Program-made: the position numbers and the translations under genes | Part shown: piece by piece, positions 1 through 48,552 of the stretch | Numbering within the stretch: the stretch's first letter is position 1 | Layout of the letters: every line of letters starts with the position of its first letter | Assembly: GCA_036375715.1 (NCBI GenBank) | Contig: DASVBS010000020.1 | Coordinates: forward strand, 1 to 48,552 | Reading direction: 5' to 3' | From: Longimicrobiaceae bacterium | GTDB lineage: Bacteria > Gemmatimonadota > Gemmatimonadetes > Longimicrobiales > Longimicrobiaceae | DNA length: 48,552 bases | Notes under the pieces: generated by a model | What the model saw: only the letters and a program-made list of their open reading frames with translations | The model's database searches: none | Told to the model about the DNA's origin: nothing

Positions 1-2013
1 CTCCTCCGCGCCCAGCACCGAATCCCACAGTCGATTCAGGAAGCCGTGCGGCCCGGTGATGCCCGCCTCGCGGAAGTCCCCTCCCTCCTGGTAGGGGCCC
101 AGGAACATCAGGTAGGTCCGGAAGGTGTCTGCCCCGAACCTTTCGATGTACTCGTCGGGGACCACGACGTTCCCGCGCGACTTCGACATCTTAGCCCCGT
201 CCTTGATGATCAGGCCGTGGGCGCGGAAGCGCTGGAACGGCTCCTCGAAGTCGATCAGACCGAGGTCCTTCAGCGCCATGGTGACGAAGCGCGCGTAGAG
301 CAGGTGCAGCACGGCGTGCTCGTTCCCTCCGATGTAGCTGTGCACCGGCAGCCACATCCGGGTGAGCTCCGGGTCGAATGGCAGCGCGTCGTTGCTCGCG
401 GACGGGTAGCGCAGGAAGTACCAGGCCGAATCCAGGAACGTGTCCGAGACGTCGGTCTCCCGTCGCGCTTTACCCCCACACGAGGGGCACTCCGTTAGAT
501 ACCACTCACTGTGGCGCGCGAGCGGCGAGATCCCGGACGCGTCGGGCCGGTAATCCTCGACATAGGGGAGCTGCACCGGCAGCTCGTCTTCCGGTACCGG
601 TACGATGCCGCAGGCGTCGCAGTAGAGGATGGGGATCGGCGGCCCCCAGTACCGCTGACGTGAGATGCACCAGTCGTGGAGCCGGTAATTCACCTGCGGT
701 TCGGCCAGCCCCTGACGACCCAGCTCCTCCACGATCGCCCGGGCCCCGTCCTTCCAATCCAGGCCATCGAAGCGACCGGAGTTCACCAGCGTGCCCGGCC
801 CGACGTACGCTTCCTCGAGCGGCGTATCCGCCGTCTCCCCCTCCGCCGCGATCACGCGGCGGATCGGCAGGCCGAACTTGCTTGCGAACTCGAAGTCGCG
901 CTCGTCGTGCCCCGGGACTGCCATGATGGCGCCCGTCCCGTACTCCATCAGCACGTAGTCGGCGATCCAGACCGGGATCTCCTCCCCCGTCGCGGGATTC
1001 ACCGCCTTGGCGCCGGTGTCTACACCAGTCTTCTCCTTGTCCGTCTTCTTCCGGGTCACCAGATCCATGGAGGCAGCCCGGCTGCGGTACCCCCTCACGG
1101 CTTCTTCGCAATCCGGGGTGGTGATCCGGTCGACCAGCGGGTGCTCCGGAGCCAGGACCATGTAGGTGGCGCCGAAGATCGTGTCCGGCCGCGTGGTGAA
1201 CACCTCGATGACCGGCCGCTCGGGATGGAGCTGCGCCGGTTGGTGCCGATCCTCGGCCACCCGGGGTCGCGCCAGGGGGAAGCGGATTCGCGCCCCCTCG
1301 CTGCGACCGATCCAGTTCTCCTGCGCCTTACGGGTGGTCTCCGACCAGTCGATCCAGGACAGGTTGTCGAGCAGCCGTGGGGCGTACTCGGTGATGCGGA
1401 AGAACCACTGCGACAGGTTCCGCATCTCCACCGGGGTGCCGCACCGCTCGCAGGCGCCGCCGATCACCTGCTCGTTAGCCAGCACGGTGTTGCAGGAGGG
1501 GCACCAGTTCACCGGCGCCTCCTTCTTCACCGCCAGCCCCGCCTTGAAGAGCTGCAGGAAGAGCCACTGCGTCCAGCGGTAGTACTCCGGGCTGGTCGTG
1601 TCGACCGTGTGGTTCCAGTCGTACATGAAGCCGACCCGCTTCAGCTGGCGCGTGAACCGCTCGATGTTCTGCGGGATCAGCTCCATCGGGTGGGTGCCGA
1701 CCTTGAGGGCAAAGTTCTCCGAGTGGATGCCGAAGGCATCGAAACCGATCGGCTCGAAGACGTCGTACCCGCACAGCCGCTTGTACCGGCCGTAGATGTC
1801 CGCGCCCGTGAAGGCGTAGATGTTCCCCACGTGCAGGCCTTCAGCCGACGGGTAGGGGAACATCATCAGGTTGTAGAACGGCCGCCCGTTCCTCCCCCGT
1901 TCGCGGAGCTCCTCGTCGGTGTAGCTGTTGACCCCGCGCTCGGCCCAGCGCGCCTGCCACTTCCGCTCGACTTCCGCGGGCGAATAGGTAGCCGTCTCCG
2001 GATGATCGGTCAT
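1..2013 (-). CDS. leuS: Leucyl-tRNA synthetase, 3' end cut by window edge
   Basis: Class I aminoacyl-tRNA synthetase that charges tRNA-Leu in the cytoplasm. From the ATG at 2013 the frame stays open to base 1, giving 671 residues. The HIGH-type signature is HVGN at residues 61-64, followed by the LeuRS core GFDAFGIHSENFALK. A zinc-knuckle region reads WCPSC...CERCG. The CP1 editing domain shows TTRPDT and MAVPGHDERDF, and KMSKS lies at bases 178-192 (about residues 608-612). Bacterial LeuRS is usually 800-900 residues, so the anticodon-binding and C-terminal domains lie beyond the left edge. The HSENFALKVGTHP stretch differs from the proteobacterial LPAEGAAVK form and resembles LeuRS of several high-GC phyla. 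Identity is certain; the 3' end is not visible. Confidence 0.97.
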   Translation of the reverse strand, partial: MTDHPETATYSPAEVERKWQARWAERGVNSYTDEELRERGRNGRPFYNLMMFPYPSAEGLHVGNIYAFTGADIYGRYKRLCGYDVFEPIGFDAFGIHSENFALKVGTHPMELIPQNIERFTRQLKRVGFMYDWNHTVDTTSPEYYRWTQWLFLQLFKAGLAVKKEAPVNWCPSCNTVLANEQVIGGACERCGTPVEMRNLSQWFFRITEYAPRLLDNLSWIDWSETTRKAQENWIGRSEGARIRFPLARPRVAEDRHQPAQLHPERPVIEVFTTRPDTIFGATYMVLAPEHPLVDRITTPDCEEAVRGYRSRAASMDLVTRKKTDKEKTGVDTGAKAVNPATGEEIPVWIADYVLMEYGTGAIMAVPGHDERDFEFASKFGLPIRRVIAAEGETADTPLEEAYVGPGTLVNSGRFDGLDWKDGARAIVEELGRQGLAEPQVNYRLHDWCISRQRYWGPPIPILYCDACGIVPVPEDELPVQLPYVEDYRPDASGISPLARHSEWYLTECPSCGGKARRETDVSDTFLDSAWYFLRYPSASNDALPFDPELTRMWLPVHSYIGGNEHAVLHLLYARFVTMALKDLGLIDFEEPFQRFRAHGLIIKDGAKMSKSRGNVVVPDEYIERFGADTFRTYLMFLGPYQEGGDFREAGITGPHGFLNRLWDSVLGAEE

Positions 2014-2323
2014 GACGATCCGTTCCAACGTGCTCGGCGCACACCTCCCGTACGGAGGGACGCCGCGGGAGAAAAGCAGATAACCCCGCGCCAGCAACCC
2101 TGCTGCGCGGCCTGGAAGCTAATCAGTGACGCAACCCGCGTGAAGAACGGGGCCCGTCGTGCGGGACCCTTTCGAGCGGAGCCCTTTTGATACACCGACG
2201 TTGAGGCAGTGGTTCGAACCCGGCGATTGGCTGATCGCTCGAGCCACCGATACGCTCCAGCGGGGGGCACCACCGGCGTTCTGCGCAACGTGGCCGGCGG
2301 TTCATGCCGGCGATCTGGAGGGT
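2014..2323. other. Intergenic leader between leuS and the aminopeptidase gene
   Basis: About 310 bases with no convincing gene. It should carry the leuS promoter and leader on the minus strand. A short hairpin (stem CCTCC/GGAGG at 2044-2048 and 2054-2058) lies 31-45 bases upstream of the leuS ATG. A tRNA-like T-loop sequence at 2211-2219 does not fold into a tRNA arm. I see no T-box core motif. Several short open frames here look like chance frames in GC-rich DNA. Confidence 0.6.
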
Positions 2324-2476
2324 CTAGGGGTCTCCGCCCTCATTTGCGGGTGGATCCGAACTGTCGCCGGCGAGTCCGTCTGAATTGTCGCTGGCGGGCG
2401 AATCCGCACCACCAGTCGCGTATGGATCCGTACCGTCGCTCGCAGACGAATCCGCACTATCGCTGGCGGGCGGATC
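2324..2476 (-). repeat. 24-base coding repeat (acidic octapeptide tail)
   Basis: The last 50 codons of the aminopeptidase gene are six imperfect 8-residue units plus a final Asp-Pro: DPPASDSA, DSSASDGT, DPYATGGA, DSPASDNS, DGLAGDSS, DPPANEGG. Each begins with Asp and most have Ala at position 4. At DNA level this is a degenerate 24-base tandem repeat with recurrent GGATCC and GCCAGCGA blocks, so copy number could vary by slippage. A flexible, negatively charged tail is the likely product. Confidence 0.85.
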
Positions 2477-3604
2477 CATCGACCGTATCAGCCGCTCAAC
2501 CGCGGCGTAGGGGTCGTCCCGCCGTTCCCGAGCGGAGGCCAGGATGACCTCGAGAGTGCGGCGAAGGTCGCCTCCCATCCGCCGGTAGAGCTCCTCGAAG
2601 AGGTCGAGGCGGTGATAATATAGCCGGCGTGAGAGTAGCGTGGCGTTGTTGAGCGGGATGCGCAGGAAGCTCTCGTAGCTGAGCAGAGTCAGGCGCGGGC
2701 GTACCTCGGTCCGGAACTTCTCTCGCGCACGCTCGAAGATCTCCTCGCGCCGGGCGAGCTTCTCCGGCGTCCCGATATCCGACCGGTTGTAGAGGGAATC
2801 GAGCTCCGTCACCAGCCGGTCCAGGAACTCCCCGTATACGAGCTGGTCCCGCCAGGCCGCGCGCGCCTCAGTACACTCCGGGGCCTCCGTCCCCATCCTC
2901 GCGCAGAAGAAAGCCACCGCCCCGCGGCTGCCCACGAATTCTGCCAGGCTCTCGTTGAAGGCGGCCTGACCCGGCACGTACATCGTGTTGTGAGTCAGCT
3001 CGTGGATCACGGTCCCGGCAAGGGTCACCGAGTCGTAGCGGAGCAGCGGTGAGACCAGGGGATCGTTGAACCACCCCAGCGTACTGAAAGCGGAGGTCGG
3101 ACGGAGGTAGGTATCCAACCCCTTCCGTTCCAGGTTGCGAATCGCCTCACGGGCCTTGCGTTCGCTGAAGTACCCCTTGTACGGAACGTGCCCGACGATG
3201 GGGAACCACCAGGTGTACGGCTCAAAACGGTCGCGGTAGGCGGCGGAGATGATCAGCGCGAGGGTGTCGGAGTCGAGTCGGGAGAAGGTGGTGTAGCTGT
3301 CCCCCGCGTCGAGCCCGAGCGAATCTACCGCGAATTGACGCGCCGCGAGCACCAGGCGGAGCTTCTCGCGCGTTTCGGGGGGTGTGGTGGTGTCGCGGAC
3401 CAGCTTCGCGATCGACTGTCGGCGGCTGAGGATCTTCGCCTCCTCGTACCCCGCGCGCAGCACGTAGAACGGCGAGCAGCCGGCGAAGGTGCATAACCCC
3501 ACCAGCAGTAGCGCCGTGCTATACCGCCAGAGGGCTCGGCGGAACGGCGTTCCCGCGGTCGCGAACGGCCCGCCAGAACCCGCTGTCCTCGCTTCAGATT
3601 TCAT
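2324..3604 (-). CDS. Lipoprotein predicted aminopeptidase (COG4324-type)
   Basis: Putative zinc aminopeptidase of the COG4324 'predicted aminopeptidase' family, anchored at the envelope. The 426-residue product has a hydrophobic segment at residues 29-42 ending in a lipobox (FAGC, Cys43). The metal motif HELTH is at residues 201-205, followed by NTMYVPGQAAFNESLAEFVG, which supplies candidate third ligands Glu218 and Glu222 and is the family signature. The body matches the family's length of about 350 residues. The last 50 residues are an added acidic/Ser octapeptide repeat, absent from the relatives I know. The basic N-terminal region before the hydrophobic core is long (28 residues), but no later Met precedes it. 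The gene is divergent from the response regulator at 3676. Substrate is unknown. Confidence 0.85.
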   Translation of the reverse strand: MKSEARTAGSGGPFATAGTPFRRALWRYSTALLLVGLCTFAGCSPFYVLRAGYEEAKILSRRQSIAKLVRDTTTPPETREKLRLVLAARQFAVDSLGLDAGDSYTTFSRLDSDTLALIISAAYRDRFEPYTWWFPIVGHVPYKGYFSERKAREAIRNLERKGLDTYLRPTSAFSTLGWFNDPLVSPLLRYDSVTLAGTVIHELTHNTMYVPGQAAFNESLAEFVGSRGAVAFFCARMGTEAPECTEARAAWRDQLVYGEFLDRLVTELDSLYNRSDIGTPEKLARREEIFERAREKFRTEVRPRLTLLSYESFLRIPLNNATLLSRRLYYHRLDLFEELYRRMGGDLRRTLEVILASARERRDDPYAAVERLIRSMDPPASDSADSSASDGTDPYATGGADSPASDNSDGLAGDSSDPPANEGGDP

Positions 3605-3639
3605 CCCCCCATGCCGATCCTGACAGGGTGCATAGAAGT

Positions 3640-3669
3640 TTGGTCCTGCCCGATCATTCTCGCTGTAAT
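3640..3669 (+). promoter_or_regulatory. Candidate sigma-70-type promoter giving a near-leaderless mRNA
   Basis: TTGGTC at 3640-3645 and TGTAAT at 3664-3669 are separated by 18 bases. The -10-like hexamer ends only six bases before the ATG at 3676, and there is no Shine-Dalgarno sequence between them, so transcription from here would start at or next to the start codon. The match is by eye and could be chance. Confidence 0.35.
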
Positions 3670-3675
3670 CGACCC

Positions 3676-5193
3676 ATGGCGCGAAAATATCAGAACGCCA
3701 CTCCCAGCGGCCATACCATCCTGGTGATCGATGACAGCCCGGACATCGTGCAATCGTGCCGGTCGCTGCTCGAGGCCGAGGGCCACCGCGTTCTCACCGC
3801 CACGGACGGGCCATCGGGAATCGCCCTGGCGGAGCGCGAGCATCCCCACCTCATCCTCGTCGACTTCTTCATGCCGGGAATGACCGGGGAGGAAGTGGTA
3901 CGTGCGATCCGCTCCCGCGACCGCCTCGTCCAGATCATCCTGCAGACGGGGTACTCCGGAGAGAAGCCGGCGCGCATGATGCTCCGCCAGCTGGATATCC
4001 AGGGATATCACGACAAGGGCGCGGGGGCGGAGCAGCTTCTGCTCTGGGTGGATTCCGCGCTCAAAGCCTATCGTAGCGCTCTTTCTACGGAGAAGCACCG
4101 GCTGGGGCTCCAGTACATCCTGGACATCACCCCGGACCTCCATCGCCTGCAGCCGGTCGACGAGCTCCTGCAGGGGCTTCTCTGGCAGGTGGAAGGGCTG
4201 GTGGGCGCCGAAAACTGCTTCCTCGCCACCTACTCCTCCCCGGAGCTGGCCAGGGTCGCGGCTACGGCCGCCAAGACGGAGTCGCTCGAGGGCTTCGTGG
4301 CGCTCGCCGATCGGGATGAGCAGCGGACGCAGATGGAGATTCGGGTGGGCACCGGCCGCTTTCGGCCGGGAATCTCGACCGAGTCGCTGCCGGAGCCGGA
4401 ACGCAGGCTCGTGCGAGAGGCGATGGAGACGGGACGGATCAGCTTCAGCGGTGGCGTGAGCGTGCTCCCGCTGCGCCTCGGCTCCCAGATGCTGGGGGCG
4501 ATCTTCATCGACCGCCGCCCGGACTACGAGCGGGATCGCGAGCTGCTGGAGATCTTCGCCACCCAGGCCGCCTCTGCGCTGCAGAGTGCCTTGCTGTACG
4601 GCGAGAACACGATGCTGTACGACCTGGCGACCAAGGACCCCACCTCGGGCGTCTTCCTGCGGGGGTACGCGATGCAGCAGTTCCAGCAGCAGCTCAAGCG
4701 GAGCTACCGCAACAGCCTGCCGCTGTCGGTCCTGATGATGGACCTGGACAAGTTCAAGCCCATCAACGACACGTACGGCCACCTCGCGGGTGACCGGGCC
4801 CTGCACGTCGTGGGGCAGCTATTGAGCCGCTCCGTCCGGGAAACCGACTGCGTGGCCCGCTATGGCGGCGACGAGTTCATCGCCATCCTGCCCGACACGC
4901 CAGCCGAGGGCGCCGAAATCGTCGCGCGGCGGGTCATGGCCGCGGTCAACGGCGCGCTGGTGCGGACGGAGCGCGGGACCTTTACGGTGCACATGAGCGT
5001 GGGCGCCGCCACCCTGCTGCCGATGAACGACGGGCCCAGGTACAATCTGCTGCAGCCCGACGTGCTCGACCGGGTCTCGGGCGAGCTGATCGCCCGAGCG
5101 GACGCGGCGCTGTACGTGAGGAAGGGGACCGGAGAGCTCGCCGAAGTGGCCCAGATCACCTGGGACGAGGCGGTGCTGGACTGCGCGGCCTGA
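3676..5193 (+). CDS. Response regulator diguanylate cyclase (REC-GAF-GGDEF)
   Basis: Predicted phosphorylation-controlled enzyme making cyclic di-GMP from two GTP. REC domain, residues about 13-130: acidic pair Asp19/Asp20, phospho-acceptor Asp63 (LVDFFMPG), Thr91 and Lys114. A GAF-like domain spans about 150-320. The GGDEF domain fills the C-terminus with GGDEF intact at 397-401, and an RETD inhibitory site sits exactly five residues upstream, so product feedback is expected. I chose ATG 3676 over the in-frame ATG 3628 because the paralogue at 11407 also begins MARKY. No kinase adjoins it. The stop codon lies inside a GC hairpin (5184-5199) that may help termination but lacks a T tract. The gene and its paralogue at 11407 share architecture and near-identical REC motifs. 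Confidence 0.93.
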   Translation: MARKYQNATPSGHTILVIDDSPDIVQSCRSLLEAEGHRVLTATDGPSGIALAEREHPHLILVDFFMPGMTGEEVVRAIRSRDRLVQIILQTGYSGEKPARMMLRQLDIQGYHDKGAGAEQLLLWVDSALKAYRSALSTEKHRLGLQYILDITPDLHRLQPVDELLQGLLWQVEGLVGAENCFLATYSSPELARVAATAAKTESLEGFVALADRDEQRTQMEIRVGTGRFRPGISTESLPEPERRLVREAMETGRISFSGGVSVLPLRLGSQMLGAIFIDRRPDYERDRELLEIFATQAASALQSALLYGENTMLYDLATKDPTSGVFLRGYAMQQFQQQLKRSYRNSLPLSVLMMDLDKFKPINDTYGHLAGDRALHVVGQLLSRSVRETDCVARYGGDEFIAILPDTPAEGAEIVARRVMAAVNGALVRTERGTFTVHMSVGAATLLPMNDGPRYNLLQPDVLDRVSGELIARADAALYVRKGTGELAEVAQITWDEAVLDCAA

Positions 5194-5297
5194 GCCGCGA
5201 AGTGTAAAGACCCCGGGCCCGCCGCAACGCCCGGACGCGGCGCAGACCCCGCCGCACCCCAAGCCGGCCGCAGACAGCCGACGCAGACCGCAGCGAG

Positions 5298-5816
5298 CTA
5301 TTCGGGCAAGCCCTCCAGCTCGGCCGTCGCCTCGGTCTGCCGGCGAGCCACCTCCCGCATGAACTCCAGCAACAACTCTAGCTCGCTGTCGTCGTAGCGG
5401 GCGTACAGCCCCTCGAGGCGCCGAGCCAGCCCTTCGAAGTAGGCGCCGATAAAGGATCGCGCCGCGGCTTCGTCCAGACGGACCACCACCCGTCTCCCGT
5501 CTTCAGGATCCCGCTCCCGCCGCAGCCACCCGCCTCGCTCCAGCCGGTCCAGGATCCCGGTGACCGACGGCCGGGCGAGCCCCGACCGCTCCGCCAGCTC
5601 CCCCGCGGTCTGCGGACCGTAACGCTCCAGCAGGCCCAAGGTCTTCCAGTCACTCGGACCCAGACCGAGCTTCGCTGCCATCGCCGTGTGAAACATCACG
5701 GCCGCATCGCTCATCGCCCTGCCGGCAGCCGATAGCTCTTTCAGCAGCTCCTCGCGTCGAGACTTCTCGCGAGGCGCCGTTTCGCGACGCGACTTCGGTC
5801 GTTCCCCTCTTGACAA
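5298..5816 (-). CDS. MarR-family transcriptional regulator
   Basis: Winged-helix DNA-binding repressor of the MarR family, 172 residues. A charged N-terminal extension of about 25 residues (Arg/Lys/Glu-rich) precedes a dimerisation helix. The recognition region reads TAGELAERSGLARPSVTGIL, and the wing has the typical DPEDGRRVVVRL. C-terminal helices complete the dimer interface. It is divergent from the flavin monooxygenase at 5894 and shares a 77-base intergenic region holding an inverted repeat, so the simplest reading is that it controls itself and the monooxygenase, relieved by a small aromatic ligand. The ligand cannot be told from sequence. Confidence 0.93.
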   Translation of the reverse strand: MSRGERPKSRRETAPREKSRREELLKELSAAGRAMSDAAVMFHTAMAAKLGLGPSDWKTLGLLERYGPQTAGELAERSGLARPSVTGILDRLERGGWLRRERDPEDGRRVVVRLDEAAARSFIGAYFEGLARRLEGLYARYDDSELELLLEFMREVARRQTEATAELEGLPE

Positions 5817-5840
5817 CTCACCCTCCCGTTAATTAGTTAG

Positions 5841-5854
5841 TTCGCTCGAACGAA
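5841..5854. promoter_or_regulatory. Candidate MarR operator (inverted repeat)
   Basis: TTCGCTCGAACGAA is an imperfect palindrome centred on TCGA. Extending to 5839-5856, 14 of 18 positions are symmetric. It lies in the only AT-rich stretch of the divergent MarR/monooxygenase promoter region, next to TTAGTTAG, 25 bases upstream of the regulator ATG and about 40 bases upstream of the monooxygenase ATG. Position and symmetry fit a MarR-type operator. Confidence 0.6.
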
Positions 5855-5893
5855 ATAAGGTACGAAGCCGTACTCGCAGTCAAGGAGGTTCCC

Positions 5894-7147
5894 ATGCGAG
5901 CGATCGTGATTGGAGGCGGCATAGGCGGGCCGGTGGCGGCGGCGGCCCTGCGGCAGGCGGGGCTCGAGGCGGAGGTCTTTGAAGCGGCGGAGGGACCCGC
6001 GGAGACGGAGGGGCTCTTCCTCACCATCGCCGTGAACGGCCTGCGCGTGCTGCGGCAACTGGATCTTCTCGATCCCCTGCTGCGGGCGGATTTGATTCCC
6101 ACGCCCACCCTCGAGTTCATCAGCTCGAACGGGAAGCGCCTGGGAGCAGTCTCTGCCGGGTGGCTCGACGGTGAAGTGCCGAGCCCCACGCTGATGCGCG
6201 GCACCCTTCAGAAGGTACTCGCCGACCAGGCGACCGGCCGCGGAATCGAGATCCACTACGGCCGCAGGCTGGTGGATTACCGCGAGAAGCCGGATGGAGT
6301 GGTCGCACGCTTCGCCGACGGTAGCGTAGTGGAGGGCGATCTCCTGGTCGGCGCTGACGGGATTCGCAGCCGAGTGCGGGCAGTCATGGATCCCTCTGCG
6401 CCCGCTCCGAGCTACACCGGGCTGCTGAACCTGGGAGGCATCGTGCGGAGCTCGGGTCTCGCACCCACGCCGCACACGATGCGGATGATGTGGGGGAGAT
6501 TCGCCTTCTTCGGCTACACGGTTCGTCCCGACGGCGAGGCCTGGTGGTTCGCCAACGCCAGCCGTGATAGGGAACCCGCCCGCGGCGAGCTGGACGCAAT
6601 CTCGACGGACGCCTGGAAGGCCCAGCTGCGTGAGCTCTTCGGTAGGGATGCGGCGTTCGTGCTCGAGCTGATCGAGGCGACCCCGCACATCGGGGCCTTC
6701 CCCATCCACGACATGCCGAGCCTGTCCACCTGGCACAGCAAGCGGGTCGTGTTGCTGGGAGACGCCGCGCACGCGGTCTCGCCGAGCGCGGGGCAGGGAG
6801 CCTCGATGGCGCTGGAGGACGCCCTGATGCTTGCTCACGCCCTGCGCCGCCACGGCAGGATCGACGATGCGCTGGCGGCGTACGAGGCCGCGCGCAGGCC
6901 GCGCGCCGAGCGCGTTGTGGCTAGCGGCCGCCGCCGTGGGGCCTACAAGGCGCCGAAGTCCTGGCTTGCCTTGAAGACGCGCGACCTCATCATGCCCGCG
7001 GCGCTGCGGCTGTTCGCGCGCGAAGGGGCGATGTCGTGGGTCCACGACTACCGCATCGACTGGGCGGGTCCAGGCGAGTTGGCGCCGGCGGCGGCGTCCA
7101 GCACCACCTCCACGCGGTTCCACCCGCGGACCGAATTGACACGGTAG
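5894..7147 (+). CDS. FAD-dependent monooxygenase (class A flavoprotein)
   Basis: Single-component flavoprotein hydroxylase of the PHBH/UbiH type, which uses NAD(P)H and O2 to oxidise a small, usually aromatic, substrate. The 417-residue product opens with the Rossmann motif GGGIGG (residues 7-12). It carries the DG motif GADGIRSRVR near residue 155 and the FAD-ribityl motif GDAAHAVSPSAGQG near 289-302. The start is fixed by AAGGAGG eight bases upstream of the ATG. The fold appears to end at about MSWVHDYRIDW; the last 27 residues are extra and are read from DNA that also encodes the end of the convergent pabB-pabC gene (100-base overlap). Substrate unknown; urate-hydroxylase-like or antibiotic-modifying roles are possible but unsupported. 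Confidence 0.92.
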   Translation: MRAIVIGGGIGGPVAAAALRQAGLEAEVFEAAEGPAETEGLFLTIAVNGLRVLRQLDLLDPLLRADLIPTPTLEFISSNGKRLGAVSAGWLDGEVPSPTLMRGTLQKVLADQATGRGIEIHYGRRLVDYREKPDGVVARFADGSVVEGDLLVGADGIRSRVRAVMDPSAPAPSYTGLLNLGGIVRSSGLAPTPHTMRMMWGRFAFFGYTVRPDGEAWWFANASRDREPARGELDAISTDAWKAQLRELFGRDAAFVLELIEATPHIGAFPIHDMPSLSTWHSKRVVLLGDAAHAVSPSAGQGASMALEDALMLAHALRRHGRIDDALAAYEAARRPRAERVVASGRRRGAYKAPKSWLALKTRDLIMPAALRLFAREGAMSWVHDYRIDWAGPGELAPAAASSTTSTRFHPRTELTR

Positions 7148-8853
7148 ATGGCGGTAGCGCGCTCCAGCTCCTCGGGGCGTAGGATCCTCTCGCGAACGCT
7201 GCCCTCCTCCAGCAGCGCGCGACGCATCACCCCGGGGAGCAACCCACAACGAAGCGGCGGAGTCCAGTGCTCGTCCTCGAGCTGGACGACCAGGTTGCCG
7301 TTGGCGAACTCGGTGAGCTCACCGCGCTCGTTGACCATCAGCACCTCGTCGAATCCCGGCCGCTCCGAGAGACGACGCTCGTACGGCTCACGCAGGGTCG
7401 TCTTGTGGAAGAGGAATACGTCGTCGCTGCGAACCGGCTCGGCCGCGATGCGTGCGAAGAGCGGCTCTGGCTGTGGAGCGAAGGGAGAGCTCTCCACCGA
7501 CAATGACCCTTCCGACGAGAGGAGCAGCCGCACCCGGCGGGGATCCGGCTGCCCCTCCGTCGCCGCAGCCAGAGCCGCCCGCGCTTCTGCCGGGTCGAAG
7601 GGGTAACCGAAGTAGGCGGCGGAGGCGGCCAGGCGGTCCAGGTGCTGCTCCAGCAGACGATACCCGCTCGCCGGATCGTATAGCAGCGTCTCGAGCAGGG
7701 AGAATGGGGGGATGCGGTGGGTGGTGAACGCGGCCTTCTGGAGGCACTCCGCGTACTCCGCGGCGGGCGTCGAATCGTAGGTGATGCCGCTCCCCACCCC
7801 CATTTCGAGCCGACCGCCCTCGAACATCAGCAGCGTGCGGATCGGCACGTTGAAGACGACCTCCTCCGGCGTCACGAATCCCACCGCGCCCGTGTACACC
7901 CCGCGCGGAGTGCCTTCCAACTCTGCGATGATCTCCATGGTCCGCACCTTGGGTGCTCCGGTCACGGAGCCGCTGGGGAACAGCGCCCGGAAGAGGTCGT
8001 ACAGCGTGAGGTCGGGACGAGTGCGGGCCCGAATCGTCGTGGTGAGCTGGTGAACCGTCGGATAGGATTCGACCTCGAAGAGGCGGGTCACCTGCACCGA
8101 GCCGAACTCCGCTACCCGGCCGGCGTCGTTGCGTAGCAGGTCCACGATCATGAGGTTCTCCGCCCGCTCCTTCCCGGAGCGACGGAGCGCTTCCGCCAAC
8201 CTGCGGTCCTCGGCCGGCCAGCGACCACGCCGGCAGGTGCCCTTCATCGGTCGCAGCTCCAGCTCATCCCCCGACCAGCGGAAGAAGAGCTCCGGCGAGA
8301 TGGAGAGGACCGAGACGCCGGGGAGCCGCAGCAGGGCGCAATAGGCGGCCCGTTGAGCGTGTCCAAGGGTGGCGTACAGATCGAAATCGGAGCCCCCTTC
8401 GGGCGCCGTGCCCTGCAGCTGGAAGGTGAGGTTCACCTGGTAGGTATCGCCCGCCGCGATCCACTCTCGGACGCGCGCGACTCTCCGCGCGTATTCATCG
8501 CTCGCCAGGCTCGCCGTCCAGGGTGGTTCTACGGCGGAGAGGGTCGCTGCAGAAGGCGACGGCGGCCTCACCTCGCGGCGCTCACCGAAAAGGCCGAACC
8601 AGAGCAGGGGCAGATCGGTCCGCGCGGGCCGCGTCGTGAGCTTTGGATCGATCGCGGAGGCTGCCTCGTAGGTCACGAACCCTCCCGCGTAGGCTCCCCC
8701 CGCTACCACGTTCTCCAACGCGCGCAGGGCGGGCTCCACCTCCGTGGACCGCCACGCCTCGATCACCCCCAGGGGTCTCGACAGCTCCCATCCGCGCCCA
8801 CCTGCATGAAAGGCGTCGAAGCGCGCGTATGGCTCCCTCTGTTGCTGCTTCAT
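7048..8853 (-). CDS. pabB-pabC: Fused aminodeoxychorismate synthase I / aminodeoxychorismate lyase
   Basis: Bifunctional enzyme of 4-aminobenzoate (folate) synthesis: the PabB half aminates chorismate and the PabC half eliminates pyruvate. The N-terminal half has RPMKGTCRRG, LLRNDAGRV and GSVTGAPKVRTMEII, typical of chorismate-binding enzymes. The C-terminal half is a PLP class IV fold with the FHKTTLREPY stretch, which should contain the cofactor lysine, NERGELTEFANGN, and the usual terminus YRVNSVRGW. I chose ATG 8853 (601 residues, GGAG nine bases upstream); ATG 8871 is the alternative and longer frames look untranslated. A 19-residue tail after the PabC core overlaps the monooxygenase gene. 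No glutamine amidotransferase (PabA) gene is in the window. Divergent from the kinase at 9065. Confidence 0.94.
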   Translation of the reverse strand: MKQQQREPYARFDAFHAGGRGWELSRPLGVIEAWRSTEVEPALRALENVVAGGAYAGGFVTYEAASAIDPKLTTRPARTDLPLLWFGLFGERREVRPPSPSAATLSAVEPPWTASLASDEYARRVARVREWIAAGDTYQVNLTFQLQGTAPEGGSDFDLYATLGHAQRAAYCALLRLPGVSVLSISPELFFRWSGDELELRPMKGTCRRGRWPAEDRRLAEALRRSGKERAENLMIVDLLRNDAGRVAEFGSVQVTRLFEVESYPTVHQLTTTIRARTRPDLTLYDLFRALFPSGSVTGAPKVRTMEIIAELEGTPRGVYTGAVGFVTPEEVVFNVPIRTLLMFEGGRLEMGVGSGITYDSTPAAEYAECLQKAAFTTHRIPPFSLLETLLYDPASGYRLLEQHLDRLAASAAYFGYPFDPAEARAALAAATEGQPDPRRVRLLLSSEGSLSVESSPFAPQPEPLFARIAAEPVRSDDVFLFHKTTLREPYERRLSERPGFDEVLMVNERGELTEFANGNLVVQLEDEHWTPPLRCGLLPGVMRRALLEEGSVRERILRPEELERATAIYRVNSVRGWNRVEVVLDAAAGANSPGPAQSMR

Positions 8854-9064
8854 CGAAAAACGCTCCGACATCCATGCCACCAGCGAGGGGGGGGAGGAAC
8901 CAGCTCTCGCCGTTCCGACCTCCGGTAAGTGGCTGATCGGAAGGGTGAAGCGCGCCCTCCCCCGTGCCGATACTGAACACGGTGCGACGCAATTCGCTCG
9001 GCCGGAAGGGAAGCTAGCATAGACCGGCTTTCCGCAGTACGCAAACCCTGTCAGCCCGTCGTTC

Positions 9065-11407
9065 ATGACCCCCGCACTGTCCGCTCAGGCGCCCCGCCTT
9101 TCGCCCTTGCATGCCATCGAATCCTTCCGGGAGAGAATCGGCGACTGGTCCGACGGCTACGGCGTCGCCGCGGAAGCTACTGCCTTTCTGGCCGACCAGT
9201 TGGCCTCCCCGACGGTGCACATCTACCGCATCGAGCCGATCGCCAACGAGCTGGTCCTCCTCGGACGCTCCGGGAACGGGGAGCGTCGAGGCGAAGCCGT
9301 CGGGATGCGACGGCGAGCCGGAACCGGTGTGCTCGCGCGCGCCCTCGCGCAGAAGAGCACACAGAAGGTCCTGAACTCGTACGTGGAGGCCGATTTCGTC
9401 AGCAGCCTTCCCGGACAGACGCGATCGGAGGTGGCGGTGCCGGTAATCTCCGGGGAGGTGGTGGTGGGTCTCGTCCACCTTGTATACGAGGGCGGTGCAC
9501 GACCGCAGGGCGAGGATGTCGATCTGGCGGAGATGGTGGCGGTCCAGCTCGTACCGGTGCTGGAAGGGGCCGGCGCCGATGCGGTGCGCGGCCGGGAGGG
9601 GATCATTACCTATGCTTCCCGGCTGGCGAGCCTGCTCGCGAGCAGCGAGGACCTTCCCACTGCACTGCAGCTGGTCGCGGAAGGAGTCCTGGAACTGACC
9701 TCCGCCGGCGGCGCCCTGCTCCTCTTCCGCCACGGCAGCCGCCAGGCGCTGGAGCTGGCGGCGTCGGCGGGATCGGTACCTTCCCTCCCCGACGGTCTGA
9801 TCCCGATGGAGGGAACGATCTTCGGCGAGGTGGTGCGCTCCGGCCGCTCCCGCGCCTGGTGCCGCGCGAGCGGTGACGAGGCGCTCTTCGGGGCGGGAGA
9901 GGCGGAGGACGAGGTCCAGAATGCGCTGGTCGTGCCGCTGGTCGCCGCGGGCAAGACTTTCGGGGCGCTCGCCGCCATCAATCGACGCGACGGTGGCAGC
10001 TATGCTCCCACCGAAGTCGAAAACCTTCACCTGCTGGCGCGCCACGCCGCCCCCATCGAGCCGATGCGGCAGATCGGCCCCCTTCGGCGGATGCTCTCCG
10101 ACAATTCGTTGATTGCCGAGGTGGGACGGGCGGTCACCGGCACACTCGGTCTGGACGAGGTCCTCGGGCTGGTGGTTCGCGCTGCCGAGATGCTGGTGGG
10201 CGCACGCGGAGTGGCGCTGGGTCTGATCACTGAAGACGGTGAGCACCTGAAGCTCGCCGCTACTAGAGGTACCCTGAGCTCCAGCCAGGGCCAGTCGGTT
10301 CCGATACAGGGCACGCTCATGGGGTGGAGCGTCGCCACGGCGTCTCCGGCGATCTCCCCCTGCGTCTCCGATGACCCGCGGGGCTTCGTCCACGACATCC
10401 GTCACGGGCCAGGCGTGGTGCTGCCGCTCGAGTCCCGAGCGCGCATCTGGGGTGCGCTCATGGTCACCCGCGCCGAGGGCGCTCCGCCCCCTTCGGACGA
10501 GGACCTGGACGCGCTAAGAAAGCTGACGGGCTACGCCTCGATCGCGATCGACAACGCCCAGCTCTATCGCGAGCAGACCGACCTCTCCCGCGCGCTGCGG
10601 GCGCAGACGGAGGAGCTGAAGCGAGCCTACTCCGAGCTGCGCGAGAGCCAGGAGCGGCTGGTCGTGTCCGAGAAGATGGCGGCGCTCGGTCGCATCACCG
10701 CTGGCATCGCCCACGAGATCAATTCGCCGCTGGGCGGCATCCTCAACTGCCTACAGCTCGCAAACTCGTACGCCAGCGAGTACCAGGCGTCCATCGGGGA
10801 TCCCGAAGTTACCGCCGAGGATCACGCGGCCATCGCGCACGACTTGCTGGAGGCCATCCGCATGGCGGAAGCGGCCACGCGCAAGGTCGCACAGTTCGTG
10901 CGCACGATCAAAGGGCAGACCCGCACCGGCGAGGAGACCGTTCACGCCGCCTTCGGCGTGGCCGAAGAGATCGACACAGTGGTGACGCTGCTCGGCCACG
11001 AGCTTCGCAATCGCCACGTGCAGGTGCTGACCGAGGTCGAGCCGGACCTTACGCTGGTCGGCGACCGTGGCAAGTTCTCGTTGATTCTCCAGAACCTCAT
11101 CAGCAACGCGGTCGACGCCTACGAGGGCGAAGCGGGCGACGTGTGGGTGCGAGCCCGTAATGAAGCCGGCTCGGTGGTCCTCGAGATCGATGACAAGGGT
11201 TGTGGCATCCCCGAGGCCATTCGGCCGAAGATCTTCGACTATCTGTTCACCACCAAGGACGTGGGCAAAGGGACGGGGCTCGGCCTGTCGATCGTGCACA
11301 GCATCGTCACCTCTCACTTCCACGGGGACATCTCGGTGGTCAGTGAACCCGGGGTGGGCACCCGGTTCACCGTGCGCTTTCCTCCCCTCACCCCGGATCA
11401 GAAGTAA
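9065..11407 (+). CDS. Cytoplasmic sensor histidine kinase with tandem GAF domains
   Basis: Two-component sensor kinase of 780 residues with no membrane segment, so it should sense a cytosolic signal. Three GAF-like domains are recognisable at about residues 15-165, 185-330 and 345-500, each with the typical VVPL/VLPL strand pattern. A coiled linker follows, then HisKA with the H-box GIAHEINSPLGG (His550) and a HATPase_c domain with N (ISNAVDAY), G1 (DKGCGI) and G2 (GKGTGLGLSIV) boxes. Its stop TAA shares a base with the ATG of the next gene (TAATG), so kinase and REC-GAF-GGDEF partner are translationally coupled; phosphotransfer to Asp64 of that partner is the obvious inference. The ligand of the GAF domains cannot be read from sequence. 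Confidence 0.93.
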   Translation: MTPALSAQAPRLSPLHAIESFRERIGDWSDGYGVAAEATAFLADQLASPTVHIYRIEPIANELVLLGRSGNGERRGEAVGMRRRAGTGVLARALAQKSTQKVLNSYVEADFVSSLPGQTRSEVAVPVISGEVVVGLVHLVYEGGARPQGEDVDLAEMVAVQLVPVLEGAGADAVRGREGIITYASRLASLLASSEDLPTALQLVAEGVLELTSAGGALLLFRHGSRQALELAASAGSVPSLPDGLIPMEGTIFGEVVRSGRSRAWCRASGDEALFGAGEAEDEVQNALVVPLVAAGKTFGALAAINRRDGGSYAPTEVENLHLLARHAAPIEPMRQIGPLRRMLSDNSLIAEVGRAVTGTLGLDEVLGLVVRAAEMLVGARGVALGLITEDGEHLKLAATRGTLSSSQGQSVPIQGTLMGWSVATASPAISPCVSDDPRGFVHDIRHGPGVVLPLESRARIWGALMVTRAEGAPPPSDEDLDALRKLTGYASIAIDNAQLYREQTDLSRALRAQTEELKRAYSELRESQERLVVSEKMAALGRITAGIAHEINSPLGGILNCLQLANSYASEYQASIGDPEVTAEDHAAIAHDLLEAIRMAEAATRKVAQFVRTIKGQTRTGEETVHAAFGVAEEIDTVVTLLGHELRNRHVQVLTEVEPDLTLVGDRGKFSLILQNLISNAVDAYEGEAGDVWVRARNEAGSVVLEIDDKGCGIPEAIRPKIFDYLFTTKDVGKGTGLGLSIVHSIVTSHFHGDISVVSEPGVGTRFTVRFPPLTPDQK

Positions 11408-12882
11408 TGGCGCGCAAATACAGCTCGTCTGTCCAGAGCTCGGGTTACACCCTGCTCGTCATCGACGACAGCCCGGACATCCTGGCGTCGACCCGAGCTT
11501 TATTGGAGGCTGAGGGGCACCGCGTGATCACCGCGCCGGACGGACCTGCGGGAATCGAGGCCTTCAACCGCGAACCCATTCAGCTCATCCTGGTCGACTA
11601 CTTCATGCCCGGGATGACGGGCGAGGAGGTGGTGCGGGAGATCAGGAAGCGCGACCAGCTCGTTCAGATCATCCTCCAGACCGGATACTCGGGTGAGAAG
11701 CCCGCCCGGGTGATGCTGCGCGAGCTCGATATCCAGGGGTACCACGACAAAGGGGATGGGGCGGAGCGGCTACTGCTCTGGGTGGACTGCGCCCTCAAGA
11801 CGTATCGCCACGTACTGGCGATGGAGAAGAACCGCAAAGGGCTGCGCTACATCCTGGACCTCACCCCCGAGCTGCACCGCCTGCAGCCGATGGACGACCT
11901 CCTCGAGGGGCTCCTGTGGCAGGTCGAGGCGCTGCTCGGCGCCGACAACTCCTTCGTTGCCACGGTCAATCCCGAGGCGTCCACGCCGAGGCTCGCGGGC
12001 GGAAGCAGCGAGGGCTTCGTGGCGCTGGTCGACAACACCGACATGCACATCCGCTTCGGCACCGGCCGCTATCACGGCGCCGACAAGACCGCGGCCCTGT
12101 CGGACGGTGAGCAGAGGCTGATCCAGGAGGCACTCCAGCGGGGCGCAGCGTGCGTCGAAGATGAGGCCAGCGCCGTACCCCTCATCCTGGGCAGCCGGAC
12201 CGTCGGCGTCATCTACCTCGATCGCCGCACCGGTCAGGGGCGCGATCGGGAGCTCCTGGAGATCTTCGCCAACCAGGCTGCGGCCGCGGTGCAGAATTCG
12301 CTTCTGTACGACATGGCCACGCTGGACTCCCTCACCGGGGCGTACCTGCGCGGCTTCGCCATCCAGCAGCTCCGCCATGCGCTGAAACGTAGCCTCCGAC
12401 GGGGAGACGAGCTCTCGCTGCTGATGATCGACCTCGACCGGTTCAAGCAGATCAACGACCGGTATGGTCACCCCGCGGGCGACCGGGCTCTTTCCACGGT
12501 AGGCCGCTTCCTCTGCGAATGCGTCCGGGAGAGCGATATCGTCGGCCGCTACGGCGGCGACGAGTTCATCGTGATCCTGCCGGATACTACCGCGGCGGGC
12601 GCCGCCATGGCGGCCCAGCGCCTGCTGGATCGCGGCGCGGACCTGCGTGTGGAGGTCGAGGGGACTTCGATCCCCATCCATCTGAGCGTCGGCATCGGCA
12701 CCGTCTCCCTGGCAACCGATGGAGACGAGCCGCTGCTCGGCGACGATACCCTGGTCGAGACGATCGCGGAGGGGCTCATCGCGCACGCGGACCGCGCCCT
12801 CTACTCCGCCAAAGGCACCGGCCGCCCCGGCGAGAGCACGCCGATCTCCTGGAAGCAGCTGCTATCGGCGCGAGCCGCCTGA
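11407..12882 (+). CDS. Response regulator diguanylate cyclase, partner of upstream kinase
   Basis: Second REC-GAF-GGDEF protein, 491 residues. REC: Asp20/Asp21, phospho-acceptor Asp64 (LVDYFMPG), Lys115. A GAF-like domain spans about 150-300. GGDEF is intact at 383-387, with the inhibitory-site motif RESD five residues upstream, so an active, feedback-controlled c-di-GMP synthase is expected. It begins MARKY like the protein at 3676 and matches it almost motif for motif, so the two arose by duplication. Here the regulator is locked to its kinase by the one-base TAATG overlap, whereas the 3676 copy is an orphan. Cross-talk from this kinase to the orphan is plausible because the REC domains are so alike, but that is inference. 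Confidence 0.94.
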   Translation: MARKYSSSVQSSGYTLLVIDDSPDILASTRALLEAEGHRVITAPDGPAGIEAFNREPIQLILVDYFMPGMTGEEVVREIRKRDQLVQIILQTGYSGEKPARVMLRELDIQGYHDKGDGAERLLLWVDCALKTYRHVLAMEKNRKGLRYILDLTPELHRLQPMDDLLEGLLWQVEALLGADNSFVATVNPEASTPRLAGGSSEGFVALVDNTDMHIRFGTGRYHGADKTAALSDGEQRLIQEALQRGAACVEDEASAVPLILGSRTVGVIYLDRRTGQGRDRELLEIFANQAAAAVQNSLLYDMATLDSLTGAYLRGFAIQQLRHALKRSLRRGDELSLLMIDLDRFKQINDRYGHPAGDRALSTVGRFLCECVRESDIVGRYGGDEFIVILPDTTAAGAAMAAQRLLDRGADLRVEVEGTSIPIHLSVGIGTVSLATDGDEPLLGDDTLVETIAEGLIAHADRALYSAKGTGRPGESTPISWKQLLSARAA

Positions 12883-12980
12883 GACAGGCGCAGGTCGGTC
12901 CCCGGTACGCCGCTTGCACCTTCGCCGTCCCTCAGCCGGCTCGCACCGATTTCGGACAACCAGAGCCCGGGAGGTTGGTC

Positions 12981-13445
12981 ATGGCCCTCTTCTATGATCG
13001 CGACTACGGATACGACCGCGATTACGGACGGCGCTGGGAGCGGGAGCGCCCTCGCGGTTTCCGCGGCTACTCCCCCTGGAGCGACGTACCTGAAAGCCAC
13101 GAATCCGGCCCGGAATGGGAGCGTTGGCGCTACGACCGCGGCTTCCGCGGGGAGCCCCGCCATCCGCGGATGTGGAGCGGCGAGCGCTACGACGCGGAGT
13201 ATCGCGGCCGCTGGGAGAGGGATGTCGGTGACCCCTTCAATGACCGCGGCACGCACACTCCGTTTCGTGTGACCCGGGGCCGATTTCGCGGTGCCGATCA
13301 GCGGGATTACGGCTGGGACGCCGACTACGATCGCGACTACTCCGCCAACCCGATGGGGTACGATCCCTATGAAGAGCCCCCCGGCCGGCGTGGTCGCAGG
13401 TATGGAGGGCGGTGGAGATACGATCGGGGCTTTCGCGGGTACTGA
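12981..13445 (+). CDS. Tyr/Arg/Gly-rich low-complexity protein of unknown function
   Basis: A 154-residue protein with a good ribosome site (GGGAGGT about six bases before the ATG) but no recognisable domain. It is dominated by Tyr, Arg, Gly, Asp and Trp, with the repeats YDRDYG twice at the start and WRYDRGFRG twice (middle and C-terminus), plus RRYGGRW. It has no hydrophobic segment or signal peptide. It follows the diguanylate cyclase by about 100 bases in the same direction and ends in a clear terminator. Sequences of this type are intrinsically disordered and can bind RNA or self-associate; for this protein that is only inference. An upstream extension in the same frame overlaps the cyclase gene and is rejected. 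Confidence 0.75.
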   Translation: MALFYDRDYGYDRDYGRRWERERPRGFRGYSPWSDVPESHESGPEWERWRYDRGFRGEPRHPRMWSGERYDAEYRGRWERDVGDPFNDRGTHTPFRVTRGRFRGADQRDYGWDADYDRDYSANPMGYDPYEEPPGRRGRRYGGRWRYDRGFRGY

Positions 13446-13487
13446 AAGCTAGGCTTCACCGACTCCGAAACCCGCTGCGAAAGAAGT

Positions 13488-13523
13488 GCCGCCTCCAGTT
13501 CACTGAAGGCGGCGCTTTCCTTT
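13488..13523 (+). terminator. Rho-independent terminator
   Basis: Stem GCCGCCT (13488-13494) pairs with AGGCGGC (13507-13513). After one mismatch an inner CAG/CTG stem closes a TTCA loop. A T-rich run (TTTCCTTT, 13516-13523) follows. It lies 43 bases after the stop of the Tyr/Arg-rich gene and before the convergent pspA-like gene. Confidence 0.8.
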
Positions 13524-13594
13524 GTCGGTACGGCAGCAAACTCGACGGTAAACAGACAACACTGCCCGCTGCGGAGACCAGGCGGACCCGCTCC

Positions 13595-14260
13595 TCAACT
13601 CTTCCCCATCCTCCGCTTCAGCTCCTGCAGCCGGGCCTCAACCTCCTCGGCTGACGGGGCCGAGCTGCCGGGATGCGGAGGAGTGTCATCGAGGTCTTCC
13701 AGCGCCTCGGCGTACGCGCTGTTGCCGCCGACCTTCTCGGCCATCCGCTCCCACTCGTCGAAAGAGCGCGCGGCGTCATCCGCGACAGAGCGGATCCGCT
13801 CCCCCGCGTAAGCTCGACGTAGCCGAGCGACGAGCTCGTAGCGGTTCGCCTCCGCCTCCTGGTACTGGCGCTTCATGTCCTCGGCTTCCTTGCGACGGAG
13901 GGCCAGCTCCGCCTCGGTGGCCGATATCTTCTGCTCCAGTACCACGATGCGCTCGCGGTGGCGGGTCGCGAACTCCTCCGCGACCCGTACCGTCTCCGCG
14001 TCGTTGATACGGCTGGCCAGCTGGCCACGCCGCTCCGTCCGCTCCAGCTCCTCCCGCTCGCTCACCAGCCGCGCGCGCATGCGCTCCAGATCCTCCTCCA
14101 GACGGGGAATGAGCGCGCGCGCCTCCACCAGCTCCCGCCGCATGGAGCTGAGCAGGTGGGCGACCTCGTCCTCGGGCTCACGCTTGTTGAGCTCGGCACG
14201 GAAGGCCGCGAGGCTCTCCTTGAACAGCTTCTGGAGGTCTTCGAACATGGCCACGAACAT
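13595..14260 (-). CDS. PspA/IM30-family coiled-coil protein
   Basis: A 221-residue helical protein, likely a membrane-associated phage-shock/ESCRT-III-like protein that stabilises stressed membranes. It starts with an amphipathic stretch (FEDLQKLFKESLAAF), as PspA proteins do, and continues with long charged heptad coiled coil to about residue 160. A shorter C-terminal part has Pro/Ser and a final helix VEARLQELKRRMG. The start may be Met1 (14260) or Met5 (14248); neither has a strong ribosome site. There is no pspB/pspC or activator next to it. The gene is divergent from the nucleotidyltransferase at 14375. Similarity is at fold and pattern level, so a generic coiled-coil protein remains possible. 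Confidence 0.75.
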   Translation of the reverse strand: MFVAMFEDLQKLFKESLAAFRAELNKREPEDEVAHLLSSMRRELVEARALIPRLEEDLERMRARLVSEREELERTERRGQLASRINDAETVRVAEEFATRHRERIVVLEQKISATEAELALRRKEAEDMKRQYQEAEANRYELVARLRRAYAGERIRSVADDAARSFDEWERMAEKVGGNSAYAEALEDLDDTPPHPGSSAPSAEEVEARLQELKRRMGKS

Positions 14261-14374
14261 AGTGTTCGGCGACCCCGCCGGCCAGCCTCACCGATCGCTT
14301 CCCGCCGGGCGGGAGTAGGTTGGGGGTCCGACTCTTGCTCGATCGGGCCCTCGGGAACCCTTCTGCGGAGCCAC

Positions 14375-15292
14375 ATGACGACCGATAACGCCGCGATACC
14401 CGATATGACGCCCAGGGGCGGCCTCACTCGCGAGGAGCAGAAGTCGGTCACCCACGGCGACTTCTGGATTCCCGAAGAGGAGCGCGAGAAGTACAAGCGG
14501 GCGCTCGATGCACTGAACCGCGAAGGGATTCCCTACGTGGTGAGCGGAGCGTACGCGATCTACGAGCATACCGGCATCTACCGGGAGACCAAGGATCTCG
14601 ACCTCTTCCTGGACCCCGGCCACATCGTCGAGGCGGCGCGGGTACTCCGCGCTGCAGGCTTCGTGACCCGCCTGGAGCAGCCTCACTGGTTGGCCAAGGC
14701 TACCCTCGGCGAGCATTTCGTCGACCTCATCTTCGGCATGGGGAATGGCCTCGCGCTCATCGACGAGGACTGGTACCGGTACAGCAAGCCCGCCATCCTC
14801 GCCGCCCGACCCGTGCGGGTTTCGCCCGTGGAAGAGCTGATCTGGCATCGACTCTTCATCAGCGAGCGTCATCGGCAGGACATGGCGGACATCGTCCACC
14901 TCATCCTCTGTCAGGGCACCCACATCGACTGGAATCGACTGGTGCGCAAGACCGGCGAGCACTGGCCGCTGCTGCTCTCCCAGCTGCAGACGTTCACCTA
15001 CGTGTATCCCGAGGCGCGGGACAGAGTCCCCACGGCGGTGATCGAATCGCTACTCGACCGCGCCCGCGAGGACCTGCGGCGAGAGCGGTCCGGCGAGTCG
15101 ATGACTCGTGGCCCCCTCATCTCCCGCTTCAGCTTCGCGATCGACGTGAACGAGTGGGGTATGCGGGACCTGCGCGACGAATACGTTCGACGTACCGAGC
15201 AGCTGCCGATCATCCAGCAGATCGCGACGGCCGACGTGTGGGACGAGCGGTCGGAGATGTCCGCCGATTACCTGCGACGATACCAGCTATGA
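14375..15292 (+). CDS. Nucleotidyltransferase-fold protein
   Basis: A 305-residue protein with a polymerase-beta-type nucleotidyltransferase core. YVVSGAYAIYEHTG is followed by RETKDLDLFL, giving the paired acidic residues (DLD), and a later HFVDLIFG could supply the third. A helical region with HRLFISERHRQDMADIVHL follows, as in the nucleotidyltransferases seen with AbiEii- and MNT-type systems. The start ATG has GCGGAG just upstream. The gene ends in ATGA, sharing four bases with the metallophosphoesterase that follows, so the pair is translationally coupled. Substrate is unknown: it could transfer nucleotides to RNA, protein or a small molecule. No antitoxin partner is evident. Confidence 0.75.
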   Translation: MTTDNAAIPDMTPRGGLTREEQKSVTHGDFWIPEEEREKYKRALDALNREGIPYVVSGAYAIYEHTGIYRETKDLDLFLDPGHIVEAARVLRAAGFVTRLEQPHWLAKATLGEHFVDLIFGMGNGLALIDEDWYRYSKPAILAARPVRVSPVEELIWHRLFISERHRQDMADIVHLILCQGTHIDWNRLVRKTGEHWPLLLSQLQTFTYVYPEARDRVPTAVIESLLDRAREDLRRERSGESMTRGPLISRFSFAIDVNEWGMRDLRDEYVRRTEQLPIIQQIATADVWDERSEMSADYLRRYQL

Positions 15293-16164
15293 CGGAGGGT
15301 CCGCGCCGAGACGGCCCCGGCGAATCCGGCCGCCCCGCACTTCCTCCCGAGCGCGAGCGGCGCAAGCGGGATCGGCGTCGCGCTGTCGTGCGCGTGGCCG
15401 CCGTGGGCGACTTCCATTCCTCGGAGAGTACCGCTGGCGCCTATCGCGACCACTTCGCCCGCGTCAATGCCGAGGCCGACGTGCTCCTGCTGGCGGGGGA
15501 CCTCACCAACTGGGGCACGCCGGCGGAGATGCGTGTGACCGTGGCAGAGCTCGCCGACGTGGACATCCCGATCGTTGCCGTCCTCGGCAACCACGATCAC
15601 GAAGCCGGCGAGACCGAAACCGTCTGCGAGATCCTTCGAGACCGGGGCATCCACGTGCTCGACGGGGACACCTATGTACTGAACGATCAGGTCGGAATCG
15701 CGGGAGTGAAGGGATACATGGGAGGGTTCGGCCGTCGAGCGCTCACCGCGTTTGGCGAGGCTCTCACCAAGAACTTCGTAGCCTCGTGCCTCGAGGAGGT
15801 GCAGAAGCTCGAGCTGGCGCTGCGACGACTGTCCACGCCCACCCGCATTGCCCTGCTGCACTATGCGCCCGTGGTGGATACGGTGATCGGTGAGCCGGAG
15901 CAGATCTACCCCTTCCTCGGGACCGATCGCCTGGCGGAGCCGCTCGATCGCTTCGAGGTTTCGGTCGCCTTCCACGGCCATGCGCACCACGGCACCTTCG
16001 AGGGCCGCACGGCCGGCGGCGTCCCCGTCTACAACGTCTCCCACCACCTCATCCGCCGAGAGGGCCGGGGGGATATGTATTTCGTTTATGAGATTCCGCT
16101 GGGGGAGGGAGTGGGAAGCCAGGAGCCAGAAGCCAGAAGCCAGGAGGAGGGAGTTAAGCGCTAG
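15289..16164 (+). CDS. Metallophosphoesterase (calcineurin-like)
   Basis: Dinuclear-metal phosphoesterase of 291 residues. All family motifs are present: AVGDFHS (D-x-H), LLAGDLTNWG, LGNHDHE, LLHY and FHGHAHHG. A basic N-terminal stretch of about 30 residues precedes the fold. The start is the ATG overlapping the upstream stop (ATGA). The last 16 residues (from GSQEPEARSQEE) are not part of the fold; they are translated from a 7-base-period repeat array, and the stop lies inside that array. The coupling to a nucleotidyltransferase suggests opposing chemistry on one substrate (adding and removing a nucleotide or phosphate), but nothing identifies it. Confidence 0.9.
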   Translation: MTEGPRRDGPGESGRPALPPERERRKRDRRRAVVRVAAVGDFHSSESTAGAYRDHFARVNAEADVLLLAGDLTNWGTPAEMRVTVAELADVDIPIVAVLGNHDHEAGETETVCEILRDRGIHVLDGDTYVLNDQVGIAGVKGYMGGFGRRALTAFGEALTKNFVASCLEEVQKLELALRRLSTPTRIALLHYAPVVDTVIGEPEQIYPFLGTDRLAEPLDRFEVSVAFHGHAHHGTFEGRTAGGVPVYNVSHHLIRREGRGDMYFVYEIPLGEGVGSQEPEARSQEEGVKR

Positions 16165-16203
16165 GAGGTAGAAGTTCCTCAACTCCTAACTCCTCCAGTC
16201 CTC
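16115..16203. repeat. Heptanucleotide repeat array A
   Basis: Consecutive 7-base units GAAGCCA, GGAGCCA, GAAGCCA, GAAGCCA, GGAGGAG, GGAGTTA, AGCGCTA, GGAGGTA, GAAGTTC run in one frame of seven. They then switch to the complementary form (CTCAACT, CCTAACT, CCTCCAG). The array covers the junction of two convergent genes: it encodes the last residues and stop of the metallophosphoesterase and the last few codons of topoisomerase IB. Its units match those of array D at 36.2-36.4 kb. Confidence 0.88.
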
Positions 16204-17234
16204 CGCTTCCTCCGCGGCCTTACCTCCCCGTCCAGAAGCCTCATCAGCGCCGCCTCCTCCGGGTAGTAGTCCACCGGCGACTCCGCCTCCACCGGCCGTG
16301 GCGCCTTCCGCATCACTCGCTCGATCGTCTGTCCCTTCAGGTACCGTTCGACGACCGTGGGATGGATGTAGGCGCTGCGGCACACGGACGGCGTGTTGCC
16401 CAGCTCGCTCGAGACGAGCTTGCACATCAGCACCACGTTCTTCTCCGCCTCGCGCTTGGTTCTGGCCGGACCCAGGTCAGCCAGGATGGTGGCCGCGCGC
16501 AGCGTCCCGCCCCAGGTCCGGATGTCCTTCGAGGTGTACCGCTCCCCCAGGATCTCCTTCAGATAGCGGTTCACGTCCTGGGCGGTCACATCGCGCACGG
16601 TCCCATCCTCGTCCACATACCTGAAGAGCCGCTCACCCGGGAGCTCGAGCAGCTCGCGGATGATCTCCACGAGCGGGGTTGCGGCGACCACCCGCCGCTG
16701 ATCGATGCTGCGCTTGCCGCGGTAGCTGAAGGAGAGATTGTTGCCCTCGATGGCCAGGTGGCGCTTCTGCAGCGTGGCGATGCCGAAGGTTCGGTTCCGC
16801 ACCGCGTAGCGCTCGCTGCCCACCCGGAAGAAGGCGCGCACCATCAACCGGACCACTGTCGCGAGCACCTTCTCGCGCCCGAGCCCCTCCTGTTTCAGGT
16901 GCTGGTTGGTGACGTCCCGCAGGCGGGGAAGCGCGCGGGCAAAGGAGAGAAGCTTGCGGTATTTGCGCCTCGCGTTCCGGCGCACGAAGGTGGGGTTGTA
17001 GATGTACTGCCTCCTCCCGGCGGCGTCGATGCCAATCGCCTGCACCTTCGCGCCCGCGGCGGGCGCGATCCGCACCTCGGTCCAGGCCGGGGGGATCGCC
17101 AGCGAGCGGATCCGGGCCAGGGCGTTTTCATCGGCGATCGGTGTGCCGTCGGGGGCGAGGTAGTCGAATCCCTCCTGCTGCGTGCCCACCCGGCGCCACA
17201 TCTTTCTCTCCCGTGCGGACTCGTTGGGCGCCAT
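16179..17234 (-). CDS. DNA topoisomerase IB
   Basis: Bacterial homologue of eukaryotic/poxvirus topoisomerase I, which relaxes supercoils through a 3'-phosphotyrosine intermediate. The 351-residue size is typical of bacterial TopIB. Visible features are the N-terminal clamp (GFDYLAPDGTPI, IPPAWTEVRI), the catalytic-region motifs RVGSERYA, KDIRTWGGT and GNTPSVCRSAYIHP, and the nucleophile Tyr289. The basic C-terminus (RPRRKRRTGGVRS) runs into heptanucleotide array A. It starts three bases after the MscS stop, so it is the last gene of the minus-strand run beginning with the NtrY-like kinase. It probably acts as an accessory relaxase. Confidence 0.95.
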   Translation of the reverse strand: MAPNESARERKMWRRVGTQQEGFDYLAPDGTPIADENALARIRSLAIPPAWTEVRIAPAAGAKVQAIGIDAAGRRQYIYNPTFVRRNARRKYRKLLSFARALPRLRDVTNQHLKQEGLGREKVLATVVRLMVRAFFRVGSERYAVRNRTFGIATLQKRHLAIEGNNLSFSYRGKRSIDQRRVVAATPLVEIIRELLELPGERLFRYVDEDGTVRDVTAQDVNRYLKEILGERYTSKDIRTWGGTLRAATILADLGPARTKREAEKNVVLMCKLVSSELGNTPSVCRSAYIHPTVVERYLKGQTIERVMRKAPRPVEAESPVDYYPEEAALMRLLDGEVRPRRKRRTGGVRS

Positions 17235-17237
17235 GGC

Positions 17238-18293
17238 TCAGCTCGCCTCCTCGTCCGCCTTCCCCACCCCGCGCAGCAGGTCGGGCGGAGGGAGCCCGTG
17301 CTCGCCCCCCTCCATCGCTCCCGCCATGGAGGATTGGCTGTCGTGCAGCCCGCCCCCCGGCTCGCCCCGGCGATGCACCCGGTAGGTGGGATGGGCGAGC
17401 TCCACCGAGGGCTCCGCCGCGAAGGCCGCGAGGATTCGACGGCTGACCAGGTCGACCGTACCGCGATGTCGGCGCACGGCAGTCAGGAAGCGCAGCGTCA
17501 GCTCGATACCGGTGCCGGAGATGGTGATGTACACGATCGGCGTCAAGGTACCGTACTTGAAGGCGTAACGCTGCTCCAGCCGGCGAAAGCCAGCCTCCAG
17601 CTCCGGCCCGAGCTCCTGATGGACCTCATCGCCGATCTCCCGCATCAGCTCCTCGGCGCGCCTCCAGTCGCTCTCGAAGGTGATGGTCACGCGCACCTCC
17701 TGCCACGCCCATGGATTCTCGGCACCCTGGAAGTGCACCTGGTCGGAGAGCAGACGATAGTTGGGGATGGAGACCAGCCGGCCGCTCGACTGGCGGCCGT
17801 AGACGATCGTCCCCACTTCCAGCACGGTGGTCTTGAGCACGCCGATGTCGACCACATCGCCCAGCACGCCGTTTACTTCGATGCGACTGCCCACGTCGAT
17901 CCCCGATCGACCGGAGATGTACAGCCAGCCGACCACGGACTTCAGCACGTCCTGCAAGGCGACCGCAATTCCGGCCAGCAGCACCGCGAGGACCGTCCCC
18001 AGGCCTTGCAGTGAATCCGCAAAGAGGGCGACGCCGCAGACGACGAGCAGGAAGGCAGCGGCGTAGCTGCTCCACTTCTGCAGGATGTGCCGACGGTTGA
18101 TGTCCTCGATGTTCTCGCGGATGAGGCGGCGGATCAGGCGGGTCACGGCGTAAACCACGACCACCATCACCACGAACGCCACCAGCTTCTCGCCGAGATC
18201 GTGCAGGTATAGGTCCCGCCAGCGCTCGAGGGTCTGCGGGAGGGGGAGGGCCACGCTGTCGGGCTGCGGGATTGGTAAGGTCCCCTGGATCAT
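17238..18293 (-). CDS. MscS-family mechanosensitive channel
   Basis: Inner-membrane channel of the MscS superfamily, 351 residues. Three hydrophobic segments lie at about 37-52, 76-92 and 97-117; the third is the Gly/Ala-rich pore helix (GLGTVLAVLLAGIAVALQD). The conserved beta-domain follows (IEVNGVLGDVVDIGVLKTTV, IPNYRLLSD), then an alpha/beta C-terminal domain. About 35 C-terminal residues (RRGEPGGGLHDSQSS onward) are variable. A conductance role in osmotic down-shock is usual for the family, though small MscS proteins vary widely. It lies 38 bases after the DUF4390 gene and three before topoisomerase IB. Confidence 0.93.
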   Translation of the reverse strand: MIQGTLPIPQPDSVALPLPQTLERWRDLYLHDLGEKLVAFVVMVVVVYAVTRLIRRLIRENIEDINRRHILQKWSSYAAAFLLVVCGVALFADSLQGLGTVLAVLLAGIAVALQDVLKSVVGWLYISGRSGIDVGSRIEVNGVLGDVVDIGVLKTTVLEVGTIVYGRQSSGRLVSIPNYRLLSDQVHFQGAENPWAWQEVRVTITFESDWRRAEELMREIGDEVHQELGPELEAGFRRLEQRYAFKYGTLTPIVYITISGTGIELTLRFLTAVRRHRGTVDLVSRRILAAFAAEPSVELAHPTYRVHRRGEPGGGLHDSQSSMAGAMEGGEHGLPPPDLLRGVGKADEEAS

Positions 18294-18331
18294 GGCGGGC
18301 GTGGCTCGCGATTCTGGTGCCAGAGGGCGAG

Positions 18332-18970
18332 TCAGCGCACGGTGAAGGTGCCGCTACGGGCCTCGAGGCGCCGGGTGGGAAGCCCGATCACGCGCACCAG
18401 CAGTCGACGGAGGCCGCTCTCCACCGCGCTCTCAGGCGAGGCGCGCCCCTCCACCGCCGGACCCACGTCGCCTTGCAGCCACCGTCGCAACTCCTCGAGG
18501 TCGGAGAGCGACAACGTCTCCACCTCCAGGCGCGCAAGGTAGTAGAATCGGCCCCTTCGTGGGGGTCGGAGATTGACGCGAAGTTGTGCCCCTACGGCGG
18601 CTTCCGCCTGACTCAGGGTGGCAAAATGACGCTCACCGTTCGGTGCGGTGAGGCTGTAGGTTCGGTCGAGGGGATCCTGGGTCAGGGCGAACGCAACCTC
18701 CTGCTCCCCCGCTAGCCGATCGAAGAAGCGATTCTCCCACAGCTCCACTCGCAGGCGAAAACGTAGCGGGAGGCCGGACTCGAGCGCGCGGCGGAGCGCG
18801 GGATCCCTCAGCAGCCCGACCGCATCGATCACGGGCACGTAACCCTGCTCGGGCGGCGCCTGCCGGATCTGCAGCCGCGCGGTGGCCTGCGCGGCGGCGT
18901 ACGAGGTGAGGCAGAGGAGGGCCAGCGCGAGGCCGAAGAGAACCCTACCGGCCCGGTGGAGAGCGATCAA
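18332..18970 (-). CDS. DUF4390-type exported protein
   Basis: A 212-residue protein with an N-terminal signal segment (LFGLALALLCLTSYAAAQA). Its body fits the DUF4390 pattern: an alternating beta region with ALESGLPLRFRLRVELWENRFFDR, a DRTYSLTAPNGERHFATLSQAE stretch and a C-terminal helix-rich part. In proteobacteria DUF4390 genes commonly sit next to an NtrY/NtrX-type kinase and regulator, and the same association holds here, which strengthens the call. Its ATG overlaps the stop of the barrel protein by four bases (ATGA), implying coupled translation and a shared envelope role. Molecular function is unknown. Confidence 0.75.
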   Translation of the reverse strand: MIALHRAGRVLFGLALALLCLTSYAAAQATARLQIRQAPPEQGYVPVIDAVGLLRDPALRRALESGLPLRFRLRVELWENRFFDRLAGEQEVAFALTQDPLDRTYSLTAPNGERHFATLSQAEAAVGAQLRVNLRPPRRGRFYYLARLEVETLSLSDLEELRRWLQGDVGPAVEGRASPESAVESGLRRLLVRVIGLPTRRLEARSGTFTVR

Positions 18971-20727
18971 AAGCGCGGGCCGAGTCGGATGAACGCATTC
19001 AGACCGCCCGAGCCGGATAGCGGCAACGCCACGAACGCCCCGACGCGGCCGATCATCAGTCCCGCCCCGACGTCGACGGAGAGAGGCTCATCCGTGCTGC
19101 TGTCCAGATTCCAGCCCCGCCCCGCGTCGACGAAGACGATCCAGTCGGGTGCGAACTCCCAGGTGGGCTCCGCGGCGACCCCGACTTCCTCATCGTCGTC
19201 GTCCATCCACGGCGCCGAATCCCAGCGCATGCGGAAGGTGAAGCGGCCGCGGTACTCCGCCTGGAAGAGGGCAAAGGCATCGCATCCGTAACGCGGGAAG
19301 TAGGCGGCAGCCTCGGGATCGTCCACGTCGGCCAGGGAACGATGCACCGTGCGCGACCGCGCGCCGCAATCCAGGCTGAACAGGTCATATCCCGGAAGCG
19401 TGCCCTCGCCCCCCATGGCATGCTGGTATTGCGGCGGCAGCGGCTCGCCGCTCAGCGAGCCGCCGAGCAGAAGTCGAAAGTTCAGGCGGGAGCGCGGGTC
19501 CACCCGATTGTACCGACGGATGTCGATGAAGCCGGCGGAGAACCGGCCAAAGCTTTCGCCCGCGTCGACCAGCAGATTGGGCCCCTCGGGCTCCGGTCCT
19601 TCAGGCGCGAAGGATTCCGGGTAGATCAGGTCCCCGGTCAGCCCCTGATCGATATGGCCGCGCAGGTACCAGCCGGTGGATGGCTCGAGCGGATCGCTGC
19701 GGGTATCGAAGGCGCCGGAGAGGCGTGCAATCGTGACCTTTCCCTCTCCGACCAGCGGCTCGGGGCGCCACTCCTCGGCGTTACGGAAGATGGACCAGGG
19801 GCTTCCGGAGGCAAGCGACCGATGGCGCTCGTAGCGAAGCGCTGCAGTGAGGGAGAAGGGTGTCCGGTCGCTGCTCCAGGTCGTGAACAGGCTCACGCCC
19901 TCACGCTCGAAATGGTCTCGGAAGTCCCGGTGCAGAAAGAAGGTGGAGAGTCCGCTCTCCAGGTCGGTCATCTGCCAGGCCTCGATCGGCTCCACCAGCG
20001 AGTGGGCGGTCGCTCCGATACGCAGCTCCTGTCGCCCGCCTAGGAACTGCTCCGCCTGGACGTAATAGCCCAGGTCGTCGGTGTCGATGCGGATCCCCGT
20101 TTCGGTGCGGTAGATGGCCAGGGCGTGCACGCGCAGCGGGTTCGATCCCTCGGTCCGCACCCTTGGACCGAAGGTGATCGGCAGCCCCTCCACGCGGTTG
20201 TAGCTATCCCCGGTCGCGATCAGAAAGTCGCTCCGCCCCCACTCGAACGCATTGGAGAAGCCAATTCCCCCTCGGGGACGCTCGGCGCGGACCAGATCAC
20301 CGTTGCTGCGGCGGTACCGGAGCCTCTCCGCGTACGTGGTGACTGCACCACTGATCGTCGCGTTCTCGAGACCGCCGACCCGTCCTCCCACGACCGTCAC
20401 ATTCCCACCCACCGACGCTCCCTGCTCCAGCTGCAGGTCACCGTTCACCACGAGCACGTCTCCGGTGATCCGACCCGCCAACGTCAAGGGTCCCTCCAGC
20501 ACGGATACACTTCCCACAATGGTATCGCCGGCGGACACGGTGGCCGTGCCGATCAAGCGCAGGCGGAGGGGGTCGTTGAAGACGGCCACCACCGAGTCCG
20601 CCACCTGGTCGGGCAGCTCCAGCGTGCTGATGGAGTCTGCTCCGACCGGCTCGACGGGCTCCTGCGCTCGCAGGACAGCGGGGAGCAACAGCACGAGCGC
20701 GAGGCCAAGCGGCGCAACCTTCCGCAT
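18967..20727 (-). CDS. Bactofilin-like domain fused to outer-membrane beta-barrel
   Basis: A 586-residue exported protein. Signal peptide: MRKVAPLGLALVLLLPAVLRAQ. Residues about 55-130 form a run of short beta repeats of the polymer-forming/bactofilin type (GSVSVLEGPLTLAG, GDVLVVNGDLQLEQGASVGG, NVTVVGGRVGG). The rest is rich in alternating amphipathic strands with aromatic girdles and ends FIRLGPRF; a terminal Phe is the usual beta-barrel assembly signal. Motifs such as GGEGTLPGYDLFSLD and FVDAGRGW recall BamA/TamA surface-antigen barrels. ATG 20727 was chosen because it has GGAGG upstream and starts the signal peptide. It lies between the sigma-54 regulator and DUF4390. The ligand or cargo is unknown. 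Confidence 0.82.
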   Translation of the reverse strand: MRKVAPLGLALVLLLPAVLRAQEPVEPVGADSISTLELPDQVADSVVAVFNDPLRLRLIGTATVSAGDTIVGSVSVLEGPLTLAGRITGDVLVVNGDLQLEQGASVGGNVTVVGGRVGGLENATISGAVTTYAERLRYRRSNGDLVRAERPRGGIGFSNAFEWGRSDFLIATGDSYNRVEGLPITFGPRVRTEGSNPLRVHALAIYRTETGIRIDTDDLGYYVQAEQFLGGRQELRIGATAHSLVEPIEAWQMTDLESGLSTFFLHRDFRDHFEREGVSLFTTWSSDRTPFSLTAALRYERHRSLASGSPWSIFRNAEEWRPEPLVGEGKVTIARLSGAFDTRSDPLEPSTGWYLRGHIDQGLTGDLIYPESFAPEGPEPEGPNLLVDAGESFGRFSAGFIDIRRYNRVDPRSRLNFRLLLGGSLSGEPLPPQYQHAMGGEGTLPGYDLFSLDCGARSRTVHRSLADVDDPEAAAYFPRYGCDAFALFQAEYRGRFTFRMRWDSAPWMDDDDEEVGVAAEPTWEFAPDWIVFVDAGRGWNLDSSTDEPLSVDVGAGLMIGRVGAFVALPLSGSGGLNAFIRLGPRF

Positions 20728-20885
20728 ACGGCCTCCAGAATGGGGTACGAGGCGGGACAACCGCCCGCCCGGGTGGGCACGCCCCATGCCGGGCGACCTG
20801 CGATCGCAAGCCCTTGTCGATACCATATTTGCATCTGCCAAAGGAAGGGTCCGTGCTTCCTCCGCGTGTCGATGGGACACGGAAC

Positions 20886-22247
20886 TTAGCGGTCGATCCG
20901 GAGTCTGCGCATCCTGCGATAGAGGTTACCGCGGTCGGTGTGGAGCTGGCGGGCCGCCTCGGCGACGTTCCCCCCGGCGCGATCGAGGGCGCGCTGGATC
21001 ACCTGCCGTTCGAAGGCGTCGAGCCTGTCGGTGAGGCTCAGAGACTCGTCGTCCGCGTACCCCGCACCATCCGACGAGGTCGTGGGGCTCGGGTCCAGGA
21101 GAGCACGCACCTCGTCCGCGCCGACTTCGGCTCCGGAATGAAGAATGGTGAGCCGCTCGACAATGTTGGCAAGCTCGCGAACGTTCCCCGGCCAAGAGTG
21201 ACGCTGCAGGGCGTTCAGCGCAGCGGGAGTGAGGCGAGGAGGGCGCAGGGCTATGCGGCTTCGCTGGCGCTCGAGCAGATGGCTCACGAGCTCCGGGACA
21301 TCCTCGCGCCGTTCCCGCAGGGGCGGTAGGTGAAGGGGGATGACGTGCAGGCGGAAAAAGAGGTCTTCCCGGAAGCGTCCGGCAGCCACGTCCGCCCGCA
21401 GATCGCGGTTGGTGGCGGCGAGCGTACGGACGTCGACGCGCAGCGGTGTGCTCCCTCCCACCCGCTCGAACTCGCCCGTCTCGAGCACCCGCAGTAGCTT
21501 CGCCTGCGCCTCGGCTCCGAGATCCCCCACCTCGTCCAGCAGGAGGGTCCCACCGTCGGCGAGCTCGAAACGACCGCGTCGGCGCTCCGTAGCGCCGGTG
21601 AACGCCCCCCGCTCGTGCCCGAAGAGCTCCGACTCCACCAGGTCCCGCGGGATGGCGGCGCAGTTGACGCGGATGAAAGGCTTTGCTGCCCGCGGGCTGA
21701 GTCGATGGATAGCGGACGCCGCCAGCTCCTTGCCGGTCCCGCTTTCCCCGGTGATGAGCACCCGAGCATCGGTTGCGGCCACCCGCTCGATCAGCTCGCG
21801 TACTTGCTGCATCGTCTCGCTGCTGCCCACCAGCTCGTCGTCCGCACCGAGCTCCTCGCGCAGGGCCTCGTTCAGCGCCCTCGCCTGGCGCAGCTCCAGC
21901 GCCGAGCGGACCGTCAACAGCAAGGCGTCGGGCGAGAGCGGCTTCTCCAGAAAGTGGAAGGCCCCGAGCTTGGTGGCGCGCACGGCGTCCGAGAGCGAGG
22001 CCTTGCCGCTCATCATGATAATGGGCAGGTCGGGTGCCGCCGATCTCAGGTCAGGGAGTGTCTCCAGCCCTGTCCCGCCGGGCATCACCAGATCCAGGAG
22101 CATCACGTCCGGCGCTTCGGCCTGAACTGCCGCCAGCCCCGCCCTCCCGGAATCCGCCTCCCGCACGACGTACCCCTCCGCCCGCAGCACGCTGGCGATC
22201 ATCCGCCGCAGGTTCGCTTCGTCGTCGACGATCAGGATGGAGGGCAT
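20886..22247 (-). CDS. Sigma-54-dependent response regulator (NtrC/NtrX type)
   Basis: 453-residue transcription activator. REC: Asp8/Asp9, phospho-acceptor Asp52 (LLDLVMPG) and KPLSP lysine. The AAA+ domain has Walker A GESGTGKE, the sigma-54 contact loop intact in ELFGHERGAFTGA, Walker B LLLDEVGD and the arginine-finger region FREDLFFRL. The Fis-type helix-turn-helix ends the protein (AEAARQLHTDRGNLYRRMRR). MPSILIVDDE at 22247 is the natural REC start; upstream in-frame codons overlap the kinase gene. It lies ten bases after the kinase stop, so the two form one operon. The likely targets include the envelope genes downstream, but no -24/-12 promoter was confirmed. Confidence 0.95.
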   Translation of the reverse strand: MPSILIVDDEANLRRMIASVLRAEGYVVREADSGRAGLAAVQAEAPDVMLLDLVMPGGTGLETLPDLRSAAPDLPIIMMSGKASLSDAVRATKLGAFHFLEKPLSPDALLLTVRSALELRQARALNEALREELGADDELVGSSETMQQVRELIERVAATDARVLITGESGTGKELAASAIHRLSPRAAKPFIRVNCAAIPRDLVESELFGHERGAFTGATERRRGRFELADGGTLLLDEVGDLGAEAQAKLLRVLETGEFERVGGSTPLRVDVRTLAATNRDLRADVAAGRFREDLFFRLHVIPLHLPPLRERREDVPELVSHLLERQRSRIALRPPRLTPAALNALQRHSWPGNVRELANIVERLTILHSGAEVGADEVRALLDPSPTTSSDGAGYADDESLSLTDRLDAFERQVIQRALDRAGGNVAEAARQLHTDRGNLYRRMRRLRIDR

Positions 22248-22257
22248 TCTGAAGAAG

Positions 22258-23496
22258 CTAGAATCCGCGCCGCCGTTCTTCTCCCTTCTCACGACCCCGA
22301 ATCGGAATCTCCACCACAAACTCCGCCCCTCCCTCCGGCCGATTGCGCGCTTCGATCCACCCTCCGTGGGCCTGCACCGTCCGGCGCACGAGGGCGAGGC
22401 CGAGGCCAGTGCCCCGGGACTTGGTGGTGAAGTCCGGATCCCAGATGCGGTCGAGCTGCTCCTCCGGAATCCCTGGCCCCGTGTCCATCACCCGCACGCT
22501 CACGATGCCGTTGTCGCTGGAGAGGGCGACGCTCACCCGCCCGGGTCCGCCGCCCAGCGCCTCCACCGAGTTCAGCAGCAGGTTCGCGAAGGCGCGGGAC
22601 AGCGCGTCGTGATGGGCCTGCACTCGGGGAATGTCGGGCGGGGCCATCAGCTCGTGATCGATCTCTGAGGGCAGATGGGTGCGTAGCAAATAGTCGAGCT
22701 GCTCGACCAGGTCCACCTCGCTGGTCGGCCCCTCCGGAAGGTGGCCGAAGTGCGTGAAGGTTCGGGCCAGCTCCTCGAGGCGAGCCGATTCCGCGGTAGC
22801 CACCTCGAGCGGCTCTCGGAGCGCTGGCTCGTCCGCCGCCCCGCGCTCGATGGCGCGCAGAGCGAGCTGGAGCGGCGTGAGAGAGTTCTTCAACTCGTGC
22901 GCGACGCTGCGCGCCATGGTGACCCAGGTGCGCGCGCGCTCCGCCTCCAACGCCCGGGCGCGGGAGAGCTTCAGCTCCTCCACCATGTTCCGGAAGGCAT
23001 CCCGCAGCACCGCGAACTCACCCGGAGCGTCGCTTCCTGAAGCCGGGGGTGGCAGCGGCTCCTCCCGAGCGACCAGCTGTGACCAGCCGACCAGCTCTCG
23101 GATCGGACGGGAGAGCAGGCGCGCCATGCGACGCGAGGAGCGGAGGGCGAGCAGGACCAGCAGAACGGCGAAGAGGAACGCCACCACCGGAATGATCCGC
23201 AGCACGCGGGCGTTCAGGTAATCCCACAGCCGGGACTGCTGCAATGAGAAATCGAGCACCGCCCGATGCTCGCTCGCCGCCTCCGCCAGCGCCGGGTCGC
23301 CGCTCGACTCCGCCAGGTCGAGAAGCCGCTGGCCGCTGGCCCGCACCTGCTCCCACGCCGCCGGCGACGTGTGCAGCTCCACTACCTGCGAAAGTACGTA
23401 CGTCCCCAACCCCAGCAGGATCAGCGAGGGGAGTAGCGAGAAGAGCAGCAGCGCCAGCAGCAGCCGGCGCTCGAACGAGCCGCGAGGGGAAGGCAC
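22258..23496 (-). CDS. NtrY-like membrane histidine kinase
   Basis: 412-residue inner-membrane sensor kinase. Transmembrane segments lie at about 12-34 and 101-118, bracketing a small periplasmic domain of about 65 residues. A HAMP-like linker (RPIRELVGWSQLVARE) follows. HisKA has the H-box RSVAHELKNSLTPLQL (His200), and HATPase_c shows N (LLNSVEAL), G1 (DTGPGIPEEQ) and G2 (GTGLGLALVRR). The HELKNSLTP wording is typical of NtrY-type kinases paired with NtrX/NtrC regulators. Heptanucleotide array B starts 15 bases upstream of the start codon, so any promoter must lie within or beyond the array. Confidence 0.94.
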   Translation of the reverse strand: MPSPRGSFERRLLLALLLFSLLPSLILLGLGTYVLSQVVELHTSPAAWEQVRASGQRLLDLAESSGDPALAEAASEHRAVLDFSLQQSRLWDYLNARVLRIIPVVAFLFAVLLVLLALRSSRRMARLLSRPIRELVGWSQLVAREEPLPPPASGSDAPGEFAVLRDAFRNMVEELKLSRARALEAERARTWVTMARSVAHELKNSLTPLQLALRAIERGAADEPALREPLEVATAESARLEELARTFTHFGHLPEGPTSEVDLVEQLDYLLRTHLPSEIDHELMAPPDIPRVQAHHDALSRAFANLLLNSVEALGGGPGRVSVALSSDNGIVSVRVMDTGPGIPEEQLDRIWDPDFTTKSRGTGLGLALVRRTVQAHGGWIEARNRPEGGAEFVVEIPIRGREKGEERRRGF

Positions 23497-23510
23497 GAGT
23501 CCAGGGCAAT

Positions 23511-23636
23511 CGGCTGTCAGCTATTGGCGATCGGTCATTCGGTATCCGTTGTCCGCTTTTCGCTATCCGTTTTTCGGTTGTCAGGTACCAGGTGTTGGGT
23601 GTCGGGATCAGATGACAGAAACTAGAAGTTACCTGA
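23511..23636. repeat. Heptanucleotide repeat array B
   Basis: Eighteen consecutive 7-base units in unbroken phase: CGGCTGT, CAGCTAT, TGGCGAT, CGGTCAT, TCGGTAT, CCGTTGT, CCGCTTT, TCGCTAT, CCGTTTT, TCGGTTG, TCAGGTA, CCAGGTG, TTGGGTG, TCGGGAT, and more decayed units to 23636. The early consensus is about YCGNTAT and drifts to YCAGGTG. It fills nearly half of the 302-base gap (23497-23798) between the divergent NtrY-like kinase and methyltransferase genes. I saw no other feature in that gap. Confidence 0.85.
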
Positions 23637-23798
23637 GCCGGGCGTCAGTCGTTTGTCGATAGGAGTCGCGCACTGGGTGTGGCGAGGCTGCGCTCGCGCT
23701 GTGAAGTTCGGGCGGATGATAGCGCGATCCCCCGAGGTCGTCACAAGCGACTGCTCGCAAATCGGGGTAGAACCGCTTCAACATCTCTAATCTGTTTG

Positions 23799-24455
23799 AT
23801 GTCTTCTTCCCTGTCGTCTCGCTATCCGCTGCGGCGGCACCGCTTCGAGCACGGCGACTTCCGGGTCGAGCTGGTCGGACCGGAGTCGCCGGAAGCGCTC
23901 ATCGACGAGTCCGCCTTCAACGTGGACGAGCGGTTGCCATACTGGGCAGAACTCTGGCCGTCGGCGCGGGCGCTGGCCGAGGAGCTGCTCGATCGGCCCA
24001 CACCGCGGGGGCCGGTACTCGAGCTAGGGTGCGGTCTCGCGCTTCCCTCGCTCACCCTCGCCTGGCGCGGCGTCCAGGTGGTGGCCTCGGATTACTACCC
24101 CGAGGCGCTCGAGTTCGCCACCGAGAACGCGCGCCGGAACCAGCTTCCGCCACCGGAAACACTGCTGCTCGACTGGCGTGACCCCCCGCCCGACCTGCCC
24201 CAGTTCGACCTCGTGATCGCGGCGGACGTCCTCTACGAGGCCCGCAACATCGAGATGATCATCAACCTCCTGCCGAGAGTCCTCTCGCCTGCGGGCTCCT
24301 TTCTGCTGGCGGACCCTGGTCGTGCGCACTTCCCTCGATTCCGCAAGCGCCTGGGCCCGGCCGGGTGGACCATTGGCGCGGAGGCCACCCGCTTCGTGCC
24401 CGGACCCACCGAGCGGCCGATGCAGATCCACCTGCTCACCATTCGTCGCGGCTGA
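23799..24455 (+). CDS. SAM-dependent methyltransferase, METTL16/20-like family
   Basis: 218-residue Rossmann methyltransferase. The fragment YWAELWPSARALAEELL followed by VLELGCGLALPSL (SAM motif I), VVASDYYPEALEF (motif II) and LVIAADVLYEARN is the pattern of the PF10294-type family that includes eukaryotic protein-lysine methyltransferases and bacterial ETF-beta methyltransferase; ADVLYE corresponds to the family's DxxY motif. A lysine side chain on a protein is therefore a reasonable substrate guess. Start: ATG 23799 places the fold at the usual distance, although no strong ribosome site is seen. The frame is open further upstream, with unlikely composition. Confidence 0.85.
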   Translation: MSSSLSSRYPLRRHRFEHGDFRVELVGPESPEALIDESAFNVDERLPYWAELWPSARALAEELLDRPTPRGPVLELGCGLALPSLTLAWRGVQVVASDYYPEALEFATENARRNQLPPPETLLLDWRDPPPDLPQFDLVIAADVLYEARNIEMIINLLPRVLSPAGSFLLADPGRAHFPRFRKRLGPAGWTIGAEATRFVPGPTERPMQIHLLTIRRG

Positions 24456-24494
24456 CCGGTTCGCCACCACCCTCGCTTCACAACCTGGCACCCG

Positions 24495-24557
24495 CCTTCC
24501 TGACCGGCTTTCCTGCACGGTTCCTTTACCGACCTTCCCACTCGGCTCTCTTGCAGG
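24495..24557. repeat. Degenerate 12-13 base tandem repeat
   Basis: Five adjoining units resemble CCTTCCTGACCGG: CCTTCCTGACCGG, CTTTCCTGCACGG, TTCCTTTACCGA, CCTTCCCACTCGG, CTCTCTTGCAGG. They sit in the 220-base gap between the methyltransferase and ispG genes. The rest of that gap is an AT-rich stretch just before ispG (24624-24640) that may hold its promoter; no clear hexamer pair was found. Confidence 0.45.
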
Positions 24558-24675
24558 ACCTACCTACCTCGTCCGAGGCCTCCACCACGCCTCCTGGATC
24601 TCGACTCGAACCCCCACCGGATGTTAACTTTTATTCTTTCTTGCACTTCGTGCGACTTCAGAGCATCACTGCGGA

Positions 24676-25911
24676 ATGATCGAGCGGCGACAGAGCGTAA
24701 CCGTTGAGGTCGGCGGTGTTCCGGTCGGCGGCGGGCACCCCGTGGTCGTGCAGTCGATGACCAACACCGACACCGCGGACGTCGAGGGGACGATTCGGCA
24801 GGTCGCCGCCCTGTGGCGTGCCGGGAGCCAGATCGTGCGGGTCACCGTCAACAACGACGAGGCTGCGCGTGCGGTTCCCCACATCGTCGAGGGGCTCGAC
24901 AAGCGCGGCGTGAGTGTCCCCATCGTGGGCGACTTTCACTACAACGGCCACCTGCTGCTCACCCGCTACCCGGATACCGCCGCGGCGCTCGCCAAGTACC
25001 GCATCAACCCCGGTAACGTGGGGGCCAAGCGGCGCGACGAGAACTTCGCCACCATCATCGAGCAGGCACTGCGGCACGACAAGCCGGTCCGGATCGGCGT
25101 CAACTGGGGCTCCCTCGACCAGGCGCTCCTGACCGACATGATGGACGCGAATGCCGCTCGACCGGAAGCCGAGCGGCTGGACGCGCAGGAGGTGCTTCGC
25201 GCCGCGATGATCGAGAGCGCACTGCGCTCGGCGCGGCTGGCCGAGGAGATCGGCCTGGGGCACGATCGCATCATCCTGTCCGCCAAGGTGAGCGGAGTGC
25301 AGGACCTGATCAGGGTCTACCAGCGTCTCGCGGCCCTCTGCGACTACCCGCTGCACCTCGGGCTGACGGAGGCGGGGATGGGAACCAAGGGCATCGTGGC
25401 CTCCACGGCCGCCCTCGCCATCCTGCTGCAGCAGGGCATCGGCGATACCATCCGCGTCAGCCTGACGCCCAGACCGGGAGGCGACCGCACCGAGGAGGTG
25501 CACGTCGCACAGCAGATCCTCCAGTCTCTCGAGATCCGCAGCTTTGCCCCGCAGGTAACTTCCTGTCCGGGCTGCGGCCGCACCACCTCGACCTACTTCC
25601 AGAAGCTGGCGGAGGACATCCAGACCTATCTGCGCGATCAGATGCCGGTCTGGCGGCAGACGCACCCCGGCGTGGAGGAGATGAAGGTCGCGGTGATGGG
25701 GTGCGTGGTGAACGGTCCGGGCGAGTCGCGCCACGCGAACATTGGCATCTCCCTGCCGGGCACCTTTGAGGAGCCCAAGGCTCCCGTCTACGTGGACGGA
25801 GAGCACGTCACCACCCTCCGGGGCGACCACATCGCCGAGGAGTTCCAGCGCATCCTCGACGAGTACGTCGAGACCCATTACCCCGCCCGGAAGGCCGCCT
25901 CGGCGAGCTGA
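24676..25911 (+). CDS. ispG: 4-hydroxy-3-methylbut-2-enyl diphosphate synthase
   Basis: Iron-sulfur enzyme of the MEP isoprenoid pathway that converts methylerythritol cyclodiphosphate to HMBPP. The 411-residue length fits the bacterial one-piece form. Early motifs are [14 protein letters not shown] and [10 protein letters not shown], with INPGNVG and GVNWGSLDQ in the TIM barrel. The [4Fe-4S] cysteines are in [10 protein letters not shown] and in [11 protein letters not shown]. It is a single gene with its own flanks: the repeat-bearing gap upstream and a strong hairpin immediately after the stop. No other MEP-pathway gene is in the window. Confidence 0.97.
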
Positions 25912-25914
25912 GGC

Positions 25915-25959
25915 GCGCCGGCGCACGCGGGCACTGCATCAGTCAGCCCGCGCCGGCGC
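25915..25959 (+). terminator. Strong hairpin after ispG, possible terminator
   Basis: GCGCCGG (25915-25921) pairs with CCGGCGC (25953-25959), CGCGGGC (25926-25932) with GCCCGCG (25946-25952), and ACTG with CAGT closes the tip. It begins four bases after the ispG stop. There is no T tract, so it may act as an mRNA 3' stabiliser or factor-assisted terminator. The remainder of the 300-base gap to 26211 holds short GC-rich direct repeats (GCGCCCCTCCAYCC twice) and presumably the promoter of the next operon. Confidence 0.5.
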
Positions 25960-26211
25960 TCCACCGCGCGCCCCTCCACCCTGCACGGGCGCCCCTCCAT
26001 CCGCGCGGGCACGGCGCTCCCGAACTTCCAGCTACATCCGCATCCACGCAGATACACCCACGCCACCCGCGCGGCGGTGGGGAGCCCGTCACGCACGAGC
26101 TCGCTGGAGCTCGCCATCGTTCCGACTGGCCCTCGAAGAGCTGCCAACGCCTAACTGGCGTTGAAGATGCATTGCCACCGCCCGGCATCCCCCCTTCCTA
26201 CCACCGCCAGC

Positions 26212-27066
26212 ATGACACCACAGAACAAGAAGGAAGCGGAGCTCCGCGAGCGGATCATCGCAACGATCCGGGAGGCCGGCGCGGAGGCCGCGTCGGTCGT
26301 CTTCCACGACTACCAGACGGGCCGGCACTTCAGTTACGACGGCGATCGCTGGATGCACGCCGCAAGCACCATCAAGGTGCCGGTACTGGTCGGCGTCTTT
26401 GCGGCAATCGAACACCAGGACCTCACCCTGAGCTCCCGGATCCACGTCCGCAACCGCTTCTACAGCGTGGTCGACGGCTCGGCTTATCGCGTGGAAGCCG
26501 GCCGCGATGCCAATTCGGAGGTGCACGCTTACATCGGCAAGACGATGCGGCTGGTGGACCTGGCCCGGCACATGATCGTCACCAGCAGCAATCTCGCCAC
26601 GAACCTCCTGCTGGACGCGGTGGGGATCGACCAGGTGCGCAAGACCCTGGACGACTTAGGGGTGGAGGGGGTCGAGCTGCGGAGGGGAGTGGAAGACGAG
26701 CGAGCTTTCCAGGAAGGGATCAACAACCGGGTCACAGCGGAGGGTCTGGTGCAGGTCCTGCGCCTCATCGAGGAGCGCCGCGCTCTCTCTGCCGAGGCCT
26801 GTGACCAGATGCTGGAGATCCTGCACGCCCAGGAATTCCGCAGCGGCATCCCCGCGGGTCTCCCCGACGACGCCCGGGTGGCGAACAAGACCGGAGAGAT
26901 CTCGACCGTGGCGCACGATACCGGGCTGGTCTACCTGCCGGACCGGAAGCCGTATGCCCTGGCCATCCTCACCGAATGGTCGCCCAACCGCACCTCCGGG
27001 CGACGGGAAACGCTCGCGAACATCTCGCGCGCGATCTACGAGCACCTCACCGAAGGAGAGGACTGA
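26212..27066 (+). CDS. Serine hydrolase of the class A beta-lactamase fold, no signal peptide
   Basis: 284-residue penicillin-recognising-type serine hydrolase. Catalytic elements: STIK (Ser52, Lys55), SSN (125-127) in the place of SDN, and KTG (226-228). The omega-loop region reads EDERAFQEGINNRVTAEG, as in beta-lactamase-related hydrolases rather than true penicillinases. ATG 26212 begins MTPQNKKEAEL with no hydrophobic leader, and the alternative ATG at 26161 adds none, so the enzyme should stay in the cytosol, which is odd for this family. Its stop overlaps the next ATG (TGATG). It heads a three-gene operon with an M15-type peptidase and a carboxylate-amine ligase. A D-amino-acid or peptide amide/ester hydrolase is inferred. 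Confidence 0.88.
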   Translation: MTPQNKKEAELRERIIATIREAGAEAASVVFHDYQTGRHFSYDGDRWMHAASTIKVPVLVGVFAAIEHQDLTLSSRIHVRNRFYSVVDGSAYRVEAGRDANSEVHAYIGKTMRLVDLARHMIVTSSNLATNLLLDAVGIDQVRKTLDDLGVEGVELRRGVEDERAFQEGINNRVTAEGLVQVLRLIEERRALSAEACDQMLEILHAQEFRSGIPAGLPDDARVANKTGEISTVAHDTGLVYLPDRKPYALAILTEWSPNRTSGRRETLANISRAIYEHLTEGED

Positions 27067-27680
27067 TGGCGCTGCTTCCTTCCCTTCCTCTCCCGATTGT
27101 GGATGGGTTCGACCTGGACCGTCGGCAACGGGAGGTGCTGCGCCCCTCGGAGTGCGTGCACGATCGCGCCGGTCGTTCCCGGCGGCTCCCACGCTACTTC
27201 TATGAGGTGGCCCGCTGGGAGGAGGCGCTGAAGACGCAACTCACTCCGCACTTCGGGCTGTGGGAGCTGATCGACGTCGACTTCCGCGAACACCCCGCAG
27301 CAGCGAGCTTCCCCCGCTACATCCCCTGCGCGATTACGCTGCTGGCAGCCCACCTGGAGCTCTTCCGCCTCCGCGTCGGCACCATCGTGCGGGTGGCGGC
27401 GAACGGCGGGTACCGGTCGCCCGGGCACGCTCTCTCAACGGTCGCCTCACCGCACATGTGGGGGACCGCGGCCGACATCTACCGGATCGGCGACGAGCTG
27501 ATGGACTCGCGTGAACGCATCGAAAAGTACACGCGCCTGGCTCGCGACGTGCTTCCCGGGGTGTGGACTCGCCCGTACGGCGAGGCGCCAGGCCATGCTT
27601 TCGATCATGTTCACGTGGACCTGGGGTTCGTCACGGTCGTACCGCACGACGCCCCGGATGCAGTCGAGATGGATGTATGA
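27066..27680 (+). CDS. M15-type zinc D-Ala-D-Ala peptidase-like protein
   Basis: 204-residue metallopeptidase of the M15 (VanY/M15A-like) fold. PHFGLWELID near residue 61 is the usual entry to the fold. AANGGYRSPGHAL is the core strand, and ASPHMWGTAADI plus DHVHVDLGF supply the zinc ligands (His130, Asp137, and His181 or His183). No signal peptide or membrane segment is present, whereas M15 enzymes acting on the wall are normally exported. Start ATG 27066 shares one base with the upstream stop. The stop shares four bases with the next gene (ATGA). It probably trims D-amino-acid-containing peptides in the cytosol; specificity cannot be read. Confidence 0.87.
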   Translation: MALLPSLPLPIVDGFDLDRRQREVLRPSECVHDRAGRSRRLPRYFYEVARWEEALKTQLTPHFGLWELIDVDFREHPAAASFPRYIPCAITLLAAHLELFRLRVGTIVRVAANGGYRSPGHALSTVASPHMWGTAADIYRIGDELMDSRERIEKYTRLARDVLPGVWTRPYGEAPGHAFDHVHVDLGFVTVVPHDAPDAVEMDV

Positions 27681-28960
27681 GCGCTCCGCGGGACGGATCG
27701 GGGGGGAGCGGGGAGAGCGAACCTAACCGCGCGGGAAGCCACGCTGGAGAGTCGACGAAAAAGGCAGGAAAGGACGAGCTCCCTCCGGGACGACTCCAGC
27801 TTGCCGCAATCGGGCTAGAGGCCGAGTTCTCCCTGGTGGTGGATGGTCGTCCGGCGAGGCCGGAGCGGGTTTTCGGTGACCCTCGCTCCTTCCTGGGCGG
27901 GGGGCGGATGCACCGCGTCGGAACCTCTTACCACCTCAACACCGGCGGAGCGGTCTACTTTGATACCGGGGTGATCGAGGTCGCCACGCCGGTGATCGAG
28001 ATCGCGCGCGGGTGCGCTGCCCGGGCTGGTCGGTCGCTATGGGAGGGGGTGCTCGAGGTGCGGAGCGCGCTGGATCGGTGGGAGCGTTCGACGCGGCACG
28101 ACGCACGGCTGGTCGGCTTCAGCACCCACTACAACATCTCCTTCGAGCTTCCGCGCGCCCTGCGCGCCAACGGACGCTCGGTCGAAGACCTGGCGCTGGT
28201 CCTCACCTACCTCCTCCCGCCCCCGGTTATGCTGCTGGCCGCCAACCCTCGCTCTACCGGGATCGGGGTTCGACCGCGCGGCGACCGCATCGAGGTCACC
28301 GCCGACTTCACCCCCAGCCCCTCGTTGATGATCGCCACCGCGACCCTCATCACCGGCATCGTGCGGAGCGTGATGAGATGGCCGTCGTTCGAGCTCGTGC
28401 AGCTCGAACAGCGCGGCCTTCCGGTCATGCGGGATTTCAAGCCGATCCCGCATACCTCACGGCAGGGTTGGCTCGCGCGAAAGGACTGTTATCCCCGCAA
28501 CCCCTTTCGCGCGGACATCGACGAACCGTCCTGGGCGGTCACCAGCGGGGAGACGTTGAGCCTGCGTCAGATCGCCCGTCGCACTGTCCGCTACTTCTGG
28601 CGTGTCATCCAACAGCTGTCCGACCCTTTCACCTTCCGCCTGATCGGCTCGGTGATCGGCAGTCGCGCTCCTTCACTCCTGGAACTGCCCGACCGCCCGG
28701 TAGGGTACGAGGACGTCGGCCGCCTGTGCACCTGGGACAATCTCTTCCCGGAGCACAAGCTCTCCCGCTCCCTCTACGAGCGCGTGCTCATCCGAGCCAT
28801 CTCCGGCCAGAAGCTGCGCATGCATAGCCACTACTACACCCCGGTGCGCATGCAGGGGTGGACGCAGGTCGTCTTCCGCCGAGACGACAACGGCTCTCTC
28901 CACACCTTTCCCATCGACTACCTGATCCGACACCTGGAGAGCTGGGAGCGGGTTTCTTGA
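27677..28960 (+). CDS. PafA/Dop-like carboxylate-amine ligase (glutamine-synthetase fold)
   Basis: 427-residue protein with a disordered, charged first 38 residues, then a glutamine-synthetase-like fold. IGLEAEF (Glu48, Glu50) matches the GIETE metal-binding start of PafA/Dop. LNTGGAVYFDTGVIEVATPV (Glu101) matches the NGARLY...HPEYATPE region, STHYNISFEL the GCHENYL strand, and VTADFTPSPSLMIATATLI the VGDSNMSE strand. These enzymes phosphorylate a carboxylate with ATP and join it to an amine, or reverse an isopeptide. No Pup, proteasome or ARC ATPase gene is near, so pupylation is not implied; the partner genes point to a peptide or muropeptide substrate. It is coupled by ATGA to the peptidase gene. 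Fold assignment is by motif reading; exact family is uncertain. Confidence 0.72.
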   Translation: MSAPRDGSGGSGESEPNRAGSHAGESTKKAGKDELPPGRLQLAAIGLEAEFSLVVDGRPARPERVFGDPRSFLGGGRMHRVGTSYHLNTGGAVYFDTGVIEVATPVIEIARGCAARAGRSLWEGVLEVRSALDRWERSTRHDARLVGFSTHYNISFELPRALRANGRSVEDLALVLTYLLPPPVMLLAANPRSTGIGVRPRGDRIEVTADFTPSPSLMIATATLITGIVRSVMRWPSFELVQLEQRGLPVMRDFKPIPHTSRQGWLARKDCYPRNPFRADIDEPSWAVTSGETLSLRQIARRTVRYFWRVIQQLSDPFTFRLIGSVIGSRAPSLLELPDRPVGYEDVGRLCTWDNLFPEHKLSRSLYERVLIRAISGQKLRMHSHYYTPVRMQGWTQVVFRRDDNGSLHTFPIDYLIRHLESWERVS

Positions 28961-29096
28961 GGTTTCGCTGGGTGGTGCGTGCAAGCTGATCCGCGCGACG
29001 AGAGGCAACAGTTCCGAGGACCGCGGACCCGGTCGCACGATATACGTGGCCATGTGCGGGCCGCGGACGACCCGAGACAAGCGGTCAACCCCGTCG

Positions 29097-30614
29097 TCAG
29101 GCGACAGAAGCGCCCAGCGCCTGCAGCAACTTATCGTGAATCCCTCCGAATCCTCCGTTCGACATGATCAGAACCACCTCATTCCCCTGTCGCTCCGCGA
29201 CCAGGCGATCCACGATGGCGTCGACTTCGGGAATGTAGTCGGCGGGGGTGCCGGAAGAGCGCAGCGCCTCCACCACCGCGTGTGGGTTCAGCGCGCTGCC
29301 GTCGGCGTAGCGCTCCGGGTGGAAGAGGCCTGCCAGGATGACCCGGGAGGCTCCGGTAAAGGAACGAATGTAGGGCTCCTCGAACTCCTTGCGCTGCGCG
29401 GTATAGCTCCGAGGCTCGAAGACGGCGATCACCGGCCTGCCCATGAAGCGCTGCCGCGTTGCTTCGATCGTCTCGCGCACAGCGGTCGGGTGGTGGGCGA
29501 AGTCGTCGATCACCGTCACCCCTCCCACCTCTCCGCGCACCTCCATCCTCCTCCGCACGCTGCGGAAGGTCCTCAGGCCCTCGATGATCCTCTCGGCAGG
29601 CGCGCCTGCGGTAGTGGCCGCCGCGATGACCGCCAGGCAGTTCCGCACGTTGAAAGCGCCGGCCAACGGCGTCTCCACCTGCCCCCAGTCCTCGCCATCA
29701 CGGAGCACCCGGAACCGGGTGGCCGTGGTCCCGAACTCGACGTCGGCGGCGGTCCACCGCGGCTGCGGACCGAGCGGGGGACGCTGCAGGGTCGAGCTCG
29801 TGCCCACCACGTCCCTGCGCCGTAGCGCGGGCTGCGCCGGTGGTGTCGAGGCGGTCTCCCCGGTCGCAAAGGCGAAGCCCTCCACCGGCGCCCAGGATGC
29901 TTCAGCCAGCTCCCTCACCAGCGGAGAATCCCACCCGGCGATCAGCCGTCCATTGCCGGGGATCAAGTTGACGAAACGGGCAAAGGCCCAGACGTACGCC
30001 TCCTCGTCCCGGTAGATGTCGGCGTGATCGAATTCGAGATTGTTGACGATCGCGATCTCCGGCAGGTAGTGCCACATCTTCGGACCCTTGTCGAAGTAGG
30101 CGGTATCGTACTCGTCCGCCTCGATCACGAAGATGTCGGAGTCGGTGAGCCGGAAAGAGGCGCCGAAGTTCTCGGCGATACCCCCGATCAGAAACGACGG
30201 GCGCATCCCGGCGACGTCGAGAACCCAGGCCAGGACGGAGGTGGTAGTGGTCTTGCCGTGGGTGCCGGCCACCGCCAGCACGCGCCGCCGGCGCAGAAAC
30301 TCTTCCTTGATTGTCGCCGCCGCCGACGTGTATGGTATCTTGTGATTGAGCACCGCCTCCAGCTCTGGATTCCCGCGGGAGATGGCGTTGCCCACGATCA
30401 CCATGTCGGGAACCGGGCGCAGGTTTTCAGGGCGGTACCCTTCCGCATACTCGATCCCCAATTCCTGGAGCTGCGTGGACATCGGGGGATAGACCTGGGA
30501 GTCGGAACCGGTCACCCGGTGCCCCGCCGCACGCAGCAGTCCCGCCAGCGAAGCCATGGCAGTTCCGCCGATTCCAATGAGGTGGTAGTGCACCGGTGCG
30601 GTAGTTGCTATCAT
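29097..30614 (-). CDS. mpl: UDP-MurNAc:L-Ala-gamma-D-Glu-meso-DAP ligase (murein recycling)
   Basis: Mur-ligase family enzyme that reattaches the recycled tripeptide to UDP-MurNAc in the cytosol. The 505-residue protein starts with IGIGGTAMASLAGLL and GSDSQVYPPMSTQL, wording typical of Mpl rather than MurC. The ATP loop is AGTHGKTTTTS. The C-terminal domain has IDDFAHHPTAV, FEPRSYTAQRKEF and IMSNGGFGGIHDKLL, again Mpl-like. An insertion of about 35 Pro/Arg/Thr-rich residues (from TGETASTPP) lies in the central domain. It is convergent with the hydrolase/peptidase/ligase operon (136-base gap containing two copies of CCGCGGAC) and divergent from the FKBP gene. Confidence 0.92.
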   Translation of the reverse strand: MIATTAPVHYHLIGIGGTAMASLAGLLRAAGHRVTGSDSQVYPPMSTQLQELGIEYAEGYRPENLRPVPDMVIVGNAISRGNPELEAVLNHKIPYTSAAATIKEEFLRRRRVLAVAGTHGKTTTTSVLAWVLDVAGMRPSFLIGGIAENFGASFRLTDSDIFVIEADEYDTAYFDKGPKMWHYLPEIAIVNNLEFDHADIYRDEEAYVWAFARFVNLIPGNGRLIAGWDSPLVRELAEASWAPVEGFAFATGETASTPPAQPALRRRDVVGTSSTLQRPPLGPQPRWTAADVEFGTTATRFRVLRDGEDWGQVETPLAGAFNVRNCLAVIAAATTAGAPAERIIEGLRTFRSVRRRMEVRGEVGGVTVIDDFAHHPTAVRETIEATRQRFMGRPVIAVFEPRSYTAQRKEFEEPYIRSFTGASRVILAGLFHPERYADGSALNPHAVVEALRSSGTPADYIPEVDAIVDRLVAERQGNEVVLIMSNGGFGGIHDKLLQALGASVA

Positions 30615-30719
30615 TTTTGTCTTCCAATCGTTCTTACCAAGAGGTGTCAGGCGGGCGACTGTTCAGACTCCCCCCCGGCACGCGCTTCTTCCACAACCCT
30701 ATTACTGCCGAGGAGTACG

Positions 30720-31196
30720 ATGTTGAAGAAATCGCTCGCCGCGACCGCGTTGTTGGCGATAGGAATGTCGGCCCTCACCGCCTGTCTGGACGATGCGACG
30801 GGTGTCGATTGCCAGCCGTTCAGCAACCAGGTCACCGGCACTTCGGGCGACACGGTCGAGACCCAGATCGGGCTTCGCTACCTGCAGCTCGCGCAGGGGG
30901 CGTCTCAGCAGGAGTCACGCTGGTGCTCCACCCTGCAGGTCGAGTACACCGGCATGCTCGAGGACGAAACCGAATTCGATTCGGGCACCCTGACCTTCAC
31001 CCCGGGAGTCGAGAACCTCATTCCCGGCTTCGTATTCGGCGTGGTCGGGATGCGCGTCGGCGAGCAGCGGCGGCTGTTCATTCCGCCGAACCTCGCCTAC
31101 GGGAACCAGGACGTCCGGGATCCGCAGACCGGCGACGTTGTGATTCCCGCCAATTCGGACCTCATCTTCGACGTGGAGCTGATCGCAACTCAGTGA
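30720..31196 (+). CDS. Lipoprotein FKBP-type peptidyl-prolyl isomerase
   Basis: 158-residue envelope lipoprotein with a single FKBP domain, a cis-trans prolyl isomerase or chaperone for exported proteins. Signal peptide and lipobox: MLKKSLAATALLAIGMSALTAC (Cys22). The FKBP core has VEYTGMLEDETEFDSG, LIPGFVFGVVGMRVGEQRRL, FIPPNLAYGN and DLIFDVELI, covering the isomerase pocket. Two further cysteines (Cys31 in VDCQPF and Cys69 in RWCSTL) could form a disulfide. The ATG at 30720 has GAGGAG five to ten bases upstream. The arfB gene follows after ten bases. Confidence 0.93.
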   Translation: MLKKSLAATALLAIGMSALTACLDDATGVDCQPFSNQVTGTSGDTVETQIGLRYLQLAQGASQQESRWCSTLQVEYTGMLEDETEFDSGTLTFTPGVENLIPGFVFGVVGMRVGEQRRLFIPPNLAYGNQDVRDPQTGDVVIPANSDLIFDVELIATQ

Positions 31197-31206
31197 CGCG
31201 CCGGTC

Positions 31207-31638
31207 GTGACCGACCCGCCGCTGCGTATCACCGAATCGGTCTCCATCCCTCGATCTGAGCTGTCTTTCCGGGCCTCGCGGGCAGGAGGCCCGGGTGGGC
31301 AGCACGTGAACACGTCCTCCACCCGCGTCGAGCTGGTGTGGGACGTACTCGACTCGCCCAGTCTTACCGAGCAACAGCGAAAAAGGGTGCTGGATAAGCT
31401 GGCCAATCGGATCAACTCCGAGGGGCAGCTCCTGCTCGCGGAGGGCGGAAGTCGTAGCCAGCTACAGAATCGCCAGAGGGTCACCGAGCGATTCGTGGAG
31501 CTGCTGGCCGAAGCGCTCCAAGTTCCCAAGGTTCGCCGCAAGACCAAACCGCCAAGGTCCGCACGCGAGGAGCGGTTGAAGGCCAAAAAGCGCCGTTCGG
31601 AAATCAAGCGTTTGCGCGGACCGGTAGACAGCGAGTGA
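31207..31638 (+). CDS. arfB: Alternative ribosome-rescue factor, peptidyl-tRNA hydrolase
   Basis: 143-residue ArfB (YaeJ/ICT1) protein that frees ribosomes stalled on mRNAs without a stop codon by hydrolysing peptidyl-tRNA. The catalytic GGQ is in RAGGPGGQHVNTSSTRVEL. The basic C-terminal tail (VRRKTKPPRSAREERLKAKK) is the part that enters the empty mRNA channel. The length matches ArfB, not the longer release factors RF1/RF2. It starts with GTG ten bases after the FKBP stop and probably shares its transcript. Confidence 0.96.
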   Translation: MTDPPLRITESVSIPRSELSFRASRAGGPGGQHVNTSSTRVELVWDVLDSPSLTEQQRKRVLDKLANRINSEGQLLLAEGGSRSQLQNRQRVTERFVELLAEALQVPKVRRKTKPPRSAREERLKAKKRRSEIKRLRGPVDSE

Positions 31639-31708
31639 GCGGGCATTGCTCTTGCTTGCGGTCTGAGGTAGGGCGTTTGGTCCTGTTCACCTATCCCTGG
31701 AGGGTGGT

Positions 31709-31966
31709 ATGTCGATCTTGTGGTGGATCATCATCGGCGGAATCGCGGGCGCAATCGCGAAGTTCATCATGCCGGGGAAGGATCCGGGCGGCATTATCGT
31801 CACCATCCTGCTCGGAATTGCCGGCGCGGTCGTAGGTGGGTGGATCCTGGGCCTGATCGTGCCGGGACGTGACATGGGCCCGACGGGCTTCATCGGGGCG
31901 ATTCTCGGCGCCCTGCTGCTCCTCTGGATCTACCGGATGTTCGTGGGGCGACGCCGGCCGGCCTAG
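31709..31966 (+). CDS. GlsB/YeaQ/YmgE-type small membrane protein
   Basis: 85-residue protein with three hydrophobic, Gly-rich segments: about 2-19 (WWIIIGGIAGAIAKFI), 28-52 and 58-76. MPGKDPGG follows the first and VPGRDMGPTGF the second, the usual loop wording of the transglycosylase-associated/GlsB family. These are stress-induced inner-membrane proteins of unknown biochemistry. The ribosome site GGAGG is clear. A repetitive element with a stable hairpin follows and may end the transcript. Confidence 0.93.
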   Translation: MSILWWIIIGGIAGAIAKFIMPGKDPGGIIVTILLGIAGAVVGGWILGLIVPGRDMGPTGFIGAILGALLLLWIYRMFVGRRRPA

Positions 31967-32027
31967 CCGCTGCTCTACGATAAGCGCCCCAGATCAGCAA
32001 AGCGCGAGGACCCCGTCTGATCTCTTT

Positions 32028-32099
32028 ATCATCTCGAGCGACGCGAGGGATCGTAGACGCACGCGATCCCTTCGCTGGCACTTCAGAATGACAGGCTGT
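32028..32099. repeat. REP-like dispersed palindromic element
   Basis: The stretch reads ATCATCTCGAGCGACGCGAG, then GGGATCG (32047-32053) pairing with CGATCCC (32064-32070), extended by GCGA/TTCGC with one bulged T, then CACTTCAGAATGACAGG. The outer wording (reverse complement: CCTGTCATTCTGAAGTG) resembles intergenic elements of the TGTCATTCTGAGCGAAGCGA kind that I recognise from many high-GC genomes. It lies between convergent glsB-type and zapE genes, where its hairpin can act as a bidirectional transcript end. Confidence 0.65.
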
Positions 32100-32127
32100 C
32101 ACACGGGGCCTTCGCGCTTTCCTTTTT

Positions 32128-33195
32128 TCAGCCACCCGCCTCTCCTACCGCCGCCGGCGCGACGCTCGATTCCCGCAGCATCTCCTCCATCCGCGACAGG
32201 CACCGCGACAGCTTCTTCCCATAGGGTCCCGCCAGAGCGTCAGGACTGAACAACGAGCCCAGCGGGGTGGAGCCGCTTGCGACGAACGGGACGGCGCTGT
32301 CGTAGAGGGTATCCACGAAGTGCACCCAGCGCAGCGCGTCGGAGAGTCGCGGAATCGCACGCACGTCGCGCACGAACAGCGCCTCGATCCGGTCGACCAT
32401 ACCCTTGAAGCGGATCGGATGCACGCGTCCGAGGGCAGCGAGCAGCTCGCCGAAGTCCGCGAGGAGCGCGCGCGGGCCGGCGCCCGCCGCCAGCTCCTCC
32501 AACCTCTCAGCGCTCAGGAAGTAATCCGTGCCGGGCGAGGCATCGAACCGCCTGTGGCGATAATCCTCTCCCTCGATGCGCACGACCTCAAAGACGGAAG
32601 CGAGCTCCTCCACCTCTGCCAGGAAGTCTTTCTGGCTGAAGCGGCCGGCCCCCAGCTCCAGCGGCAGGGTGTTGGAGGTCACCACCACCCTCACCCCGTC
32701 GGCGATTGCGCCGCGCAAGAAGGCGAGCGCGAGCTTGAGGTTCCCGGGATCGTCCAGCTCCCACTCGTCAACCGCCGCTAGCCGCTGCGTGGAGAATGCC
32801 CGCCGCGCCTCGTCGACACCCGCCAGCCCGATAAAGTAGACCAGCTCGTCGAAGGTGAGGTACGCCTTAGGGTAGGGTGCCTCGTGCCACAGGGCCGCCA
32901 GCAAGTGCGTTTTGCCTACGCCGAAACCGCCGTCGAGGTAGACGCCGTAGCCAGACCCCGGCCGTCGTCGCCGGAGGCCAAGTCGCCCGAACAGACCTGA
33001 AGGAGCGGCCAAGTCGCGCAGCTCCTGCGCCAGTCGCTCGAGCCGTTGCGCGGCAGACGTCTGAGAGGGATGGAGGGGTGCGTAGTTGCCGAAAAGCTTA
33101 TCGCTGAAGCGCGCGGAGGGAACGAAGCTCCCCAGTAGCTCCTCCAGACCGGGGCGCGGCGGGAGCGAGCCGACCAACTGATCGAGATCCAGCAC
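32128..33195 (-). CDS. zapE: ZapE/AFG1-type ATPase
   Basis: 355-residue AAA-like ATPase of the ZapE/Afg1 (Lace1) family, linked in bacteria to the division ring under stress. Walker A is DGGFGVGKTHLL; AYLTFDELVYFIGLAG follows as in ZapE. Walker B is DEWELDDPGN, sensor 1 VVVTSNTLP, and GRFSQKDFLAEVEELAS plus GEDYRHR complete the family signature. I place the start at GTG 33195 (VLDLDQLVG), four bases after the glycosylase stop; the longer open frame overlaps that gene and has no ZapE-like sequence. The C-terminal region has the usual arginine-rich domain (RVHPIRFKGMVDRIEALFV). Confidence 0.9.
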   Translation of the reverse strand: MLDLDQLVGSLPPRPGLEELLGSFVPSARFSDKLFGNYAPLHPSQTSAAQRLERLAQELRDLAAPSGLFGRLGLRRRRPGSGYGVYLDGGFGVGKTHLLAALWHEAPYPKAYLTFDELVYFIGLAGVDEARRAFSTQRLAAVDEWELDDPGNLKLALAFLRGAIADGVRVVVTSNTLPLELGAGRFSQKDFLAEVEELASVFEVVRIEGEDYRHRRFDASPGTDYFLSAERLEELAAGAGPRALLADFGELLAALGRVHPIRFKGMVDRIEALFVRDVRAIPRLSDALRWVHFVDTLYDSAVPFVASGSTPLGSLFSPDALAGPYGKKLSRCLSRMEEMLRESSVAPAAVGEAGG

Positions 33196-33199
33196 AGAG

Positions 33200-33829
33200 C
33201 TACACCCGCCGGCTCCGCCAGAGATAGAAGGAGGCGATGGAGCGCCAGGGACGCCAGCGCTCCCCCAGCGCCTCGAGCTCCTTCCGGCCAGGCCGTTCCG
33301 CCAACCCGTATGCCTGCTGAACGGCAATCCGCAACCCGAGATCGTCGACGGGGAGAACGTCAGGCCGGCGCAGGGTGAACATCAGGACCATCTCTGCCGT
33401 CCAGCGGCCAATCCCCTTCACGCGAACCAGGTGCTCGATGACCTCGTCATCCGTGAAGGAGTCGAAGCGATGGGGCTCCAGGGTGCCGTCCAGCCAGCGG
33501 GTAGCGAGGTCGCGGAGGTAGACCACCTTGGCGCGAGACAGGCCGCACGCCCGCAAGGTCTCGTCGGGGAAGGCGAGGATCTCCGCCGGCGTAGGACGAC
33601 GGCCGTCCGGCCCCAGCGCTTCGATACGCCCGAGAATGGTCGCGGCCGCCTTGATCGAGAGCTGCTGACTCGCGATCGCGTCCACCAGCGACCACCAGAG
33701 GTCGGGCTCGTGCGAGGGCTCGAACGGCCCGATCCGGTCGATCAGGTCGCGCAGCACCGGGTCGGACGCGCGCAGCGCTTCGACCGCCTCCGGCGGCATG
33801 CTGGTTCGCTCCGGACGCCGTGTGCTCAA
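33200..33829 (-). CDS. DNA-3-methyladenine glycosylase (AlkA-type, HhH-GPD)
   Basis: 209-residue DNA repair glycosylase that removes alkylated bases. The helix-hairpin-helix is VKGIGRWTAEMVLMF. The catalytic aspartate is in VLPVDDLGLR, one of the two aspartates 16-17 residues further on. The opening region (ALRASDPVLRDLIDRIGP, AIASQQLSIKAA) is typical of the short AlkA/Mag group, which lacks the E. coli AlkA N-terminal domain. It overlaps the GNAT gene upstream by four bases (ATGA) and precedes zapE by four bases, so GNAT, glycosylase and zapE appear to share one transcript. Confidence 0.93.
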   Translation of the reverse strand: MSTRRPERTSMPPEAVEALRASDPVLRDLIDRIGPFEPSHEPDLWWSLVDAIASQQLSIKAAATILGRIEALGPDGRRPTPAEILAFPDETLRACGLSRAKVVYLRDLATRWLDGTLEPHRFDSFTDDEVIEHLVRVKGIGRWTAEMVLMFTLRRPDVLPVDDLGLRIAVQQAYGLAERPGRKELEALGERWRPWRSIASFYLWRSRRV

Positions 33830-34311
33830 TGCGAGTTCTCCCTGCTCAGCTCGATCATGCGCTCACGCGTCAATCGATAGGTGTACCATTCCTCCAGCCG
33901 GCGACCCCCCAACCGCTCGTAGAAATCAATCGCCGGCTCGTTCCAGTCCAGGACCATCCATTCCATGCGGCCGCACCCCTCCTCCACCGCCCGCGCCGCA
34001 AGATAGCGAAAGAAAGCCCGTCCCACTCCACGTCCTCGCGCCTCGGGAAGGACGAAGATGTCCTCCAGGAACAAGGTGGGCCTGGCCAGGAACGAAGAAT
34101 AGGTGTGGTAGGTGATCGCATACCCCACCGCTTTCCCGTCCAGCTCGGCCAGGTAGGCGTGGAAGCGCGGCTGCTCCCCGAAGCCGTCGCGGCGTAGCCG
34201 CTCGCGGGCTTCCGCGTCAGGGGGCTCCAGCTTCTCGTACTCGGCCAGCGCATCGACGAGAGAGATGAAGCGTTCGAAATCGGCGGCCGTGGCCGGACGA
34301 ATAGAGGTCAT
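33826..34311 (-). CDS. GNAT N-acetyltransferase (diamine acetyltransferase-like)
   Basis: 161-residue acetyl-CoA-dependent acyltransferase. The acetyl-CoA loop is VLPEARGRGVGRAFF, preceded by the beta strand LFLEDIF; WNEPAIDFYERLGG is the conserved C-terminal signature. The FLEDIFV wording and the overall length resemble the spermidine/spermine (SSAT/thialysine) acetyltransferase group, so a polyamine or lysine-like amine is the best guess. It is first in an overlapping set with the glycosylase and zapE. Heptanucleotide array C begins 23 bases upstream of its ATG. Confidence 0.88.
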   Translation of the reverse strand: MTSIRPATAADFERFISLVDALAEYEKLEPPDAEARERLRRDGFGEQPRFHAYLAELDGKAVGYAITYHTYSSFLARPTLFLEDIFVLPEARGRGVGRAFFRYLAARAVEEGCGRMEWMVLDWNEPAIDFYERLGGRRLEEWYTYRLTRERMIELSRENSH

Positions 34312-34333
34312 TCCGTCCGCTCGAAGGGAGTCT

Positions 34334-34519
34334 GGAAATCGAATTACGAATTACGAATTACGAATTACCAATTTTGAATTTCGAATTTTGAACTGAAGAT
34401 TCCCATTCGCGGCGAATCGTGTTCTAACAGCGGAGCCGGACGCGAGCTCGAATCCGTAATTCGTAATCCGTAATTCGTAATTCGTAATTCAAAACTCAAA
34501 ATACAAAATTCAAAATTCT
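34334..34519. repeat. Heptanucleotide repeat array C, arranged as a large inverted repeat
   Basis: Left arm (34334-34396): GGAAATC, four perfect GAATTAC units, then CAATTTT, GAATTTC, GAATTTT, GAACTGA. Right arm (34450-34519): GAATCCG, TAATTCG, TAATCCG, TAATTCG twice, TAATTCA, AAACTCA, AAATACA, AAATTCA, AAATTCT. GAATTAC is the reverse complement of GTAATTC, so the arms can pair as a long hairpin around a 53-base GC-rich centre that itself contains ATTCGCGGCGAAT. The array is AT-rich in a GC-rich genome and encodes the last three codons of the ArsC/Spx-like gene. Confidence 0.93.
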
Positions 34520-34866
34520 TTGTCGGCCGCCCATGCCCGCCACGTGTCCTCTGCCAATCCCACCGTCACCTCGGTGCCGCGGCGGACCAGAGGGGTGCGG
34601 AGGAGGAGTGGATCTTCCACGAGGAGAGGGAGGATCCGGGATTCGGGGAGGTGGGCGACGTGCAGCCCTCGATTGCGGAACTGCTTGGAGTCGCGATCGA
34701 GCAGCGCCTCCGGCCCGAATCGGCGCGCGAAGCGCTCCAGCTCCCGCAGAGAGGCGGCCTTCCGCGTCAGGTCGACGTAGTGGATCTCGGCCCGTCGCTC
34801 CTTGAAGAAGCGCAGCGCCTTCTGAGTATTCCTGCACTTCGGGGTTCCGAAGATCTGGACGTTCAT
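34510..34866 (-). CDS. ArsC/Spx-family thioredoxin-like protein
   Basis: 118-codon small protein of the arsenate reductase/Spx/YffB family. It begins MNVQIFGTPKC, then RNTQKALRFF with a single cysteine (Cys11) and no CXXC, followed by the family's basic and PLLV-containing strands (LPLLVEDPLLLRTPLVRRG) that end the domain. Single-Cys members are either glutathione-dependent arsenate reductases or redox regulators; sequence alone cannot separate them. ATG 34866 is chosen because the fold starts at once; a longer frame to 34938 runs into the DUF4105 gene. The last codons lie in heptanucleotide array C. Confidence 0.85.
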   Translation of the reverse strand: MNVQIFGTPKCRNTQKALRFFKERRAEIHYVDLTRKAASLRELERFARRFGPEALLDRDSKQFRNRGLHVAHLPESRILPLLVEDPLLLRTPLVRRGTEVTVGLAEDTWRAWAADKEF

Positions 34867-34912
34867 GCGCGCAAGCCCTCCCTGACCGGACCGACTCGAG
34901 CCATCCGCGCGA

Positions 34913-36151
34913 CTACGCCTTCCACTGCTCCCCAACAACGCTCCAGGCCAGGATCACGTTGACCGGAAGGATCAGTGCGATGACCTCACCGTTGACCTGG
35001 TCGATGCCGGGAAGCAGTTGGAGGACGAAGCCCAGCAGCGAGAATCCGGCCAGGGCGATGGCCGCGTACTTCGTCGGACGCCGGGCCCAGCCAACCCCGT
35101 ACACCGCGGCAGGAATCAGCACGGTCAACAGCAGTGCGATCGGGTCGAACTGGAACAGATTCTCGTTCCGGTGTGCCGCCACGTGGTTGGTGAACGCCCA
35201 GAGCCCGACCAGTAGAGCACCCCCGACCCCCACCAGCAACGACCAGAGGCTGCCCAGCGCGGCGAAGCCAAAGCGCCCGATGGCGCTACGCCGGCCCAGC
35301 AGCGCCAGGCCCCCGATCACCGCGGCCACCACCAGCCCGATCGCCAGGAAGCCGAGCGTCCAGGCAGGCGGCGCCTGTCGATCCGGCCCACGCCCGACCG
35401 CCTCGTAAAGAACTCGCTCCGAGCGGACCAGGGGACGCGGATTCCCCTGCTCGTCGGCCACGGTGAGCTCGCTCACGCGTTCGCGCACCTTCTCCGGCAG
35501 GAACATCTCCTCCCAGGCGTCGATCGGTCGGTCCGCGGCCGGGCCGAGACCGGCATTCAGCGCCGCGTAGACGATCGGTAGCCCGGCCATCAAACGCCGA
35601 CTGTGCCAGCGGTAGGTGGTACCGGTCTCCACGCCTTCGGTCGCTTGGCGAAGCCGGCCCCCGAGTACCCGGTCGAGTGCATCGCGGATGCGCGTGGAGC
35701 AGTTGTCCCGGAAGTAGTCGTACAGGTACTCCCTGTTCTCCGGAAGGGCGTTCCACTCCAGGAACCGCGCCAGCTCCGCCTTCTGCGGTCCGGTGAGCGC
35801 CAGCTCCTGCGCGACCACCGTGCGGTTGAGGTAGCCGTACTGGTACAGCGTCAGCTCCATGTCGGAAACCGCGAGCTGGTACAGCCAGTTGCCCTTGATG
35901 AAGCGGCTCCAGTACCCCGGCGAATTGAAGTCGAAGACGCCGTAGTTGTAGACCCGGTCGATCCCGCGCAGCTCGTCTCGGATCCAGAGCGCGTTGTGCC
36001 CGTACTTTTCCCACACCGCGTCCCCCGTCCCCATGGTCAGGAGGTAGACGGTGAGGTGGTCCCCTTCTGTCTGGGCAGCCAGTTCGGCGCGCCCCCCGGC
36101 GCCGAGCAGCGCGAACAGCAGGGCAATGAGGATGGGAAGTTTTTTCGCCAC
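34913..36151 (-). CDS. DUF4105 membrane protein, Lnb-type lipoprotein N-acyltransferase candidate
   Basis: 412-residue protein with an N-terminal signal/anchor (LPILIALLFALLGAGG), a periplasmic DUF4105 domain and several C-terminal membrane helices (about 266-287, 298-320, 338-356, 366-384, 390-405). The domain carries LTMGTGDAVWEKYGHNALWI (His52) and YFRDNCSTRIRDALD (Cys151), a Cys/His pair fit for thiol chemistry. DUF4105 proteins of Bacteroidota have, as I recall, been reported as the lipoprotein N-acyltransferase Lnb; a similar role would suit this window's several lipoproteins, but that transfer of function is inference. It lies 46 bases before the ArsC-like gene on the same strand; array D lies upstream. 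Confidence 0.85.
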   Translation of the reverse strand: MAKKLPILIALLFALLGAGGRAELAAQTEGDHLTVYLLTMGTGDAVWEKYGHNALWIRDELRGIDRVYNYGVFDFNSPGYWSRFIKGNWLYQLAVSDMELTLYQYGYLNRTVVAQELALTGPQKAELARFLEWNALPENREYLYDYFRDNCSTRIRDALDRVLGGRLRQATEGVETGTTYRWHSRRLMAGLPIVYAALNAGLGPAADRPIDAWEEMFLPEKVRERVSELTVADEQGNPRPLVRSERVLYEAVGRGPDRQAPPAWTLGFLAIGLVVAAVIGGLALLGRRSAIGRFGFAALGSLWSLLVGVGGALLVGLWAFTNHVAAHRNENLFQFDPIALLLTVLIPAAVYGVGWARRPTKYAAIALAGFSLLGFVLQLLPGIDQVNGEVIALILPVNVILAWSVVGEQWKA

Positions 36152-36231
36152 GGGAGCAACGGGCTGGGTTGAAGCCGATTGTTCGGGGCGACAAGGTAGG
36201 GTGTTAGGGCGGAAGGCGCTAATGGAGGCAG

Positions 36232-36445
36232 GGAGTCAGGAGTCAGGAGTTAGAAGGTAGGAGGTAGGAGTTGAGGCGTCAGAGGGTGAAGAATGGAAGT
36301 TAGAAGCCAGGAGCCAGGAGCCAGAAGCAAGAAGCCAGGCACCAGAACTCGCATCTTCTGGCACCCGGCTTCTCCCTCCTGACTCCTAACTTCTAACTCC
36401 TAACTCCCTGCTTCTGGCTTCTGGCTCCTGGCTTCTTGCTCCCTG
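36232..36445. repeat. Heptanucleotide repeat array D, three blocks with inverted orientation
   Basis: Block 1 (36232-36273): GGAGTCA twice, GGAGTTA, GAAGGTA, GGAGGTA, GGAGTTG. Block 2 (36296-36351): GAAGTTA, GAAGCCA, GGAGCCA twice, GAAGCAA, GAAGCCA, GGCACCA, GAACTCG. Block 3 (36355-36445) is the complementary form in perfect phase for 13 units, from CTTCTGG, CACCCGG, CTTCTCC, CTCCTGA, CTCCTAA through to CTTCTTG, CTCCCTG. Blocks 1-2 and block 3 can pair as a long imperfect hairpin. It fills most of the 315-base gap (36152-36466) between the DUF4105 and HD-GYP genes; no gene is seen in it. Units match array A. Confidence 0.92.
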
Positions 36446-36466
36446 CCCCGTCTCCACCAGCCAGCC

Positions 36467-38035
36467 TCAGCCGTCAAACCCTCCCTTCCTCATCATATCC
36501 TCGAACAACCCGAAGAGCTGCGGATCGAACATCTTCTCCGCGTCGCGCTGCATCAGCGCCAGCGCCTCTTCGCGGCTGTACGCGGGGCGGAAGCTGCGAG
36601 GGCTCGTGAGGGCATCGTAGACGTCCGCCAGGCTCACGATGCGGGCCGAGAAGGGGATCTCCTCTCCCGCCAGCCGATCCGGATAGCCCGTGCCAGCCCA
36701 CTGCTCGTGGTGGCTGCGCACGATCGGCCGCACCTCGTCGGGGAAGTCCAGCTGCTTCGCCATCGAGTCGCCCATGATGGTGTGCACCTTCATGAGCTCC
36801 CTCTCCTGCTCGTTGAGGTCGTCCGCCTTGCGGAGAACTTCCTCCGGGACCGCCATGTTACCCAGATCGTGGATGAACGCCCCGACCCGCAGCCAGGTCA
36901 GATCCCAACCGGTCATCCCCACTTCGCGCGCCAGCTTGGTGGCGTAGTCGGCCACTCGCTGGGCGTGGCCCACCTGATACGGATCCTTTGCTTCCGCCAG
37001 GTTAGCGCCCCACCCCTTCACTGCCGGCAGATACAGCTCCTTCAGACGCTCGAGGCGGCGCTCGATGTCCAACACCTCCCGTTCGGCTTTCAGCTGCCGG
37101 AAGAGCTGCAGGGAACGGTTGAGATAGAGCACGCCCTCCTGCTTGCGCTCTTCCTCCAGGTGCAGCAGCGCCCACTCCAGCTGCGTTTCCGCCTGCAGCA
37201 GTCGGTTCTGGCAGGCCTCCGCCATCCCCAACGACAGGGCAAAGTGGGTGTCCGACTGCTCCGGCTTACCCGTCTCGCGGTACAGGATCCCGTAGAACTT
37301 GTACGCTTCCGCGATCGCGCTCTTCGTGCGCAGCCGATGGAAGATGTGCAGCGATCGATCTACGCTTTCCTGCGCCGCCTGAAAGCGACGCCGCTTCAGG
37401 TGCAGCTCCGCCCGGTTCAGCTCGATCCGGCCGGTCATCACCGCATCGCCGGTGCGGCTGGCGATGTCGCTCGCCTCCCCGAAGCAACTGTCCGCCGCGT
37501 CCCACTCTGCCAGGTCCACGTGCGCCATCCCCATGTTCATCAGCGCACGCGTGGCCGAGAAATCATCTCCCAGCCGGCGGTACCGATCCAGGCTCGACCG
37601 GTAGCTCAGCAGGGCCATCGCCACGTTCCCCTGAATGTTGGCGATGATCCCCAGGTTCATGTCGATGAGAGCCACCAACCGCTCCTGACCTACGTCCTCC
37701 GCGATCCCGCGGGCTTGCAGAAAGAGATCCGCTGCCAGCTCGAGGTTGCCTCGCAACAGCTCCACCCCGGCCTGGCTCACCAGCGCCGAGCCTACCTGCT
37801 CGCGCAGACCGGCAGCCTCCGCCACCGTTCGGCTCGCCTCGAATCTTTCCCACGCCCCTTCGAGATTGCCGCGCTCGGCCTGCACGGTGCCCATCCACCG
37901 CAGCAGGTCGGCTCGCGTTTTCTCCTCGCCCTCGGAGGGCAGCATCTGGAGCGCGGATTCGAAGTGCGCCAACGCCTCGTCCCACGCCCCGGTCCGCTGG
38001 GCTTCCCTCCCGGACTCGATCAGGGCTTGCAACAT
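36467..38035 (-). CDS. TPR protein with C-terminal HD-GYP domain
   Basis: 522-residue protein. The first about 330 residues are tetratricopeptide-type helical pairs (DEALAHFESALQMLP, NLEGAWERFEASR, WDAADSCFGEASDIA and similar). Then an HD-GYP domain begins near 345: GHAQRVADYATKLA, HDLGNMAVPEEVLRK (His389-Asp390), HTIMGDSMAKQLDF and SHHEQWAGTGYPDRL. HD-GYP enzymes degrade cyclic di-GMP. The usual HDIGK is HDLGN here, with Lys replaced by Asn, so activity should be tested rather than assumed. It is the only candidate c-di-GMP hydrolase in a window with two synthases. The lipoprotein gene lies 45 bases upstream on the same strand. Confidence 0.9.
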   Translation of the reverse strand: MLQALIESGREAQRTGAWDEALAHFESALQMLPSEGEEKTRADLLRWMGTVQAERGNLEGAWERFEASRTVAEAAGLREQVGSALVSQAGVELLRGNLELAADLFLQARGIAEDVGQERLVALIDMNLGIIANIQGNVAMALLSYRSSLDRYRRLGDDFSATRALMNMGMAHVDLAEWDAADSCFGEASDIASRTGDAVMTGRIELNRAELHLKRRRFQAAQESVDRSLHIFHRLRTKSAIAEAYKFYGILYRETGKPEQSDTHFALSLGMAEACQNRLLQAETQLEWALLHLEEERKQEGVLYLNRSLQLFRQLKAEREVLDIERRLERLKELYLPAVKGWGANLAEAKDPYQVGHAQRVADYATKLAREVGMTGWDLTWLRVGAFIHDLGNMAVPEEVLRKADDLNEQERELMKVHTIMGDSMAKQLDFPDEVRPIVRSHHEQWAGTGYPDRLAGEEIPFSARIVSLADVYDALTSPRSFRPAYSREEALALMQRDAEKMFDPQLFGLFEDMMRKGGFDG

Positions 38036-38080
38036 CTAACGCTCCTCGTCAGAGGCAGTGCAAGGAAGTACAGCGGTGGT

Positions 38081-38704
38081 CTAGAACAGCCCGCCCAGCA
38101 GTCCTCCAAGCAAGCCGGTGACGGTCCGCGTCAGGTTGGGCCAGCCGATCCCGTACTCCGAGAAGTGCCGCAGATCGGTGCCCACCCAGCGATCGTAGTA
38201 ATTCACCATCGAGGGGAGCGGCTCGACCTTCTGATCGGGCCGGATGTACATCACCTGCAGCCCGTTGACCTGGCTCGACGAGACGTTGCGCGCCCCCTCG
38301 TAGCTGAGCATCAGCCGCACGGGACGCCGGAAGCCGAGACGACCGACGTCGTTGTCCCCGTGGCGCGAAGCGGTCAGGTGGAGACGCACGTGATCGCCGT
38401 CCTCCTTCACGATCCGGAACTTCGTATCGGCGGTAACGGCGCCCTGCGGGACGAGCAGCAGGTGCTTGCCCAGCGCCAGCGTCCCGCCCGCCGGGCCGAT
38501 GATCGCTTCCACCGAGCCAACCGACTCCTCGGTCTCGGCCACGACCGTGTAGCCGTTACCGAACTTCCAGCTCAGAAGGATCTGCTCCTCCTCGTGCTTC
38601 GGCTCGAGCGTCAGGCCGGAGTCGGCTTGCTCGCACCCTCCCAGGATCGCCGCCAGGGCCAACACGGCCAGCGAGGATCGGCGCATCCACTTCGATGCTT
38701 TCAT
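38081..38704 (-). CDS. Lipoprotein with ZU5-like beta domain, function unknown
   Basis: 207-residue lipoprotein. Signal peptide MRRSSLAVLALAAILGGC ends in a lipobox; the start ATG 38704 has GGGAG five bases upstream. The middle part, SVEAIIGPAGGTLALGKHLL followed by LVPQGAVTADTKFRIVKE, has the GG...L...VP.GAV pattern of ZU5-like surface domains. A beta-rich region follows, and the C-terminus is short and Gly/Leu-rich (TGLLGGLLGGLF). It shares direction and close spacing with the HD-GYP gene. A 206-base gap separates it from the hybrid kinase upstream; AAAGTTT (38839-38845) and AAACTTT (38877-38883) form a loose inverted repeat there. Function not recognised. Confidence 0.75.
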   Translation of the reverse strand: MKASKWMRRSSLAVLALAAILGGCEQADSGLTLEPKHEEEQILLSWKFGNGYTVVAETEESVGSVEAIIGPAGGTLALGKHLLLVPQGAVTADTKFRIVKEDGDHVRLHLTASRHGDNDVGRLGFRRPVRLMLSYEGARNVSSSQVNGLQVMYIRPDQKVEPLPSMVNYYDRWVGTDLRHFSEYGIGWPNLTRTVTGLLGGLLGGLF

Positions 38705-38910
38705 CTTGTCTCCCTGTCTCTGAAAATGTCGACCAGCGTTTCGGCGAAGGAGGAGAGAACGTGCCGTGCTCGTCAATGAAATCGCCCCGGGAAGTGCAAC
38801 CCCGGCATGACCTTCGGGAAGCTCGGCGGTGAACGGCCAAAGTTTCCCTGCATGCGATTATCGGCAGCGGCTCTGAAAACTTTAGTGAGGGGATACCGTG
38901 GGAAGGGCGG

Positions 38911-41763
38911 TCAGCGCTGTGCCTCAGCGGGGGTACCGAGGACCTCGCGGACGCGGCGGAGCAGGATGTCCGGCGTGAAGGGTTTCTCCAGGAAGGCCAC
39001 ACCCGATACCAGCACGCCATGCTGGCTGATTGCTTCATCGGTGTAGCCCGACATGAAGAGAACACGGAGGTCGGGATGTGTCTTCTGCAGCGCGTCGGCG
39101 AGCTCGCGGCCGCTCATCCCCGGCATGATGACGTCGGTCAGGAGCAGGTCCACGGGTTCCGAGCGGTTGGCCATGATCTCCAGCGCCTCCTGCCCGTTCT
39201 CCGCCTCGAGCACCGTATAGCCCATCCGGTCGAGCACGCGACGGACCAGCACGCGAACCGCCTTCTCGTCTTCCACCAGCAGGACCGTCTCGGTGCCTTC
39301 CACCAGGCTCGATTCGAGGCGCCGCTCCGGTACCGGGACCTCCTCGTCCACCAGAGGAAGGTGGATCCGGAACTCCGCCCCCTCTCCCGGCTCGCTCTCC
39401 ACCGTGACGAATCCACCGCTCTGCTGCACGATGCCGTAGACGGTCGAGAGGCCGAGGCCGGTCCCCCGCCCCTGGTCCTTGGTGGTGAAGAACGGCTCGA
39501 AGATCCGTTGCTGGATCTCGCGCGTCATTCCCGACCCCGTGTCCCGCACGGAGAGAACGGCGTACCGGCCGGGTGCCGCCTCGCCGTGGCGCTGTGCCTG
39601 CTCGGGAGTGATCTCCTCGTTCCAGGTGCGGATCGATAGCCGCCCGCCGCTCGGCATCGCATCGCGGGCGTTCACCACCAGGTTGAGAAGGATCTGCTCG
39701 ATCTGTCCGGGGTCGGCGCGGACCTGCCCGAGGTCGGGCGCACGCTCCGTGATCAGCTCCACGTCCTCCCCGATCAGGCGCCGGAGCATCTTCTCCATGT
39801 CCTTGACCGAGGAGTTCAGATCCATCACCCGCGGCTGGAGCACCTGCTTGCGGCTGAAGGCCAGGAGCTGGCGCGTGAGGGAGGCGGCGCGATTGGCCGC
39901 GGCCTGGATCTCGTGGGCGAAGGGATAGCGTGGATCGCGCTGATCGAAATCGAGCAGCAACAGCTCCGTGAACCCTTTGATCGCGGTGAGCAGGTTGTTG
40001 AAGTCGTGAGCGACGCCGCCGGCGAGCCTGCCGACCGCCTCCATCTTCTGCGCCTGCAGCAGCTGCTCGCGGCTCTCGTGCAACTCCTCCTCCGCCTGAC
40101 GGCGCTCGGTGACGTCACGGGAGTTCACCACCACACCGGCCACCGCCGGGTCGTCCAGCAGATTCTCGCTCACCGACTCCAGCACCCGCCAGGAGCCATC
40201 CCGATGCCGCACCCGGGCTTCGACGGGCTGCGTGAGGTTGCCGCTGCGGATCGCCGCGTTGAAAGCCTCCCGCACCCGCGCGACGTCTTCCGGATGGATC
40301 AGGTCGAAGTAGTTGCGGCCCAGCAGCTCGTTCGGCTCGTAACCGAGCAGGCGGCGAACGGAAGGGCTGTCGAAGAGGATGGCGCCTTCCGCGTCGAGCA
40401 CAGTAATGATGTCGAGGGCGTTCTCGATCAGGGACCGGAAGTGTGCTTCGCTGCGGCGGAGCGCCGCCTCGGCCTGCTTCTGCTGCGTGATGTCGCGCGC
40501 CAGGGTGGAGAGGAACTCCACCGTCCCCCCGGGCGATTTGTGCGCGAGCATTACCTGCGAGGTGGGGATCTCCCGGCCATCGGGCGCTATCAGCATCGTC
40601 TCGCCCGACCAGACCCCATCGCGGATCGCGGTGGGGATCCCTTCGCGTAGAAGCAGATCGGTGACCGGTTGCGGGAAGAGGTCGGTCACCGTGACGGAGG
40701 AGAGGTCGTCCTCGGGCTCCAGTCCCGCGACGCGGCGGAAGGCGCTGTTCACCGCCAGCGCCCGACCGCGCGGGTCGAAAAGGGCGATGAAGTCGGGAGT
40801 CGCTTCCAGGAAGGTCTGCAGCCGCCGCTGCGACTCCATGGCGTCGCGCACGGCGGTGATGTCGCGGGCGTTCACCAGGATCCCGTCGACCGCCGGGTCG
40901 TCCAGGAGGTTCCGCGCAGTGACCTCGAAGGTGCGCCACGAGCCGTCGTGGTGGCGCAGGCGGCACTCGATCGGCTCGCGACATTCCTGGCCGCGCAGCA
41001 CGCGCGCCAGACCCTCCATCACGCGCGGGGCATCCGTGGGATGGGTCAGTGAGAAGGTGTTCTGTCCGACCAGGTGTTCGGGGTCGTACCCGAGCACCCG
41101 CTCCACGGAGGGCGTGACGTAGACGAGGGTGGCCCCCGGCGACAGGATCGCCAGGAGATCAGTGGAGTTCTCGACCAGCGAGCGGAAGCGGACCTGCCGC
41201 TCCTTCTCGTCGTCGCGGTGCCGACCACGCTCGGCCAGGGTGGGCTCCGCCAGGAGAGCCAGGTCATGGAGCAGCTCGATCTCGTCCGGATCCCACTCCC
41301 GCCGCTGCCGATCGGCCACGCCGAGCACGCCGAGCCTTTCGCCGACGGCGTCCAGGATCATCACGGCAGCGGCGGAGGCGACCTCGATGCCTGCGTCCGC
41401 CAGCTTCTCTTGCAGGCCACGCGAGATCAGGTCCTCAGGGTGGACCTGACCGTTCGCGGACGCGGCGGTACTGCCCAGAAGTTGGACGAGCGTGCTCTTG
41501 GCTTTTCGGCCCAGCGGCTCCTCCAACCCCCAGCAGGAGGCCAGCGACAGCCTCTCCCCCTCCTGCACCGCCAGCAGACCGACCGGCGCGGAGAGAGCGC
41601 GCGCGGCCGAGCGCGCCAGTCCGTGCAGCACGGGCGCACCGGGACCGCCGTCCGCAACGCGGCTGGTCGATGAGCGTCTGTGCTCGCGGTCGGAGGAGTC
41701 TATCGGTGGCACTGCCCCTGGCAGTAATGGTGTAACAAACTCGCGCCAGTCCGCTCCCGACAT
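38911..41763 (-). CDS. Hybrid histidine kinase (GAF, three PAS, HisKA, HATPase, REC)
   Basis: 950-residue cytoplasmic sensor. A GAF-like domain spans about 45-180. Three PAS domains with PAC tails follow at about 190-315, 320-430 and 440-565. HisKA has [17 protein letters not shown] (His586). HATPase_c shows [16 protein letters not shown] and [20 protein letters not shown], and a C-terminal REC has [12 protein letters not shown] (Asp877). The HDFNN-type H-box and attached receiver are typical of hybrid kinases that need a separate output protein; none adjoins. PAS1 and PAS3 share long identical wording ([21 protein letters not shown]), indicating internal duplication. No membrane segment is visible. 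It is divergent from the TPR gene at 42109. Confidence 0.95.
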
Positions 41764-42108
41764 AGACGCCTACCGGAGTCTCGGCAGAAACCCCTTCTCT
41801 CTGCAACGATTCGAGTTACGTCGTTTCGGGGCCACGCACGGCGGGAACCGGGAGGGGTTCTGCTGCGGAGGACGGCTAGCGCAAGGTAATCCCCGCCGCC
41901 AGGCGAAGCAATCCTCGACGTGACTGTGATTTGCGCGTCCTGGACACGAACTGCTCCCCTTCCCTCGAGGTCGCGCCGATGCTTCAGTGACGCAGCCCTA
42001 CAAGTGCGGTGCATGCGGTCAATTCGGGGCTCCGGCCCTGGCGAGGTGGCCTCCTGTGTGCGAGACTGGCAGGAGCACGGCCGTACCACGACCCGATCCA
42101 ATCTCAGC
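41764..42108. other. Intergenic region between divergent kinase and TPR genes
   Basis: About 345 bases with no convincing coding frame. It should hold divergent promoters for the hybrid kinase and the TPR gene. I found no clear hexamer pair, operator palindrome or 7-base repeat, only small GC inverted repeats such as GAACC/GGTTC. Confidence 0.5.
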
Positions 42109-42819
42109 ATGTCCCAGTTTTTTCGTGGACGTAGCGATTCCGACACCAACTCGAAGCTGGAGCGGGAGCTCGCCTCGCTCGAGGAGCAAGCGCGAAGCGC
42201 CTCACCGGGGTACGAGACGCAGTTCCTGAATCGCGCCGGGAACCTCTGTGTCGAGGCCGGGATGCCGCAGCGGGCGCTGGCGTACTTCGGCCGCGCGATC
42301 GACGCCTACCTCGAGTCGGGTCGCTTCAGCGCCGCGGAGGTGCTCTGCCGCAAGGTCCTCCGCATCTCGCCGGAGGCGGTGCGCGCGCGCTGCACGCTGG
42401 CCTGGCTCGCCATTGGCAAGGGAATGCGGACCGAGACGGAGGAGGAGATCGCCGACTACGTGCGCGCGGCTCAACGCGCCGGCAAGGAAGGGCTCGCCGC
42501 CCGCCAGCTGGTGATGATGGCCGAGGCCGCGACCCGTATTGAGCTGCGGGAGCGGCTGGCCGAGCACCTGGTGGAGCTCGGCGCGGACGTGGACGCCGAC
42601 CGCGTGCTGGGCCTGGTTTACGCCGAGCGGAACGGACTGCGGCCCCCTCCGGCCCAGGACGAGGGGAAGCTGTGGGCCAAGCTGCTGCGTGCCGCGCTGA
42701 TGGGGCCGCAGGAGCTCAAGGAGCAGCAGACCGGCCCGGCGGAAGACGGGGAGGACGCTGGCGAACCGGGCGCCACGTACCTTCCGGCGCTCGGAAAGGG
42801 CGAGGGCGAGCAGAGCTGA
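42109..42819 (+). CDS. TPR-repeat protein of unknown function
   Basis: 236-residue soluble helical protein. Residues about 30-120 contain tetratricopeptide-type pairs (QFLNRAGNLCVEAGMPQRAL, YFGRAIDAYLESGRFSAAEV, RISPEAVRARCTLAWLA), and a further helical region follows to about 185. The C-terminal 45 residues are acidic and disordered. ATG 42109 (MSQFFRGRSDSD) is where protein-like composition begins; upstream codons in the frame are unlikely. The SDR gene follows after 24 bases. A scaffolding role is usual for such proteins; no partner is evident. Confidence 0.75.
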   Translation: MSQFFRGRSDSDTNSKLERELASLEEQARSASPGYETQFLNRAGNLCVEAGMPQRALAYFGRAIDAYLESGRFSAAEVLCRKVLRISPEAVRARCTLAWLAIGKGMRTETEEEIADYVRAAQRAGKEGLAARQLVMMAEAATRIELRERLAEHLVELGADVDADRVLGLVYAERNGLRPPPAQDEGKLWAKLLRAALMGPQELKEQQTGPAEDGEDAGEPGATYLPALGKGEGEQS

Positions 42820-42843
42820 CCACCGGTAGCAGGAGCGATCATC

Positions 42844-43698
42844 GTGGCGCGTCAGACGTTGGCTTCCGACCTGCTGCAGAACCGGGTGCTGCTGGTCACG
42901 GGTGGCGGCTCGGGGCTCGGGTTTTCGATGGCCCGGCGCTTCCTGGAGCTCGGCGCCCGCGTGGCACTGGTCGGCCGGAGCGAAGATCGGCTGCGCGAGG
43001 CCGCAGAAAAGCTCGGGGGTAGCCCGGAGCGTGTGCACGTCCAGCCCGCCGACGTGCGTGAGCCGGATGCGGTCGAGGCGGCGGTGGGGGCGATCGAGTC
43101 TGCTCTCGGCGCCATCGACGGAGTGGTCAACAACGCGGCCGGCAACTTCCTCGCCGCCACCGAGGATCTCTCTCCCCGCGCCTTCGACGCGGTCGTTCGC
43201 ACCGTGCTCCACGGGACCTTTCACGTCACCCTGGCGGTCGGCCGCCGCATGATCGAGCGGCAAAGCGGCGGAGTGATGCTGAACATCACCACCACCTACG
43301 CGTGGACCGGGTCCGCCTTCGTGGTCCCCTCCGCGGCCGCCAAGGCCGGCGTCCTCGCTCTGACTCGATCGCTCGCGGTGGAATGGGCAACCTACGGCAT
43401 CCGCGTGAACGCCATCGCCCCGGGGCCGTTCCCCACCGAAGGGGCCTGGCAGGCCCTCATGCCCACGCCCGAAGTGGAGGAACAGGCCCGGGCGCGGATT
43501 CCCATGGGGCGCTTCGGAGAGCACCACGAGCTGGCCGACCTGGCCGCGTTTCTGCTCTCCGACGCCGCGCCGTTCATCAACGGTGAGTGCGTGACCATTG
43601 ACGGTGGGGAGTGGCTCGCCGCCGGCGGCGAGTTCAACCACCTGACTCGATTGCCGCGCGACCAGGTGAAAGCGGTCGCCAGACGGATGCGCAGGTGA
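42844..43698 (+). CDS. SDR oxidoreductase, 2,4-dienoyl-CoA reductase-like
   Basis: 284-residue short-chain dehydrogenase/reductase. The cofactor motif is TGGGSGLG, with VVNNAAGNF and RVNAIAPGPF. The catalytic YxxxK is absent: the segment reads VVPSAAAKAGVLAL, with Lys kept and Ser where Tyr usually stands. This wording, with NNAAGNF, is seen in the 2,4-dienoyl-CoA reductase branch, which acts in unsaturated fatty-acid beta-oxidation, so the missing Tyr is a family trait, not decay. GTG start at 42844 with AGGAG eight bases upstream. Its stop shares a base with the cinA ATG (TGATG). Confidence 0.88.
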   Translation: MARQTLASDLLQNRVLLVTGGGSGLGFSMARRFLELGARVALVGRSEDRLREAAEKLGGSPERVHVQPADVREPDAVEAAVGAIESALGAIDGVVNNAAGNFLAATEDLSPRAFDAVVRTVLHGTFHVTLAVGRRMIERQSGGVMLNITTTYAWTGSAFVVPSAAAKAGVLALTRSLAVEWATYGIRVNAIAPGPFPTEGAWQALMPTPEVEEQARARIPMGRFGEHHELADLAAFLLSDAAPFINGECVTIDGGEWLAAGGEFNHLTRLPRDQVKAVARRMRR

Positions 43699-44969
43699 TG
43701 GTAAGGACGGCGGCCATTCTCGCCATCGGCGACGAGATCGTTACCGGAACCACGATCGATACCAACTCGCCGTTTCTGGCGGATGTTCTTCGCCAGATCG
43801 GCATCGACCCGATCGGCGGCTTCTCGGTGGCTGACGACGAGCAGCGCCTCGCACGCGCACTGGAGCGCGCCCTCGAGGACGCGGACGTGGTGTTGAGCAC
43901 CGGCGGGCTGGGGCCCACGGTAGACGACCTCACCACTCAGGTGGTCGCACGCGTCGCGGGGCAGGAGCTCCGCACGCACGCACCCTCCCTGCGGCGGATC
44001 GAGGAGCGCTTCCGCGATCGCGGCCTGGAGATGCCCGCCAACAACGCCAAGCAGGCGCTTCTGCCGGAACGGGCGACGGTCATCCCCAATCCGATCGGCA
44101 CCGCCCCCGGCTTCATCTGCCCGGTCGAGCGCGGGGCCGGCACGCGGTACGTGATCTCGCTGCCCGGGGTTCCCGCCGAGATGCGCGCGATGGTCACAGA
44201 GACGGTCATCCCGTGGCTACGGGAGCGCGCCGGTGAAGTGCGCTTCGCCAGCCGGACCTTCAGCACCTTCGGGCTCTCCGAATCCAAGCTGGACGAGTTG
44301 CTCGCCGGAGTGGTCTCTCCAGAGGAGGCGCGCCTCTCCTTCCGGGCCGCCTTTCCCCGCGTCCAGGCGCGCCTCACGGTCTCGGGCACGGACGAGCGCG
44401 CGCTGGAGGAAAGGCTCGACGCCCTGGAGCAGCGAGTGCGGGAGCGGCTGGGCCCGGCGATCTACGCGGTGGGAGACGTGGGCATGGAAGAGGTCGTCAT
44501 CCGCCTCCTGACCGAGCACGGGCTCACGCTGGCCGTGGCCGAGTCGTGCACGGGCGGACTGATCGGTCACCGACTCACCGACGTGCCGGGCAGTTCGGCG
44601 GCCTTTCTGCTCGGGGTGGTGGCCTACGCGAACGAGGCGAAGGTGCAGCTGCTTGGCGTCCGCGAGGAGACGTTGCGGCAGCACGGGGCGGTCAGCACCG
44701 CCACCGCGGAGGAGATGGCGGCCGGCGCGCGGGGCGCGGCAGGCTCCTCCCTGGGGCTGGCGACCACCGGCATCGCGGGCCCCAGCGGTGGCACGCCGGA
44801 GAAGCCGGTGGGGACCGTGTGCGTGGCCCTCGCGTGGGAAGGCGGACGCTGGTCCCGGCGATTCGATCTGGGCGCGCGGGACCGCAGCTGGATCAAGCAG
44901 ATGACCGCCCAGCTCGCCCTGGACCGGGTTCGCCGTTGGATTCTGGGGGAGCGTTCCCCCGGCGAGTGA
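43698..44969 (+). CDS. cinA: CinA: ADP-ribose pyrophosphatase/NMN amidohydrolase
   Basis: 423-residue two-domain protein. The N-terminal MoCF-like (COG1058) domain has AILAIGDEIVTGTTIDTNS and LSTGGLGPTVDDLTT. The C-terminal CinA (PncC) domain has TLAVAESCTGGLIGHRLTDV with the catalytic serine in AESCTGG, VVAYANEAKVQLLGV and GLATTGIAGPSGG. Known members hydrolyse ADP-ribose and deamidate NMN for NAD recycling. The full two-domain length (about 410-430 residues) is preserved. It is coupled to the upstream SDR by TGATG; an SDR and plsC follow on the same strand. Confidence 0.96.
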   Translation: MVRTAAILAIGDEIVTGTTIDTNSPFLADVLRQIGIDPIGGFSVADDEQRLARALERALEDADVVLSTGGLGPTVDDLTTQVVARVAGQELRTHAPSLRRIEERFRDRGLEMPANNAKQALLPERATVIPNPIGTAPGFICPVERGAGTRYVISLPGVPAEMRAMVTETVIPWLRERAGEVRFASRTFSTFGLSESKLDELLAGVVSPEEARLSFRAAFPRVQARLTVSGTDERALEERLDALEQRVRERLGPAIYAVGDVGMEEVVIRLLTEHGLTLAVAESCTGGLIGHRLTDVPGSSAAFLLGVVAYANEAKVQLLGVREETLRQHGAVSTATAEEMAAGARGAAGSSLGLATTGIAGPSGGTPEKPVGTVCVALAWEGGRWSRRFDLGARDRSWIKQMTAQLALDRVRRWILGERSPGE

Positions 44970-45060
44970 GACGGTCCGGCTTGCCTCCGCTCGATTGGAC
45001 GGAGGCGCCGCCCTCGCCTATCTTCCGGGCGAAATCGACCGCTCACTCAATGCTTCCGCC

Positions 45061-45840
45061 ATGACAGCGTTCCAGGGAACCGTACTCGTCACCGGCGCCA
45101 GCTCCGGGATCGGGGAGGCCACCGCTCGCGCCTTCGCTGCCGCTGGCGCCCGCCTGATCCTGTCCGCCCGCCGGGTGGACCGCCTCCAGACTCTCGCCAC
45201 CGAGTTCGCCGAGCGCCACGGCACCGAAACCCACATCGTGAAGCTGGACGTGCGCGATGCCGGCGTGGTCACCCGCAAGCTCGAGGATCTCCCGCCTGAA
45301 TGGGCCGCGATCGACGTGCTGGTCAACAATGCCGGCCTGAGCCGCGGCCTGGACAGGATTCACGAGGGGAGCATTGCGGACTGGGACGAGATGATCGACA
45401 CCAACGTGAAGGGGCTCCTCTACGTTACGCGCGCGGTGGTCCCGGGGATGGTCGAGCGCGGCAAGGGCCACGTCATCAACATCGGGTCGATCGCGGGGCA
45501 TGAAGTCTACCCCGGAGGGGCCGTCTACTGTGCCACCAAGCACGCGGTCCGCGCCATCACGCAGGGGCTGCGAATCGACCTCCTCGGTACCGGAGTTCGC
45601 GTGACCTCGATCGACCCGGGCATGGTCGAGACCGAGTTCAGCATCGTTCGTTTCCACGGCGATCGCGAGCGCGCGGCCCGCGTCTACGAGGGGATGCAGC
45701 CGCTCACCGCCGAAGACATCGCCGACGCGATCGTCTACGCCGCTACCCGCCCCGCCCATGTCAACGTGGATGAGGTAATGGTAATGGCCACCGCGCAGGC
45801 AGGGGCGACGAGAGTCCATCGCAGGAGCACCGGTGAGTGA
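45061..45840 (+). CDS. SDR family NAD(P)-dependent oxidoreductase (YdfG-like)
   Basis: 259-residue classical SDR with TGASSGIG, VLVNNAGLSRG, the serine in IINIGSIAG-type context (INIGSIAGHEV) and catalytic YCATKHAV. SIDPGMVETEFS follows. The wording resembles YdfG/serine 3-dehydrogenase-type enzymes that use NADP(H) on small hydroxy acids. The ATG at 45061 is the first in-frame codon at the Rossmann start; the frame upstream has no family similarity. It lies 91 bases after cinA and 37 before plsC. Unlike the SDR at 42844, all catalytic residues are present. Confidence 0.92.
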   Translation: MTAFQGTVLVTGASSGIGEATARAFAAAGARLILSARRVDRLQTLATEFAERHGTETHIVKLDVRDAGVVTRKLEDLPPEWAAIDVLVNNAGLSRGLDRIHEGSIADWDEMIDTNVKGLLYVTRAVVPGMVERGKGHVINIGSIAGHEVYPGGAVYCATKHAVRAITQGLRIDLLGTGVRVTSIDPGMVETEFSIVRFHGDRERAARVYEGMQPLTAEDIADAIVYAATRPAHVNVDEVMVMATAQAGATRVHRRSTGE

Positions 45841-45877
45841 TGGGTCGAGGGGATAGGTAGCCGAAAGCCCATTGCCG

Positions 45878-46645
45878 ATGTTCTACCTGCGCGTCGCGCT
45901 GTCCCTGCTCGGCTTCGTCGGCGCCTCGATCTACGCCGTCTTCATCGCCCTGGTTCGGCGCGACCGCTCCCGCGTGGCCTACGACTACGCGCGGGCCATG
46001 GTAAAGCTGATGCGACCGCCGCTCGGCGTGAAGGTGCAGGTCGAGGGGCGAGAAAACATGACCCGCCAGCGGCCCTGCATCTACATCGCGAACCACCAGA
46101 GTGCCTTCGACGTCCCCGTGCTCGCCGAGCTCCACCTCCCTGACACGGTGGTGGTTGGCAAGAAGGAGCTCGCGCGGATACCCCTCTTCGGCTGGCTCTA
46201 CAAGGTGACGGGGAACGTGCTCATCGATCGGTCCAACACGACTCACGCGGTCGGGCGGCTGCGGGAGGCGGAGGTGGCGATCCGCGAGCGAGGCGTCTCG
46301 GTGTGGATCTTTCCCGAGGGCACGCGCGGCCGGCTGCCCGGTCAACTCCTACCGTTCAAGAAGGGGGCGTTCTACATGGCGGTGGCGACCGGCGCGCCGC
46401 TGGTTCCCGTGGTCGTGGGGCCGGTCAGCGAGGTGTTCGACCTGCATCGCCGGATCGCCCGGCCGGGGACGGTGTCGGTACGCGTGCTGGCGCCGATTCC
46501 CACGGAGGGGCTGGGGGATGCGGACGTGGGCGAGTTGATGCGGGTGGCACGCGAGCGCATGGAGAAGGCCCTCACGGAGCTCTCGAGCGGGCTCGCACCC
46601 CGGACCGTCCCCGCCAAAGGTGTGAGGCCGGAGCTTCCGGGCTGA
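45878..46645 (+). CDS. plsC: 1-acyl-sn-glycerol-3-phosphate acyltransferase
   Basis: 255-residue membrane-bound acyltransferase that makes phosphatidic acid from lysophosphatidic acid. An N-terminal hydrophobic helix (LRVALSLLGFVGASIYAVFI) is followed by the catalytic NHQSAFD (HX4D), GWLYKVTGNVLIDR and the substrate motif FPEGTRG, then GAPLVPVVVG. ATG 45878 is chosen; TTG 45872, two codons earlier, is possible. Neither has a strong ribosome site. The C-terminus is Pro-rich and variable. Convergent with the PRC-barrel gene; the 62-base gap has GCCGGC repeats able to form a hairpin. Confidence 0.94.
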   Translation: MFYLRVALSLLGFVGASIYAVFIALVRRDRSRVAYDYARAMVKLMRPPLGVKVQVEGRENMTRQRPCIYIANHQSAFDVPVLAELHLPDTVVVGKKELARIPLFGWLYKVTGNVLIDRSNTTHAVGRLREAEVAIRERGVSVWIFPEGTRGRLPGQLLPFKKGAFYMAVATGAPLVPVVVGPVSEVFDLHRRIARPGTVSVRVLAPIPTEGLGDADVGELMRVARERMEKALTELSSGLAPRTVPAKGVRPELPG

Positions 46646-46707
46646 GAGCCGGCCGGTAAGCGCCGGCGCAGTCCCCGCTCCAAGGACACTCCGGGGGTCG
46701 GCGGTGA

Positions 46708-47496
46708 CTATTCCGAGGACGGGGAGATGCGATCCGGTTCGCCAGACTCGAGGCGCCGTTGCCCCGCACGGGAGAAGGCCTCCTGGATCGCCATCTCCAT
46801 GACCGGGGGGACGGGGCCGCCGGTATACGCCGGGAGCGCGGCGACCTCGCGCGCGGATAGGCCCTCGACCCAGGCGTCGTTTCCGCGCTCGCGCAAGTCG
46901 ATCATCTCCAGCGGCACGAGCACGTGGCGGTCGTCGCGCAGCCGGTAGAGATCCTCGTGCACGTCGACGTCCACGTAGCGCACCTTGAGCGCGGTGGGAT
47001 CGACCAGGAGCTGCGAGATCACTCCCACCCGCTCCCCGTCGGCTCCGAAGACATTCCAGCCCTTCAGGTTCGGCGCGCCCTTCTCCAGCTTGAACTCCTT
47101 CGCGTCGGAGAGCGGTACGACCCGGCTTTCACCCGCCGGGGCACGCCAATCGTGCGCATCGGCGTCGTACACCGCCGGGAAGGCGCGCGCCAGCTCGCTG
47201 ACCATCTGGCCGTCGAGCGGTCGCGAAGGATCGTAAGGGGGCAGCGAGCTCAGCCCGCCCCGCGCCCAGGAGTCGAGCAGCAGCCGCCGCTCCCCCCATT
47301 CCAGCCGCTCCTGGGGGATGAGCACATGCTTGCGCGGAAAGCCGAACTCCACATCCACAAAGCGGACCCTGCCGGTCGCGTCGATCAACAGGTCGGCTAC
47401 CGTCCCGGCCTTCTCCCCCGAGCTGTCCACCACATCCCAACCGACGAACTCCCGCGTCCGGAAGATCTCCGGCAGGCCAGCGCTACCCTCGTTCAT
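46708..47496 (-). CDS. Protein with two PRC-barrel domains
   Basis: 262-residue soluble protein with two PRC-barrel-like units. The first, about 14-90, has FVGWDVVDSSGEKAGTVADL, RVRFVDVEFG and KHVLIPQERLEW. The second, about 140-220, has LKGWNVFGADGERVGVISQL, KVRYVDVDV and HVLVPLEMIDLRER. The layout recalls the cytoplasmic domain of the photosynthetic reaction-centre H subunit, but no membrane helix or other photosynthesis gene is present, so a stand-alone PRC protein is the safer call. It starts 11 bases after the LysM stop; that TAG stop is embedded in this gene's AGGAG ribosome site, implying coupling. Confidence 0.9.
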   Translation of the reverse strand: MNEGSAGLPEIFRTREFVGWDVVDSSGEKAGTVADLLIDATGRVRFVDVEFGFPRKHVLIPQERLEWGERRLLLDSWARGGLSSLPPYDPSRPLDGQMVSELARAFPAVYDADAHDWRAPAGESRVVPLSDAKEFKLEKGAPNLKGWNVFGADGERVGVISQLLVDPTALKVRYVDVDVHEDLYRLRDDRHVLVPLEMIDLRERGNDAWVEGLSAREVAALPAYTGGPVPPVMEMAIQEAFSRAGQRRLESGEPDRISPSSE

Positions 47497-47507
47497 AGGG
47501 ATGTCTC

Positions 47508-48500
47508 CTAGTCCGGGATCACCAGGGTTCGACCCAGCCTGACGAGGTCGTCTTCCATTTCGTTTGCCTTCCGGATCGCATCGGCGCTGACGCCATAGCG
47601 GCGGGCGATCCCGAAGAGGGTATCCCCGGGACCGACCGTATGGGTTCGTAGGCCGGGAATGCGTAGCACCGTTCCTGCGCGCAGACGCTCCGGGTCGACA
47701 TCGGGATTGGCGGCCGCCAGCTCGCGCGAGGAGACGCCGTAGCGCCGCGCCAGCCCGTACCAGGTCTCGCCGTACACTACGCGATGCGTGCGCATCTCGG
47801 CGCGCCGAGGCTGCGTCGGCGTCTCCTCGCCGGCGTTTGCATCAGACGGCTCGTCGGCCTCATCGGCTGGGTCGGCCGCGTCGCCGTCGGTCTTGTCCCC
47901 GCCGTCGGTCGCTGACCCTGTGTCGCCTGCCTCGGCCCTGTAGGCAGCATCACCCTCGTCTCCGCCGGCGGCCTCCTCCTCGTCCTCACGCCCCTCCTCC
48001 GCACCACCCGCATCCTCCGCCGCCGCACCGCTTGGCTCGTCGGCGGCGACAACGACGGAGCTGTCGGAGGTCCGCTCCGTCACGCCGCGCGCCAACACGG
48101 TCATGCGGGAACGGATCCCTTCGCCCTCCTCCACCTCCACCACCGCCGCTGTCTCGCCCGAATCGGCGGCCACCTCGAGCTGGCTCCTCCGCACGACCAC
48201 CGCGCGCTCCTCCCGCTCGGCCGGCCGGCCGCGGCTCTCTACCGCGAAGGGCGTGGCCCAGCGCTCCTCCAGGTCAGACGCGCTCGGGGATCCACTTCTC
48301 TCGCCGGGCTCAAAGTCCCAATCGATGGCGTCGTCCGCCGTGGGGCGCGCCGGGGCCTCCCTTACCCCCGACGAGCTCTGCCCGGCCAGCGTAGCTGGCG
48401 ACGACAGTCCAAGCACGAGCACGGACGCCAACCCGGCGATCCAGCCAGCCATCGGCCGCTCTGACAACAGACGAATTCTCCCCACCAGCGGCTCCTTCAT
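47508..48500 (-). CDS. Exported LysM protein with long acidic linker
   Basis: 330-residue protein. N-terminal signal/anchor: GWIAGLASVLVLGLSS. Residues about 45-225 are a low-complexity linker very rich in Glu, Asp, Ala and Gly. Two LysM domains end the protein (HRVVYGETWYGLARRYGV and HTVGPGDTLFGIARRYGV, each with a following N...L..G..L.IP strand). LysM binds GlcNAc-containing glycans, so it probably holds to peptidoglycan. ATG 48500 has AGAGGTGG 11 bases upstream; GTG 48515 is the alternative. No catalytic domain is attached. It forms an operon with the PRC-barrel gene. Confidence 0.88.
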   Translation of the reverse strand: MKEPLVGRIRLLSERPMAGWIAGLASVLVLGLSSPATLAGQSSSGVREAPARPTADDAIDWDFEPGERSGSPSASDLEERWATPFAVESRGRPAEREERAVVVRRSQLEVAADSGETAAVVEVEEGEGIRSRMTVLARGVTERTSDSSVVVAADEPSGAAAEDAGGAEEGREDEEEAAGGDEGDAAYRAEAGDTGSATDGGDKTDGDAADPADEADEPSDANAGEETPTQPRRAEMRTHRVVYGETWYGLARRYGVSSRELAAANPDVDPERLRAGTVLRIPGLRTHTVGPGDTLFGIARRYGVSADAIRKANEMEDDLVRLGRTLVIPD

Positions 48501-48552
48501 GGACTGCGATTCCACCTCTGCGGAGTAACGAACAACCTCGAACCCGAATAAT

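Follow-up and report, generated by a model that had tools for sequence, protein, structure and literature searches.

The window analysed here is a stretch of 48,552 nucleotides of contig DASVBS010000020.1 from a member of the Longimicrobiaceae. It contains a module of four genes, all on the minus strand: a histidine kinase, a sigma-54 response regulator, a barrel protein and a DUF4390 protein, with the barrel gene between those of the regulator and the DUF4390 protein. The membrane histidine kinase (22258..23496), located upstream of the regulator, has HAMP, HisKA and HATPase_c domains and, as judged by eye, a short periplasmic loop; no PDC family of Pfam was matched in it at E ≤ 0.01. The NtrC/NtrX-type response regulator (20886..22247) consists of a receiver, an AAA sigma-54 domain with the GAFTGA motif and a Fis HTH. 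Between it and the barrel gene lies a sigma-54-type -24/-12 site, GGCATGGGGCGTGC (20777..20790, minus strand), 63 nt before the ATG. The barrel gene itself (18967..20727) starts with this ATG and encodes a protein of 586 aa with a terminal Phe. The DUF4390 gene (18332..18970; Pfam PF14334, E 2.7e-8) begins before the barrel gene has ended, with an overlap of 4 nt between its start and the barrel stop. DUF4390 proteins make up the PlrP family, a periplasmic third component of NtrYX systems as described in PMC13001219.

The barrel protein, when searched alone against Pfam, NCBIfam and the PDB, gave nothing useful; the single-sequence Pfam search returned 0 families at E ≤ 10. Relatives were aligned in two sets. 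The 25-member alignment includes 24 of 29 other family members (L009, L014, L018, L020 and L023 were left out); L004, in the family set behind this alignment, is not a barrel. The 79-member alignment holds 78 of 80 loci, and all 80 are labelled Gemmatimonadota save one labelled Gammaproteobacteria. Omitted from it were L041, which is solenoid-less, and L046, which has no start on its contig. The larger alignment and the counts made on it are biased towards members that bear the solenoid.

By eye, residues 1-22 of the barrel protein (20662..20727, minus strand) resemble a signal peptide; the N-terminus reads MRKVAPLGLALVLLLPAVLRAQ, and in the 25-member alignment there is little or no variation at A21 and Q22. 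The full-length protein was modelled by AlphaFold2 from the larger alignment, whose 79 sequences come from the window and from public contigs; the predicted order is helix, beta-solenoid, linker and barrel, and the mean pLDDT is 88.8. The helix (residues 40-50, 20578..20610) is conserved and appears both in this model and in that of the solenoid alone. The predicted bactofilin-like beta-solenoid comprises residues 53-133 (20329..20571) and was delimited by the models, by structure and profile comparison and by its repeat pattern. The Omp85-fold barrel comprises residues 164-586 (18970..20238), as located by Pfam, the model and structure matches; 16 strands were counted by the authors from the DSSP list of the model. 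The initial annotation had proposed a bactofilin-like domain joined to an outer-membrane barrel with a terminal Phe. The model and the matches to Omp85 structures agree with this arrangement, and the last residue is F in the window protein and in 72 of the 79 aligned members.

The same annotation had described a repeat pattern after the signal peptide. Three exact copies of G.[VIL].[VIL]..G.[VIL] are indeed present, at residues 72, 89 and 108 with spacings of 17 and 19, and shuffles of the mature window protein reach three or more copies at a frequency of 1.5e-4. In the 79-member domain alignment the members carry 1 to 4 copies each; the V/I/L content shows autocorrelation at a lag of 19 residues (permutation fraction 4e-4), and glycine does so only weakly (fraction 0.044). 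Modelled alone (residues 36-150, pLDDT 95.7), the domain is a beta-solenoid of about four turns with three glycine-anchored repeats 17-19 residues apart. The prediction shows neither a POTRA nor a carboxypeptidase-regulatory fold, and an N-terminus of either kind was rejected on the basis of the model.

When the solenoid alone was compared with solved structures by VIA-align, the three top-ranked structures were all bactofilins. These are 6rib from Thermus (Z 8.8, 2.8 Å over 76 residues), 6ria from Thermus (Z 8.5, 2.4 Å over 72 residues) and BacA 2n3d from Caulobacter (Z 7.4, 3.1 Å over 78 residues), the last with a Z under 8, at which a match may reflect merely a common arrangement. The next rows were ice-binding proteins and others at Z 7.1 and below. 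The ice-binding proteins rank below the bactofilins, yet they lie within a Z of 1 of 2n3d, and fold alone is not decisive here. MinC (Z ~5.5) and acyltransferases (rmsd ~11) also ranked below the bactofilins. Foldseek with the solenoid gave no match at E ≤ 0.001; 6ria was found at rank 30 with E 0.81.

At the profile level, PF04519 reaches E ≤ 0.1 in 16 relatives of the 25-member set and in 38 of the 79-member set, with a best value of 1.7e-6 in the latter, and the domain profile retrieves the Thermus bactofilin 6ria at E 0.004. HHalign of the solenoid with 26 bactofilin domains of the same phylum gave a score of 50 and a probability of 95.7%, compared with scores of 27.1 and 23.9 for reversed controls and of at most 15.3 for 20 column-shuffled controls. 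The reversed controls nevertheless reached probabilities of 21-44%, so that part of the bactofilin score is due to the glycine/valine composition of a solenoid. The window protein itself escapes PF04519: it is absent among the 5 matches in its own genome and does not reach the curated cut-off. For this reason the domain is called bactofilin-like and membership in the bactofilin family was rejected, the resemblance in fold being retained. As a predicted fold, the bactofilin-like domain of the initial annotation is thus upheld by the models, by the VIA-align top three and by HHalign (50 against 24-27 for the reversed controls). By its predicted fold the N-terminal domain is a beta-solenoid of bactofilin-like type, and it is not a bactofilin. 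End-to-end polymerisation as in bactofilins is doubtful, because the solenoid has few turns, follows a conserved helix and runs directly into the barrel. Judged from this order along the chain, the helix and the barrel may take up both ends through which bactofilins polymerise.

The barrel model aligned with SAM50, BamA and TamA at Z 21-22 (VIA-align), and its best Foldseek match was TamA (E 1.4e-9). PF01103 was found in 22 members of the 25-member alignment and, at E ≤ 0.1, in 63 of the larger one with 79; in a search of its own genome the window protein lies below the Omp85 cut-off (E 0.018). POTRA families had no match in the 79 members at E ≤ 0.1. Weak matches to DUF5686 (PF18939) occur in 2 of the 79 members (best 0.02), far below the cut-off of that family, and membership in it was rejected.

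A long loop between the predicted strands 11 and 12, at the position of loop 6, comprises residues 425-483 (19279..19455, minus strand) and was delimited by alignment columns and model strands. In the window protein it contains LPGY at 444-447 and the cysteines C454 and C482, which are present in 79 of 79 members; exactly two cysteines follow residue 25 in 77 of the 79. Position 445, the site of the Arg in the VRGF/Y signature of Omp85 proteins, holds P in 74, E in 4 and D in 1 of the 79 members. With Arg in 0 of 79 at this position, a signature of the VRGF/Y type is absent from loop 6; the Gly that follows is kept in 76 of 79. The same genome encodes a five-POTRA BamA-like Omp85 protein and another Omp85 protein with two POTRA stretches. 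As the five-POTRA protein is encoded elsewhere in the genome, the window protein was rejected as the BamA of the organism. On the strength of the models, the barrel is a predicted variant of the Omp85 superfamily without POTRA domains, with a short bactofilin-fold solenoid in their place.

The solenoid-domain profile was matched in 135 of 150 genomes. A survey for the same N-terminal domain, as suggested in the initial annotation, showed that it is carried as well by multi-TM proteins and by a second barrel family, which has diverged; 5-7 hydrophobic segments follow the solenoid in 11 of 18 proteins examined. The window genome encodes one barrel of the second family and one multi-TM protein with the solenoid domain. 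The neighbours of this second barrel are GATase, CTP synthase and DAHP synthase and give no functional lead; its Pfam match to DUF5686 (PF18939) is weak as well (0.0044).

Of the 96 orthologous barrels, 14 have no solenoid; in these the match begins only at the barrel. Eight of these were read directly (L192-L199) and 6 rest on the start of the match; G115, G119 and G086, whose frames are broken, were left out of the count. In the eight proteins and in that of G011, a signal-peptide-like start leads straight into the barrel. All nine loci keep the DUF4390 gene and the regulator, the latter in one case cut by a contig end. G011, which is among the nearest relatives and has no solenoid, and G008, which carries one, are of one genus group; the solenoid was therefore probably lost more than once. 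Because of its absence from 14 of 96 orthologous barrels, the solenoid is accessory and not essential.

The gene neighbourhood is conserved in the 80 loci. Of the loci in which each could be tested, 66 of 69 have the regulator upstream of the barrel, 69 of 70 have DUF4390 downstream of it, and 47 of 59 have a kinase inside the tested interval. In the loci that fail the regulator test (L065, L069 and L075) the barrel lies outside the module. Among 150 Gemmatimonadota genomes, the barrel was found in 96 at E below 1e-70, a threshold chosen after the gap between 2.4e-72 and 1.8e-41 had been seen, and DUF4390 was found in the very same 96; as the genomes are related, this co-occurrence of 96/96 does not stand for 96 independent events. 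The two genes are adjacent on one strand, with DUF4390 downstream, in 94 of the 96 genomes, and are on different contigs in the remaining 2. The DUF4390 profile was built from barrel-adjacent DUF4390 genes (29 of the 72 found). PF14334, an independent model, matches 48 of the 150 genomes, with every match inside the barrel-adjacent gene. This conserved two-component/DUF4390 context, which the initial annotation does not mention, is the stronger clue to function.

The gap between regulator and barrel measures 20-400 bp in 53 loci, the window included, and these fall into two groups; in further loci the two genes overlap or nearly so. The pattern GG[CT]A[CT][GC]N4[CGT]TGC, with exact GG-N10-GC spacing, occurs in 19 of the 27 loci whose gap is 115 bp or longer and in none of the 26 whose gap is 20-115 bp; its form was loosened after inspection of the sequences, which weakens this contrast but does not explain it. 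The motif lies mostly 47-73 nt before the barrel start codon. In 500 dinucleotide shuffles of the 27 long-gap loci it had a mean of 0.22 and a maximum of 2, and the reverse strand carries it in 4 of the 27. This gap-restricted pattern replaced an earlier weight-matrix scan of 260 nt upstream, and it was picked after the sites of the scan had been seen. The scan had given 18 of 79 at a score of at least 12.5, compared with a shuffle mean of 2.0 and 9 on the reverse strand. The sigma-54 consensus is quoted in PMC12316311 as TGGCACN5-7TTGCT. RpoN is encoded in the genome. GAFTGA, which the window regulator carries, was seen on the strand of the barrel in 56 of the 80 loci, counted in any gene, and not every locus includes the regulator. 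The simplest reading has the barrel gene driven by the adjoining regulator, either via sigma-54 or by read-through.

The whole is judged to be a two-component, sigma-54-controlled envelope module, in which, we infer, the regulator acts on the promoter. The preferred reading, to which a probability of about 0.5 is given, is a module resembling NtrYX. It builds on the computed domain order, the predicted folds, the loss of the loop-6 Arg, the conserved neighbourhood, the complete DUF4390 co-occurrence and the promoter motif. The kinase would sense a condition of the envelope, and the NtrC-type regulator would activate sigma-54 RNA polymerase at the promoter directly before the barrel gene; in loci without a gap between the two genes, the barrel would be read through from the regulator gene. 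Activity of the promoter would cause the barrel to be made together with the periplasmic DUF4390 protein, which would feed back on the kinase, by analogy with the proposed action of PlrP on PlrS in Bordetella. The barrel would most likely be a structural or accessory component of the outer membrane, its level set by the state of the envelope, and not a classic insertase. The solenoid would serve as an accessory docking domain for the wall or for periplasmic partners.

PMC13001219 gives genetic evidence that PlrP, a periplasmic DUF4390 protein of Bordetella, is the third component of the NtrYX-family system PlrSR. According to that report PlrP limits the phosphatase activity of PlrS, probably through the PDC domain of PlrS, and plrP homologues are nearly always located with plrS (PMC13001219). 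Genetic evidence for a DUF4390 protein inhibiting the phosphatase of a kinase comes there from Bordetella only. Since the window kinase has no Pfam PDC domain, the feedback by DUF4390 may differ from that by PlrP. Control of the cell envelope by NtrYX has been reported (PMC7240162). The conserved gene set suggests that the cell envelope is monitored or maintained in a way not described before.

A four-part relay across the envelope is rather unlikely. In such a relay the barrel would sense the state of the outer membrane and, via the translationally coupled DUF4390 protein, set the kinase/phosphatase balance, while the kinase would set the amount of barrel through sigma-54. The solenoid would then be a periplasmic arm, in most lineages, towards the wall or inner-membrane partners, possibly the inner-membrane solenoid proteins. 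As for outer-membrane insertion, the Arg position of loop 6 is Pro in 74 of 79 members and never Arg, and the genome already has the five-POTRA BamA-like protein and the Omp85 protein with two POTRA stretches. Because of the lost Arg and the separate BamA-like protein, a structural or signalling role of the barrel is, we infer, likelier than insertion. The tight coupling to one signalling module and DUF4390 would also be unusual for a general insertase. An accessory insertase or translocase for a subset of outer-membrane proteins, in which the solenoid does the substrate or partner binding of POTRA domains, is accordingly described here as unlikely, even though the predicted Omp85 fold with 16 strands fits it. 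Characterised Omp85 members generally act in assembly or translocation (PMC4104836, PMC11116518), and PMC4104836 proposes such a role also for barrels without N-terminal domains.

The initial annotation had further suggested that self-association of the N-terminal domain could cluster barrels or connect them with the wall. In a scaffold of this kind the solenoids of many barrels, and perhaps of inner-membrane proteins too, would associate in the periplasm and cluster the barrels or bridge both membranes. The bactofilin-like predicted fold speaks for it, as does the presence of the same domain on the second barrel family and, in 11 of the 18 proteins examined, ahead of 5-7 hydrophobic segments. 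It is nevertheless quite unlikely: 14 of 96 orthologous barrels have no solenoid, and the solenoid-less loci read (8 of the 14, plus G011) keep the same neighbours in 9 of 9 cases, so that clustering through the solenoid cannot be the core function. The solenoid is also short and placed between helix and barrel, where both polymer ends may be occupied. A porin or other pore is very unlikely. Two-component systems commonly regulate porins, and the long loop 6, fastened by its two invariant cysteines (79 of 79), could shape a pore; against this, the predicted fold is that of Omp85 and not of a porin, and complete co-occurrence with DUF4390 is not expected for a simple porin.

The NtrYX-like envelope module is the reading carried forward here. 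If true, it extends the Omp85 superfamily by a subfamily with a solenoid of cytoskeletal type in place of the POTRA domains, it shows a bactofilin-like fold used in the periplasm, and it provides the recently proposed DUF4390/NtrYX signalling unit with an outer-membrane partner. Whether DUF4390 informs the kinase of the state of a barrel in the outer membrane becomes a testable question, and natural orthologues with and without the solenoid make a direct comparison possible.

The Omp85 superfamily variant inside a variant DUF4390/NtrYX unit is rated as new. In the literature outside subscription papers, no report was found that combines bactofilin, outer membrane and Omp85; among papers on bactofilin and beta-barrel, none concerns a fusion, as judged by title or the start of the abstract. 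Apart from exceptions such as noNterm, members of the Omp85 superfamily have one or more POTRA domains. The window family resembles this superfamily (BamA, TamA, Sam50, 'noNterm' and the patatin-like PlpD) in its predicted 16-strand Omp85-fold barrel and in the PF01103 matches of 63 of 79 members. It differs in having no POTRA, a bactofilin-like solenoid instead, and Pro in place of the loop-6 Arg. A survey of 2014 distinguishes ten Omp85 subfamilies (PMC4104836); the words 'bactofilin' and 'Gemmatimon' are absent from its main text.

The window domain resembles the bactofilins (PF04519; BacA, Thermus Bac) in what is predicted, and may well be, a right-handed beta-solenoid with repeats of 17-19 residues; they are its nearest solved structures, and the profile similarity is above that of controls. 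The window domain is shorter, is predicted to be exported, and is flanked by a helix and a barrel instead of disordered tails. Bactofilins are normally cytoplasmic and have no export signal, whereas the window protein has a signal-peptide-like start (by eye) and is fused to a barrel. The polymerisation of bactofilins does not depend on nucleotides. DUF5686 barrels (PF18939) are similar by weak Pfam matches alone (2 of 79 members, best 0.02); DUF5686 proteins carry a carboxypeptidase-regulatory N-terminal domain, which is absent in the window family.

The closest likeness in gene content considered here is to PlrP-PlrS-PlrR and other NtrYX systems with DUF4390 (PMC13001219), in which a histidine kinase, an NtrC-family regulator and a DUF4390 gene are also clustered. 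The words 'outer membrane' and 'Gemmatimon' are absent from the main text of that report. Beta-proteobacterial NtrX is described in it as having no AAA domain, whereas the window regulator has AAA and GAFTGA, and PlrS has a PDC domain, in contrast to the window kinase, in which Pfam detects none. The gene order also differs, since here the barrel gene lies between the regulator and DUF4390.

The genome from which the window is taken (G000) also encodes a member of a second barrel family at G000:C45:64171-65379 (fetched as L116 and L172:13896-15392), and the neighbors of this gene are metabolic genes. Profile matches identified the same N-terminal solenoid as in the window protein (E 3.1e-12) together with the barrel (E 5.1e-18). 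Pfam returned DUF5686 alone for this protein, as a weak match (0.0044).

Among the 80 loci tested for neighbors, three barrel copies (L065, L069 and L075) are not located within the module. According to the record titles, the isolates behind L069 and L075 also possess an in-module copy (L057 and L059). In G115:C24, G119:C141 and G086:C63 each barrel match is divided between two frames, which would reflect either decayed genes or sequencing errors. The module was also found in a metagenome-assembled genome labeled Gammaproteobacteria (L074, JAHEKL010000088.1), with 38% identity to the window protein, reflecting either a mislabeled bin or transfer.

In the window, the DUF4390 gene is adjoined by an MscS-type channel gene (17238-18293, minus strand), which is therefore placed outside the conserved module: of the 80 loci, L039 alone gave a match to it. 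A PspA/IM30-like match at 13595-14245 (minus strand) is weak and below the cut-off (E 0.0091); its product is possibly a further envelope-stress protein near the module.

In the protein encoded at G000:C60:217000-220500 (L126), and likewise in those of L117-L120 and L123-L125, several hydrophobic segments come after an exported solenoid domain. Pfam searches of L126 and L188 assigned no family. Such proteins would present a bactofilin-like periplasmic domain, anchored in the inner membrane, opposite the barrel-borne solenoid.

Follow-up and report, generated by a model that had tools for sequence, protein, structure and literature searches.

In the passages of PMC2588565 that describe them, members of the GS-fold superfamily are marked by a GhExE signature in strand 1, an [HQ]x[NH] motif in strand 4, and either [QH]x4D or Ex[RK]x2D in strand 6. 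In cell-wall metabolism, ElsL is a leaderless form of a normally exported wall enzyme that functions in recycling (PMC8649774), and an ABC peptide importer transports muropeptides (PMC9790009). A GS-fold amidoligase grouped with peptidases is a set of a known kind; a recycling role for such a set is probably new. Our search of the open-access literature found no description of a hydrolase-M15-GS triad, which is not proof of absence, nor did we find a described counterpart to an editing of wall peptides at the expense of ATP during recycling. Such a triad is carried by the window considered here (the whole stretch of DNA analysed, 48,552 nucleotides from a Longimicrobiaceae bacterium), with the following features:

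26212..27066, plus strand: gene 1, serine hydrolase of class-A-beta-lactamase fold without a leader (PF13354 by Pfam match), 284 aa, ATG at 26212, TGA at 27066
26365..26376, plus strand: STIK motif (S52, K55) of gene 1, the SxxK nucleophile motif, from the translation; S52 and K55 invariant
27064..27068, plus strand: TGATG stop/start overlap of genes 1 and 2, from the sequence
27066..27680, plus strand: gene 2, divergent M15_3-type metallopeptidase-like protein (PF08291 in homologues), 204 aa, ATG at 27066, TGA at 27680
27453..27476, plus strand: H130-x6-D137, zinc ligands 1 and 2 as predicted by analogy with VanX/VanY; D137 is N in 21/34 relatives
27603..27614, plus strand: D180-H-V-H183, catalytic acid and third zinc ligand as predicted by analogy; D180 in 34/34, H183 in 33/34
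27677..27680, plus strand: ATGA stop/start overlap of genes 2 and 3, from the sequence
27677..28960, plus strand: gene 3, predicted GS-fold carboxylate-amine ligase-like protein (AF2/Foldseek), 427 aa, ATG at 27677, TGA at 28960
27812..27826, plus strand: G46-L-E48-A-E50 of gene 3, the strand-1 signature GhExE of the superfamily (as given in the motif description of PMC2588565); G, E and E invariant in 31/31
28127..28135, plus strand: H151-Y-N153 of gene 3, the [HQ]x[NH] motif in strand 4 (same description in PMC2588565); H and N invariant in 31/31
28271..28306, plus strand: R199, R201, R204, E206, T208 and D210 of gene 3, predicted arginines of the active site and acidic residues of strand 6 (by analogy with the same part of PMC2588565); invariant in 31/31
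29097..30614, minus strand: mpl, UDP-MurNAc:L-Ala-gamma-D-Glu-mDAP ligase (TIGR01081), convergent neighbour

The sequence bears out the stop/start overlaps by which the initial annotation joined the three genes, coordinates, TGATG and ATGA alike, and in most relatives genes 1 and 2 overlap by -11, -8, -4 or -1 nt. The absence of export signals that it had claimed also agrees with our data: by sequence and hydropathy, a crude test, none of the three window proteins has an N-terminal signal-like segment. The product of gene 1 is matched by PF13354 (E=5.4e-54), and the STIK, SSN and KTG motifs ascribed to it are all there; the SxxK, SxN and KTG active site of the class A fold is complete, with S52, K55, S125, N127, K226, T227 and G228 invariant in 31/31 hydrolase homologues. 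The place of the general base Glu166 is occupied, by profile alignment, by an invariant V160, next to which E161 is found in 30/31. Against curated beta-lactamase models the hydrolase scores 111 bits with NF033103 (cut-off 200) and falls far below the cut-offs of the other models listed. Its closest solved structure is that of Tll2115 (2j7v), which we take to be PBP-A, a DD-peptidase.

For gene 2 an M15-type zinc peptidase had been proposed. The match of the window protein to PF08291 is weak (E 0.069, 13.7 bits, below the cut-off of 23.2); 24/34 homologues are matched by this model, the best with 4e-7, and a moderate structure model gave no significant match against the PDB (best E 0.11). The His-Asp-His zinc site, whose ligand and catalytic positions we presume from the analogy with VanX/VanY, is complete in the window protein; H121, H130 and D180 are invariant in 34/34 homologues and H183 is kept in 33/34. 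Since Asp137 is replaced by Asn in 21/34 of these, a zinc peptidase role for the protein is not certain.

No model in Pfam or NCBIfam covers the family of gene 3, none of 31 members giving a match to either collection. Its AF2 model (pLDDT 80.3) supports a GS fold with PafA, Dop and GCS2 as the predicted nearest structures: Foldseek against the PDB returned PafA (4bjr, 4.5e-8), Dop (1e-6) and GCS2/YbdK (8.5e-5), all with probability 1.0 and E 1e-4 or better, at TM-scores of just ~0.33-0.45. Alignment of the family with PafA and GCS2 by hhalign gave probabilities of 4% and 9%, and the positive control, PafA against GCS2, only 1.4%, so that this comparison had no power. In strand 6 the invariant E206 and D210 are spaced as Ex3D, one residue under the superfamily motif. 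What had been called a PafA/Dop-like ligase is thus upheld in fold and motifs, from structure prediction and Foldseek, but has neither a PF03136 match nor a Pup-like partner. Because Dop shares the PafA fold and yet is an amidase, we infer the direction of the gene 3 reaction, ligase or amidase, rather than read it from the fold. Separate GCS2 genes are present in the same genome as the triad.

The order hydrolase-M15-GS is kept at essentially every locus found (80 from GTDB contigs and 22 from relatives), and the carriers are soil bacteria of four phyla, comprising Gemmatimonadota, Ramlibacter/Caenimonas, Verrucomicrobia and Acidobacteria, with Ramlibacter and Chthoniobacter flavus among those that are culturable. 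The linkage is more than chance, since order and tight spacing recur across the four phyla; the tree distances of the three proteins correlate pairwise with r 0.74-0.85, as computed without a species-tree correction. The distribution is patchy (32/298 in Gemmatimonadota; 19/60 and 4/199 in the other two counts). The triad was found neither on phages in IMG/VR nor on plasmids, has no PADLOC anti-phage defence match, and has no constant fourth gene beside it, the neighbours varying by clade. This survey of neighbourhoods in GTDB contigs and relatives places the triad well beyond the source genome. On the three points that the initial annotation had named beforehand as able to overturn it, the triad is not confined to one genome, its third protein matches the GS fold, and no sign of export is seen.

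The best functional clue to the triad is phyletic, namely its co-occurrence with Mpl. The mpl gene of the window is matched by TIGR01081 with 451.5 bits (cut-off 388.7), and across 298 Gemmatimonadota genomes Mpl is present in 30/32 operon carriers versus 22/266 non-carriers (Fisher p 8e-25, phylogeny ignored), G170 and G202 being the two carriers without it. At genus level in the same phylum the figures are 16/16 carrier genera versus 13/104 others (p 2e-12), and all these p-values are inflated by related genomes. Mpl lies within 10 kb of the triad in 17/41 carriers, convergent and downstream in some, divergent and upstream in others. In Acidobacteria it occurs in well over half of the genomes and its co-occurrence is uninformative, because it is too common there. 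The expectation that mpl travels with the triad therefore holds in Gemmatimonadota, in neighbourhoods as in the counts above, but not as constant adjacency. S66/LdcA-type peptidases accompany the operon in 32/32 Gemmatimonadota carriers versus 88/266 others and are common overall (120/298 genomes); given their presence in all 32 carriers, we reject the triad as a simple replacement of LdcA. Among adjoining genes, a peptide importer (SBP_bac_5 and permease) lies directly upstream in one Gemmatimonadota clade, a POT transporter and a peptidase C26 adjoin the triad in Verrucomicrobia, and the diaminopimelate genes dapB-dapA-dapD lie upstream in Acidobacteria, themes such as importers and dap genes having been picked out post hoc, without a prior list; many other neighbours are unrelated and clade-dependent (sensor kinases, PfkB, HIT, LpxB).

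The gene content points to a side branch in the recycling of cell-wall peptides that had not been described before. The idea of a muropeptide substrate, earlier put forward as the leading candidate, gains independent support because Mpl co-occurs with the operon in Gemmatimonadota, but draws none from Acidobacteria. In our main reading, to which we assign a probability of roughly 45%, the operon is a self-contained three-enzyme add-on to cytosolic murein-peptide recycling, with trimming followed by ligation. Stem peptides released from the wall would enter the cell by import, and their D-amino-acid end would be cut or remodelled by the two leaderless peptidases of wall type (one resembling a serine DD-peptidase of class A fold, the other an M15-type enzyme). 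The GS-fold enzyme would use ATP to form an acyl-phosphate on the free carboxylate of the peptide and would couple this activated carboxylate to ammonia or an amino acid as the amine; the modified stem peptide might then be re-attached to UDP-MurNAc by Mpl or serve another cellular use. We infer the substrate, the reaction and the sequence of steps, and likewise that the GS-fold enzyme ligates and does not hydrolyse amides. That the whole chain (cytosolic trimming by leaderless beta-lactamase-fold and M15 enzymes, rebuilding or capping by a new GS-fold ligase family, then reuse through Mpl) constitutes a recycling branch not recognised before is a more doubtful proposition.

All three proteins might instead be hydrolases, the GS-fold member acting as a Dop-like amidase that takes off amide groups or residues in isopeptide linkage; the operon would then only degrade unusual or cross-linked wall peptides ahead of Mpl or of general catabolism. 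The structural match to Dop nearly equals that to PafA (1e-6 versus 4.5e-8), the other two genes have hydrolase folds, and neighbours of the C26 hydrolase, DUF885, S9 and POT kinds hint at the breakdown of peptides; however, GCS2, a ligase, likewise matches the gene 3 model and superfamily members are mostly ligases, and we hold this account to be rather unlikely. Breakdown would also be the outcome if imported foreign (muro)peptides were degraded as food and Mpl were merely shared by the same soil bacteria. This is quite improbable, for pure catabolism would offer no obvious task to a GS-fold ligase and the adjacency of mpl in two arrangements would be coincidence, although peptide importers do adjoin the operon in two phyla.

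A biosynthetic operon, making a small peptide metabolite or storage peptide with D- or gamma-linked residues, would employ the hydrolase as a transacylase and the M15 protein as a processing peptidase. Patchy distribution and an apparent transfer into Ramlibacter suggest such an accessory trait, and GS-fold ligases with peptidases have been proposed for peptide metabolites in the relevant passages of PMC2588565, but it is unlikely in that no gene for a precursor, a carrier or tailoring is conserved beside the triad and the link to Mpl is left unexplained. A role in detoxifying beta-lactams or D-amino-acid-containing peptide antibiotics in the cytosol would fit a class-A-fold hydrolase whose SxxK, SxN and KTG are intact; it becomes very improbable when that hydrolase lies far under each curated beta-lactamase cut-off listed, has Tll2115 as its closest structure, and is accompanied by no resistance-type neighbours and no PADLOC match. 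Protein tagging akin to pupylation is hardly credible, even with PafA and Dop as the best structural matches of gene 3, since wall-type peptidases have no role there. No PF03136 (Pup ligase) protein was found in the source genome or 40 relatives, and no Pup-like small ORF ending in GE or GQ is conserved within 1.5 kb of the triad (14 loci); on these results, together with the missing PF03136 match of gene 3 itself, pupylation is not supported and we reject it.

The locus is of interest as a compact operon, conserved in at least four phyla, whose third protein comes from a family for which neither Pfam nor NCBIfam has a model. Should the operon edit recycled wall peptides, ligation would join a pathway so far viewed as trim-and-reuse, and the fold from which pupylation arose would gain a new member; thanks to the tie to Mpl, the recycling idea can be tested directly.

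Set beside known systems, gene 3 resembles PafA/Dop (PF03136) in its GS fold, its best structural matches, and its GhExE and strand-4 HxN-type motifs, but differs in that 31 members have no PF03136 match, no Pup-like gene is present, and the partners are wall-type peptidases. With GCS2/YbdK (PF04107) it shares the GS fold (Foldseek 8.5e-5) and a comparable size, whereas it has no PF04107 match and the genome holds separate GCS2 genes. The GS-fold amidoligases of Iyer et al. 2008 (PMC2588565) are alike in superfamily, in conserved neighbourhoods with peptide-cutting enzymes, and in a proposed role in peptide metabolism; in the passages that treat them, however, two families are fused to transglutaminase-like domains or paired with a GATase-like peptidase or with Aig2, and no pairing of hydrolase and M15 is described. 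The M15 protein has the YRSP, HxxxxxxD and DxxH motifs of VanX/VanY and other M15 enzymes (PF08291), but its family match is weak, its Asp ligand is often Asn, and it is linked to a GS-fold protein. The triad comes close to Mpl-LdcA recycling in that Mpl and S66 peptidases co-occur with it in Gemmatimonadota, although none of its proteins is a member of the Mpl or the LdcA family and S66 is present alongside. Like ElsL, a YkuD-fold L,D-carboxypeptidase used in recycling (PMC8649774), the triad contains leaderless versions of normally exported wall enzymes; unlike ElsL, it has other folds, and a single operon unites its two peptidases with a ligase-like protein.

The three overlapping genes described in the initial annotation are real and all lie on the forward strand, where stop/start overlaps in the window sequence join gene 1 to gene 2 (TGATG) and gene 2 to gene 3 (ATGA):

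26212-27066, +, gene 1, hydrolase
27066-27680, +, gene 2, M15 peptidase-like protein
27677-28960, +, gene 3, glutamine-synthetase-fold (GS-fold) protein

The triad extends well beyond its 4.37-Mb host genome. Gene 3 occurs in 23 of 61 genomes (its own and relatives), and the order hydrolase-M15-GS is complete wherever these loci have enough sequence. A scan of GTDB contigs yielded 80 loci in Gemmatimonadota, Ramlibacter/Caenimonas, Verrucomicrobia and Acidobacteria, some of whose labels ('Bacteroidetes' and 'Rhodothermaceae' MAGs) may reflect mis-binning; the ordered triad is present in all of them, apart from two truncated contigs (L048 and L075) and a small number of loci whose frames are split. 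The genes broken across two frames at L069, L095, L110 and L120 may be sequencing errors or decaying copies. Overlaps of -11, -8, -4 or -1 nt dominate between hydrolase and M15; the M15-GS spacing is looser, reaching 224 nt in Acidobacteria. The trees of the three proteins agree in their pairwise distances (correlations of 0.74-0.85, species kinship ignored), as would be expected of a unit. By phylum, the triad was found in 32/298 Gemmatimonadota, 4/199 Acidobacteria and 1/195 Verrucomicrobia genomes. The Ramlibacter sequences form a single clade within those of Gemmatimonadota and occur in only 19 of 60 Ramlibacter genomes, which suggests transfer into this genus. The genome of Chthoniobacter flavus holds the triad and, in separate places, two Pup-ligase-family genes (PF03136). 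The one GS homologue found without a nearby triad is a paralogue (L165:6714-7883, on contig G534:C38) in an acidobacterium; it lacks hydrolase and M15 partners and has an M19 membrane dipeptidase-like gene nearby (judged by eye), and the same contig also holds a triad, placed behind dapB-dapA-dapD.

Gene 1 matches PF13354 (E 5e-54, Pfam), and its STIK, SSN and KTG motifs are unchanged across 31 homologues. Against curated beta-lactamase models it scores far under each listed cut-off, and the profile alignment tentatively puts an invariant Val160, with Glu161 adjacent, at the Glu166 position. Its best match among solved structures is Tll2115, which we take to be PBP-A, a DD-peptidase. Gene 2 is M15_3-like: the window protein by itself falls under the family cut-off, but matches were obtained for 24 of the 34 members, the strongest at 4e-7. 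Its structure model gave no significant match in the PDB. NGGYRSPxH, H130, D180 and H183 are retained in nearly all members (H183 is Gln in one), and position 137 is Asn instead of Asp in 21/34. Since its His-Asp-His site is intact, zinc peptidase activity is plausible for the window protein; given the Asn137 substitution it is not assured across the family.

Gene 3 matched nothing in Pfam or NCBIfam, and 30 relatives matched nothing meaningful in Pfam. The predicted GS fold is nevertheless supported by the structure model and by motifs. A structure search with its AF2 model (pLDDT 80) placed PafA, the Pup ligase, first (4.5e-8), followed by the depupylase Dop (1e-6 to 6e-6) and the GCS2-type ligase YbdK (8.5e-5), with modest TM-scores of ~0.33-0.45; glutamine synthetase also matched, non-significantly. 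Among the superfamily's defining motifs, taken from Iyer et al. (PMC2588565), GhExE and HxN are invariant among homologues, and there is a candidate strand-6 motif, one residue shorter. The profile-profile comparison proposed beforehand had no power, the positive control having failed. The Acidobacteria proteins carry an extra insertion of ~105-140 residues in the C-terminal half (L114, L116, L119, L121, L122, L124). A second, weaker GCS2 match in the window's genome (G000:C81:25824-26651) lies within an open frame of 987 residues that may encode a carboxylate-amine ligase in fused form.

The suggestion that the proteins lack an export signal is also supported in the window, by a crude test: their N-termini are polar and hydropathy revealed no signal-like segment, with one of the window's other products, a lipoprotein, as control. 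Some relatives exceed the thresholds, mostly through internal core segments, and start codons were chosen by script.

Whether Mpl, the UDP-MurNAc:L-Ala-gamma-D-Glu-mDAP ligase, travels with the triad had been posed as a check. By our own score-gap reading, which requires a TIGR01081 match clearly apart from MurC cross-matches (~236 bits and up, partial and split matches counted), it occurs in 52/298 Gemmatimonadota genomes; the curated cut-off of 388.7 is reached in 37/298. In this phylum it does: Mpl is found in 30/32 carriers of the operon versus 22/266 non-carriers (Fisher p 8e-25) and in 16/16 carrier genera versus 13/104 (p 2e-12), p-values that overstate the case because related genomes are not independent. 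The S66 (LdcA-type) peptidase is present in 32/32 carriers versus 88/266 non-carriers. Each tested carrier outside Gemmatimonadota likewise has an Mpl-type match, with a background rate measured in Acidobacteria alone; since well over half of 199 Acidobacteria genomes have Mpl, their carriers add nothing. In one Gemmatimonadota family, Mpl and S66 genes adjoin in triad-less genomes (G298:C81:3868-5750; G028, G046, G049, G053, G187, G246). The TIGR01081 match of the window's own mpl (29097-30614, -) is interrupted at 29777-29874 by an insertion of ~30 residues that the model lacks.

By coordinate comparison, Mpl lies within 10 kb on the same contig in 17/41 Gemmatimonadota carriers, and within roughly 1 kb in ~12 of these; it is convergent downstream in the window (+143), L025 (+9) and L033 (+76), and divergent upstream at ~-110 in L056, L059 and L063. 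Further neighbour themes, picked out post hoc, are a peptide permease together with SBP_bac_5 immediately upstream in one Gemmatimonadota clade; a divergent peptidase C26 (-45) with downstream DUF885 and POT genes in Verrucomicrobia, or a HIT-domain gene ending at or overlapping the hydrolase start (L104, L106, L107, L112); and dapB-dapA-dapD plus an aminotransferase upstream in Acidobacteria (dapB judged by eye). The remaining neighbours are unrelated.

What the data show is the genes, their order, active sites and fold, no evident export signal and, within a single phylum, the association with Mpl. The triad is best explained as a cytosolic add-on to murein-peptide recycling: genes 1 and 2 would trim a murein peptide in the cytosol and gene 3 would then perform an ATP-dependent ligation, the substrate, step order and ligation being what we infer. 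The main rival would make gene 3 a Dop-like amidase instead of a ligase; ranked after it is production of a peptide metabolite by the triad. A pupylation reading is not supported.

Neither this gene pairing nor the unnamed GS-fold family of gene 3 was found in the papers searched; GS-fold amidoligases alongside peptidases are already known (PMC2588565). For the recycling reading, ElsL illustrates that a leaderless form of an exported wall enzyme can work in recycling (PMC8649774), and YejBEF-YepA that peptide ABC importers are able to carry muropeptides (PMC9790009).
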